Origin: an uncultured Chitinophagaceae bacterium
GTDB lineage: Bacteria > Bacteroidota > Bacteroidia > Chitinophagales > Chitinophagaceae
Direction: 5' to 3'
Assembly: GCA_903830285.1 (NCBI GenBank)
Contig: CAIKTE010000318.1
Coordinates: 1 to 42,178 of the forward strand
DNA length: 42,178 nt
The translations under genes and the position numbers were made by a program. Numbering within the stretch: position 1 is the first letter of the stretch; every line of letters begins with the position of its first letter. The notes beneath the pieces are model-generated. The model was given only the letters and a program-made list of their open reading frames with translations. It did not search any database and was not told where the DNA came from. This document shows, piece by piece, positions 1-42,178 of this stretch.

Positions 1-42
1 CAAATTTTGAGGACTGCAATATAGGGAGTTTGGTTGAAATTG

Positions 43-118
43 TTCATAGTTGAAGGAGGATAGGTCATAGAAGAACCTGTTAATTCTTATCCATGAACCA
101 TCACCTATTATCCATGAC
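43..118. repeat. Inverted array of heptamer repeats downstream of ftsX
   Basis: The right half reads as consecutive 7-base units at 84-118: TTCTTAT, CCATGAA, CCATCAC, CTATTAT, CCATGAC. The left half, at 43-77, reads as the same kind of unit on the opposite strand; its reverse complement contains CTATGAC, CTATCCT, CCTTCAA and CTATGAA. A 6-base core TGTTAA sits at 78-83. TAGGTCAT (61-68) and ATGACCTA (114-121) are exact reverse complements, so the whole can fold into a long hairpin just past the ftsX stop codon. It may protect or end the ftsX transcript, but there is no T tract. Confidence 0.6.
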
Positions 119-122
119 CTAA

Positions 123-998
123 CTAATACAGATCATCCAGTTTCATCTTCAGGTATTTCCTTACACTGCGGTGTGTACTGATCACCGAAATGCCCACTCC
201 CACAAGGATCATACCGCCAAATAGTATCAAATTCAAAGTAACATCATGTATCAGTTTCAATTGAGGTACCTGATTTTCGAGCCAGGTGATCATGATAAAC
301 AGCAAAACAATAGAAATTCCGGCGCTGATCAGGCCATTGATCACGGCTTTTAAGTCCATTGGTTTGGTGATAAAGCCTCTGGTTGCACCCACCATTTGCA
401 TGGTCTTGATCAGGAAACGGTTGCTGAACATGGCCAAACGGATCGTATTGTCGATACTGAACATCACGATCAGGCAAAGAATAACGGCTACTACCAAAAA
501 TGCCAACCCGAATTTGGAAGCTTTGTCGTTCACGTTATTGACCAGGTCGCTGGGATATTTCAATTCAGTGATCTGATTGCCATATACGGCCATAATATCT
601 GCAGATATCTTATTCAGGCTGTCTCTGTTCACGTAAGCAGCTTTTGCAAAAAAGTCGATGCTTTCAGGTAAAGGATTTGCATCTAAGATCTTTGCCCAGT
701 CTTCATTATTATCTTTATTCCATATCTGTCTGGCACTTTCCTTATTTACATATTGAACATCTTTGGCATAGGGCTGATGGGCAATATATTGCTGAATCTG
801 GCCGATCGTATCCTTATTGGCCGTGCGCAAAAAAGCCTGCAGTTTAATGTCTTCCTTAAAAACCTGCCCCGCACGTTCAAAGTTCAGGAAAATCCAGCCC
901 ATGATACCCATGATCAATAATACCAGCGATACGCCAATAATGCTGTATATATAATTGGGCTTGCTTCTTTTCAGTGATGATGCGCCTTCTTTTGCCAT
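123..998 (-). CDS. ftsX: Cell division protein FtsX (ABC permease-like)
   Basis: The product is a 291-residue inner-membrane protein of the FtsX family, which with the ATPase FtsE couples divisome activity to peptidoglycan hydrolases outside the membrane. A first membrane helix lies at about residues 17-38, followed by an extracytoplasmic domain to about residue 155 and three further hydrophobic segments in the C-terminal half; this is the four-helix FtsX topology. The start at 998 (MAKEGASS) is preferred over an in-frame start 30 bases upstream, because a good Bacteroidota promoter ends just before it. ftsE is not in the window. A heptamer-repeat hairpin follows the stop. Family assignment is from topology and overall sequence character. 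Confidence 0.85.
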   Translation of the reverse strand: MAKEGASSLKRSKPNYIYSIIGVSLVLLIMGIMGWIFLNFERAGQVFKEDIKLQAFLRTANKDTIGQIQQYIAHQPYAKDVQYVNKESARQIWNKDNNEDWAKILDANPLPESIDFFAKAAYVNRDSLNKISADIMAVYGNQITELKYPSDLVNNVNDKASKFGLAFLVVAVILCLIVMFSIDNTIRLAMFSNRFLIKTMQMVGATRGFITKPMDLKAVINGLISAGISIVLLFIMITWLENQVPQLKLIHDVTLNLILFGGMILVGVGISVISTHRSVRKYLKMKLDDLY

Positions 999-1023
999 AG
1001 TAAATAGTATCAGTTGTGAACAA

Positions 1024-1056
1024 TGCAAATGTAGCTAATCACGTACATTTGCAACC
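1024..1056 (-). promoter_or_regulatory. Promoter and 30-base dyad upstream of ftsX
   Basis: On the minus strand a -33-like TTG (1054-1052) is followed after 18 bases by TACATTTG (1033-1026), a perfect match to the Bacteroidota -7 consensus TAnnTTTG. The expected transcription start would be about 20 bases before the ftsX ATG at 998. The same bases form a perfect inverted repeat: TGCAAATGTA (1024-1033), a 10-base spacer, then TACATTTGCA (1044-1053). The dyad could be an operator for a dimeric regulator. Confidence 0.55.
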
Positions 1057-1159
1057 ACTCTAACGATTTCTTCAGCCGTCAAAGTATAGCAAGGTAAAAT
1101 ATTACATACAAAAATTTTGTTAGAATTATTTTGATGCTGGCTGAATTGCTGCTATTGGG

Positions 1160-1314
1160 CTGTTGTTGCGTCGCACTCTTGTACATTTCGAGTTTTATTG
1201 TGCAAAATAAGTTTCATACAGAGGTGCAGCGCCGCAAAGCGAAAATCGTTACGACTTTTCGTTGCGAGAAAAAACTCAGTTAAGTTCAGAATGTTGAATA
1301 GAGTGACACAACAG
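1160..1314. repeat. MITE-like imperfect inverted repeat
   Basis: The left end (1160-1180) carries CTGTTGTTGCGTCGCACTCT. The reverse complement of the right end (1298-1314) begins CTGTTGTGTCACTCTATTC, so the tips match with two small gaps. An inner imperfect hairpin lies near 1229-1264. Internal text AAGTTCAGAATGTTGAAT closely resembles AAGTTCAATGTTGAAT at 33311-33326, in a second element upstream of queD. There is no coding capacity. It may be a non-autonomous mobile element or a dispersed palindromic repeat. Confidence 0.4.
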
Positions 1315-1321
1315 ACGATGC

Positions 1322-1337
1322 CCCCGATTTATCGGGG
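1322..1337. repeat. Short GC-rich palindrome CCCCGAT-tt-ATCGGGG
   Basis: A perfect 7-base stem with a 2-base loop in otherwise AT-rich DNA. It is followed by an A-rich run (GAAAAACAAAAG). A related palindrome (CCCGA-tctg-TCGGG followed by AGAAACAAAAAAA) lies at 24027-24040 upstream of porX, which suggests a shared dispersed element rather than a terminator. Confidence 0.5.
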
Positions 1338-1364
1338 AAAAACAAAAGCAGGAAATAAAATAAA

Positions 1365-1411
1365 AAAGTCAAAGGTGAAACGTGAATGAACTATCACCTA
1401 TGAACCATGAA
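1365..1411. repeat. Inverted heptamer array upstream of leuS
   Basis: Left units are AAAGTCA, AAGGTGA, AACGTGA (1365-1385). A 5-base centre ATGAA follows, then right units CTATCAC, CTATGAA, CCATGAA (1391-1411). CTATGAA and CCATGAA are also units of the array at 43-118, so the two elements belong to one family. AGGTGA (1373-1378) pairs with TCACCT (1394-1399). The element lies in the presumed leuS leader, 27 bases before the ATG. Confidence 0.55.
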
Positions 1412-1437
1412 CCAAAAAATACATTGTAATTAAGAAT

Positions 1438-4400
1438 ATGGAATACAAATTCAGGGAAATAGAGAAGAAATGGCAAACGCATTGGAAAGAATCGAATGCA
1501 TACAAAGTTTCGAATAATAGCGATAAACCTAAATATTATGTGCTGGATATGTTTCCGTATCCGAGCGGTGCAGGTTTACATGTGGGACATCCACTGGGTT
1601 ATATTGCCAGCGATATTTTTGCGCGCTTTAAAAGATTGAAAGGATTTAATGTGCTGCATCCGATGGGCTATGATGCATTTGGATTACCCGCCGAACAATA
1701 TGCGATCGAACATGGTATTCATCCTGCCATCTCAACAGAAAATAATATCAATAATTTCAGAGCACAGTTAGATAAGATCGGCTTTAGTTTCGACTGGGAC
1801 AGAGAAGTAAAAACATGCGATCCCAAATATTACAAATGGACACAGTGGATATTTCTGCAATTGTTCAATTCTTATTTCAATCGCTTTACGCAGAAGGCCG
1901 AAAGCATATCGCAATTGATTTCCACTTTTGAAACAGAAGGGAATATCAACTTTCCATGTCCGGGTGATGCAAGCATCGAATTCGAAAAAGACCTCTGGAA
2001 AAGTTTTACGGATGAATATCAGCAGGAAGTGTTGATGCATTATCGGTTGGCTTATTGCGGTTATGGTGAAGTGAACTGGTGCGAAGCATTGGGAACTGTT
2101 TTAGCGAATGATGAAGTTGTGAATGGTGTGAGTGAACGTGGTGGTCATCCGGTAGTAAAAAAGAAATTGCGTCAATGGTATTTAAGGATAACAGAATATG
2201 CAGATCGATTGCTGCAAGGCTTACAGACAGTGGATTTCAGCGATGCGATGAAAGAAATGCAAACCAATTGGATCGGTAAATCTACGGGAGCAGAGATCAT
2301 TTTTAATATCGGTAATCGTGAATCGTCAATCGCGAGTCCACTTGCGACTTCGGCTTCACGACTTACGATTTATACTACCCGCCCTGATACGATCTTCGGT
2401 GTTGATTTTATGGTTGTATCACCCGAACACGAACTGGTGAAACTTATTACAACAACAGAACAAAAAGCAGAAGTTGAAAAATATATCGACTATGTAAACA
2501 GCCGGAGTGAAAGAGAACGCATGGCTGAGAAAAAGATCACCGGATGTTTTACGGGTGCTTATGCCATCAATCCATTCAATGCAAAACCAATTCCTGTTTG
2601 GATCAGTGAATATGTGCTGGCAGGTTATGGAACAGGTGCCATCATGGCCGTTCCTTGTGGTGATGAACGTGATTTTAAATTCGCGAAACATTTTAATATT
2701 CCTATCACCAATATCATCGGAGATCATTTTAATGGTGAAGAAGCCAATGATACCAAAGAAGCAAAACTCAGCAATAGCGATTTCCTGAATGGGGTTGTGA
2801 TGAAAGATGCAATAGAATTGGTCGTAAATCAAATCGAAACATTGGGTATCGGCAAGAAGAAAATAAATTATAGGATGCGTGATGCTGCATTCAGCAGACA
2901 ACGTTATTGGGGCGAACCATTTCCAATTATCTGGAAAGATGGTGTTGCAATTCCAATTCCTGAAAGCGAATTACCATTACAATTACCTGAAGTTAAAAGT
3001 TATAGTCCGGGACTAGAAGGAGAAGGACCGCTTTCCAATATTCATGATTGGATTTATCAGTATGAAGATGCTGATTTTATTCCCCCTTCAGGGGGCAAGG
3101 GGGTATTAGAGACCAACACAATGCCCGGTTATGCAGGAAGCAGCTGGTATTTTTTACGTTATATGGATCCGCATAATGCTGAAACATTCTGTAACAGGAA
3201 AGTAAGTGATTACTGGAATCAGGTTGATTTATATATTGGCGGAACAGAGCATGCAGTGGGACATTTATTGTACAGCCGCATGTGGACGAAAGCCCTATAT
3301 GACTTAGGTTTTATAGGATATGATGAACCTTTTAAAAAGTTGCTGAATCAGGGGATGATACAGGGGGTATCTCAAATTGCCTATGTTCAAAAAATCGAAT
3401 TTAAAGAAAATGAAAAAGGAGAAGAAGCAAGTAGAGGTGAGTCAAATACAATTTTTGTTAATGGACAAGTAGCATCGGTTCCAGAAGCAAAATTGCAACT
3501 ATATTCTTCTGAAGTAATAAACGAATATAATAAAGATCATTTTAAACCTTATAATATTCCAATAGAATTAGTAAGTCTCAATAGCGCTAATCCTAAAAGA
3601 AATGAGTTAAATATAAAGGAAGCTTTAAAAAAATATTCAAATAGACTAAATGCCATTTACATAACTACAACTGGCTTTAATTATAATGGTAATTGGTTCA
3701 TCAAAAAAGAAAATGATTGGGTTGAGGATATTTATAATGAAGCAAATCAAGTTTTCTATGTTGAGAGTGAAGTGGAAAAAATGTCTAAGTCGAAATACAA
3801 TGTTGAAAATCCTGATGAAATAATTGCAAAATATGGCGCCGATACTTTCCGTATGTACGAAATGTTCTTAGGTCCGGTTGAACAAAGCAAACCTTGGGAT
3901 ACGAAGGGTATTGAAGGTGTACACCGTTTCCTGAAAAAATTATGGCGTTTATTTTACGACGAAGTGAAAGGCCCGATCTGGACGGAATCAGCTCCCTCTC
4001 TTTCGGAGAGGGCGGGGGGAGAGGCCACAGCCGAAGAATTAAAAACATTGCATAAGACCATCAAGAAAATTGAAGATGATACAGAGCGTTTCTCTTTCAA
4101 TACTGCAGTATCTGCATTCATGGTGTGTGTGAATGAACTGGCAGATCTTAAATGTAATAAACGTGAAGTGTTGGAGCCTGTTTTAATTATGCTGGTTCCT
4201 TATGCACCGCATATTGCAGAAGAATTATGGAAAGCGTTGGGAAACAGTAATTCTATTTTGGATGCAGCTTTCCCGGTATTCGATGCAAAATATGTAGCAG
4301 AATCATCCAAAGAATATCCGGTAAGTATTAACGGCAAATTGCGTACAACCATTTCTTTGGATATTAATATTTCACAACAGGAAGTGGAACCGATCGTTCT

Positions 4401-4491
4401 GGCAAATGAAACGGTTCAAAAATGGCTGGAAGGCAAAGCGCCAAAGAAGATCATTTTTGTAAAAGGAAAGATGATCAATGTGGTGATATAA
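1438..4491 (+). CDS. leuS: Leucine--tRNA ligase (LeuRS), enlarged
   Basis: A class I aminoacyl-tRNA synthetase that charges tRNA-Leu. The HIGH-type motif is HVGH at residues 48-51 and the KMSKS loop is at 781-785. The CP1 editing domain contains the typical TTRPDT segment just after residue 311, and an anticodon-binding domain follows residue 870. At 1017 residues it is much longer than E. coli LeuRS (about 860). Part of this is a Bacteroidota-type insertion before KMSKS, about residues 640-778, which here is AT-rich and long. Three short in-frame repeat insertions (residues 293-311, 549-555, 852-863) add to it. The frame is open throughout and all signature motifs remain, so the enzyme is probably functional. 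Start ATG 1438 gives the expected N-terminus; no Shine-Dalgarno is evident. Confidence 0.97.
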   Translation: MEYKFREIEKKWQTHWKESNAYKVSNNSDKPKYYVLDMFPYPSGAGLHVGHPLGYIASDIFARFKRLKGFNVLHPMGYDAFGLPAEQYAIEHGIHPAISTENNINNFRAQLDKIGFSFDWDREVKTCDPKYYKWTQWIFLQLFNSYFNRFTQKAESISQLISTFETEGNINFPCPGDASIEFEKDLWKSFTDEYQQEVLMHYRLAYCGYGEVNWCEALGTVLANDEVVNGVSERGGHPVVKKKLRQWYLRITEYADRLLQGLQTVDFSDAMKEMQTNWIGKSTGAEIIFNIGNRESSIASPLATSASRLTIYTTRPDTIFGVDFMVVSPEHELVKLITTTEQKAEVEKYIDYVNSRSERERMAEKKITGCFTGAYAINPFNAKPIPVWISEYVLAGYGTGAIMAVPCGDERDFKFAKHFNIPITNIIGDHFNGEEANDTKEAKLSNSDFLNGVVMKDAIELVVNQIETLGIGKKKINYRMRDAAFSRQRYWGEPFPIIWKDGVAIPIPESELPLQLPEVKSYSPGLEGEGPLSNIHDWIYQYEDADFIPPSGGKGVLETNTMPGYAGSSWYFLRYMDPHNAETFCNRKVSDYWNQVDLYIGGTEHAVGHLLYSRMWTKALYDLGFIGYDEPFKKLLNQGMIQGVSQIAYVQKIEFKENEKGEEASRGESNTIFVNGQVASVPEAKLQLYSSEVINEYNKDHFKPYNIPIELVSLNSANPKRNELNIKEALKKYSNRLNAIYITTTGFNYNGNWFIKKENDWVEDIYNEANQVFYVESEVEKMSKSKYNVENPDEIIAKYGADTFRMYEMFLGPVEQSKPWDTKGIEGVHRFLKKLWRLFYDEVKGPIWTESAPSLSERAGGEATAEELKTLHKTIKKIEDDTERFSFNTAVSAFMVCVNELADLKCNKREVLEPVLIMLVPYAPHIAEELWKALGNSNSILDAAFPVFDAKYVAESSKEYPVSINGKLRTTISLDINISQQEVEPIVLANETVQKWLEGKAPKKIIFVKGKMINVVI
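2314..2371. repeat. Heptamer inverted array inserted in frame in leuS
   Basis: Left units are AATCGTG, AATCGTC, AATCGCG (2314-2334). After two bases come TCCACTT, GCGACTT, CGGCTTC, ACGACTT, ACGATTT (2337-2371), which on the other strand read AAATCGT, AAGTCGT and so on. The element encodes residues 293-311 of LeuRS, a Ser/Ala/Thr-rich stretch in a loop of the editing domain directly before the conserved TTRPDT strand. Comparable LeuRS proteins, as I recall them, have a short turn here. Confidence 0.6.
3081..3104. repeat. GC-rich palindrome in frame in leuS (PPSGGKG)
   Basis: CCCCC (3082-3086), TTCA, GGGGG (3091-3095), CAA, GGGGG (3099-3103) encodes residues 549-555 of LeuRS, just before the conserved ETNTMPGYAGSSW segment. 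The run of C and G stands out sharply from the flanking AT-rich codons and looks like an inserted dispersed repeat. Confidence 0.5.
3991..4026. repeat. GC-rich hairpin in frame in leuS (APSLSERAGGEA)
   Basis: CCCTCTC (3994-4000), loop TTTCG, GAGAGGG (4006-4012) is a perfect 7-base stem, followed by a G-rich run to 4020. It encodes residues 852-863, at the junction of the catalytic and anticodon-binding domains. Base composition is unlike the flanks. The same type of sequence also lies in frame in the GNAT gene (36047-36078). Confidence 0.5.
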
Positions 4492-4610
4492 GATAGATCA
4501 TTCTTTAGCCCGTAGCCGGAATTTAATTATTCTTTAAAATAGTAGCCTCATCGAGGCAATAGAAATTCAGCTTCAAATTGAAAATATGCTGCTGTAAATA
4601 GCAAGTGTTC

Positions 4611-4643
4611 GGCTGAGGTTCAGCCGAGGTTCGACGGAGCCAT
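4611..4643. repeat. Short direct repeats of 11 bases
   Basis: GGCTGAGGTTC (4611-4621) is followed by AGCCGAGGTTC (4622-4632) and a degenerate third unit GACGGAGCCAT. GGCT and AGCC also allow a small hairpin. The 11-base period matches blocks at 4760-4803 and 41997-42090, although the unit sequence differs. Confidence 0.4.
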
Positions 4644-4759
4644 AGCGGGCTGTCTTTCGAAATTGTGCTGTTTTAGTCAATAAGGATTGATCTTAAAGAT
4701 TTTTAGAAAAAACCTTGCAAAATTGACAGTATAAGACAGTTTTTGAGTCGAATTAACCA

Positions 4760-4803
4760 TGAATTATCTAAGAAGTATATAAGGCTTATATAAGGAGTAT
4801 GCG
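4760..4803. repeat. Four tandem 11-base units
   Basis: TGAATTATCTA, AGAAGTATATA, AGGCTTATATA and AGGAGTATGCG follow each other without gaps. Shared positions are the GAA/GG start and the TAT core. The period of 11 equals about one DNA helical turn. No gene function is implied. Confidence 0.5.
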
Positions 4804-4994
4804 CCATTGTGACATAAAAGTATTTTATACTGAAGCATAAGACAATTCATTTAAAACTCAGCTAAAGATCTTCCCCTAAAACAACTCTTCCGGCTCTGGC
4901 TTTTAAGTCGGATTTATTATTTCATGGCTATTGCATATTTCAAACCTAATATTTATTTTGCCTTGCATTTTGCACCAAACCTAACACTAACACC

Positions 4995-5969
4995 ATGAAA
5001 AAGATCTTCAAGGTATTGCTGTATTTAATTGCGGCGATCTTCATCATTATTGCCGGTATCATTTCTTATGTTTCTTATTTCCTGCCCAATGTGGGCAAAC
5101 CCGAAAATATCACTGTTGAAAGAACACCCGCCAGAATTGAAAGAGGTAAATACCTTGCCAATTGCGTTACGGTTTGTATGGATTGTCATTCACATAGAGA
5201 CTGGACCAAATTTGCTGGCCCGATGGTCGCCGGCACAGAAGGACAGGGTGGTGAAAGATTTGATCAACGCTACGGCTTTCCCGGCGTTTTTTATTCCAGA
5301 AATATCACACCGTATAAATTAAGCAACTGGACAGATGGAGAAATATTCAGGACCATTTCAACAGGGGTTGATAAAAATGGAGATGCTTTGTTTCCCGTGA
5401 TGCCCTATCATTATTATGGCCAATTGGACAGAGAGGATATTTATTCCATCATCGCTTATATCAGAACATTAGCACCTGTTAAAAATGATGTGCCCAAATC
5501 AAAAGCCGATTTTCCTTTCAGTATCATCCAGCATTTGATCCCGCAAAAAGCAAATTTACAGAAGAGACCTCCGGAATCAGATACGATCGCTTATGGAAAA
5601 TATATGATAACGGCTGCTGCCTGTAGGGAATGTCATACCAAAGACAAAAAGGGTCAAGTTATTCCGGAACTAGAATATGGTGGCGGAAGAGAATTTGCAT
5701 TGCCATCAGGAATTGTTCGTTCAGCAAATCTTACACAGGATGTGACCGGTTTAAAGGCATGGACCGCAGAGATGTTCATTAAACGTTTTAAAACATATCA
5801 GGATACCTCTTTTCATTCACCTACAATTGGCGAAAAAAATTTCAACTCGATCATGCCATGGATGATGTATTCGAAAATGAAGGAGTCTGACCTTTATGCC
5901 ATCTATAAATATTTGCAGACTGTAAAAACTATTCCAAATCAAGTTATAAAATTTACAGCAAAGAGTTGA
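4995..5969 (+). CDS. Membrane-anchored diheme c-type cytochrome
   Basis: A 324-residue protein with an N-terminal membrane helix (about residues 5-29) and two heme c attachment sites: CMDCH at residues 61-65 and CRECH at 210-214. MP dipeptides follow each heme domain (MPYHYY and IMPWMM) and are candidate axial methionine ligands. The two domains probably sit on the periplasmic side and pass electrons between a dehydrogenase and a terminal oxidase, but the partner is not in the window. The start is the ATG at 4995, followed directly by the Lys-rich signal-anchor. The gene is alone on its strand, with a 120-base gap before the next gene, so a specific role cannot be inferred. Confidence 0.85.
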   Translation: MKKIFKVLLYLIAAIFIIIAGIISYVSYFLPNVGKPENITVERTPARIERGKYLANCVTVCMDCHSHRDWTKFAGPMVAGTEGQGGERFDQRYGFPGVFYSRNITPYKLSNWTDGEIFRTISTGVDKNGDALFPVMPYHYYGQLDREDIYSIIAYIRTLAPVKNDVPKSKADFPFSIIQHLIPQKANLQKRPPESDTIAYGKYMITAAACRECHTKDKKGQVIPELEYGGGREFALPSGIVRSANLTQDVTGLKAWTAEMFIKRFKTYQDTSFHSPTIGEKNFNSIMPWMMYSKMKESDLYAIYKYLQTVKTIPNQVIKFTAKS

Positions 5970-6089
5970 TCGCATAGTATAGCAGTGATAAAAATAGTTG
6001 AGATAAAATAAGCTGTCAACCAGATCATTCGTGTAAAAAAATGTATCTTTTTGCATCTCTTCAGTATATTCATCTTCCAAAACTATTTT

Positions 6090-9000
6090 ATGAAATATAT
6101 TTCTCTAGTAAGCTGTATGCTGCTGATATGCTTGAGTTCATTAGCTCAAAATAAGGATGCCTATTTTTTGTCACAACCTTGTTTATCTCCTGACGGACAA
6201 ACTGTTGTTTTCAGTTATGAGTCTGATCTTTGGAAAGCGAATATTAAAGATGGCAAAGCAACGCGAATAACAGCGATGCAGGGTAGTGAAACGGATGCAA
6301 AGTTCTCACCCGATGGGAAGTGGATTGCATTTACCGGAAGGCAATTTGGTAATCCCGATGTTTTTGTAATGCCTACCGATTGCGGTGATGTTAAACAGGT
6401 TACTTATTTCAGTGGCTCCGATATTGTGAGTTCCTGGAGTTGGGATTCTAAGTTCATTTATTTTACAAGTAACCGAAACGGAAATATTTCAAGTTATAAA
6501 GTGAGCGTGAATGGTGGTACTGCACTGCATGTGTTTGGTGATTATTACTTTTTATACGATCATAATGTATTTGAAAATCCGGTAACAGGTGAATTCTTTT
6601 TTAATGATACATGGGAAAGCAGCAATCAGGCGCATCGCAAAAGATACAAAGGCCCATTCAATCCTGATATTCAATCATATAACCCTGCCACCAAACAATA
6701 CAAGCGTTATACAGACTGGGCAGGAAAAGATTTTGGGGCAACAGTAGATAAGAACGGCAACATTTATTTTCTTTCTGATGAAGTGAATGGAGAATATAAT
6801 CTCTACACATTTGAAAACAATAAAAAAACAACGCTCACCAAATTTCCTACATCCATTAAAAATGCAACTGTAAATGCCAATGGCGGGAAAGTTGTATTTG
6901 AAAAAGATTATCAGCTTTGGTTATACGATGTGGCTTCGAAAAAACAGGAGAAGCTGAATATTTCCATTGTTAGAAATAATGTACTTCCGCAGGATAAAGA
7001 TTTTGAAGTAAAAGGAAAAATATCTGAATTTGATATTTCACCTGATGGAAAAAAGATGGCATTTGTTTCTCGCGGAGAATTATTTGTAAGTGATGTGGAA
7101 GGCAAGTTCATTCAGCAGGTACAAAGAAATTCTACTGAAAGGGCAGAAGAAGTAAAATGGATGGCCGATAATAAAACTTTGCTCTTTACACAAACAGTAG
7201 AAGGTTACACCAACTTATTTACAATGTCTGCAGATGGATCTACAGCTATTAAACAATTAACAAATAGCCAAAAAAGCAGCAGAAGCATAGTACTGAATAA
7301 AAAGAGAACAATGGCTGTATATTTAAGTGGTAGGGATGAAGTTCGGCTGTTGAATTTAAAGACCATGGAAAGCAATACGATCGTAAAAGATGAAATATGG
7401 GCGTTCCAGTCATCTGACCCGGGCTTTTCACCTGACGATAATTATGTCGTATTTACAGCACACAGGAATTTTGAACAGGATATTTTTGTGTATAATATCA
7501 AAGAAAATAAAACGACCGATCTTAGTAATACGGCAGTTACAGAAACATCTCCAGTTTGGTCAGCTGACGGGAAATATATTTATTTTGTTTCATCAAGATT
7601 ACAACCTTCTTATCCTACAGGATTAGTAAACCCTCGGATCTATCGGATGCCTTTGCAGAAATTCGATGAGCCATTTCGGTCAGATAAATTCAAAGACCTC
7701 TTCAAGGAAGAAAAGAAAGACACATCTGCAAAAAAACTGCCTGAACCTGTTACTGTAAAAATTGATGCAACTGATATCATGGAGCGTCTGGAACATATAG
7801 GCCCTTCTTTCGGCGCACAAAATCTGGTCGCGGTTTTACAAAGCGGTGATAAAACAACTGTATTATACACGAGCAATCACATTGAAGGGAAATACAGTTT
7901 GTATAAAACGATATTGGATCCTTTTGATATTCCTAAAACAGAAAAGATCGCAGGTGCAGATGGTTTTGGTGCATCCATTGCAGGCAGCAATGATAAATAT
8001 TTCGCGTTAATGAATGGAACCATTCTTAAGTTAAGCCTCGATGCCAATAAAGCCGATCCCGTTAATATCAGTTATACTTTCAGAAGAAATCTTGCTGCCG
8101 AATTCAGCCAGATGTTTTATGAAGCCTGGGCACACGTGGAAGAAAATTATTACGATGAAAACTTTCATGGACTCGATTGGGTAAAAACAAAAAAGCATTA
8201 TGCAGAATTTCTTCCTTATCTCAATAGCAGAAATGACCTGCGCATTGTTTTGAACGATATGCTGGGAGAATTGAACTCATCGCATCAGGGATTTGCTTCA
8301 AATGGTGATGAAGAAACAGTTCCTTTAAAAAATGTAACGCAGGAAACTGGAATTATTTTTGACGATAAAGATGCTTATAAGGTCAAGTCAGTATTGATTA
8401 GAACTAGTGCTGATAACAAAGAGGTGGAATTGAAAGAAGGCGATATTTTATTTAAAGTGGATGATGAAACAGTGAATACAGCATTTGACAGGTATTATTA
8501 TTTTTCTAAACCTTCTTTGGATAAGGAAATGAAATTGAGTTTTAAACGCGGTGATAAAGTAGTGGACATTAAAGTTCACCCTCAACAAAGTATTGCCGAT
8601 AATTTTTATGATCGATGGATTGCAGATAACAAAAAGCGGGTAGATGAGAAAAGTAATAATCGGATCGCCTATTCCTGTATGAAAAATATGGGTCAGGGTG
8701 AGTTGGAACATTTTTTACTTGATATGACAAAACAATTGACCAATCATGCCGCATTGATATTAGACCTGCGTTATAATACCGGTGGTAATGTGCACGACGA
8801 AGTGCTCCGCTTTTTATCTCAACGTTCTTATTTGCAATGGAAATATCGAGGCGGGCAATTAACAAAGCAATCCAATTTTGCACCAAGTGATAAGCCGATC
8901 GTTTTATTGACAAATGAACAGTCTTTAAGCGATGCAGAAATGACTGCAGCTGGTTTTAAAGCTTTGAAACTAGGGAAGATCATTGGCAATGAAACCTATC

Positions 9001-9212
9001 ATTGGATCATTTTTACAAGTGGAGCTGGTCTGGTGGATGGTTCACTGGTTCGTTTGCCATCCTGGGGTTGTTATACACTAGAGGGCAAAGACATTGAATA
9101 TAACGGCGTGCAGCCGGATATAAGAGTGATCAATACATTTGAAGATAAATTGAACAACCGAGATCCTCAAATCGACAAAGCGGTTGAAGAAATTTTAAAG
9201 CAACTGAAATAG
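6090..9212 (+). CDS. Secreted Tricorn-like S41 family peptidase
   Basis: A 1040-residue protein. A signal peptide ends near Ala19 (SSLA/Q). Residues about 25-600 are beta-propeller repeats of the PD40/WD40-like type, with recurring blocks such as SPDGKWIAF and SPDGKKMAF. A core domain, a PDZ-like segment (about 745-820) and an S41 peptidase domain follow. LNSSH with H732 matches the Tricorn catalytic histidine region, and S947 in SLSDAEM is the likely nucleophile. GVQPD at 1006-1010 is the typical S41 terminal motif. Such enzymes cut peptides in the periplasm or outside the cell. The start at 6090 is preferred over an in-frame upstream ATG at 6051, because the signal peptide begins there. A strong terminator follows the stop. 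Confidence 0.88.
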   Translation: MKYISLVSCMLLICLSSLAQNKDAYFLSQPCLSPDGQTVVFSYESDLWKANIKDGKATRITAMQGSETDAKFSPDGKWIAFTGRQFGNPDVFVMPTDCGDVKQVTYFSGSDIVSSWSWDSKFIYFTSNRNGNISSYKVSVNGGTALHVFGDYYFLYDHNVFENPVTGEFFFNDTWESSNQAHRKRYKGPFNPDIQSYNPATKQYKRYTDWAGKDFGATVDKNGNIYFLSDEVNGEYNLYTFENNKKTTLTKFPTSIKNATVNANGGKVVFEKDYQLWLYDVASKKQEKLNISIVRNNVLPQDKDFEVKGKISEFDISPDGKKMAFVSRGELFVSDVEGKFIQQVQRNSTERAEEVKWMADNKTLLFTQTVEGYTNLFTMSADGSTAIKQLTNSQKSSRSIVLNKKRTMAVYLSGRDEVRLLNLKTMESNTIVKDEIWAFQSSDPGFSPDDNYVVFTAHRNFEQDIFVYNIKENKTTDLSNTAVTETSPVWSADGKYIYFVSSRLQPSYPTGLVNPRIYRMPLQKFDEPFRSDKFKDLFKEEKKDTSAKKLPEPVTVKIDATDIMERLEHIGPSFGAQNLVAVLQSGDKTTVLYTSNHIEGKYSLYKTILDPFDIPKTEKIAGADGFGASIAGSNDKYFALMNGTILKLSLDANKADPVNISYTFRRNLAAEFSQMFYEAWAHVEENYYDENFHGLDWVKTKKHYAEFLPYLNSRNDLRIVLNDMLGELNSSHQGFASNGDEETVPLKNVTQETGIIFDDKDAYKVKSVLIRTSADNKEVELKEGDILFKVDDETVNTAFDRYYYFSKPSLDKEMKLSFKRGDKVVDIKVHPQQSIADNFYDRWIADNKKRVDEKSNNRIAYSCMKNMGQGELEHFLLDMTKQLTNHAALILDLRYNTGGNVHDEVLRFLSQRSYLQWKYRGGQLTKQSNFAPSDKPIVLLTNEQSLSDAEMTAAGFKALKLGKIIGNETYHWIIFTSGAGLVDGSLVRLPSWGCYTLEGKDIEYNGVQPDIRVINTFEDKLNNRDPQIDKAVEEILKQLK

Positions 9213-9221
9213 GTTATATTT

Positions 9222-9248
9222 AATCCCGGCCTTTAGGCCGGGATTTTT
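9222..9248 (+). terminator. Rho-independent terminator after the Tricorn-like gene
   Basis: AATCCCGGCCT, a 2-base TT loop, then AGGCCGGGATT forms a perfect 11-base-pair stem followed by TTT. It begins 9 bases after the stop at 9212 and separates the protease from the M23 gene. Confidence 0.85.
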
Positions 9249-9259
9249 AATTTTGTTCT

Positions 9260-9940
9260 ATGATACCGTTGCTGCAACAATACCAACACATTTTTCATCC
9301 TGTTTTTCCGTTCAATAAAACAAGAGATAAATTGTTGTTGCTTGATTTAACAGAAAAAAATATAACGCTTACTAAAGCGATATTCAGCGATACAGAAAAA
9401 TTTTCAGAATATATAGATCAGCAATTGTCATCATCAAAAGCAACTTACGGCATTGGAGGATATAATGAATTACGAACACTATATGCGAGAAGCGAAGTGT
9501 TTAATGCAGATGAACCAAGACGCCTGCATTTGGGTATTGATATTTGGGGTAGGTCCAACACGCCTGTATTTGCGCCTTTGGGTGGCGTGATTCATAGCTT
9601 TGCATTCAATGACCATTATGGCGATTATGGCGCCACAATTATTCTGCAACATCAGATAAAAGCCAAAACATTTTTTACCTTATATGGTCATCTTTCTTTA
9701 AAAGATATTCAGCATTTGAAAGAAGGGAAGTTTGTTAGCATGGGAGAATTGATCGGTCATTTTGGTGCAGCTGACGAGAACGGAAATTGGCCTCCGCATC
9801 TGCATTTCCAGATCATACTTGATATGGGAAACTATAAAGGAGATTATCCCGGTGTTTGTAAATACAGTGAAAGAGAACAATATTTACAGAATTGCCCTGA
9901 CCCTGATATTATTTTGCAAATGATGCAATTTGCCAAATAG
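9260..9940 (+). CDS. M23 family metallopeptidase (LytM-type)
   Basis: A 226-residue protein with a C-terminal peptidase M23 domain. Zinc ligands H90 and D94 lie in HLGID, and H180 and H182 in HLHF; a YGH segment between them completes the active site. M23 enzymes cut peptide cross-links in peptidoglycan. No signal peptide is visible: the N-terminus is a mixed helical segment of about 80 residues, so export is unclear. The ATG at 9260 is only 12 bases after the preceding terminator. TAATTTTG at 9248-9255 fits the Bacteroidota -7 box, so the transcript may be nearly leaderless. The next gene follows after 37 bases and may be co-transcribed. Confidence 0.88.
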   Translation: MIPLLQQYQHIFHPVFPFNKTRDKLLLLDLTEKNITLTKAIFSDTEKFSEYIDQQLSSSKATYGIGGYNELRTLYARSEVFNADEPRRLHLGIDIWGRSNTPVFAPLGGVIHSFAFNDHYGDYGATIILQHQIKAKTFFTLYGHLSLKDIQHLKEGKFVSMGELIGHFGAADENGNWPPHLHFQIILDMGNYKGDYPGVCKYSEREQYLQNCPDPDIILQMMQFAK

Positions 9941-9977
9941 TTTTTCAGTAATTTGCTTATATAAAACCAAGAGAATC

Positions 9978-10136
9978 ATGTCACACCATAACGAAGAAAT
10001 AAAAGTTAATTTCAGCGGAACGGCTATTTTGTCTTTCGTAATTGTATTGGTTTTAATATTGTTTTTCTCCACTTGCAATGGACCATTTAATCCAGGTGGT
10101 GAAAAAGCTGCAACTGAACAACCTTCTGATAAATAA
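9978..10136 (+). CDS. Small single-pass membrane protein, unknown function
   Basis: A 52-residue protein with one strongly hydrophobic helix (about residues 14-34) followed by a Cys and a Gly/Pro-rich polar tail ending in EQPSDK. The sequence around the helix (LFFSTCNG) resembles a lipobox but is too far from the N-terminus to be typical. I chose ATG 9978 (MSHHNEE) over an upstream in-frame start at 9930, which overlaps the M23 gene. I do not recognise the family. It may be co-transcribed with the M23 peptidase. Confidence 0.6.
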   Translation: MSHHNEEIKVNFSGTAILSFVIVLVLILFFSTCNGPFNPGGEKAATEQPSDK

Positions 10137-10303
10137 CAAAAATCCATCAGTTTCATTTTTGCCTGATTTGTTAAACCAAACCTTTGGCTCATAATGTCAT
10201 GCTGTACAAGCTTGCTATATCTGTAGCAATTCAATATTTATTGAATTCTTATTCTGTGTTTTGAAACAAAATACAGCAATAGTTTTTGTAGATTTGAGCC
10301 AAT

Positions 10304-11335
10304 ATGCCGAACCCGAATTTAAATAGTGATAAAGAAAATCTGAATCTGGCAGATAAAGAATTTGAGAATACGATACGCCCCAGAGAATTGGATGATTTTT
10401 CCGGTCAGCCTCAGTTGATCGAAAACCTTATTATTTTTATTAAAGCTGCAAAGATCCGTGGGGAAGCATTGGATCATATTTTATTTCATGGTCCTCCCGG
10501 TTTGGGAAAAACAACCCTCAGCAGAATCGTTGCGAATGAACTCGGCGTAAACATAAAAGAAACCTCTGGTCCCGTAATTGAAAAGCCCGGTGATCTTGCA
10601 GGTCTATTGACCAATCTGGAGCCCAATGACGTTTTATTCATTGATGAGATACATCGGTTAAGCACGGTGGTTGAGGAATATTTGTATGCAGCCATGGAAG
10701 ATTTCAGAATTGATATCATGATCGACAGTGGTCCCAATGCAAGAAGTGTACAGATCAATTTAAATCCATTTACATTGGTTGGCGCAACAACAAGGAGCGG
10801 ATTATTAACGGCTCCGTTGCTATCGCGTTTCGGTATCAAATCAAGACTGGAATATTATAATGCCGAAACGCTGAAAAAAATTATTGAAAGAAGTGCTGCA
10901 ATATTGAATACTTCTATCACTACAGAAGCAGCAGGAGAAATTTCAAGACGCAGTCGCGGCACTCCACGTATCGCAAATAGCCTATTGCGCAGAGTAAGAG
11001 ATTTTGCACAGGTATTAAATGACGGGACCATTGATATAGGCATCACACAACATGCACTCAAAGCATTAAATGTGGATGAACATGGCCTGGATGAAATGGA
11101 TAACCGCATTTTAACAACTATCATCGAAAAATTCAAAGGAGGGCCTGTTGGTCTTACTACCATCGCAACAGCCGTTGGTGAAGAAGCCGGAACGATCGAA
11201 GAAGTTTATGAACCTTTTTTAATTCAGGAAGGGTTTATGCAACGTACGCCAAGGGGGAGGGAGGTTACTGCTAAAGCTTACAATCATTTAGGGAAATCAG
11301 TGCCAAAAGGCGGACAATCAAATTTATTCAGCTAA
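10304..11335 (+). CDS. ruvB: Holliday junction branch migration helicase RuvB
   Basis: A 343-residue AAA+ ATPase that drives branch migration of Holliday junctions with RuvA before RuvC cleavage. Visible motifs are Walker [10 protein letters not shown], Walker [10 protein letters not shown], sensor 1 VGATTRSG and the RuvB-specific winged-helix C-terminus with GPVGL and TPRGR. Length is normal. ruvA and ruvC are not nearby. TAGATTTG at 10289-10296 matches a Bacteroidota -7 box only 7 bases before the ATG, so transcription may start almost at the start codon; the nearest TTTG upstream is 25 bases away, longer than usual. A bidirectional terminator follows. Confidence 0.97.
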
Positions 11336-11336
11336 T

Positions 11337-11370
11337 AAAAACCCTCATGATTTTTTTCATGAGGGTTTTT
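11337..11370. terminator. Bidirectional terminator between ruvB and the response regulator
   Basis: AAAAACCCTCATGA (11337-11350), a TTTTTT loop, then TCATGAGGGTTTTT (11357-11370) forms a 14-base-pair stem with A/T tails on both sides. It serves ruvB from the left and the convergent regulator gene (ending at 11409) from the right. Confidence 0.88.
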
Positions 11371-11408
11371 ATATTTTAGTAAAATATTTTTAATCCTTGT
11401 TCAGACAA

Positions 11409-12104
11409 CTAAGGTGCAACCAATCTAAATCCGTTGCCATGAATATTCACGATCTCAATATTCACATCATCCTTTAAATATTTACGAAGCTTGGCAATAT
11501 ACACGTCCATGCTTCTTCCGTTGAAATAAGTATCGCTGCCCCAGATCTTTTTCAATGCTCGTTCTCTGGGTAACAGATCATTTTTATGTTCCGCCAGCAT
11601 TTTCAATAATTCATTTTCTTTGGGTGATAATGTTTGTGTTTTTCCTTCGTGGGTTAATTCACGCAGTTTAGGATTGAAATGATAGAAACCCAGATCAAAT
11701 TCAATATTATCGCTGATCCTATTATCTTCTTCATTGCGTTTTAAGATCGCTTTTATTTTCAGTAACAATACTTCACTATCAAATGGTTTTGTAATATAAT
11801 CATCTGCCCCTAATTTATAACCCTGTATGATATCCTCTTTCATTGTTTTGGCACTCAAAAAGAATAAAGGCATATCAGGATCTACATCGCGGATTTCTTC
11901 GGCCAATGCAAAGCCATCTACATTCGGCATCATGACATCCAATAAACAGATATCGAATTTTTCGCGCTGAAAAGCAGCCAATCCTAATCTCCCGTCGCGC
12001 TCCAGAATAACATCATAGTCATTCAGTTCTAAATAATTTTTCAAAACCATACCAAGGTTGGTATCGTCTTCACAAAGCAGTATTTTATATTTTTTCCCTT
12101 CCAT
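11409..12104 (-). CDS. OmpR/PhoB-family response regulator
   Basis: A 231-residue two-component regulator. The receiver domain (about 1-120) has the acidic pocket E12-D13-D14, phospho-acceptor D56 in LLDVMMP, and the conserved lysine in ITKPFD. The C-terminal winged-helix (about 135-231) is of the Trans_Reg_C type. It resembles the RprY-like regulators common in Bacteroidota. No histidine kinase gene lies in the window, so the partner is unknown. The gene is separated from recQ by 177 bases, which probably contain its own promoter. Confidence 0.92.
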   Translation of the reverse strand: MEGKKYKILLCEDDTNLGMVLKNYLELNDYDVILERDGRLGLAAFQREKFDICLLDVMMPNVDGFALAEEIRDVDPDMPLFFLSAKTMKEDIIQGYKLGADDYITKPFDSEVLLLKIKAILKRNEEDNRISDNIEFDLGFYHFNPKLRELTHEGKTQTLSPKENELLKMLAEHKNDLLPRERALKKIWGSDTYFNGRSMDVYIAKLRKYLKDDVNIEIVNIHGNGFRLVAP

Positions 12105-12247
12105 AATTCAATTTTTTTAATGTTGTTCATATAAAATTATGCCAAATAACAGCCCATAGGGCGCAATCTTTTGTTAAAAAGGCTTATTTGCGTTAAAATC
12201 TGATGATTGAAACCTCTTGAAATGCAGGTGGCATCTTCGTTGCCTTT

Positions 12248-12268
12248 GATTCATTCATTGAATGAATC
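12248..12268. repeat. Perfect 21-base palindrome between recQ and the regulator gene
   Basis: GATTCATTCA (12248-12257), a central T, then TGAATGAATC (12259-12268). It lies 13 bases past the recQ stop and about 144 bases upstream of the regulator start on the same strand. No T tract follows on the minus strand, so it is as likely an operator as a terminator. Confidence 0.45.
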
Positions 12269-12281
12269 GAATAATTTGAGA

Positions 12282-14198
12282 CTATTTCAATTCTTGACTT
12301 TGTTTTATAAAACCTCTTTCATCTGCTAAAATCAACTTCTCTTCCTGCAGCATTTGAAATACTTTCCAAAAATCTTCTTCATTGAGCTCTTTTAATTCAG
12401 CCAACAATTCTTTTATATTGATTCCCTGAGGTGGAATGGCTGCATAGATCAATTGCTCGATAGTCTTAAAATCAGCTCTAGTAAGATTAAGTTTCTTTTG
12501 ATTCAAGCAATTATCGCATATACCGCAATTCTCATTTTTGATTTCGGTGAAATAATCAGCAATGTATTTACTACGGCAAGCAGTTTCTAATTTTAAATAA
12601 TCGAGCATTTTTTCAACACGATCCGCATATTGTTTTTTGCGCTGCAAATAGGCATCTTGGCTAATATGCAATGTTTTTGCAGGGGCACGGTTTAAATTAA
12701 AATGTATTTGTGGTGTTTCTTTTTGCGGTAAATATGCAATGATGCCGGCAGTATTTAATTCCTGAAGGTCGATATAAACCTTTTCAAAAGGAAGTTTGCA
12801 GAGTTTGGCAATCTGTTTTTCATTGATGGATACTCGGTTATCATAAATACCCTCATAAGTACGCAACAAACATTTCATTACGTCTGCTGTTTTAGGATAA
12901 TTTTTTTCTGCTTCATTCAATACAACTTTGTGTGCAGTAAATTCAACTTGCGATGGAAGAAAAATATTTTCAGAAAAACTCAAATGCCCTTCCTGCTCCA
13001 ATACTTTCAGCACATTCATCACCAGGAAACTATCCAGCTTAAAATTTTTACTGAAATCAGACAGATCAAAATCATAATAATTCCCTTCTCCTAAACCAAC
13101 AGGGATTTGCAAATAGTCTGCAATGGATTGATACACTTTTTTTATTTCCTGAATGGTAGGAAAACGTAGGTCGGTTAAGCTTTTCAGATCTTTTATATCT
13201 TCCGTTTGATATAATAAAACAGCATATGCTTTTTTGCCATCACGTCCTGCTCTCCCTGCTTCCTGATAATAATTCTCGAGACAATCAGGTGCATCATAAT
13301 GGATCACGGTTCTTACACTAGATTTATCTATACCCATTCCGAATGCATTGGTACAAATCATCACTCTTGTTTGATCATTGATCCAAGCATTTTGTTTTTT
13401 ACTTCTTTCTTCCTGAGTTAAACCTGCATGGTAATGGTCTGCTGATATATTTTGCAATTTCAGCAGGTCAGCAACATTCTTTGTTTGCCTTCTGTTTCTG
13501 CAATAAATAATACTGCTGCCTTCTACATTATTGAGTATCTCCGTTATTTTATTGATCTTGCTATCGACTTTAAAAACCGAATAGGAAAGATTATTTCTTT
13601 CGAATGATTCAACAAAAACATTGGGTTGTTTGAGTTTTAATTTTTCAATAATATCTTTCTGAACAAAAGGAGTAGCAGATGCAGTTAATGCAATAATTGG
13701 AATTTTTGGTAATTCTTCTCTAAGGTTTGCAATACGCAGATAAGGGGGGCGAAAATCATAGCCCCATTGAGAAACACAATGCGCTTCATCAACAGCAATT
13801 AGACTAATTTGTAAAGAATGTAAGAACTCTTTGAAAAGAGTTGTCTCCAACCTTTCGGGTGATAAGTATAAAAATTTATAATCACCATGAACTGCATTAT
13901 CCAATACTTTTTTTACTTCATAATAAGTTAATCCGCTGTGGAGTGAAATGGCTGTTATTCCAAGCTTTTGAAGGTGCTCAACCTGGTCTTTCATCAATGC
14001 GATCAAAGGAGAGATCACCAAACACAATCCATCTTTCATTAATGCAGGAACCTGAAAGCAAATGGATTTTCCACCACCTGTAGGCAATAAGGCCAGAGCG
14101 TCTTTTTCGTCAAGAACAGATTGAATGATTTTTTCCTGTGCTCCGCGAAAAGATTCATGGCCCCAATAATGTTGAAGTGTTTGTTTTGCTGAAATCAT
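12282..14198 (-). CDS. recQ: RecQ family ATP-dependent DNA helicase
   Basis: A 638-residue 3'-5' DNA helicase acting in recombination and repair. Walker A is PTGGGKS (K44), motif II is DEAH at 137-140 followed by CVSQWG, and motif VI contains YYQEAGRAGRDG. The zinc-binding module carries four cysteines in CRSKYIAD and CGICDNC (about residues 548-575). A C-terminal helical region follows; I see no clear HRDC domain. The gene starts 24 bases after the copper ATPase stop on the same strand, so the two are probably co-transcribed. Confidence 0.94.
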   Translation of the reverse strand: MISAKQTLQHYWGHESFRGAQEKIIQSVLDEKDALALLPTGGGKSICFQVPALMKDGLCLVISPLIALMKDQVEHLQKLGITAISLHSGLTYYEVKKVLDNAVHGDYKFLYLSPERLETTLFKEFLHSLQISLIAVDEAHCVSQWGYDFRPPYLRIANLREELPKIPIIALTASATPFVQKDIIEKLKLKQPNVFVESFERNNLSYSVFKVDSKINKITEILNNVEGSSIIYCRNRRQTKNVADLLKLQNISADHYHAGLTQEERSKKQNAWINDQTRVMICTNAFGMGIDKSSVRTVIHYDAPDCLENYYQEAGRAGRDGKKAYAVLLYQTEDIKDLKSLTDLRFPTIQEIKKVYQSIADYLQIPVGLGEGNYYDFDLSDFSKNFKLDSFLVMNVLKVLEQEGHLSFSENIFLPSQVEFTAHKVVLNEAEKNYPKTADVMKCLLRTYEGIYDNRVSINEKQIAKLCKLPFEKVYIDLQELNTAGIIAYLPQKETPQIHFNLNRAPAKTLHISQDAYLQRKKQYADRVEKMLDYLKLETACRSKYIADYFTEIKNENCGICDNCLNQKKLNLTRADFKTIEQLIYAAIPPQGINIKELLAELKELNEEDFWKVFQMLQEEKLILADERGFIKQSQELK

Positions 14199-14222
14199 TT
14201 TGTGAATTGAAGATACAACTCA

Positions 14223-16355
14223 TCACACCACTTTCTTATAATTCAGCGAAAGAGAATTAATGGCCAACACCACATCACTCAATCCCATGATCAACGCACC
14301 GAATGTGGGACTTAAAAATCCCATGGCAGCTACAGGTATCGCTACAATATTATAAGCGAAGGCCCAGAAAAGATTTCCTTTAATGGTGAGATAAGTATGT
14401 TTACCCAATCCCAAAGCCATTGGCATATGTTTCAATCCGTGATTCATTAAAACAACTTGCGCACTTTGCATAGCTACCTGTGATGCATCACTCAATGAAA
14501 TGCCTACGGTTGCTTTTGCCAATGCCGGTGCATCGTTGATGCCATCACCCACCATGGCTGTTGGGGCAATAGCATTGTATGCGGCGATCTTTTCTAGTTT
14601 TTGTTCAGGGGTTTGTTCTGCAACCACTTCATCAATGCCCAAATAATCACCCACTTTTTGAGATTTATCTTTCCTGTCACCACTCAATAAAATGGTCTTG
14701 ATATTTTTCGATTTCAATAAACTGATCACTTGTTTTGCTTCGGGCCTGATCTCATCGGCAACATCGATCCATCCGATCAATTCATTATTACGAAGAATGT
14801 AAATATTGTGCGCATCATCTTTTGTAAAAGCTGCAGCGATCGAATAAGAACCTGCAAAATATTCATTGCCTTCTTTGTCTTTTGATTTAATGCCTAAGCC
14901 TTTCACTTCTTCAACAGATGCCCATCTTATCTCCTCTTTTATTTTCCATTCATTAACGATGGCTTTGGCAACAGGATGGTTGGAATATTTTTCAAGTGAA
15001 TAAGCGATACGTTTAAAATCATCTTCAATGATATCAGATTTAAAATTTTCGATCGCAAATTTACCGGTAGTCAGTGTTCCGGTTTTATCGAAAACGACCT
15101 GCTTGATATCTTTGAAGATCTCAAGGCTTCTTGCATTTTTAAATAGTATCCCGTTCTTTGCTGCTCTCCCCAAACCTACAGCCACAGCTGCCGGTGTGGC
15201 CAGGCCCATAGCGCAGGGACAAGAAATTACCAATACAGCAATACTTCTTAATAAACTGTCACCAAAACTTTTGTCAACGAAAAAATAATTAACCGCCAAT
15301 GTGAGTAATGCTATACTTACCACTGTTGGAACAAATATGGCACTGATCTTATCTGCCATTTGTTGTACCGGTGGCTTTTCAGTTTGTGCTTCTTTCACCA
15401 GTTTTAAAATATTGGAAAGAACAGTGTCTTCACCAACTGCGGTCACCTGTGCTTTTACGGTGCCGCTTTCCAAAATACTTCCGCCAATAAGCTGATCTTT
15501 TATTTTCTTTTCAACAGGAACGCTTTCTCCGGTAATGATGGCTTCATTTACATTGGCCTCGCCCCATAAAATTTTGGAATCCATTGGTACATGTTCGCCA
15601 TTGCGAATCAAAACAAGATCACCCACATGCAATGCAGTACTTTCCACCTGAAAGATCTGTTCATGATGCTGATCATCAAAAGCGATCATATTGGCCATCA
15701 CTTTCTGGCTTTTGGCTAGGCTTTTTAAAGCTGCTTGTGTTTTTTCAATCGATGCATCTTCCATCCAGTTTCCCAGATAGACCAGCGTGATAGTTGTACA
15801 GGCTGTTTCAAAGAACAAATAATTACTGCTATTGTTAACGAATAAACCATAAAGACTATAACCGAATGCAGCACTGGACCCCAGCGCGATCAGCACATTC
15901 ATGTTCGGGATGCCTGATAATAAACTTTTGATGGCACTTCTGCCAAAAAAATCCATACCAACAATATATACCGGAATAGTTAAAGCTAACTGCACATATG
16001 GATTCATCAGTATATGAATATGAACGCCGGGCAACATATGCAACATCAACGGTGCAGTAAAAATGATGCAGAACCAAAAACGTTGTAAATGACTTTTAAA
16101 AGGTAAAGATCCGCCACTGTGGTCATGCCCATGGTGATCATGGTCTTCGTGATCGTGATGTACATGATATCCCAAAGAATTAATCCCTTTTTCTATTTTT
16201 TGCTGTGTGATATTTCCATTCATTTCAAAACTCACATCGCCGCCAATAAAGTTCACTTTCACATTTTGCAAGCCTTCGCTTTTTAAATACTTGTCAATGG
16301 TCAGTGCACAATTGGTGCAACTCATCCCTTCTACTTTTAAATTCACTTTCTCCAT
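14223..16355 (-). CDS. Heavy-metal P1B-type ATPase (CopA-like)
   Basis: A 710-residue membrane pump. An N-terminal HMA domain carries GMSCTNC (C13, C16). A His/Asp-rich linker follows (about residues 69-84). The transmembrane metal site is CPC (C379, C381), the phosphorylation site is D423 in DKTGTLT, and GDGINDAPAL is in the ATP-binding domain. CPC plus a CxxC HMA domain point to Cu(I) export from the cytoplasm; this specificity is from family knowledge. About eight hydrophobic segments fit the class. No chaperone or copper regulator gene adjoins it. A cluster of TGAGCA/TGCTCA motifs lies in the promoter region it shares with tsaE. Confidence 0.93.
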   Translation of the reverse strand: MEKVNLKVEGMSCTNCALTIDKYLKSEGLQNVKVNFIGGDVSFEMNGNITQQKIEKGINSLGYHVHHDHEDHDHHGHDHSGGSLPFKSHLQRFWFCIIFTAPLMLHMLPGVHIHILMNPYVQLALTIPVYIVGMDFFGRSAIKSLLSGIPNMNVLIALGSSAAFGYSLYGLFVNNSSNYLFFETACTTITLVYLGNWMEDASIEKTQAALKSLAKSQKVMANMIAFDDQHHEQIFQVESTALHVGDLVLIRNGEHVPMDSKILWGEANVNEAIITGESVPVEKKIKDQLIGGSILESGTVKAQVTAVGEDTVLSNILKLVKEAQTEKPPVQQMADKISAIFVPTVVSIALLTLAVNYFFVDKSFGDSLLRSIAVLVISCPCAMGLATPAAVAVGLGRAAKNGILFKNARSLEIFKDIKQVVFDKTGTLTTGKFAIENFKSDIIEDDFKRIAYSLEKYSNHPVAKAIVNEWKIKEEIRWASVEEVKGLGIKSKDKEGNEYFAGSYSIAAAFTKDDAHNIYILRNNELIGWIDVADEIRPEAKQVISLLKSKNIKTILLSGDRKDKSQKVGDYLGIDEVVAEQTPEQKLEKIAAYNAIAPTAMVGDGINDAPALAKATVGISLSDASQVAMQSAQVVLMNHGLKHMPMALGLGKHTYLTIKGNLFWAFAYNIVAIPVAAMGFLSPTFGALIMGLSDVVLAINSLSLNYKKVV

Positions 16356-16472
16356 GGTTCAATTTATTTTATGAGGCGGGCAATCGTATCAAAAATTTGC
16401 ATCATTGCTTTCGATCCTTTCAGTGAAAGAACCGTAAAATAGTACGAATGATCTTTATGCCACTTTTCTAAG

Positions 16473-16558
16473 TTGCTCAAAAATGTATCATTTCCTGAAA
16501 ATGAGCAATGACTTTGCTCACAAAGTTACCAAGTAATAAAATGCTCATCTTACGAGCA
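16473..16558. promoter_or_regulatory. Clustered TTGCTCA/TGAGCAA motifs between copA-like gene and tsaE
   Basis: TTGCTCA occurs at 16473-16479. TGAGCAA (16502-16508) and TTGCTCA (16514-16520) form a perfect 7-base inverted repeat with a 5-base spacer. TGCTC (16542-16546) and GAGCA (16554-16558) form a second, shorter dyad. Five copies in 86 bases between two divergent genes suggest an operator, possibly metal-responsive. TATCTTTG (16566-16573) is a -7-like box just before tsaE. Confidence 0.45.
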
Positions 16559-16577
16559 GAGAAAATATCTTTGCCGC

Positions 16578-16994
16578 ATGGATGCAATTTTCGAAATGGA
16601 GCATATTCATCAGGTTGCAAAACTTTTATGGAAGGAAGGAAAGCAAAATAGGGTTTGGGCTTTTCATGCACCAATGGGTGCGGGGAAAACAACATTCATC
16701 CATGCATTATGCGAATTACTGGAAGTAAAAGACAGTATCAGCAGTCCAACATTCGCCATCATCAATGAATATCAAAGCCCTCTTGCAGGAACCATTTTTC
16801 ACATGGACTGGTATCGGTTAAAAGGAGAGGAAGAAGCCATCCAGGCAGGAATCGAAGATACTTTGCTGAGTAAAAATCTTTGTTTGGTAGAATGGCCCGA
16901 AAATGCAGCTGCTCTATTGCCAGAGGATGTTTTTAATGTATACATAGAGATCTTAAATGCCACAACCCGGAGATTGCACACATCTGCAAAATAG
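16578..16994 (+). CDS. tsaE: tRNA threonylcarbamoyladenosine biosynthesis ATPase TsaE
   Basis: A 138-residue P-loop ATPase. Walker A is GAGKT at residues 34-38, and the family-typical SPTF and HMDWYRL segments follow. TsaE works with TsaB and TsaD to attach threonylcarbamoyl to A37 of tRNAs that read ANN codons. tsaB and tsaD are elsewhere. The length is normal. The start codon lies only 5 bases after a -7-like box, so the messenger may be leaderless. Confidence 0.93.
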   Translation: MDAIFEMEHIHQVAKLLWKEGKQNRVWAFHAPMGAGKTTFIHALCELLEVKDSISSPTFAIINEYQSPLAGTIFHMDWYRLKGEEEAIQAGIEDTLLSKNLCLVEWPENAAALLPEDVFNVYIEILNATTRRLHTSAK

Positions 16995-17079
16995 ATGAGC
17001 ATACTTTAGAAGTATTATTTAAATAAAGTAACTTCACTTACCACAAATCTCAAATCAGCAATTTCAAACCTTTTATACA

Positions 17080-18294
17080 ATGGCTTTATCTAAACCTGTT
17101 ATATCTACTTCTTTCAATTATGAAACCTTAGAAGAAACACTCGATATAAAAGTAAAAGGAGCAGAACTCCATATTGGTATCCCCAAAGAGTTTGCATTCC
17201 AGGAAAACCGAATTGCTCTCACTCCTGAAGCCGTTGGTGTATTGGTGAGCAATGGCCATAGCGTAGCTGTAGAACATAATGCCGGTGAGGGAAGCAATTA
17301 TACTGATAAAGATTATAGTGAAGCAGGGGCCAGGATCTTATATGAGAAAGCAGAAGTGTATAAAGCGCCTATTTTAATTAAAAGCGCTCCGGTGGTGGAA
17401 GAAGATATGAACCTGCTGCAACTCAATCAAACCATTATTTCCCCCATTCATCATTCGGCATTAAAAACAGAGATCGTTGCAACGATGATGGAGAAAAGGA
17501 TCACTGCCTTAAGCTTTGAAAATTTAAAGGACGATAGCGGTACTTATCCTATTGTACGAAGCATGAGTGAGATAGCAGGAGGTGCTTTGATGTTGATCGC
17601 CGGACAATATCTCAGTAGTTTCAATAAAGGGAAAGGAGTATTGCTTGGTGGTATCAGCGGTATCCCCCCAACAAAAGTCGTGATCATTGGCGCAGGTATC
17701 GTGGGTGAATTTGCCACACGAAATGCATTGGCATTGGGAGCCAGCGTTAAAGTGTTTGACAATAATGTTTATCGTTTAAAACAATTGCAGAATAATCTTG
17801 GGCAACGTTGCTGGACAAGTGTTTTAGAGCCACGCATCTTAGCAAAACAATTAAAGACCTGCGAAGTGGCAGTAGGTGCTTTGAGTAATGAATTTGGTCG
17901 TGCTCCTGTTGTAGTAACAGAAGAAATGGTGGCAGCCATGCGTCCCGGAAGCATCATTATTGATGTTGCTATTGATCGGGGCGGTTGCTTCGAAACAAGT
18001 GAATTGACCACACACGAAAGACCCACTTTTGTAAAGCATGATGTGATCCATTATTGCGTTCCTAATATTCCAAGCGGTTTTGCACGTACCGCCAGTCAGG
18101 CCATCAGTAATGTATTGATGCCATTATTGTTGACCATCAGTGATGAAGGTGGCATGGAAGAAATGGTTTGGCATAACTTCAATTTACGCGAGGGTATTTA
18201 TTTATTTAAAGGTGCTTTGACCGATTTTTATATCAGCCAGAAATTCGACCTCAAGTTTACCGATCTGAATTTATTGATTGCCAGCAGGAGATAG
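17080..18294 (+). CDS. ald: Alanine dehydrogenase
   Basis: A 404-residue NAD-dependent enzyme of the alanine dehydrogenase / PNT family, interconverting L-alanine and pyruvate plus ammonia. The N-terminal substrate domain begins with GIPKEFAFQENRIALTP. The Rossmann dinucleotide site is GAGIVGEFATRNA, followed by an acidic residue in VFDNN. The length is slightly above that of classical Ald (about 370), with an N-terminal extension of about 30 residues, as in the Bacteroidota proteins I recall. It follows tsaE after 85 bases. It converges on the minus-strand lipid A block, with no clear terminator between. Confidence 0.9.
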   Translation: MALSKPVISTSFNYETLEETLDIKVKGAELHIGIPKEFAFQENRIALTPEAVGVLVSNGHSVAVEHNAGEGSNYTDKDYSEAGARILYEKAEVYKAPILIKSAPVVEEDMNLLQLNQTIISPIHHSALKTEIVATMMEKRITALSFENLKDDSGTYPIVRSMSEIAGGALMLIAGQYLSSFNKGKGVLLGGISGIPPTKVVIIGAGIVGEFATRNALALGASVKVFDNNVYRLKQLQNNLGQRCWTSVLEPRILAKQLKTCEVAVGALSNEFGRAPVVVTEEMVAAMRPGSIIIDVAIDRGGCFETSELTTHERPTFVKHDVIHYCVPNIPSGFARTASQAISNVLMPLLLTISDEGGMEEMVWHNFNLREGIYLFKGALTDFYISQKFDLKFTDLNLLIASRR

Positions 18295-18399
18295 ATAGCA
18301 ATATGCAAGATCTAGAATAAATTGATCAGCCATTTATTCAGAAAAGAAATGTTTCAATTTTTGGTCGAAGATATTTGAGTTTGCTCTGTGGAAATCAAC

Positions 18400-19017
18400 T
18401 TATTTATAATCCATTATTGAGATCTTCTCTTCACAAAAATCCATTTCATTTTCATCATTACTGCTGACAATAATCAATTTACTGCTGCAATGATTTTTAA
18501 TGAGGCGATGATATAAGTCGTAACCCGTTTTATCTAAATTAGTGCAGGGTTCATCCAACAAAATTATAGGAGCATCAGAAAATACAGCTTGTGCTAATTT
18601 CACCCTTTGCTTCATACCTGAAGAATAATAACGTATTTGTTTATCTGCTGCTTTTTCTAATCCGATGATTTGTATGATCTCATCGATCGTAATATCAGAA
18701 AGCAAAGGCTTAAATGAAGCATGAAATGATAAAAATTCTTTTACACTCATTTCTTCGATCACTTCCAGATATGGTGCAATGATGGAAATGTATTGATAGG
18801 TTTCTGTATCTTCTAACTTGCCATCTACAGTAGACCATTCACAAGTTCCTTCACTCATATTCATACTTCCTGCAATGGCTTGAAGCAATGTGCTTTTGCC
18901 ACTTCCGTTGGGTCCGGTTATTGCATAAGATCTTCCTTCTTGAAAAACATGGGTAACATGACGAAATATCCAATCCCGGTTAAATCTTTTGCCGGCATCA
19001 TTAAGTTGGATCGTCAT
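18400..19017 (-). CDS. ABC transporter ATP-binding protein
   Basis: A 205-residue nucleotide-binding subunit. Walker A is GPNGSGKST (K41), the signature is YSSGMKQR and Walker B is IILLDEP. No permease gene is next to it. It is the last gene of the lpx block, 31 bases after lpxA, so its transport partner is encoded elsewhere. Its place may reflect co-expression with envelope lipid synthesis; substrate unknown. Confidence 0.88.
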   Translation of the reverse strand: MTIQLNDAGKRFNRDWIFRHVTHVFQEGRSYAITGPNGSGKSTLLQAIAGSMNMSEGTCEWSTVDGKLEDTETYQYISIIAPYLEVIEEMSVKEFLSFHASFKPLLSDITIDEIIQIIGLEKAADKQIRYYSSGMKQRVKLAQAVFSDAPIILLDEPCTNLDKTGYDLYHRLIKNHCSSKLIIVSSNDENEMDFCEEKISIMDYK

Positions 19018-19048
19018 AGAAAAAAATAATTTTTAGGTCAGTCGAATA

Positions 19049-19846
19049 TTATTCTTCTTCTCCGCTGCCTTTAGTGGAACGTTTGATGATACCCCGAACA
19101 CTTTCGCGAATAAAAGTTACAATTTCATCTCTTTCATCACTGGCTGGTAATTCTTCATCAATAAACTCCAATGCCTGTGTTGTGTTAAGACCCTTATTGA
19201 AAATGATTCGGTAAATATCATGGATGCAGTTAATGCTTTCCAGTTCAAAACCCCGGCGTTTTAAGCCAACACTGTTTACACCTCCATAACTTAATGGATT
19301 ACGAACCGCTTTGATATATGGGGGAACATCTTTACTTACCAGACTTCCTCCGGCAATATAAGCGTGCTGACCAATATGCACAAATTGATGCACGGCACTT
19401 ACACCTGCTATCCAGGCCCAGTCATCAACCGTTACATGCCCCGCTAATGTGGCATTATTGCTTAAAACACAATTATTGCCGATAATGCAATCATGTGCAA
19501 TATGGCTATAAGCCATGATCAAACAATTATTGCCAACCTTGGTTTTACCACGATCTTCTGTTCCACGGTTAATAGTAACAAATTCACGAATGGTAGTATT
19601 ATCGCCAATAACAACTGTCGTCTTTTCTCCATTGAATTTTAGGTCCTGAGGAATGGCTCCTAATACGGCACCCGGAAATACACGGCAGTTCTTGCCAATC
19701 CTTGTGCCATCCATTATGGTCACATTACTGCCTATCCAGGTTCCTTCACCGATCTGTACATCACCATGAATTACAGTGAAGGGATCGATCTTTACATTTG
19801 GAGCTATCCATGCATTTGGATCAATGTACGTGTAGGGATGGGTCAT
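19049..19846 (-). CDS. lpxA: UDP-N-acetylglucosamine acyltransferase LpxA
   Basis: The first enzyme of lipid A synthesis; it moves a 3-hydroxyacyl chain from ACP to the 3-OH of UDP-GlcNAc in the cytoplasm. The protein is built of hexapeptide repeats forming a left-handed beta helix, with a helical C-terminus. The catalytic histidine is likely in MAYSHIAHDC. I chose the start at 19846 (MTHPYTYIDP, 265 residues), which fits the family length of about 262. An in-frame start at 19882 would add 12 residues of low complexity. It follows lpxC/fabZ in the block. Confidence 0.93.
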   Translation of the reverse strand: MTHPYTYIDPNAWIAPNVKIDPFTVIHGDVQIGEGTWIGSNVTIMDGTRIGKNCRVFPGAVLGAIPQDLKFNGEKTTVVIGDNTTIREFVTINRGTEDRGKTKVGNNCLIMAYSHIAHDCIIGNNCVLSNNATLAGHVTVDDWAWIAGVSAVHQFVHIGQHAYIAGGSLVSKDVPPYIKAVRNPLSYGGVNSVGLKRRGFELESINCIHDIYRIIFNKGLNTTQALEFIDEELPASDERDEIVTFIRESVRGIIKRSTKGSGEEE

Positions 19847-19963
19847 CCTGTTTTTGGGTTTTGGCGCTACTGTTGTTGGCATAGTGGCATCAGTAGCAAT
19901 AAAAAAGATGCCAGACTTTCAACCGGCATTGCAAAAATATGCTTATTAAGGATATTTTAGGCT

Positions 19964-21370
19964 TTAAGTTCTTCTTACAACCTGTGCTACCAGGTTAGCT
20001 TCAGTTGCAACTTTACCGCCTACGTATACCGTTCCCTTCATCTCACAAATACCTCTTCTGATAGGCGAAATAAGTTCCATTTTTAAGATCATGGTGTCGC
20101 CGGGTATCACTTTTTGCTTGAATTTACAATTATCGATCTTTAAAAAGTAAGTATCATACTGACCTTCATGCATGGCATTGATACAAAGAATTCCTCCGGT
20201 TTGAGCCAAAGCTTCTATTTGTAATACACCCGGCATAACCGGATTATTCGGAAAATGCCCCTGAAAGAACCATTCATTAAACGTTACATTTTTGATACCA
20301 ATAATGTAGTTGTCTGTTAATTCTGTGATCTTATCAACTAATAAAAAAGGGAAACGGTGAGGTAATGTTTTTTCAATTTTTTCAAGATTGAAGACCGGTG
20401 CGATGGTTGGATCATAAACCGGTACATCTTTCATGTGTTTGTTCTTCTTGATATACTGTTTGATCTTCTTTGCAAACTCAATATTAGTACTGTGTCCCGG
20501 GCGGTTGGCAATAATTCTTGCTTTGATGGGATAACCGATCAATGCGAGGTCACCAATTACATCCAGCAACTTATGCCTGGCCGGTTCATTAGGAAAACGT
20601 AATTCCAGATTATTTAAATAACCCTCTGTTTTCACTTCGATCTTATCTCTTTTGAATGCTTTTGCCAAACGAGCCATTTCTTCATCCGTAACTGGCTTGT
20701 CAACTACCACGATCGCATTATTAATATCGCCGCCTTTAACAAGATCATGATCTAACAGCATTTCCAATTCATGCAAAAAACAAAAAGTACGGCATGGTGC
20801 TATCTCAGTTTTAAAATCTTTAATGGTCTTTAATCCTGCATGTTGTGTTCCTAACACAGGGCTATTAAAATCTATCAAGGTGGTTATTTGATAATCTACA
20901 GCCGGCAATGCAACCATTTCTACCCGTTTGGTTTCATCATAGTGATAAATATTTTCATCCAGACTATACCAAGCTTTTGAGGCTTCCTGTTCAATAACAC
21001 CAGCTTCTTCGATCAATTCTACAAAAGGTTCAGAACTACCGTCAATGATCGGCACTTCCGGACCATTCAATTCGATCAAAACATTATCCACACCCATGCC
21101 TACTAAAGCAGCCAGCAAATGTTCGATCGTACTTACTTTTGCATCACCCACCTGCAAAGTAGTTCCCCGGGATGTATCAGTTACCAGATCGCAGTCTGCT
21201 TTGATCATTGGTTGATTTGGCAAGTCAATTCTCTGGAACTGAATTCCAAAACCCGGATTAGAAGGCCTTAAACTCATATCAACTAAAACACCTGTATGTA
21301 AACCCGTACCGCTGATATTGATGGCAGTTCCAAGCGTATGTTGTTTGTCGGGGTTAAAATTGCTATCCAT
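19964..21370 (-). CDS. lpxC/fabZ: Bifunctional LpxC deacetylase / FabZ dehydratase
   Basis: A 468-residue fusion. The N-terminal 300 residues are UDP-3-O-acyl-GlcNAc deacetylase LpxC, the committed step of lipid A synthesis; zinc-binding residues are H84 in TIEHLLAA and the HKLLDVIGD motif. The C-terminal 150 residues are 3-hydroxyacyl-ACP dehydratase FabZ, with the hot-dog helix motif GHFPNNPVMPG and the catalytic Glu in LQIEALAQ. This fusion is established for Bacteroidota. It links fatty acid elongation with lipid A assembly. It lies between lpxD and lpxA. Confidence 0.96.
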   Translation of the reverse strand: MDSNFNPDKQHTLGTAINISGTGLHTGVLVDMSLRPSNPGFGIQFQRIDLPNQPMIKADCDLVTDTSRGTTLQVGDAKVSTIEHLLAALVGMGVDNVLIELNGPEVPIIDGSSEPFVELIEEAGVIEQEASKAWYSLDENIYHYDETKRVEMVALPAVDYQITTLIDFNSPVLGTQHAGLKTIKDFKTEIAPCRTFCFLHELEMLLDHDLVKGGDINNAIVVVDKPVTDEEMARLAKAFKRDKIEVKTEGYLNNLELRFPNEPARHKLLDVIGDLALIGYPIKARIIANRPGHSTNIEFAKKIKQYIKKNKHMKDVPVYDPTIAPVFNLEKIEKTLPHRFPFLLVDKITELTDNYIIGIKNVTFNEWFFQGHFPNNPVMPGVLQIEALAQTGGILCINAMHEGQYDTYFLKIDNCKFKQKVIPGDTMILKMELISPIRRGICEMKGTVYVGGKVATEANLVAQVVRRT

Positions 21371-21507
21371 TCTTAATTATTTATAATGTGAATTGCATCA
21401 ATCTTTTAGTCATTTTTGCATCTCTTTTAGGGAATTCCCTTAGGACACAGGTCTGCTTTTGTAAAATAATCCGGCAAAAATAGATGAAAGAATGTTTATT
21501 CGATACA

Positions 21508-22566
21508 TCAACTGCCATTGGCTACCTTTTCAGACAATAATTGATGTACCAATTTTTCTAATTCCAGTATTTTTTTCTCGAGTTCAGGCAATTTACGCCC
21601 GGTTGCCTGACTGCGGAGTGCTGCTGTATACTCATATGCAGGAGAACCGGTAACAACGGTATTAGTTGATTTTATAGATTTTGTAACCCCGCTTTGAGCA
21701 TTGATCTTGCTGCCATCAGCAATGCTGATATGGCCTACAATACCTGCCTGACCGCCGATCATTACATTATTGCCCACTTTTGTGCTGCCACTAACACCGG
21801 CCTGCGCTGCGATCACTGTATTATTACCTACTTCAACATTATGGGCGATCTGAATAAGATTATCCAATTTGGCACCTGATCTTATGATTGTTGAACCCAT
21901 GGTTGCACGATCAATTGTTGAATTGGCGCCTATCTCCACAAAATCCTCAATGATCACATTCCCGATCTGGGGTATTTTTATAAAAGAACCATCAGCTAAT
22001 GGTGCGAAACCAAAACCATCACTTCCCACTACAGTGCCTGCATGAATATTTACATTATTCCCTACAATACAATCCCTATAGATTTTTGCCCCAGGTTGAA
22101 GAATGGAATTATCACCAATCGTTACATTATCACCCACGAAAACACCTGCAAATAGCTTAACATTATTTCCGATCCTTACATTTTCACCGATATAGGCAAA
22201 TGCAGCTACAAAAACATTTTCACCCAGTTTTGCTGATGCAGCAATATAGCTGGGTTGTTGAATACCGCTTAGTTGCTGTGTAGCAATTTCCTGATATTTT
22301 GTTAGCAGAGTTGCAAATGCGGAATAAGCATCAGGTACACGTATTAATGTTGCTGTTACTGTCCCCTTTAACTCAAGATCTTCATTAACTAATATAATAG
22401 AGGCTTTGGTAGAATAAAGGTGTTCTTCATATTTGGGATTGGACAAAAAAGCCAATTCGCCATTTTGGGCTTCTTCAATTTTACCAAAAGTTGATACTGC
22501 AACAGATGCGTCACCTTCTGTTTTTCCGTTGACTAGTAATGCTATTTGAGCGGCGGTAAATTGCAT
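21508..22566 (-). CDS. lpxD: UDP-3-O-acylglucosamine N-acyltransferase LpxD
   Basis: A 352-residue hexapeptide-repeat acyltransferase that adds the second 3-hydroxyacyl chain to the deacetylated sugar in lipid A synthesis. An N-terminal uridine-binding domain (about 1-95, including LAFLSNPKYE) is followed by the beta-helix. The catalytic histidine lies in LIQIAHNVEVG. A C-terminal helix (KLPELEKKI) completes the trimer. Length is normal. It starts 49 bases after the HD gene and 137 bases before lpxC/fabZ. Confidence 0.95.
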   Translation of the reverse strand: MQFTAAQIALLVNGKTEGDASVAVSTFGKIEEAQNGELAFLSNPKYEEHLYSTKASIILVNEDLELKGTVTATLIRVPDAYSAFATLLTKYQEIATQQLSGIQQPSYIAASAKLGENVFVAAFAYIGENVRIGNNVKLFAGVFVGDNVTIGDNSILQPGAKIYRDCIVGNNVNIHAGTVVGSDGFGFAPLADGSFIKIPQIGNVIIEDFVEIGANSTIDRATMGSTIIRSGAKLDNLIQIAHNVEVGNNTVIAAQAGVSGSTKVGNNVMIGGQAGIVGHISIADGSKINAQSGVTKSIKSTNTVVTGSPAYEYTAALRSQATGRKLPELEKKILELEKLVHQLLSEKVANGS

Positions 22567-22615
22567 AAGTTGAGTTTAAGTGCATGATTCATTTCTATGA
22601 ACTGTTGCCTGCAAA

Positions 22616-23827
22616 CTAATTAAGCGAACAAATATAAAATTTTTTAACGGGAGCCGAAATAGTTTGATGAATCAAAGGGTTATCAATAGCTGAAATATCT
22701 TTAACTGTTCCATCTTTGAATAATATATTGATCCTTTCGTCTTCTGTTTTATACATGGTATTATTCGCTTCACCTGTAAATACAAAATAGGCTGCCAGTT
22801 TTGTACTGATGTTTAACTGTTGAGAAGCATCTGCTAATTTCCGATTTATTTCCTTTTCATCGAAAGGTTCAGCCTGTAAATGTATTTTCAATAATTGACG
22901 ATTCAATAATCTTTTGCATAATTCGCTAAGTACAAAATCGGGGTGACGGCTCCAGCGTTTTACGGCAAATGAAAAATCGATATCATCTAATTCACAAAAC
23001 CTGTCCAATGTTTCTCGGTTCATTTTTCCGTCAAATTGGTATAGGAAAAAATCTGTGGCACCACCTGTTGTTAATCCTTCAATTCCATTTTTGCTGATCT
23101 CTCTCACTCTTTTTAAAATATTCACCAGCATTTTTTCTGCAGCTAAAACTGTTTTATGCAGATACACTTGCCAGTACATTTGTCGCCTTGCCACTAAAAA
23201 TTTTTCAATGCTGTAGATCCCTTTTTCTTCCACCATCAGTTCATTGTTATGTACCACCAGCATTTTTAAAATTCTGTCATAACCGATCACGCCTTCACTT
23301 ACTCCTGTAAAAAAACTGTCTCTCGTTAAATAGTCCATTCGGTCTACGTCTAGTTGCCCGCTGATGAGTTGATGGAGAAATTTTTTAGGATATTTATTGG
23401 TGAAAATTTCGATCGCCATAGTTAATCTTCCCTGCATGTCTTCATTCATGGCTTGCATGATCTGCAAGCTGATATCTTCATGATGAACATCCGGTACCAA
23501 TTCATTTTCCAATGCATGCGAAAATGGGCCATGACCTGCATCATGCAATAAGATCCCCGCTTTGGCGGCTATTTCTTCTTCATCGGTTATTTCAGTCCCT
23601 TTGGATCTTAATTCATTGATGGCATTACCCATTAAATGATAAGCACCCAGCGAATGATGTAACCTGGTGTGAACGGCTCCCGGATAGACCAGATAGGCCA
23701 ATGCCATTTGATGGATACGGCGCAACCGCTGATAATATGGATGCGCTAGAATATCAAAAATCAATGGATGGTTAATGGTGATGAAACCATACACAGGATC
23801 ATTGATGATTTTTCGTTTGGGTATCAT
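22616..23827 (-). CDS. HD-domain phosphohydrolase
   Basis: A 403-residue protein of the HD superfamily (dGTPase-like/YdhJ type). The metal-binding HD core is LLHDAGHGPFSH, with an upstream histidine in RLHHSLG and a later aspartate in LDVDRMDYLTRD. It probably hydrolyses a nucleotide phosphate, but its substrate is unknown. The start at 23827 (MIPKRKIINDPVYG) is preferred over an in-frame ATG at 23860, because the family N-terminus normally begins with this NDPVYGF segment. It is the first gene of the lpx block. Confidence 0.87.
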   Translation of the reverse strand: MIPKRKIINDPVYGFITINHPLIFDILAHPYYQRLRRIHQMALAYLVYPGAVHTRLHHSLGAYHLMGNAINELRSKGTEITDEEEIAAKAGILLHDAGHGPFSHALENELVPDVHHEDISLQIMQAMNEDMQGRLTMAIEIFTNKYPKKFLHQLISGQLDVDRMDYLTRDSFFTGVSEGVIGYDRILKMLVVHNNELMVEEKGIYSIEKFLVARRQMYWQVYLHKTVLAAEKMLVNILKRVREISKNGIEGLTTGGATDFFLYQFDGKMNRETLDRFCELDDIDFSFAVKRWSRHPDFVLSELCKRLLNRQLLKIHLQAEPFDEKEINRKLADASQQLNISTKLAAYFVFTGEANNTMYKTEDERINILFKDGTVKDISAIDNPLIHQTISAPVKKFYICSLN

Positions 23828-24026
23828 ACTTGTTGCTGCTTTGTTAAAGCAGTAACTCAAATGTACTATTTGTGTGTGGATGGAATAAATTTGAAATTAT
23901 ATTTAACTATTTGGATTGAAATAAATTCCTTCATTATTGATTTGATTTCTACACCTGATTTGTTTGTATTAATTTAATGTTGATTACATGGCTTTATTGC
24001 CACGAAAATGAAAAGAAGAAGAGAGG

Positions 24027-24040
24027 CCCGATCTGTCGGG
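24027..24040. repeat. Palindrome CCCGA-tctg-TCGGG upstream of porX
   Basis: A 5-base perfect stem in the porX leader, 28 bases before the ATG, followed by an A-rich run. Closely similar in form and flank to 1322-1337 upstream of leuS. Its role is unknown; a dispersed repeat is likely. Confidence 0.4.
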
Positions 24041-24067
24041 AGAAACAAAAAAATTAAATAATTAAAT

Positions 24068-25624
24068 ATGGCTATCGCTAAAATTATTTGGGTTGATGAT
24101 GAGATCGAAAGTCTGCAATCGCAGAAATTATTTTTGGAAAGTAAAGGATATGAAGTAACCACTTTCAATAATGGCTTTGACGTTATCGAATTTATAAAAA
24201 CTAATTTTGCCGATGTGATCTTAATGGATGAAAGCATGCCCGGCATATCCGGCCTTGAAACATTGGCGAAGATCAAGGAGATCAAACAGCATATTCCGGT
24301 TGTGTTAATTACAAAAAATGAAACAGAACGTTTGATGGATGAAGCCATCGGCAGCCAGATCAGCGACTATTTATTGAAGCCTGTAAATCCCAATCAAGTT
24401 TTATTGAGCCTTAAAAAAATAATTGATAATAAAAGGCTCGTGGCTGAGAAAACAACTTCTGCTTATCAGCAGCAATTTCGCGATCTGTTCACCGCATTGA
24501 ATGATAATCCCGACTTTAATCAGTGGATGGATATTTATAAAAAATTGGTATACTGGGAACTGGAAATGGAAAAGAGTGATAGCCCTGAAATGCGTGAAAT
24601 ATTCGCATCACAAAAAGATGAGGCCAATGCAGAATTCTTTAAATTCATTTCTAAGAATTATGCTAAATGGATGAATCCGAAGGCTGCTGAAGCTCCCATC
24701 ATGAGTCATAATTTATTGCAGTTTAAAGTATTGCCACACGTAGAAAAGAATATTCCGGTATTTTTTATTTTGATCGATAATCTGCGTTATGATCAATGGA
24801 AAACTATACAGCCGATCTTCGCAGAAAGTTTCAGGATATTAGAAGAAGAAACATTTTATTCCATCCTGCCCACTGCTACACAATATAGCCGTAATGCGAT
24901 CTTCAGCGGATTATTGCCCATCGATATTGAAAAACAATTCCCGGAAAAGTGGAAGAATGATGAAGACGAAGGCGGCAAAAATATATTTGAAGAAGAGTTT
25001 TTCCGTGCACAATTAAAACGTTTTAAAAAGGATGATGTCAAAACGAGTTACACAAAAGTTTTGAATCATACTGACGGACAAAATCTGGTAAGCAATATTC
25101 ATAATTTATTAAGCAATGACCTCAATATTATCGTGTATAATTTTGTTGATATGCTTAGTCATGCGCGAACAGAAATGGAAGTATTGAAAGAACTGGCGGG
25201 TGATGAAGTAAGTTATCGCAGTGTTACCAAAAGCTGGTTCGAGCACAGTGCTTTACATCAGGCATTGAAAAAGATAGCAGATAAAAAAATAAAATTGGTC
25301 GTGGCTACTGACCACGGAACTGTTAGAGTTAAAACTGCTTGCAAAGTGGTAGGAGATAAGCAAACAACGACCAATCTTCGATACAAACATGGCCGCAATT
25401 TAAATTACGAACCCAAAGAAGTATTGGCGTTCAAAGATCCAAAAGAAGCGGGTTTGCCTGTTCCTACGATAAACTCTTCTTTTATTTTTGCAAAAACGGA
25501 TGAGTATCTCTGTTACCCCAATAATTTTAATCATTATGCAAATTATTACAAGAATACTTTTCAGCATGGCGGCATAAGTTTGGAAGAAATGATCGTTCCT
25601 ATCATAAAAATGGAGAGTAAATAA
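24068..25624 (+). CDS. porX: PorX-type response regulator with PglZ domain (type IX secretion)
   Basis: A 518-residue protein. The receiver domain (1-120) has the acidic pair D10-D11, phospho-acceptor D54 in LMDESMPG, T82 and K104. A helical linker follows. The C-terminal PglZ domain has the alkaline-phosphatase fold: D237 in LIDNLRYDQW, a nucleophile threonine around 269-271 in PTATQYSR, and ATDHG further on. In Porphyromonas and Flavobacterium, PorX with the kinase PorY controls type IX secretion genes and contacts the secretion motor and a sigma factor; the PglZ domain is a phosphodiesterase. No kinase, por or gld genes lie in the window. The short A-rich leader carries a palindrome. Confidence 0.93.
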   Translation: MAIAKIIWVDDEIESLQSQKLFLESKGYEVTTFNNGFDVIEFIKTNFADVILMDESMPGISGLETLAKIKEIKQHIPVVLITKNETERLMDEAIGSQISDYLLKPVNPNQVLLSLKKIIDNKRLVAEKTTSAYQQQFRDLFTALNDNPDFNQWMDIYKKLVYWELEMEKSDSPEMREIFASQKDEANAEFFKFISKNYAKWMNPKAAEAPIMSHNLLQFKVLPHVEKNIPVFFILIDNLRYDQWKTIQPIFAESFRILEEETFYSILPTATQYSRNAIFSGLLPIDIEKQFPEKWKNDEDEGGKNIFEEEFFRAQLKRFKKDDVKTSYTKVLNHTDGQNLVSNIHNLLSNDLNIIVYNFVDMLSHARTEMEVLKELAGDEVSYRSVTKSWFEHSALHQALKKIADKKIKLVVATDHGTVRVKTACKVVGDKQTTTNLRYKHGRNLNYEPKEVLAFKDPKEAGLPVPTINSSFIFAKTDEYLCYPNNFNHYANYYKNTFQHGGISLEEMIVPIIKMESK

Positions 25625-25853
25625 TATTTAAACAAGCATTTACCTTCCAAAAGTATACCGGTTTTTTTAAGCAACTATTGTTAAGATGTTCCAAAGAAAG
25701 CCTTAAGGCAACTTGTATTATAAGACTTTATGCGATGAAAGATCATATTATCATGCCTTTCTGCCTCATTTATTCATGTTGTGTGGATAAATCAAAATGA
25801 ATAAAGCACGTATAGGGATTAACTTTGATTCAGTGATAGAAAGAAAAATTACC

Positions 25854-26126
25854 ATGAAATACACGCAACATAATTTAGACAAATTAGAAGATATTCTGGA
25901 ACAATCCGAATATGTTGTTCGTTATGAGCGCGGTACTTTCCAAAGTGGATGGTGTTTATTGGAAGCCAGAAAGATTGTGGTGCTTAATAAATTTTTAGAT
26001 GCGGAAGGTCGCATCAACACTTTACTGGAGATCATTCCTCAATTGAATATCGAATTTGATAAGCTTACACACGAAAGCCAGAAATTGTATGATGAGGTAG
26101 TTAAAAATTCTGCTGTTATTGTTTGA
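25854..26126 (+). CDS. Small conserved Bacteroidota-type protein, unknown function
   Basis: A 90-residue soluble protein without signal or membrane segments. Sequence blocks such as YVVRYERGTFQSG, LEARKIVVLNKF and DAEGRINTLLEI look well folded and are reminiscent of a conserved Bacteroidota hypothetical family. I chose ATG 25854 (MKYTQHNLDKLE) because the 19 residues of an upstream in-frame start (25797) are unlike the rest. It precedes the MBL hydrolase by 33 bases, so the two may form an operon. Confidence 0.7.
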   Translation: MKYTQHNLDKLEDILEQSEYVVRYERGTFQSGWCLLEARKIVVLNKFLDAEGRINTLLEIIPQLNIEFDKLTHESQKLYDEVVKNSAVIV

Positions 26127-26159
26127 TAACTCACGTCACTTTTTGATTTAGATTTACAT

Positions 26160-26942
26160 GTGCATTCCCCTTTTTTACAAATAACATTTTTAGGAACCGG
26201 AACCAGCAGTGGTGTACCAATGATCGCATGCGATTGTGATGTTTGTACTTCCTCCGATCCGAATGACAATCGTTTACGAAGCAGTATCCTCGTTGAATCT
26301 GAAACCACAAGTTTTGTGATCGATACAACTCCCGATTTCCGTTATCAAATGCTTCGTATCAATAATAAAAAGCTGGATGCGGTTTTATTTACGCATCCCC
26401 ATAAAGACCACATTGCAGGATTAGATGATATACGAGCGTATAATTATATTCAAAAAAAACCAATGGAAGTATTTGCCAATGCATTGACCATTGAAGCATT
26501 AAAGCGCGAATATTATTATGTATTTGCCGAAAAGACCTACCCCGGTATTCCGCAGATCAATATCCATACGATCGATCTAACGCCATTTATGATTGCTGAT
26601 ATTTCGGTGATACCGATTCAGGTTTGGCATTTAAATATGCCGGTATTGGGTTTTCGAATGAATGATTTTACTTATATTACAGACGCGAACCGCATTGATG
26701 ATTCTGAAAAAGCTAAAATAAGGGGCTCGAAGGTATTAGTGCTGAATGCCTTGAGAAAGGAAAATCATATATCGCATTTTAATTTGGCTCAGGCTGTTGC
26801 TTTGGCAACTGAACTAGAAGTTCCTGAAGTTTATTTTACCCATATCAGTCATCAGTTAGGTAAGCATGAAGAAGTGAATAAAACACTTCCTGAGCACATC
26901 CGTTTGGCACACGACGGATTAACTGTCAAATTGCATATATAA
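26160..26942 (+). CDS. MBL-fold metallohydrolase (PhnP-like)
   Basis: A 260-residue metallo-beta-lactamase-fold phosphodiesterase-type enzyme. The N-terminus LGTGTSSGVP is typical of the PhnP/RNase Z branch, followed by Cys-rich CDCDVC (about 24-29). The metal motif HPHKDH is at residues 79-84, and a later histidine lies in THISHQLG. The likely role is hydrolysis of a cyclic or diester phosphate; substrate unknown. The only good in-frame start is a GTG at 26160. A nearby ATG (26158) is out of frame. Confidence 0.87.
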   Translation: MHSPFLQITFLGTGTSSGVPMIACDCDVCTSSDPNDNRLRSSILVESETTSFVIDTTPDFRYQMLRINNKKLDAVLFTHPHKDHIAGLDDIRAYNYIQKKPMEVFANALTIEALKREYYYVFAEKTYPGIPQINIHTIDLTPFMIADISVIPIQVWHLNMPVLGFRMNDFTYITDANRIDDSEKAKIRGSKVLVLNALRKENHISHFNLAQAVALATELEVPEVYFTHISHQLGKHEEVNKTLPEHIRLAHDGLTVKLHI

Positions 26943-26972
26943 CTCCTTCGATTACTAACAAAATTGTTATGT

Positions 26973-27878
26973 ATGAAAAGGATCATTAAAGAGTATTTTA
27001 CTTTTTCGCGCAAAGAAAAAGTAGCGGTAATCATTTTATTGCTATTGATAGTTGTTTTTATTTTCCTTCCTTATTTATTTGAAATTAAAAAATCAAAGCC
27101 TATTGTTGACGAAGAGTTGCAACAACAATTAGTAAAATGGAGTCAAAACAAAACCAGATCTGATTCCTTGAAAGATGATAATGCAGTCTCTTCAATTTCG
27201 GCAAATGAAACTAAATACGAGTCATTTTTATTTGACCCGAATACTTTGGATACAATAGGATGGGGCAAGCTAGGGTTGAGCAATAGAGTGATACATACAA
27301 TTTTGAATTACCGCAATAAGGGGGGAAGATTTTATCAGCCGGAAGACATCCGTAAAATATGGGGTTTGCAAAAAGTTGATGCAGATCGCATCATTCCTTT
27401 CGCTAGAATTAAAATAGGATCGAGCCGGTTTCAAAAAAATAATTTTAATCACACGTCAACTGTAACATCAATTAATATAGGTGTACTTGATATTAATACT
27501 GCAACGGCAGATCAGTTGATGCAAATACCGGGCATAGGACATTCATTGCCATTTCGCATCATTAATTACAGAGATAAATTGGGTGGATTTTGGGATCTGC
27601 TGCAATTAAAACAGACTTATGGAATGACCGATTCGATCTTCCAACTCATCATTCCTTTTTTAAAAACAGAACCTTCTACCTGCAAAAAAATAAACATCAA
27701 TACTGCAACAGATTTTGAATTAAGTCAAAATCCGGTCATCAGCAAAGACATTGCTAAAGCCATTGTTATTTATCGCAATCAGCATGGTTCATTTATAAGA
27801 TTGGATGATATTAAGAGGATCGTTTTTATCACTGAGGAAGTATACTCGAAAATTGTTCCGTATCTCACAATTAACTAA
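26973..27878 (+). CDS. Membrane-anchored helix-hairpin-helix (ComEA-like) protein
   Basis: A 301-residue protein. A single membrane helix (about residues 17-35) follows a basic N-terminus. At least three helix-hairpin-helix repeats follow, with signatures such as INTATADQLMQIPGIG and ININTATDFELSQ, each followed by an IxxYRxxxGxF segment. This resembles the DNA-binding module of ComEA, so a role in DNA binding at the cell surface or uptake is possible but unproven. The ATG at 26973 is chosen over a TTG three codons upstream. Confidence 0.82.
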   Translation: MKRIIKEYFTFSRKEKVAVIILLLLIVVFIFLPYLFEIKKSKPIVDEELQQQLVKWSQNKTRSDSLKDDNAVSSISANETKYESFLFDPNTLDTIGWGKLGLSNRVIHTILNYRNKGGRFYQPEDIRKIWGLQKVDADRIIPFARIKIGSSRFQKNNFNHTSTVTSINIGVLDINTATADQLMQIPGIGHSLPFRIINYRDKLGGFWDLLQLKQTYGMTDSIFQLIIPFLKTEPSTCKKININTATDFELSQNPVISKDIAKAIVIYRNQHGSFIRLDDIKRIVFITEEVYSKIVPYLTIN

Positions 27879-27880
27879 AT

Positions 27881-27938
27881 CCAAATTGATTTGGTATTGT
27901 GAATTAATAGGCTAGTTTTGTAAACTAACAATTGTTAG
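27881..27938 (+). promoter_or_regulatory. Promoter with two palindromes upstream of acyl-CoA dehydrogenase
   Basis: TTTG (27890-27893), exactly 19 bases, then TAGTTTTG (27913-27920) matches the Bacteroidota consensus. A dyad CCAAAT-tg-ATTTGG (27881-27894) covers the -33 box. A perfect palindrome CTAACAATTGTTAG (27925-27938) covers the expected start point. The layout fits a repressor operator for the downstream gene. Confidence 0.65.
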
Positions 27939-27961
27939 CCTTTATAAAATAAAACGATTGC

Positions 27962-29104
27962 ATGAATTTTCAGGTCAGCGAATTAACTCAACAGGTTGCA
28001 CATACTGCAAGGGATTTTGCAGCACAATATATCAAGCCTCATGTAATGGAATGGGATGAGGGTCAGATATTTCCTGTTGAAATTTTTAAACAATTAGGTA
28101 AACAGGGGATGATGGGGATCTTAGTGCCGCATGAATATGGTGGAGCTGGATTAAGTTATTTTGAATATAGTGCCATCATTCAGGAAATTTCAAAAGTCTG
28201 CGGTTCTATCGGACTAAGTGTTGCTGCACATAATTCGTTGTGCACCAATCATATTCTCACATTTGCGAATGATGAACAAAAAAATAAGTATCTGCCAAAA
28301 TTGGCATCAGGGGAATTTATCGGAGCATGGGGATTGACAGAACCCAATTCGGGTAGTGATGCAGGAAATATGCAAACAATAGCTGTGAAAGATGGTGATG
28401 AATGGGTCATTAATGGCACAAAATGCTGGATCACCCATGGCAAAACAGGTGACGTGGCAGTTGTTATTGTAAGAACAGGAGAACCTCGGGTCAATAATAA
28501 TTCAACTGCTTTTATTATTGAACGCGGAACAAAAGGCTTTAATGCCGGTAAGAAAGAAAATAAATTAGGAATGCGTGCGAGCGAGACCACCGAATTGATA
28601 TTTGACCATTGCCGAATAAGCGATGCACAAAGAATAGGTGATGTAGGGGATGGATTTAAACAGGCATTAAAAATTTTAGACGGAGGCAGGATTTCTATCG
28701 CAGCATTATCTGTGGGAATTGCAAAAGGAGCATATGAAGCTGCTGTTCAATATTCAAAAGAACGCCATCAATTTGATCAGCCCATATCCAATTTTCAGGG
28801 CATCAGTTTTAAACTGGCAGATATGGCTACAGAGATCATGGCTGCTGAAATGCTGTTAAATAAGGCCTGTGATTTAAAGGAGAGACATCAAAAAGTGACA
28901 AAAGAATCGGCTATGGTAAAATATTATGCCAGCGAAGTGGCAGTAAAAGTGGCAAATGATGCTTTGCAGATATTTGGCGGATATGGTTATACCAAAGACT
29001 TTCCTGTTGAAAAATATTATCGGGATGCCAAATTATGTACTATTGGTGAAGGCACTTCCGAAATACAGAAGATAGTAATTGCTAGAGAAATATTACTTGC
29101 ATAA
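27962..29104 (+). CDS. Acyl-CoA dehydrogenase
   Basis: A 380-residue FAD enzyme of the short-chain acyl-CoA dehydrogenase type, making the 2,3-double bond in fatty acid beta-oxidation. Signatures are [15 protein letters not shown] (FAD/substrate site) and [17 protein letters not shown]. The catalytic glutamate is E363 in GEGTSEIQ, the position seen in butyryl-CoA dehydrogenases. Electron-transfer flavoprotein genes are not adjacent. The gene stands alone between a consensus promoter with a palindromic operator candidate and a terminator. Confidence 0.94.
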
Positions 29105-29135
29105 CTCTTTTGGTTGTATGCTCGTTTAGTTTAAG

Positions 29136-29160
29136 AAGGCCCTCGAAAGAGGGCTTTATT
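29136..29160 (+). terminator. Terminator after acyl-CoA dehydrogenase
   Basis: GCCCTC (29139-29144), GAAA tetraloop, GAGGGC (29149-29154), then TTTATT. Flanking A and T bases extend the stem. It begins about 30 bases after the stop. Confidence 0.85.
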
Positions 29161-29317
29161 GTGTCTAATATATTCATTAAACCAAAAGAAAATTTAAAAC
29201 GGGATTTTTCTCTTTTTTTTAAATAGAATAATCAACTAATGTTGCATAACAATCAGAATAATAGCCAATATCCTTAACCCAAGTGAAACTGAATACGTGA
29301 ATAAAAAAACTTGTATC

Positions 29318-29944
29318 ATGATGATCAAAGTGGCTGTTGTTGATGACCATTCTGTTTTCAGAAAAGGTGTTATCAATGTCTTATCCAAAAATGATAATAT
29401 AGAAATTGTTGCCGAAGCAAATAATGGTAAAGAATTTATCGATCTACTTTCTTCTGTTGCTATTTTACCTGATGTACTGTTATTAGATATTCAGATGCCT
29501 GTAATGAACGGTTATGAAACATTAGATTATGTACACTCACATTATCCTGATATGAAAGTGATCATGATCTCTCTTATTCAGGATCAGATCACTGTAAATA
29601 ATTTGCTGGAAAGAGGGGCATCCGGTTTTATAGCAAAAAATGCCGAACCGGAAGCGATTATGGAAGTAATTGAAAAATCGGTAGCTGGTTTGGATGAAAC
29701 TATTGTAATACCCGGTCATTCGAAAATTGCAGGAAAGTCACCCGAAACACCTGTTCTGACCGATAAAGAATACGAACTGTTGAAATATTCTTCCACAGGT
29801 CTTACTTATGAGCAAATAGCTTCAAATATGGCAATTACACCAAAGGCTTTGGATCATCACAGAACGAGCTTGTTCAGGAAGTTAAGCATACAAAGCAGGC
29901 AGGAACTTGCTTCAATAGCAGTAAAAATGGGATTGGCAGATTAA
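29318..29944 (+). CDS. NarL/LuxR-family response regulator
   Basis: A 208-residue regulator. The receiver domain (1-120) has VVDDHSVF with the acidic pair, the phospho-acceptor aspartate in LLLDIQMP and a lysine in FIAKNAEP. The C-terminal LuxR-type helix-turn-helix (about 147-205) contains LTYEQIASNM and HHRTSLFRKL. The start is placed at the ATG pair 29318/29321; a GTG at 29297 would add 7 unlikely residues. No histidine kinase adjoins it, and no promoter consensus is clear in the 213-base upstream gap. Confidence 0.88.
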   Translation: MMIKVAVVDDHSVFRKGVINVLSKNDNIEIVAEANNGKEFIDLLSSVAILPDVLLLDIQMPVMNGYETLDYVHSHYPDMKVIMISLIQDQITVNNLLERGASGFIAKNAEPEAIMEVIEKSVAGLDETIVIPGHSKIAGKSPETPVLTDKEYELLKYSSTGLTYEQIASNMAITPKALDHHRTSLFRKLSIQSRQELASIAVKMGLAD

Positions 29945-29950
29945 TGAGGG

Positions 29951-30112
29951 TTAGTCATTATCCTTACTGCCGGCACTGAAAATATTATCCACAGCACCAC
30001 CTAACATAGGAAATTTTTCTTTCACGAAACTGGCAATGGTCTCAACGGCTTTCTTTGCCTGTTCGGGAGTTAAACCGGCTTCTTTGGTTAAACGTTCAAT
30101 TAAATCGTTCAT
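29951..30112 (-). CDS. Small helical protein (53 aa), unknown function
   Basis: An ATG at 30112 opens a 53-residue frame ending TAA at 29951. The protein begins MNDLIERLTKEAGLTPEQ and continues as an amphipathic helix with EKFPMLGGAVDNIF near the end. It is acidic, has no signal peptide, and its regular helix pattern with a GLTPEQA turn looks like a real conserved protein. It lies 3' of the clpX terminator on the same strand and only 6 bases from the convergent regulator stop. I recall similar short proteins in Bacteroidota but cannot name a function. Confidence 0.7.
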   Translation of the reverse strand: MNDLIERLTKEAGLTPEQAKKAVETIASFVKEKFPMLGGAVDNIFSAGSKDND

Positions 30113-30160
30113 ATAAATTGTTTTATTTTTTTAATTGTACCTGCAAATTAATCTCATCAA

Positions 30161-30196
30161 AACAAAAAGCGATGAGAAGTTATTCCCATCGCTTTT
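30161..30196 (-). terminator. Terminator after clpX
   Basis: On the minus strand AAAAGCGATG, a 12-base loop and CATCGCTTTT form a perfect 10-base-pair stem (30065+100 to 30196) followed by TGTTTT. It starts 22 bases after the clpX stop and separates the clp genes from the small protein gene. Confidence 0.82.
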
Positions 30197-30217
30197 CAAT
30201 ATGACGCATTCACTAAC

Positions 30218-31459
30218 TTAAGCAACTTTCAATAAACTTATTTTGCTCTTTTTGAACATGCTTTCTGCATAATCTAATGTTACATGCAGTTCTGTTTGTC
30301 CCATGCCGGGTAATTCAAACATGGCGTCGGTCAAGATCCCTTCACAAATACTGCGTAAACCTCTTGCTCCTAATTTATACTCTAAGGCTTTTGTAACCAT
30401 AAAATCCATCACATCATCATCAATGGTCAATACAATTCCTTCCAGTTCAAATAAACGATTGTATTGTTTGATGAGTGCATTTTTCGGTTCGGTCAAAATG
30501 CTTCTCAAAGTTTCTTTATCCAAAGGATTCAGATGAGTAACAACAGGCAAGCGGCCTAATAATTCCGGTATCAAACCAAAACTTTTGAGGTCCTGAGCAT
30601 TGATGAATTGCAATAAATTCAATCGTTGCATTTCTTGCTCATCTTTATTTACATTAAATCCAATTGCATTTGTGTTTACCCTGCGAGCGATCACTTTATC
30701 AATACCGTCAAAAGCACCTCCACAGATGAACAAGATATTTTTAGTGTCTACCTTGATCATTTTTTGCTCGGGATGTTTTCTTCCGCCCTGCGGTGGTACC
30801 AATACTTCTGTGCCTTCCAGCATTTTTAATAAACCCTGTTGTACACCTTCGCCACTAACATCTCTGGTAATGGAAGGATTATCTCCCTTACGTGCGATCT
30901 TATCAATTTCATCCACATATACAATTCCGCGTTCTGCAGCAGCAACATCATAATTACAATTTTGCAATAAACGCGTAAGCATACTTTCCACATCCTCACC
31001 TACATAACCAGCTTCTGTAAATACCGTAGCATCAACTATAGCAAACGGCACGTTTAACATGCGGGCAATTGTTTTTGCCAACAATGTTTTACCGGTACCT
31101 GTTTCGCCCACCATGATGATATTACTTTTATCTATCTCTACTTCATCAGGCTGACTTTTTTGTGCGATCCTCTTGAAGTGATTATATACTGCCACTGCCA
31201 ACACTTTCTTTGCATCATCCTGACCGATCACATATTCATCCAGGAATTTTTTGATCTCAGCAGGTTTGCGAACATTTAATTTAAAATTAGAGGATGCATT
31301 CGTGCCGTCATGTTTAATATTCAGTTCCTGAGAAATGATCTCCTGTGCATGTTCTACACAATGCTCACAGATATGCCCTTCCTGTCCGGCGATCAGGATC
31401 TTTACTTCATCCCTGTTCCGTCCACAAAAAGAACAATGTAAATGGCTTTGTTTAGACAT
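30218..31459 (-). CDS. clpX: ATP-dependent Clp protease ATP-binding subunit ClpX
   Basis: A 413-residue AAA+ unfoldase that recognises substrates and feeds them into ClpP. The N-terminal zinc-binding domain has cysteines C9, C12 and the HICEHC pair. Walker A is GETGTGKT (about residue 120), Walker B is [10 protein letters not shown], and the C-terminal sensor 2 region is GARGLRSI. Length is normal. It follows the two clpP genes on the same strand with a 120-base gap. Confidence 0.97.
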
Positions 31460-31579
31460 GTTTTTTTATTTTTTTGATACCTGACAAATCAGATACAATC
31501 CAACAGCTTTACGCTGCTGGGCACAAAAGTAAGATTAATATTTAACGTTGCAAGAATACAGGTCCGTATGCAGGCAAGA

Positions 31580-32224
31580 TTAGATTTTCTTTAAGATTGA
31601 GTCAGCAATACCGTATTCAACGGCTTCTTTGGCATTCATCCAGTAATCCCGGTCAAAATCCTTCATGATCTGTTCCACTGTTTTTCCGCAATTATCTGCC
31701 AGTATTTTGGCTCCGATTTCCTTGGTCTTACGGATCTGAGTGGCTTGAATTTCAATATCTGCAGAATTGGCCTGAAAATAACCGCCAATACTAGGCTGGT
31801 GTATCATCACTTCTCCGTGTGGGTAAATGTATCTTTTTCCTTTTTTTCCAACACTCAATAAGATGGATCCCATACTCGCTGCCAATCCCATACAAATCGT
31901 TGATACAGGGGAAGCTATTAATTTAATGGTATCATACATGACCATACCGCTGGTTACAACACCACCGGGACTATTGATATACAATTTTATTTCTTCACCC
32001 GGTTTATCAGCATCCAAAAGAAGCAATTTGGTAACCACATCTTTGGCACTTTTATCATCCACGACTCCCCACAAATAGATAGCACGTTTTTCGAAGAATA
32101 ATTTCTCAATTTTCTTCATCATACCCGGACTTAACGGCTCGGCTTGTTTTTCTTCTTTAGGAGTTTCATCGTCATCGTGTTCTCCCATCCACAAAGGGTT
32201 TGCAATATATTTTGACTCTACCAT
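31580..32224 (-). CDS. clpP: ATP-dependent Clp protease proteolytic subunit (second copy)
   Basis: A 214-residue ClpP-family serine protease. The catalytic Ser117 is in LAASMGS and His142 in MIHQP; the aspartate is in DFDRDYW. An acidic N-terminal extension (EHDDDETPKEEKQ) replaces the usual short N-terminus, which could alter pore gating or partner choice. It starts 46 bases after the first clpP and precedes clpX, so it may form mixed rings with the other copy. Confidence 0.93.
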   Translation of the reverse strand: MVESKYIANPLWMGEHDDDETPKEEKQAEPLSPGMMKKIEKLFFEKRAIYLWGVVDDKSAKDVVTKLLLLDADKPGEEIKLYINSPGGVVTSGMVMYDTIKLIASPVSTICMGLAASMGSILLSVGKKGKRYIYPHGEVMIHQPSIGGYFQANSADIEIQATQIRKTKEIGAKILADNCGKTVEQIMKDFDRDYWMNAKEAVEYGIADSILKKI

Positions 32225-32270
32225 GGTTGATTATTTTAATTTTTTATGCTTCCCATTCAGGGAATAGGGT

Positions 32271-32966
32271 TTAATCTTTCTTTTCTTTTCTCGCATTGAT
32301 CACCAATACCTCATCTACCAAACCATACTCTTTTGCTTCCAATGCAGTTAACCAATTATCACGGTCACTGTCTATGGCAATGGTCTCAATGTCTTTTCCG
32401 GTATGAGCTGCAGTGATGGCGTATAATTCCTGTCTTAATTTTTTTATTTCTCTTGCAGTGATCTCAATATCAGTTGCCTGACCGCCAATGGCTCCGCTTG
32501 GTTGATGCATCATTACACGGCTGTGTTTCAATGCTGTTCTTTTTCCTTTTACGCCGGCACATAACAAGATCTGACCCATGCTCGCTGCAATGCCGGTGCA
32601 AATTGTTGATACATCCGGACTAACAAACTGCATCGTATCATAAATGCCCAAACCTGCATATACGCTGCCTCCAGGGCTATTGATATACATTTGAATATCT
32701 CTTGTACGATCAGTACTGTCTAAAAATAATAATTGCGCTGTTACAATATTGGCAACATAATCATTGATCCCTTCACCGAGAAAAATGATACGGTCCATCA
32801 TTAACCTGCTGAATACATCCATCTGCGCCACATTCAAAGAACGCTCTTCAATGATATAAGGAGTGAGGCTCATTGGATTGAAATGTGACTGGTAATTATG
32901 TAAAGTTGCACTGCTGATGCCTTGGTCTTTTATGGCATATTTCTCAAATTCTTTTCCTATGTTCAT
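32271..32966 (-). CDS. clpP: ATP-dependent Clp protease proteolytic subunit (first copy)
   Basis: A 231-residue ClpP with catalytic Ser129 (GIAASMGQ), His154 (MMHQP) and an aspartate in DSDRDNW. The start at 32966 (MNIGKEFEKY) is chosen over an in-frame upstream ATG at 33038 because the family N-terminus fits here. A propeptide of about 30 residues before the mature SLTPYIIEE segment is usual. It heads the clpP-clpP-clpX cluster. A weak -7-like TATTTG lies about 45 bases upstream. Confidence 0.94.
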   Translation of the reverse strand: MNIGKEFEKYAIKDQGISSATLHNYQSHFNPMSLTPYIIEERSLNVAQMDVFSRLMMDRIIFLGEGINDYVANIVTAQLLFLDSTDRTRDIQMYINSPGGSVYAGLGIYDTMQFVSPDVSTICTGIAASMGQILLCAGVKGKRTALKHSRVMMHQPSGAIGGQATDIEITAREIKKLRQELYAITAAHTGKDIETIAIDSDRDNWLTALEAKEYGLVDEVLVINARKEKKD

Positions 32967-33401
32967 CTGCTGTTTTTTATGAGTTGAAGGTAAGTGTTTT
33001 GCTGTTTCAAATACCGTGCAACAAAACGATTGCGACAAAATTGCAGTTTAGGGTTAATTTATTTGTGTTTTAGGGAAAATATTTAGTTGCAGTGAACAAA
33101 ATGAACAACTAAAAGTTAATAATAACCGTATTTACTTTGTCAACCCGAACAGACGGAGTAGTTTTGGCGCGGTAATAGCTAAATGGATGGTTAGTCAAGC
33201 TCTTTTATCAATCGCCCGGCTCTCTTTGTTTGCACGGCCACTTGATCAGCACACTTCTGAAACAGTGCCTGCAGTTGATAAATGAATTACTTGAAAGGTT
33301 TCAATAGAATAAGTTCAATGTTGAATCAGAATTCCCACAGTTGAAGTGTGCGACGGCAGGAACGACGATTAAAGAATAAAACTTGGGTTCATAAAAAAAT
33401 C
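32967..33401. other. 435-base divergent spacer between clpP and queD
   Basis: It contains the clpP leader, an inverted-repeat element (33249-33351) and a GC-richer stretch (about 33135-33240) that I cannot identify and which has no long open frame. An in-frame GTG at 33348 upstream of queD starts inside the repeat, so I do not use it. Confidence 0.5.
33249..33351. repeat. Inverted-repeat element upstream of queD
   Basis: GCACACTTC (33249-33257) and GAAGTGTGC (33343-33351) are perfect reverse complements at its ends, and homology extends inward with gaps. AAGTTCAATGTTGAAT (33311-33326) matches the element at 1160-1314 apart from a 2-base gap, and the right tip AGTGTGCGACG resembles that element's left tip on the other strand (AGAGTGCGACG). 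Likely the same dispersed family. Confidence 0.45.
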
Positions 33402-33815
33402 ATGAATAATAAAGTAGCACTTTTTAGAAAAGAACATTTCAATGCGGCTCATCGTTTGCATAATCCTTTATGGACTGATGAGAAGAATGAACAAGTGTTT
33501 GGTTTATGTAATAACAAGAATTATCATGGTCACAATTATGAACTAATTGTAAAAGTTACCGGAATACCGAACCAAGAGACAGGTTATGTGTTAGACATTA
33601 AAATATTGAGCGAATTGATCGAGGAAGTGATCATTAAAAAATTCGATCATAAAAACCTGAATTTGGATACGGCAGAATTTGCCAACTTGAATCCTACTGC
33701 GGAAAACATAGCGATCGTAATTTATGATCTGTTGCGACCAAAACTGGATAAGGAATTAGAGCTTAAAATAAAATTGTATGAAACAGAAAGAAACTTTGTC
33801 GAATATCCGGCTTAA
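33402..33815 (+). CDS. queD: 6-pyruvoyl-tetrahydropterin synthase / QueD family protein
   Basis: A 137-residue T-fold enzyme. Zinc ligands are H17 (FNAAHRL), H42 and H44 (NYHGHNY), and the catalytic Cys is C36 in FGLCNNKN. The family includes QueD, which makes 6-carboxy-tetrahydropterin for queuosine and 7-deazaguanine, and PTPS of biopterin synthesis; the sequence alone does not decide. The ATG at 33402 is chosen for its family-like N-terminus. It overlaps folE by 38 bases, so the two are translationally coupled and share the dihydroneopterin triphosphate step. Confidence 0.9.
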   Translation: MNNKVALFRKEHFNAAHRLHNPLWTDEKNEQVFGLCNNKNYHGHNYELIVKVTGIPNQETGYVLDIKILSELIEEVIIKKFDHKNLNLDTAEFANLNPTAENIAIVIYDLLRPKLDKELELKIKLYETERNFVEYPA

Positions 33816-34497
33816 CGGTGATAAGATCGACTTGAGTGATGTATTGATCGACGAGATGGGAGATAACCATGTCAGCACATCCGTTGACACGCCCATGCGT
33901 GAAGATGCTTTTGTATTAACAGATGCAGAAAAGATCCATGCAATAGAAAAACATTTTCGCAGCATCATGGAAATTATGGGGCTGGACCTGAATGATGATA
34001 GTTTAAAAGGCACACCCAAACGTGTAGCTAAAATGTATATCAAAGAAATCTTCAGCGGATTAAATCCTGCCAACAAGCCCAATGTTGCCTTGTTCGAGAA
34101 TAAATACAAATACAATGAAATGCTGGTGGAAAAGAATATTTCTTTCTACAGTAATTGTGAGCATCATTTTGTGCCAATCATAGGGAAAGCACATCTTGCT
34201 TATATCAGCAATGGAAAAGTAATTGGTTTAAGCAAATTGAACCGACTGGTACAATTCTATGCAAAACGCCCGCAGGTACAGGAAAGACTGACCATGCAAA
34301 TTGGTACCGACCTGCAAAAAGTATTGGGAACTGAAGATGTTGCCATCGTTATTGATGCGAAACATCTTTGTGTAGCAAGCCGTGGTGTGGAAGATGATAC
34401 ATCATCAACCATCACTGCATTTTATGGCGGTAAGTTCAAAGAAGAGAAAACAAAGAATGAATTCTTAAAGTATTTGGAACTCAAAACGGAATTTTAG
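33778..34497 (+). CDS. folE: GTP cyclohydrolase I
   Basis: A 239-residue enzyme turning GTP into 7,8-dihydroneopterin triphosphate, the entry to folate, biopterin and queuosine precursors. Zinc ligands are C127 and H130 in NCEHHF, and C198 in HLCVASRG. The conserved GxSKLxR segment is GLSKLNRL. An N-terminal extension of about 45 residues lies over the end of queD and is less conserved, so translation could start later, for example at M40; the longer form is kept because it is open. A terminator follows. Confidence 0.93.
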   Translation: MKQKETLSNIRLNGDKIDLSDVLIDEMGDNHVSTSVDTPMREDAFVLTDAEKIHAIEKHFRSIMEIMGLDLNDDSLKGTPKRVAKMYIKEIFSGLNPANKPNVALFENKYKYNEMLVEKNISFYSNCEHHFVPIIGKAHLAYISNGKVIGLSKLNRLVQFYAKRPQVQERLTMQIGTDLQKVLGTEDVAIVIDAKHLCVASRGVEDDTSSTITAFYGGKFKEEKTKNEFLKYLELKTEF

Positions 34498-34518
34498 TTT
34501 TGAACATAAATTGAATGG

Positions 34519-34553
34519 AAACCCGATAGCATTTTTTGTTATCGGGTTTTCTT
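34519..34553 (+). terminator. Terminator after folE
   Basis: AAACCCGATA (34519-34528), an 11-base loop, then TATCGGGTTT (34540-34549) and TCTTTT. It begins 21 bases after the folE stop. Confidence 0.8.
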
Positions 34554-34562
34554 TTACTTTTG
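34535..34562 (+). promoter_or_regulatory. Probable fabD promoter
   Basis: TACTTTTG (34555-34562) fits the Bacteroidota -7 box TAnnTTTG, and TTTG (34535-34538) lies 16 bases upstream, slightly short of the usual spacing. The ATG of fabD is 20 bases downstream. The -33 part falls in the loop of the folE terminator. Confidence 0.45.
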
Positions 34563-34582
34563 AAAATTATTAAAACTGCTTT

Positions 34583-35476
34583 ATGAGTAAACACGCATTC
34601 ATCTTTCCCGGACAAGGTTCTCAATTTGTAGGAATGGGAAAGAATTTATATGAGAGTAATCCTGTTGCAAAAGAATTATTTGAACAGGCGAATAGTATTT
34701 TAGGATTTCGGATCAGTGATACTATGTTTGGTGGAACAGATGAGGAATTAAAACAAACCAATGTAACACAGCCTGCTATCTTTCTGCATTCAGTTATCGC
34801 ATTTAAAACATTGGTAACCGCAACACCTGATATGGTAGCCGGACATTCACTTGGTGAATTCTCTGCATTGGTTGCCAACAAGGCATTGAGTTTTGAAGAC
34901 GCTTTAAGATTGGTAAGCATCCGTGCAAAAGCCATGCAGAAAGCTTGTGAATCAAATCCTTCTACAATGGCTGCCGTACTGGCATTGGCTGATGATAAGG
35001 TGGAAGAAATTTGTAAACAAATACAAGACGAAACTGGCGAAGTTGTAGTTCCTGCAAATTATAATTGCCCCGGCCAGTTAGTGATCAGCGGTTCCATTAA
35101 AGGAATTGAGATCGCCTGCGAAAGATTAAAAGCTGCAGGAGCAAAACGTGCATTGGTATTGCCTGTTGGCGGCGCATTTCATAGTCCGTTAATGGCTCCT
35201 GCCAAAGAAGAATTAGCTGCTGCAATTGAAGCAACAACATTTAGTATTCCTTCTTGCCCTGTTTACCAAAACGTTGTTGCAAAAGCAGTAACTGATGCTA
35301 CAGAAATAAAACAAAATTTAATAGATCAGTTAACCGGTGCTGTTCGTTGGACACAAACCGTTCAATCAATGGTGGCTGATGGGGGCACACACTTTACAGA
35401 AGTAGGTCCGGGTAAAGTCTTACAAGGATTAGTTCAGAAAGTATTTAAAGAAGCAGTTGTTGATGGAGTGAATTAA
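34583..35476 (+). CDS. fabD: Malonyl-CoA:ACP transacylase FabD
   Basis: A 297-residue enzyme that loads malonyl groups onto ACP for fatty acid synthesis. The start FIFPGQGSQ, the active serine S89 in GHSLGE and the histidine in GGAFHSPLM are typical. Length is normal. It has its own promoter-like sequence. A small membrane protein gene follows after 15 bases. Other fab genes are not adjacent, but the LpxC/FabZ fusion in this window uses the same ACP-bound intermediates. Confidence 0.95.
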   Translation: MSKHAFIFPGQGSQFVGMGKNLYESNPVAKELFEQANSILGFRISDTMFGGTDEELKQTNVTQPAIFLHSVIAFKTLVTATPDMVAGHSLGEFSALVANKALSFEDALRLVSIRAKAMQKACESNPSTMAAVLALADDKVEEICKQIQDETGEVVVPANYNCPGQLVISGSIKGIEIACERLKAAGAKRALVLPVGGAFHSPLMAPAKEELAAAIEATTFSIPSCPVYQNVVAKAVTDATEIKQNLIDQLTGAVRWTQTVQSMVADGGTHFTEVGPGKVLQGLVQKVFKEAVVDGVN

Positions 35477-35491
35477 TTATAAAGAAACTAT

Positions 35492-35758
35492 ATGAACATT
35501 GATGTGCACGGTCGGCTTTTTATTATTTGCTATTATGCGATATCAATAATTGTTGTTTCGCTATGTGGAATATATTTCAAAACCGGTCCATGTACACCTA
35601 ACTTAGATATTCTTTCCTATTTGATATTTATCCTAACAACTTCTGTTCTATTTGTTATTAGTTTAGTGAAGATGATAAAAGGAGATAAAACAAAAAAACT
35701 ACCAACAATTATTCATCTTATTGCGCTAATAATTATAATGTTTTTCTTCTTCAGGTAA
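35492..35758 (+). CDS. Small three-helix membrane protein, unknown function
   Basis: An 88-residue protein with three hydrophobic segments (about residues 8-28, 38-61 and 70-87) and a short basic loop KGDKTKK. It ends in a run of phenylalanines and one arginine. I do not recognise a family. It is 15 bases from fabD and likely co-transcribed. It converges with the GNAT gene, 17 bases away, without a visible terminator. Confidence 0.6.
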   Translation: MNIDVHGRLFIICYYAISIIVVSLCGIYFKTGPCTPNLDILSYLIFILTTSVLFVISLVKMIKGDKTKKLPTIIHLIALIIIMFFFFR

Positions 35759-35775
35759 ATTTTTTATCTGTTAAA

Positions 35776-36246
35776 TCAGAGATCCAAAATCCCGTTCATC
35801 CATTCAGGATCCAATGTTGCATTGTATTTTTTATAGAAATTAATGGCAGGTTCATTCCAATCCAATACTTGCCAAACCATGCGTTTAAAATTCCTTGCCT
35901 TGGTTTCTTCTATCACTTTTTCAAATAATAATTTACCCAACCCTTTGCCGCGCATTTTTTCTGTTACCAATAGATCCTCTAAATAAATACATTGCCCTTT
36001 CCAGGTACTGTAACGAATATAATACAATGCAAAACCATGAACTTCTTCTTCCCCTTCTTTGGAGGGGTTAGGGGAGGCCGCTACAAATGCCCACCAAACA
36101 GGGTTCTCGCCAAATCCGCTTTCATCAAAATGATCCAGATCAACCGTCACTTCATGGGGTGCTTTTTCATACAATGCGAGTTCGTGGATCAATTCCAGTA
36201 AACGCGGGCAATCTTTTTTTTCTGCTTTACGAATAATGATACGCAT
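35776..36246 (-). CDS. GNAT family N-acetyltransferase
   Basis: A 156-residue acetyltransferase resembling the spermidine/spermine N1-acetyltransferase group: the N-terminal IRKAEKKDCPRLLELI, the acetyl-CoA loop RGKGLGK (99-105) and the C-terminal NFYKKYNA are characteristic. The substrate (polyamine, thialysine or other amine) is not decided. Residues 58-68 (SPNPSKEGEEE) come from an in-frame repeat insertion in a surface turn between two strands. ATG 36246 is used; a TTG one codon upstream is less likely. It is last in a minus-strand run of four genes. Confidence 0.87.
   Translation of the reverse strand: MRIIIRKAEKKDCPRLLELIHELALYEKAPHEVTVDLDHFDESGFGENPVWWAFVAASPNPSKEGEEEVHGFALYYIRYSTWKGQCIYLEDLLVTEKMRGKGLGKLLFEKVIEETKARNFKRMVWQVLDWNEPAINFYKKYNATLDPEWMNGILDL
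36047..36078. repeat. GC-rich repeat in frame in the GNAT gene
   Basis: CCCC (36051-36054) ... GGAGGGG (36061-36067), TTA, GGGGAGG (36071-36077) encodes SPNPSKEG on the minus strand. It is unlike its AT-rich surroundings and of the same kind as the G/C runs in leuS. I recall such CTAACCCCTCC-type sequences as dispersed in Bacteroidota genomes. Confidence 0.5.
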
Positions 36247-36265
36247 CAATAAGTATACTTTTTAT

Positions 36266-37942
36266 TTAATTCATTTTAAATCCCGGGCCTTTTACAAATC
36301 TTCCGGGTTTATTGCCTGTATGTTCACCATCTTTTAAAACCTGCACACCATTTACAAAAACATCGATCATGCCATCTGCATATTGATGAGGCTTTTCAAA
36401 AGTTGCATTATCTTTTACCTTTTCCGGATTGAAGACAGCAATGTCAGCATAATTTCCCGCTTTCAACTCACCTCTTTTTTGCAACTTCAAATGCTTGGCA
36501 GGAAGGTTTGCCAATTTGAAAACAGCTAACTGCAAGGAAACAACTTTTTCATCTCTTGCATATTTCCCCAATACTCTTGCGAAGTTTCCATAGGCTCTGG
36601 GATGTGCATTTGATTTTAAGAACACACCTTCATTGCTGTATGATGCTTCATCGCTACCAAAACTTACCCAGGGTAATGCTACTTGTTTTTTTACATTGTC
36701 TTCATTCATTAAAAAATAAGCAACTCCCACTCTGGTACTATCCTGAATGATCAGATCCATTGCTGTTTCTTCAGGACTTTTGTTTCTGATCTTTGCCACT
36801 TCAGCCAATGTTTTTCCTGTATATTTTTTTAATGAATCCTGTTTAAAACTTAAGAGTAAAACATGTTCTGCACCATCGGCCCCATAATACAAATTCTCCC
36901 AATCAACTGCATCCGAATCCATTGCTTTGATCATTTGTTTTCTGATCAAAGGATCGTGTAAACGCTGCCACAGTTTTCCAAAACCGCCATCCTGCAAAGA
37001 AGGAGGGAATGCGGATGTCATACCTGTTGCACCTGCTAAATAAGTGTACATATCAGCTGTGATATCCAACCCTTCTTTTCTCGCACGTTCCACTCTTTTG
37101 ATCACACTATCCATTTTACCCCAATTCTTTTTACCTGCTGCTTTTAAATGAAAGATCTCTGCAGGAATATTGGCTTCTTTTGAAATGCTAATTAATTCTT
37201 CCACTGCTTCCAGTAATTTATTTCCTTCACTGCGCATATGACTGGAATAAGTACCTCCGTATTTCGATGCTTCTTTTGAAAGCGCGATCAATTCATCAGT
37301 CTTTGCAAAAAAATCAGGAGGATAGATCAATGCATTGGTAACGCCCAATGCACCTTCCTGCATGGCTTGCTTAACCAATAATTTCATACTGTCTAATTGA
37401 AATGCAGTTGGTGCTTCACTGCCTTCTCCAATTACATATTGACGTACTGCACCTGTTCCAACAAAAGAGGCAATATTGCAGGAGATGCCTTTCTTTTCTA
37501 AAAAATTCATATACTCACCTAACGTATTCCATTCCACTTTATATTTAATATCACCCTGGCCGTTTTGCAATTGTTGCTTCATTGTTGCATTCAAAGGACC
37601 GAAACTTGATTCTGTAAATATTTCAGTTGTTACACCCTGACGAATATCACTATTGCTTCTTCCATCCTGAAACAAAGATTCTTCTGAATGCCCCATCATA
37701 TTAATAAAACCGGGTGCTACTGCATTTCCTTTTGCATCAATTTCATTTTCGGCAGAGGCATTTGACAGATCACCAATAAAAGCGATCGTATCATTCTGAA
37801 TCGCAATATCTGCTTTATAGGCTTGGCCGCCATTACCATCGTAGATCATTCCGTTGCGAATGATGCTGTCGTATTGGCGCTTCTGTTTACAAGCAATAAA
37901 AAACAGAGACGTAACAATTACAAAGACAAAATTTCTTTTCAT
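36266..37942 (-). CDS. Amidohydrolase / D-aminoacylase-like lipoprotein
   Basis: A 558-residue protein with a lipoprotein signal ending at C18 (FFIAC), so it is probably periplasmic and membrane-attached. The rest is a composite beta-sandwich plus TIM-barrel amidohydrolase of the N-acyl-D-amino-acid deacylase group. Histidines in SSHMRSEG (about 236) and IFHLKAAG (about 266) and the aspartate in FGSDEAS (about 453) fit metal ligands or catalytic residues. The usual first HxH motif is replaced by NMMGH (about 81-85). Start 37942 is chosen for the signal peptide. It follows the serine hydrolase by 28 bases. Confidence 0.85.
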   Translation of the reverse strand: MKRNFVFVIVTSLFFIACKQKRQYDSIIRNGMIYDGNGGQAYKADIAIQNDTIAFIGDLSNASAENEIDAKGNAVAPGFINMMGHSEESLFQDGRSNSDIRQGVTTEIFTESSFGPLNATMKQQLQNGQGDIKYKVEWNTLGEYMNFLEKKGISCNIASFVGTGAVRQYVIGEGSEAPTAFQLDSMKLLVKQAMQEGALGVTNALIYPPDFFAKTDELIALSKEASKYGGTYSSHMRSEGNKLLEAVEELISISKEANIPAEIFHLKAAGKKNWGKMDSVIKRVERARKEGLDITADMYTYLAGATGMTSAFPPSLQDGGFGKLWQRLHDPLIRKQMIKAMDSDAVDWENLYYGADGAEHVLLLSFKQDSLKKYTGKTLAEVAKIRNKSPEETAMDLIIQDSTRVGVAYFLMNEDNVKKQVALPWVSFGSDEASYSNEGVFLKSNAHPRAYGNFARVLGKYARDEKVVSLQLAVFKLANLPAKHLKLQKRGELKAGNYADIAVFNPEKVKDNATFEKPHQYADGMIDVFVNGVQVLKDGEHTGNKPGRFVKGPGFKMN

Positions 37943-37970
37943 GTGTTGAATTAAATATTTTGCACGTTCA

Positions 37971-39794
37971 TTATTTTTTTCTCGTAGCCTTAAAGTTACC
38001 ATTTGGTTGCATAAAAGTTACTGCAGTAACATTGCCCTTATCGTCTACTTCAAATTTAGCAGCATAGCCATCCAAAACTTTCAATGCAAATTTATTTGTA
38101 TCAATATTCACTAATTCGTATTCGGGTTGTCCTGCAACAAAAGCATATAATTTTTCAGCTTTGATATAAAACTTTGCTTCAGCACCAGGAGCAAACTCAT
38201 ATACTCCTTCAAACTTCTTTAATTCATCGGTAGTAATTGGTTTTGCTTTTGCTTTGCGAATAAATTTCAATGACTCGAGTCCGGATTCCAGCTGCATCAA
38301 TACAGCATTGATCTCGCCTGCATCATTCATGGTGAAATGCATTCTGGTAGGTGATTTGTCGCTTGTATCAATACCTTCTTTCTTATCGACCTCAAAAGGT
38401 TGGAAAATATCATAATGATAATGTTTCAGCCAATTTAATTCACCTCCTGCTTTTAGAAATAAGCTGTCATTTTTTAAAAATACTTCACCGGATCCATAAC
38501 CTAAATGCGTATAAATTCCTTCATAATCTTTTAATGGATGTGAGGTTTTGGTATTTTCTTTCTGATTACTGCTTGCTTTTTTCTCAGCTTCTTTTGCAGT
38601 ATTTTTTGCTTTTACTGCAGCAGCTTTCAGAGAATCGTTCCATGCGAATGAAGTTAAATTAAGCATTCTGTCGGCAATGATATTCCTTACAACAGAAGGA
38701 ACTGATGATCCATCCTGATTGGATAAAACAATGATGCCGATACTATCACTTGGAAAGAAACAAGTACTTGCACTGAAGCCATTGATATTGCCGCCATGCT
38801 CTACTCTGTAGTGTCCACGATAAGAAGCAAGCATCCAGCCAAAACCGTAATTAGACATATGCAGATCCGGATGTTCTTTACTAGGTAATGCTGCGGCGAT
38901 CACCATTTGGCTGCTTTGCGCTTCTGTTACATAAGCGGTTGGTAAAATTTCTTTATCATTATATTTCCCCCCGTTGATCCAGGTTGTAACCCATTTTGCC
39001 ATTTCATTTACGGAACTATTGATACTTCCTGCCGGGCCCATTCCATCAATATTATAATAATCCAACTTTTTAATGATACTGTCTTTTTTCAAACCATAAC
39101 CAACAGATGCGTCATCATCTTTTGCCATAACATTTATTGAAAAATTAGAACGGTTCATGTCGAGTTTATCGAAAACATTTTCCTTCACATTATTTTCCCA
39201 TGATTTTTGCGTTAATTTTTCAGTAATCACACCCTGCAGTAAAAACATGAAATTATTATACTGCCATTTTTCACGAATACCCGCTGTGGGCTCCTGGTAT
39301 TGAATTCTCTTTATTAAACTGTCTCTTGAATGTGTGGAAAATAAATACCAGGAATAATCATGTCTTGGTAAACCTGTGCGATGCGTCATAATATCACGAA
39401 GGGTAATATTATCGGTCATATTAGCATTATAAAATTTCATCTCGGGCAAATAATCATGAACAGGCTTATCATATTCTAATTTTCCGGCTTTTTGAAGTAA
39501 GCCAATTTGTGAAGCTGTAAATGCCTTGGTACAACTACCGATTGCAAATAAAGTATTGGAAGTAACGGGTAATTTTTTATCAATGTCACGATAACCAAAA
39601 CCTTTCGTATAGACCACTTTGTTTTTTTCAACAACAGCCACGGCAAAACCTGCAGCATGCCAGTCTTTCAGCACTTTTTCGAAAGTGGTATCCAATCCTG
39701 CGAAACGATCTGTTTCGGCCATTTTTTTATTTTTTTTCTGAGCAAAAGAAAAAATACAGACAAACAAGGACAATAGTGTGATGATCTTTTTCAT
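37971..39794 (-). CDS. Serine hydrolase of the beta-lactamase / class C PBP family
   Basis: A 607-residue secreted enzyme. A signal peptide ends near FSFA/Q. The catalytic SxxK is S87-K90 (SCTK), YxN is Y179-N181, and HGGN matches the third motif. A Lys/Ala-rich linker (about 395-415) joins a C-terminal DUF3471-like beta domain. Such proteins act as D-aminopeptidases, esterases or PBP-like carboxypeptidases; the substrate is unknown. It is 42 bases after the PLP enzyme and followed by a D-aminoacylase-like gene, which suggests handling of D-amino acid peptides. Confidence 0.88.
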   Translation of the reverse strand: MKKIITLLSLFVCIFSFAQKKNKKMAETDRFAGLDTTFEKVLKDWHAAGFAVAVVEKNKVVYTKGFGYRDIDKKLPVTSNTLFAIGSCTKAFTASQIGLLQKAGKLEYDKPVHDYLPEMKFYNANMTDNITLRDIMTHRTGLPRHDYSWYLFSTHSRDSLIKRIQYQEPTAGIREKWQYNNFMFLLQGVITEKLTQKSWENNVKENVFDKLDMNRSNFSINVMAKDDDASVGYGLKKDSIIKKLDYYNIDGMGPAGSINSSVNEMAKWVTTWINGGKYNDKEILPTAYVTEAQSSQMVIAAALPSKEHPDLHMSNYGFGWMLASYRGHYRVEHGGNINGFSASTCFFPSDSIGIIVLSNQDGSSVPSVVRNIIADRMLNLTSFAWNDSLKAAAVKAKNTAKEAEKKASSNQKENTKTSHPLKDYEGIYTHLGYGSGEVFLKNDSLFLKAGGELNWLKHYHYDIFQPFEVDKKEGIDTSDKSPTRMHFTMNDAGEINAVLMQLESGLESLKFIRKAKAKPITTDELKKFEGVYEFAPGAEAKFYIKAEKLYAFVAGQPEYELVNIDTNKFALKVLDGYAAKFEVDDKGNVTAVTFMQPNGNFKATRKK

Positions 39795-39836
39795 GTTATA
39801 TGTTTAAGAAAATAAATCGGTTGCTAAACTGAAATA

Positions 39837-41060
39837 TTACAAGCTGTTTAATGCCTGTTCCAGATCGTAAATGATGTCTTCAATATTTTCAATGCCCACA
39901 CTTAAACGGATCAGTCCATCGGTGATGCCGAATTTTAAACGCTCTTCTTTGGCAACACTCATGTGACTGGTGCTTGCAGGATGCGATATCAAAGTATCAA
40001 CTGTTCCCAGTGATGTGGCACTTACGCATAATTGCAAGGCATTGATGAATTTTTTGCCTTCTTCCAAGCCACCCTTCAATTCAAAACTCATCAAAGAACC
40101 CGGTAGTTTCATTTGCTTTTTTGCTGTTGCAAAATCCGGGTGCGATTCTAATCCAACATAATTTACTTTTTCAACGTTTTGATGTTGTTGCAGATATTCG
40201 GCAACTTTCATTGCATTGCTGCAATGCCTGTCCATACGCAGTTCCAGGGTTTTTAAACCATTGCTCAATAAGAATGCATCAAAGGCATTGCTGTTACTTC
40301 CCAACAATACATGCCATTTCCAAACTTTGGTACGCATGTGTTCATTGTCTTTACCGATCAATACACCACCGATAGCAGTACCATGACCATTCAGGAATTT
40401 GGTAGTGGAATGAAAAACAAAATCAACACCATATTTAAAAGGTTGCTGCAGATAAGGTGTTGCAAACGTATTATCAACCGATACCAGAATGTTCTGCAGC
40501 TTGGCGAGTTTAGTTACTGCTTCAATATCAACGCATTGAATGGTGGGGTTGGCGGGCGTTTCTATATGAACCAGTTTGATCTTATTCTTCTTCAAAGTTT
40601 CTTCCACAAGATTCAGATCTCTCAGATCTGCTATGATCACTTTGATTCCATTATCTGCTAAAACTTTATGCAGCAATTCATATGTGCCTCCGTATAAGCT
40701 GTAATGTGAAAGAACCGTATCACCCGTTTGCAGATTACTTAAAAATAAAGTGGTCATGGCAGCCTGCCCGCTGGAATGAAGGAGTGCTTTTAATTTCAGC
40801 GGACTACCATCAGCATTTTCAATATTAAAAGCTTCCAACGCTTCAATGGTTCTTTCTGCAGCAGTAAAAGTGGGGTTACCCCAACGACTGTAAATTCTTG
40901 TTTTATCTGCACCTGCAAAACGCTCGGCTCCTTCTTCTGCCGTATCAAACGTAAATGTGGATGTTGCATAAATAGGAGTGATATGTGCATGTTCTGAATT
41001 ATCCTGGCCTGCTGCATGTAATGCAACAGAACTGATACCTGTTAATTTTGGTTGACTCAT
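39837..41060 (-). CDS. Transsulfuration PLP enzyme (cystathionine gamma-synthase/lyase type)
   Basis: A 407-residue fold-type I PLP enzyme of the Cys/Met metabolism family. The Schiff-base lysine is K221 in HSTTKFLNGHG, the PLP aspartate is D196 in VSVDNTF, and YSRWGNPT (58-65) is the phosphate-binding segment from the neighbouring subunit. Members include cystathionine gamma-synthase, methionine gamma-lyase and O-acetylhomoserine sulfhydrylase, which cannot be told apart here. TATATTTG lies upstream as a -7-like box. First of four same-strand genes. Confidence 0.88.
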   Translation of the reverse strand: MSQPKLTGISSVALHAAGQDNSEHAHITPIYATSTFTFDTAEEGAERFAGADKTRIYSRWGNPTFTAAERTIEALEAFNIENADGSPLKLKALLHSSGQAAMTTLFLSNLQTGDTVLSHYSLYGGTYELLHKVLADNGIKVIIADLRDLNLVEETLKKNKIKLVHIETPANPTIQCVDIEAVTKLAKLQNILVSVDNTFATPYLQQPFKYGVDFVFHSTTKFLNGHGTAIGGVLIGKDNEHMRTKVWKWHVLLGSNSNAFDAFLLSNGLKTLELRMDRHCSNAMKVAEYLQQHQNVEKVNYVGLESHPDFATAKKQMKLPGSLMSFELKGGLEEGKKFINALQLCVSATSLGTVDTLISHPASTSHMSVAKEERLKFGITDGLIRLSVGIENIEDIIYDLEQALNSL

Positions 41061-41164
41061 GTTTGTGATTGAAAAAAAATGAATGTTTGCTTACAATCAA
41101 ATATAAAAATAAAAGGAGAGTGTTAAGCGCAAAATGTTTAAATAGTTTTGTCGAATGATTTTAC

Positions 41165-41878
41165 TCACATGTCAAATGTCGCAATTAAAGGAACATGATC
41201 ACTATATTGAATCCAGGAATCATAGTCACCAATTTCAACGGATTTTAATTTTTTGACAAAATCTTTGGATATAAAACAGTAATCAATATGGTAAGGTTTG
41301 TCTTTATGCCGATACATATACAATGTTGGATGTTCTTCTTTTCCTTGTGTTTGCTTGTGATATAAATGATAGGAGCTATAAATTCCTTTTTCCGCCAAAT
41401 GTTTCACAACATTTGAATGATTACTTACTCTACGTGGTTTATCCCAAATTGAATTACTATTAAAATCACCGACAAGAACTGTTTTCGTGCTCTTTATAAG
41501 CTTGTCGTAAGAATGAATTGCTTTCCATACCTGCTCAATGTATTGTCCATCGGGGTCATTAGGATGATTAGCCCAAACAGCAAAAAGTATAAAATAATGA
41601 TTCCCGTTTAATACCTTGATTGGAATGATCATTTTAAATTCCGGATTATAAATATGTAGTACTTGAAATGTATAATCAGAATACGAAAAAATGCCAAGCC
41701 CTTTATTTTGATTTGTGCCAAACCACAATATGTCATTTGGCTTAGGGGTATCAGCATCGAACTTTAATTTGTCAGGGTGCTCACATTCCGGAACAATTAA
41801 AATATCAGGTTGATAAGGCAGAATAAAATTTGCTTTCTTTCTGAAAGCCATATTACAATTCCACGTTATAATTCGCAT
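41165..41878 (-). CDS. Endonuclease/exonuclease/phosphatase family protein
   Basis: A 237-residue EEP-fold hydrolase. Motifs in order are TWNCN (5-9), the metal glutamate in IVPECEHP, GDFNSNSIWD (catalytic Asp and Asn), HIDYCF, and the terminal SDHVPL. No signal peptide, so it acts in the cytoplasm. DNA or a small phosphodiester could be the substrate. It is separated from the PLP gene by 104 bases. Confidence 0.88.
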   Translation of the reverse strand: MRIITWNCNMAFRKKANFILPYQPDILIVPECEHPDKLKFDADTPKPNDILWFGTNQNKGLGIFSYSDYTFQVLHIYNPEFKMIIPIKVLNGNHYFILFAVWANHPNDPDGQYIEQVWKAIHSYDKLIKSTKTVLVGDFNSNSIWDKPRRVSNHSNVVKHLAEKGIYSSYHLYHKQTQGKEEHPTLYMYRHKDKPYHIDYCFISKDFVKKLKSVEIGDYDSWIQYSDHVPLIATFDM

Positions 41879-41950
41879 ACTTTATTTGTTTAGCGAAATA
41901 GATAATAACTAAAACTACTCAACTCTAAATTGTTTTCAATTCAAACCATA

Positions 41951-41980
41951 AAAAAACGCCAATCATTCCTGATTGACGTG
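41951..41980 (-). terminator. Terminator on the minus strand near the right edge
   Basis: On the minus strand CGTCAATC, loop AGGAAT, GATTGGCG (one G-U pair) is followed by TTTTTTT. It probably serves a transcript coming from beyond the window end. Confidence 0.65.
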
Positions 41981-41996
41981 TAGCTATCTCATTAAT

Positions 41997-42090
41997 ACCT
42001 TCTTCCTGTTTCCTTTTGGCCTTCTTCGGAGTAAGTCCGTTATTTAACGGACTTACTCCGAAGAAGGTACGAAGAAGATACGAAGATGAT
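41997..42090. repeat. Symmetric inverted array of 11-base units
   Basis: Right half: ACGGACTTACT, CCGAAGAAGGT, ACGAAGAAGAT, ACGAAGATGAT (42047-42090). Left half, read on the minus strand: ACGGACTTACT, CCGAAGAAGGC, CAAAAGGAAAC, AGGAAGAAGGT (42040-41997). The 6-base core is TATTTA (42041-42046). The inner 23 bases of each arm (42020-42042, 42045-42067) are perfectly complementary. The design parallels the heptamer arrays elsewhere in the window. Confidence 0.65.
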
Positions 42091-42178
42091 ACCTGTGTCT
42101 TATACTGAAAAAACTTTACACAGGGGAAGGATGATACTAATATTACTTTACAGCGTATCACAATAGTAGCGATTTAGC

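Follow-up and report, generated by a model that had tools for sequence, protein, structure and literature searches.

An in-frame, two-armed heptamer hairpin in a Chitinophagaceae leucyl-tRNA synthetase gene, and heptamer arrays recurring at the same loop within the family

The DNA analyzed here (the window) is a 42,178-nucleotide stretch, contig C318 of the genome of an uncultured Chitinophagaceae bacterium (the source genome, G000; 3.99 Mb in 384 contigs). Its open reading frame at 1438–4491 scores 955 bits with the leucyl-tRNA synthetase (LeuRS) model TIGR00396, against a cut-off of 548.4. The features of this gene, leuS, and of the sequence directly upstream of it are collected in Table 1.

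Table 1 Coordinates of leuS and of the repeats and inserts at the locus, in window positions.
Feature	Position	Strand	Basis
leuS, leucyl-tRNA synthetase, 1017 aa	1438..4491	+	TIGR00396 E 3.5e-287; Pfam PF13603 editing domain = residues 277-466
In-frame heptamer hairpin, CP1/editing-domain loop (~residues 292-312)	2311..2371	+	Sequence, Tandem Repeats Finder (TRF), fold, stem score
Left arm AATCGTG AATCGTC AATCGCG AGTC (~3.5 units)	2314..2338	+	Sequence; TRF period 7 over 2314-2332
Right arm (~4 units), reverse complement of degenerate ARTCGTN units	2340..2371	+	Sequence; stem score above all 200 shuffles
In-frame TCA; a unit in its TGA form would place a stop here	2326..2328	+	Sequence
Intergenic heptamer array (ATGAACC), directly upstream of leuS	1386..1418	+	TRF; period-7 scan
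Second in-frame leuS insert, GC palindrome CCCCCTTCAGGGGGCAAGGGGG	3082..3103	+	Absent in G001, G003, G004; DUF559 element in the same interval of G017, G011
Third in-frame leuS insert, GC palindrome	3992..4024	+	Also in G004; G003 lacks 30 nt here; resembles DUF559 flanks (by eye)

The codons of the hairpin read GGT AAT CGT GAA TCG TCA ATC GCG AGT CCA CTT GCG ACT TCG GCT TCA CGA CTT ACG ATT T (2311–2371), nucleotide 2314 being the first base of codon 293. An earlier reading made from the letters alone (the sequence-only reading) had described a heptamer array in leuS at 2314–2371. The array is real and in frame but is not a single direct one, since its two arms are inverted, the right arm reading AAATCGT-AAGTCGT-GAAGCCG-AAGTCGC-AAGT on the opposite strand. 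Tandem Repeats Finder reports just 2.7 copies (2314–2332, score 31), and the period-7 score of the loop is a moderate 16/21. The stem score of the loop is 12, where 200 base shuffles of the loop reach a maximum of 10. Folded as RNA, the hairpin has a z-score of −3.7 that none of 200 dinucleotide shuffles equals; the DNA fold stands out less (z −2.1, equalled by 7 of 200). In an AlphaFold2 model of LeuRS residues 212–492, which is of modest quality (mean pLDDT 69.5, pTM 0.68), the segment lies between the strands at 281–293 and 308–313, with residues 297–304 below a pLDDT of 50, and the model thereby predicts that the hairpin encodes a flexible loop between two editing-domain strands. Alignment places a long loop at the equivalent position of a LeuRS of known structure (7nua), which we take to be that of Neisseria.

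Between the motifs NWIG and TTRPD, the loop is 41 amino acids long in the window and 30 amino acids long, with another sequence, in the same-genus genomes G001, G002, and G003, so that the net gain in leuS amounts to 11 codons and not to the 19 suggested earlier. G003 is 92% identical to the window over the leuS stretch despite its differing loop. The loops of G000 and G003 are not alignable as a clean insertion, the entire loop being different; judging from these sequences, native loop codons might have been replaced or expanded instead of being split by a clean insertion. Two other leuS loops were found in the fourth same-genus genome, G004. One (L046) holds an inverted repeat whose stem scores 12 where shuffles reach at most 9, and the second (L047) holds a CCATSGT array scoring 18/21 and was left out of the later loop counts because the contig ends there. 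The check proposed with the sequence-only reading, that residues ~293–311 would occur in only some relatives, was run and agreed with it, the loop being other and shorter in three of these genomes; conservation of the loop in distant relatives, which would have marked it as native protein, is the opposite of what was seen in both the same-genus and the wider leuS loop comparisons.

For the wider comparison, we gathered 220 leuS loci, 60 being taken from the leuS match list and 30 automatically. A leuS match was obtained from 188 of the 195 family genomes, 22 of which gave at least two matches, often with a split loop; of the 22, 16 were left out. The loop was readable at 216 loci and gave 190 distinct loops, 184 of them shorter than 80 amino acids. 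Among these 184, period 7 reached at least 16/21 in 25 loops and 18 in 11 loops, while periods 5, 6, 8, 9, and 10 gave 0–1 each, with one loop at 16 altogether. When nine loci from other families were removed, 25 of 181 distinct loops qualified at 16/21, and 14 more scored 14–15. None of the 21 readable leuS loops from the order's other families reached 16/21 (maximum 13; 22 loci examined). Loci L042–L061 had been partly chosen for a broken leuS match, and a single one of the 25 strong heptamer loops (L042) comes from this set.

The units at this one site vary (AATTCAA, CATTCAA, ACAGCTC, GTCGACC, GAATTCA, and others), and AATSGTS units lie at the window's own leuS codons in another genome, G205 (L129). 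On a quick tree of 113 leuS rows built without the loop, in which 30 of the 110 inner branches are weak, the 19 heptamer rows require at least 15 changes; with the 89 unlabelled rows set aside, the heptamer rows account for 3 changes in the tree's group table.

Two further observations were made in the same gene. In-frame heptamer arrays also lie at a second spot, upstream of the CP1 loop (about residues 165–190 of the window), in L234, L237, L238, L259, L260, and L261. At L055 (G058), the editing-domain loop carries a different in-frame insert, 202 amino acids being the length of the loop, with no DUF559 motif.

It had also been proposed that a 7-base unit keeps frame only in steps of three units. 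The frame constraint is real, and it works through partial units and stop-codon avoidance besides such steps. One difference of exactly three units was found, in mfd, where G004 exceeds G000 by 21 nt at site 2. Strict three-unit steps are rejected by the leuS loop lengths, which are not limited to multiples of 7 amino acids. Stop-codon avoidance was followed in leuS loops of the TGA type, defined by at least three T[G/C]A trinucleotides at 7-nt spacing, with at least one TGA, a filter that seven loops pass. The in-frame trinucleotide is TCA in all seven and TGA in none, and out of frame TGA occupies 18 of 22 places. As a coding array with an in-frame TGA is impossible, the informative part is that TGA stays the rule out of frame. 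The window array is below the length for this filter and likewise shows TCA in frame (Table 1).

The preference for seven bases extends to the surroundings of leuS. In 790,156 bases around leuS at 80 named loci, which are the best leuS matches unfiltered by family, we counted 52 arrays of period 7 at 17/21 or more, 21 in leuS and 31 outside it, compared with 17 arrays of period 14, 7 of period 21, and at most 7 of every other period from 4 to 20. Within leuS of these loci, periods 5–13 other than 7 gave no array. For three of the 31 arrays outside leuS (L220, L245, L276), the surrounding open frame is at least 150 amino acids long. The 52 arrays have 43 distinct consensus units, and units holding TGA are enriched (22 of 43, against 11.3 ± 2.7 expected by permutation); a universal TGANNNN rule was nevertheless discarded, TGA being present in only these 22.

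Arm pairing is found in about half of the arrays. A reverse-complement partner lies within 110 bp of 29 of 61 arrays from 31 genomes, against 4 when the flanks of another array are used and 0 with shuffled flanks; the other 32 have no partner arm. In a stem test of 16 long leuS heptamer loops, 10 (the window included) scored above the best of 200 shuffles, two equalled it, and four fell below, 14 of the loops being hand-picked and both loops added later (L168 and L263) failing. The best stem (L227) has a single mismatch that recurs once per unit, a pattern suggesting that its arms were each homogenised separately.

Arrays of this kind are not confined to leuS. The window's unit pattern gave 9 matches at 7 sites of the source genome, against 1 with the reversed pattern, mostly within long open frames. 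The array-bearing frames encode PurH, a TrpG/PabA amidotransferase, a UbiD-family decarboxylase, and an RsmB/F-type methyltransferase (L035, by Pfam), and for a LuxE-like frame (L037) the assignment is weak (38 bits vs 550). The source-genome mfd also has in-frame arrays, at site 1 and site 2, and a further heptamer array lies in an alanyl-tRNA synthetase frame of G008. Array-free alleles exist: mfd site 2 holds a two-armed segment of at least 22 codons in G000, G002, and G004, and is array-free and 22 codons shorter, with conserved flanks, in G001 and G003. For trpG/pabA, located in four of the five same-genus genomes, the array-free alleles of G003 and G001 are 17 and 10 codons shorter, respectively. 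In ubiD, the units are CTGTCAT-like in G003 and G001 and ACTCACG in G002. Some of these arrays score weakly, below the 16/21 threshold (14/21 for source-genome mfd site 1, 15/21 for ubiD of G001, G003, and G004). In the ubiD of G004 (L331), a CCTGCC..GGCAGG palindrome is apparently nested in frame within the heptamer array.

In a source-genome sample of 228,035 bases, 9 period-7 sites at 16/21 were found, against 1, 1, and 1 in three Markov controls, and all 9 lie in the window and in contigs C20, C122, and C265, which had been chosen for earlier matches. Seven of the 9 are within open frames, including one frame of 148 amino acids (L105) that has no family match; the sites at 1909 and 12443 of L098 resemble plain low-complexity sequence. 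In 17 other stretches (127,166 bases, not chosen by matches), no period-7 site reached 16/21. Heptamer arrays are thus sparse in the source genome. Period 11 gave 8 sites at 16/21 in the same sample, three of them from the unselected stretches. Period-11 arrays also occur in the window (41996–42092, 4607–4632, and 4761–4800), one of which belongs to an inverted repeat of 47 nt close to the end of the contig.

The explanation that we favor, with a probability of roughly 0.57, is that dispersed repeats seed heptamer hairpins, slippage then reshapes them, and those that persist lie in tolerant loops and keep the reading frame. The leuS segment would then be one of the heptamer hairpins of Chitinophagaceae and near relatives, made of two inverted arms of short 7-nt runs. 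Outside leuS, such arrays would be mostly non-coding, and occasionally one would arrive or grow within a gene, where its survival would require a tolerant loop, a net change that is a multiple of three, and no TGA in frame; the editing-domain loop of leuS may be one such tolerant place. Slippage, the presumed driver of unit turnover, and unit homogenisation would alter the arms and so leave different heptamers at one site in sister species, and new sites would be seeded by the copying of existing arrays. The repeat in LeuRS would most likely be a neutral passenger in a flexible loop. The proposal of the sequence-only reading that a repeat family invaded an essential gene survives for a recent in-frame repeat, gained or remade and recurrent elsewhere, and does not survive for one family (43 units in 52 arrays; permutation p 0.335, given below). 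A single dispersed family was rejected as the whole story because the units vary, the amplification of single units being real nevertheless.

An unlikely but serious alternative to seeding from dispersed repeats is a local origin, in which slippage expands a chance 7-nt seed among the loop codons, inverted template switching makes the second arm, and nothing is copied from elsewhere. Unit variation within a genome is as large as between genomes: likeness of units showed no excess within genomes (permutation p 0.335, a comparison of low power with 40 within-genome pairs), which speaks against plain copy-and-paste. Two short direct arrays at 21/21, AATTCAA in L009 and CATTCAA in L024, seem to have grown from loop codons. 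The units of purH are likewise in register across species, the gene having equal length in all five genomes with GCTCAAA units in G004 and ACTCACG units in G000. The final purH unit of G000 reads ACTCAAAG, so that one unit may have spread through the purH array. The absence of period-7 sites from the unselected source-genome stretches led us to grade seeding down and local origin up.

Against a purely local origin, one unit occurs at hundreds of matches in some genomes and is absent from others. The window-unit pattern AATCGTS has 896 matches in G007, 239 in G017, and 73 in G020; every same-genus genome has 7–11, and 26 of 39 genomes have none. These counts run high because matches within one array can overlap. 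Such single-unit amplification in some lineages means that copying between sites probably occurs. Over 200 kb of G007, AATSGTS and AAGTAWT together account for 23 of 34 arrays, and 19 of the 23 array clusters lie outside any open frame of at least 120 amino acids. The two-armed segment of mfd site 2, missing between conserved flanks in two genomes, also argues against growth from a local seed. Arrays can therefore spread within a lineage and then swap their unit in place. Period seven is not dominant everywhere, as 140 kb of G008 gave 7 sites of period 8 at 16/21 and 9 of period 7. In G007:C6 (L316–L325), arrays of the AAGTAAT type often adjoin ACGGCTG/ACAGCCG, possibly a fixed border.

That the hairpin was inserted as a defined element, a palindrome mobilised by a transposase as in the REP/RAYT, MITE, or Rickettsia palindromic element types, seems improbable to us. 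It would fit arrays that are dispersed, often hairpin-shaped, and in frame in several genes for which empty alleles exist, and Y1 transposase domains were found in 29 of the 39 genomes searched. The arrays have no common sequence, however, and no fixed ends were seen in leuS; G007, with its 896 matches, has a single weak Y1 match (E 8e-5), and the one weak match of the source genome has an internal stop. Across the 39 genomes, Y1 matches did not track heptamer abundance when compared by eye. A functional addition, with the loop tuning LeuRS editing or the mRNA hairpin tuning leuS expression, is very unlikely: the editing-domain position and the stable RNA hairpin would suit it, but the loops of sister species are unrelated, other species have unrelated units and peptides, and inserts of like kind sit in unrelated enzymes. 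Hardly any credence is left for a native loop with chance periodicity or an assembly artefact, to which the degenerate array (16/21; TRF score 31) and the lack of a period-7 excess in the unselected part of the source genome lend themselves, as the loop differs in the nearest relatives, a similar AATSGTS array lies at the same place in G205, and period 7 alone stands out of the six periods tested in the leuS loop.

The leuS feature has precedents of two kinds, in heptanucleotide repeats and in palindromes that lie in frame. Rickettsia palindromic elements are described as in-frame palindromic repeats of ~150 bp within unrelated metabolic genes, grouped in families and with an open reading frame for a conserved peptide (PMC10969869 and PMC3733652). 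The inserts described here resemble them in lying in frame in housekeeping genes and in being missing from orthologues (leuS, mfd site 2, and trpG/pabA). The window hairpin differs in its ~61 bp, its 7-nt units, and its differing peptides, and the likeness drawn in the sequence-only reading does not extend to any shared sequence. REP elements are short palindromes, some within replication and repair genes, that bear a GTAG or CGTC tag and are linked to RAYTs (PMC3733652). Unlike these, the window hairpin has neither tag at either end; the CGTC that it does contain is, by eye, internal to the left arm (2324–2327).

Of the known heptanucleotide repeats, those with the unit TAACTGA occur in Beggiatoaceae and also in five Bacteroidetes, with some sets in open reading frames and one near the end of a putative purC (PMC4679880), and those with the unit GGGNATC occur in Xanthomonas and Nostoc (PMC4692102). 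According to the reports, these repeats are largely non-coding, and sets within reading frames lie mainly at protein ends; forward TAACTGA repeats have stops in every frame (PMC4679880). The arrays described here are similar in their 7-nt unit and lineage specificity and apparently in being dispersed, with period 7 leading in the leuS loops, at the leuS loci, and in G007. They differ in forming hairpins well inside the coding sequence of essential enzymes, where in-frame stops are avoided. The P6b stem of the Nostoc trnL intron is also built on 7-nt motifs, and one motif class was repeatedly replaced by another (PMC4476775). The arms of 7-nt units pair here as well, in the 29 arrays with a partner, but the Nostoc stem sits in a group I intron and the window hairpin in protein-coding sequence. 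Searches of open-access full texts turned up no description of heptamer hairpins that recur in frame at fixed protein sites.

A 7-nt repeat should break a gene at most changes in copy number, yet these bacteria carry such repeats in synthetases, in enzymes of purine synthesis (one case) and DNA repair (one factor), and, across many lineages, at the leuS loop. They offer natural experiments on slippage, frame, and stop codons in coding repeats, supply essential proteins with quickly changing loops, and allow one to ask why the unit has seven bases regardless of its sequence.

The leuS gene also takes up larger in-frame inserts. In G017, G029, G031, G033, and G016, the leuS loop holds an in-frame insert of ~150–220 amino acids that carries a DUF559 domain and has GC palindromes on its flanks; because of the choice of L042–L061 given above, the number of DUF559 inserts seen in leuS loops should not be read as a rate. 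G017 has two such inserts in leuS, one in the loop and one in the interval matching window positions 3082–3103. Beyond LeuRS, in-frame DUF559 domains were found in an HSDR_N protein, an M23 peptidase, MetH, and MetRS (the last in the source genome, G000:C114 L068, and in G001). A further one lies in a CinA frame that a contig end truncates, and another closes a UroD frame. The loci with these Vsr-like inserts are L068, L072, L069, L088, L074, L078, L048–L053, L064, and L066. Their borders are translated GC palindromes in LeuRS and, by eye, similar peptides elsewhere. A cursory check of the open-access literature mentioning DUF559 yielded no account of such in-frame inserts.

As a long shot, the Chitinophagaceae might share a process that repeatedly writes hairpins of 7-nt units into the same tolerant loops in essential enzymes, with one unit giving way to another from sister species to sister species. 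The heptamers and solo palindromes might then be repair scars or relics at cutting sites of the DUF559 nuclease, whose in-frame element uses the leuS loop too. If this were true, the loops would be DNA docking sites inside aminoacyl-tRNA synthetases.

DUF559 matches were obtained in 25 of 59 genomes. By eye, an apparent solo GC palindrome of the DUF559-flank type, with no nuclease, was noticed in the leuS CP1 loops of L237, L244, L252, L149, L152, L172, L176, and L208.
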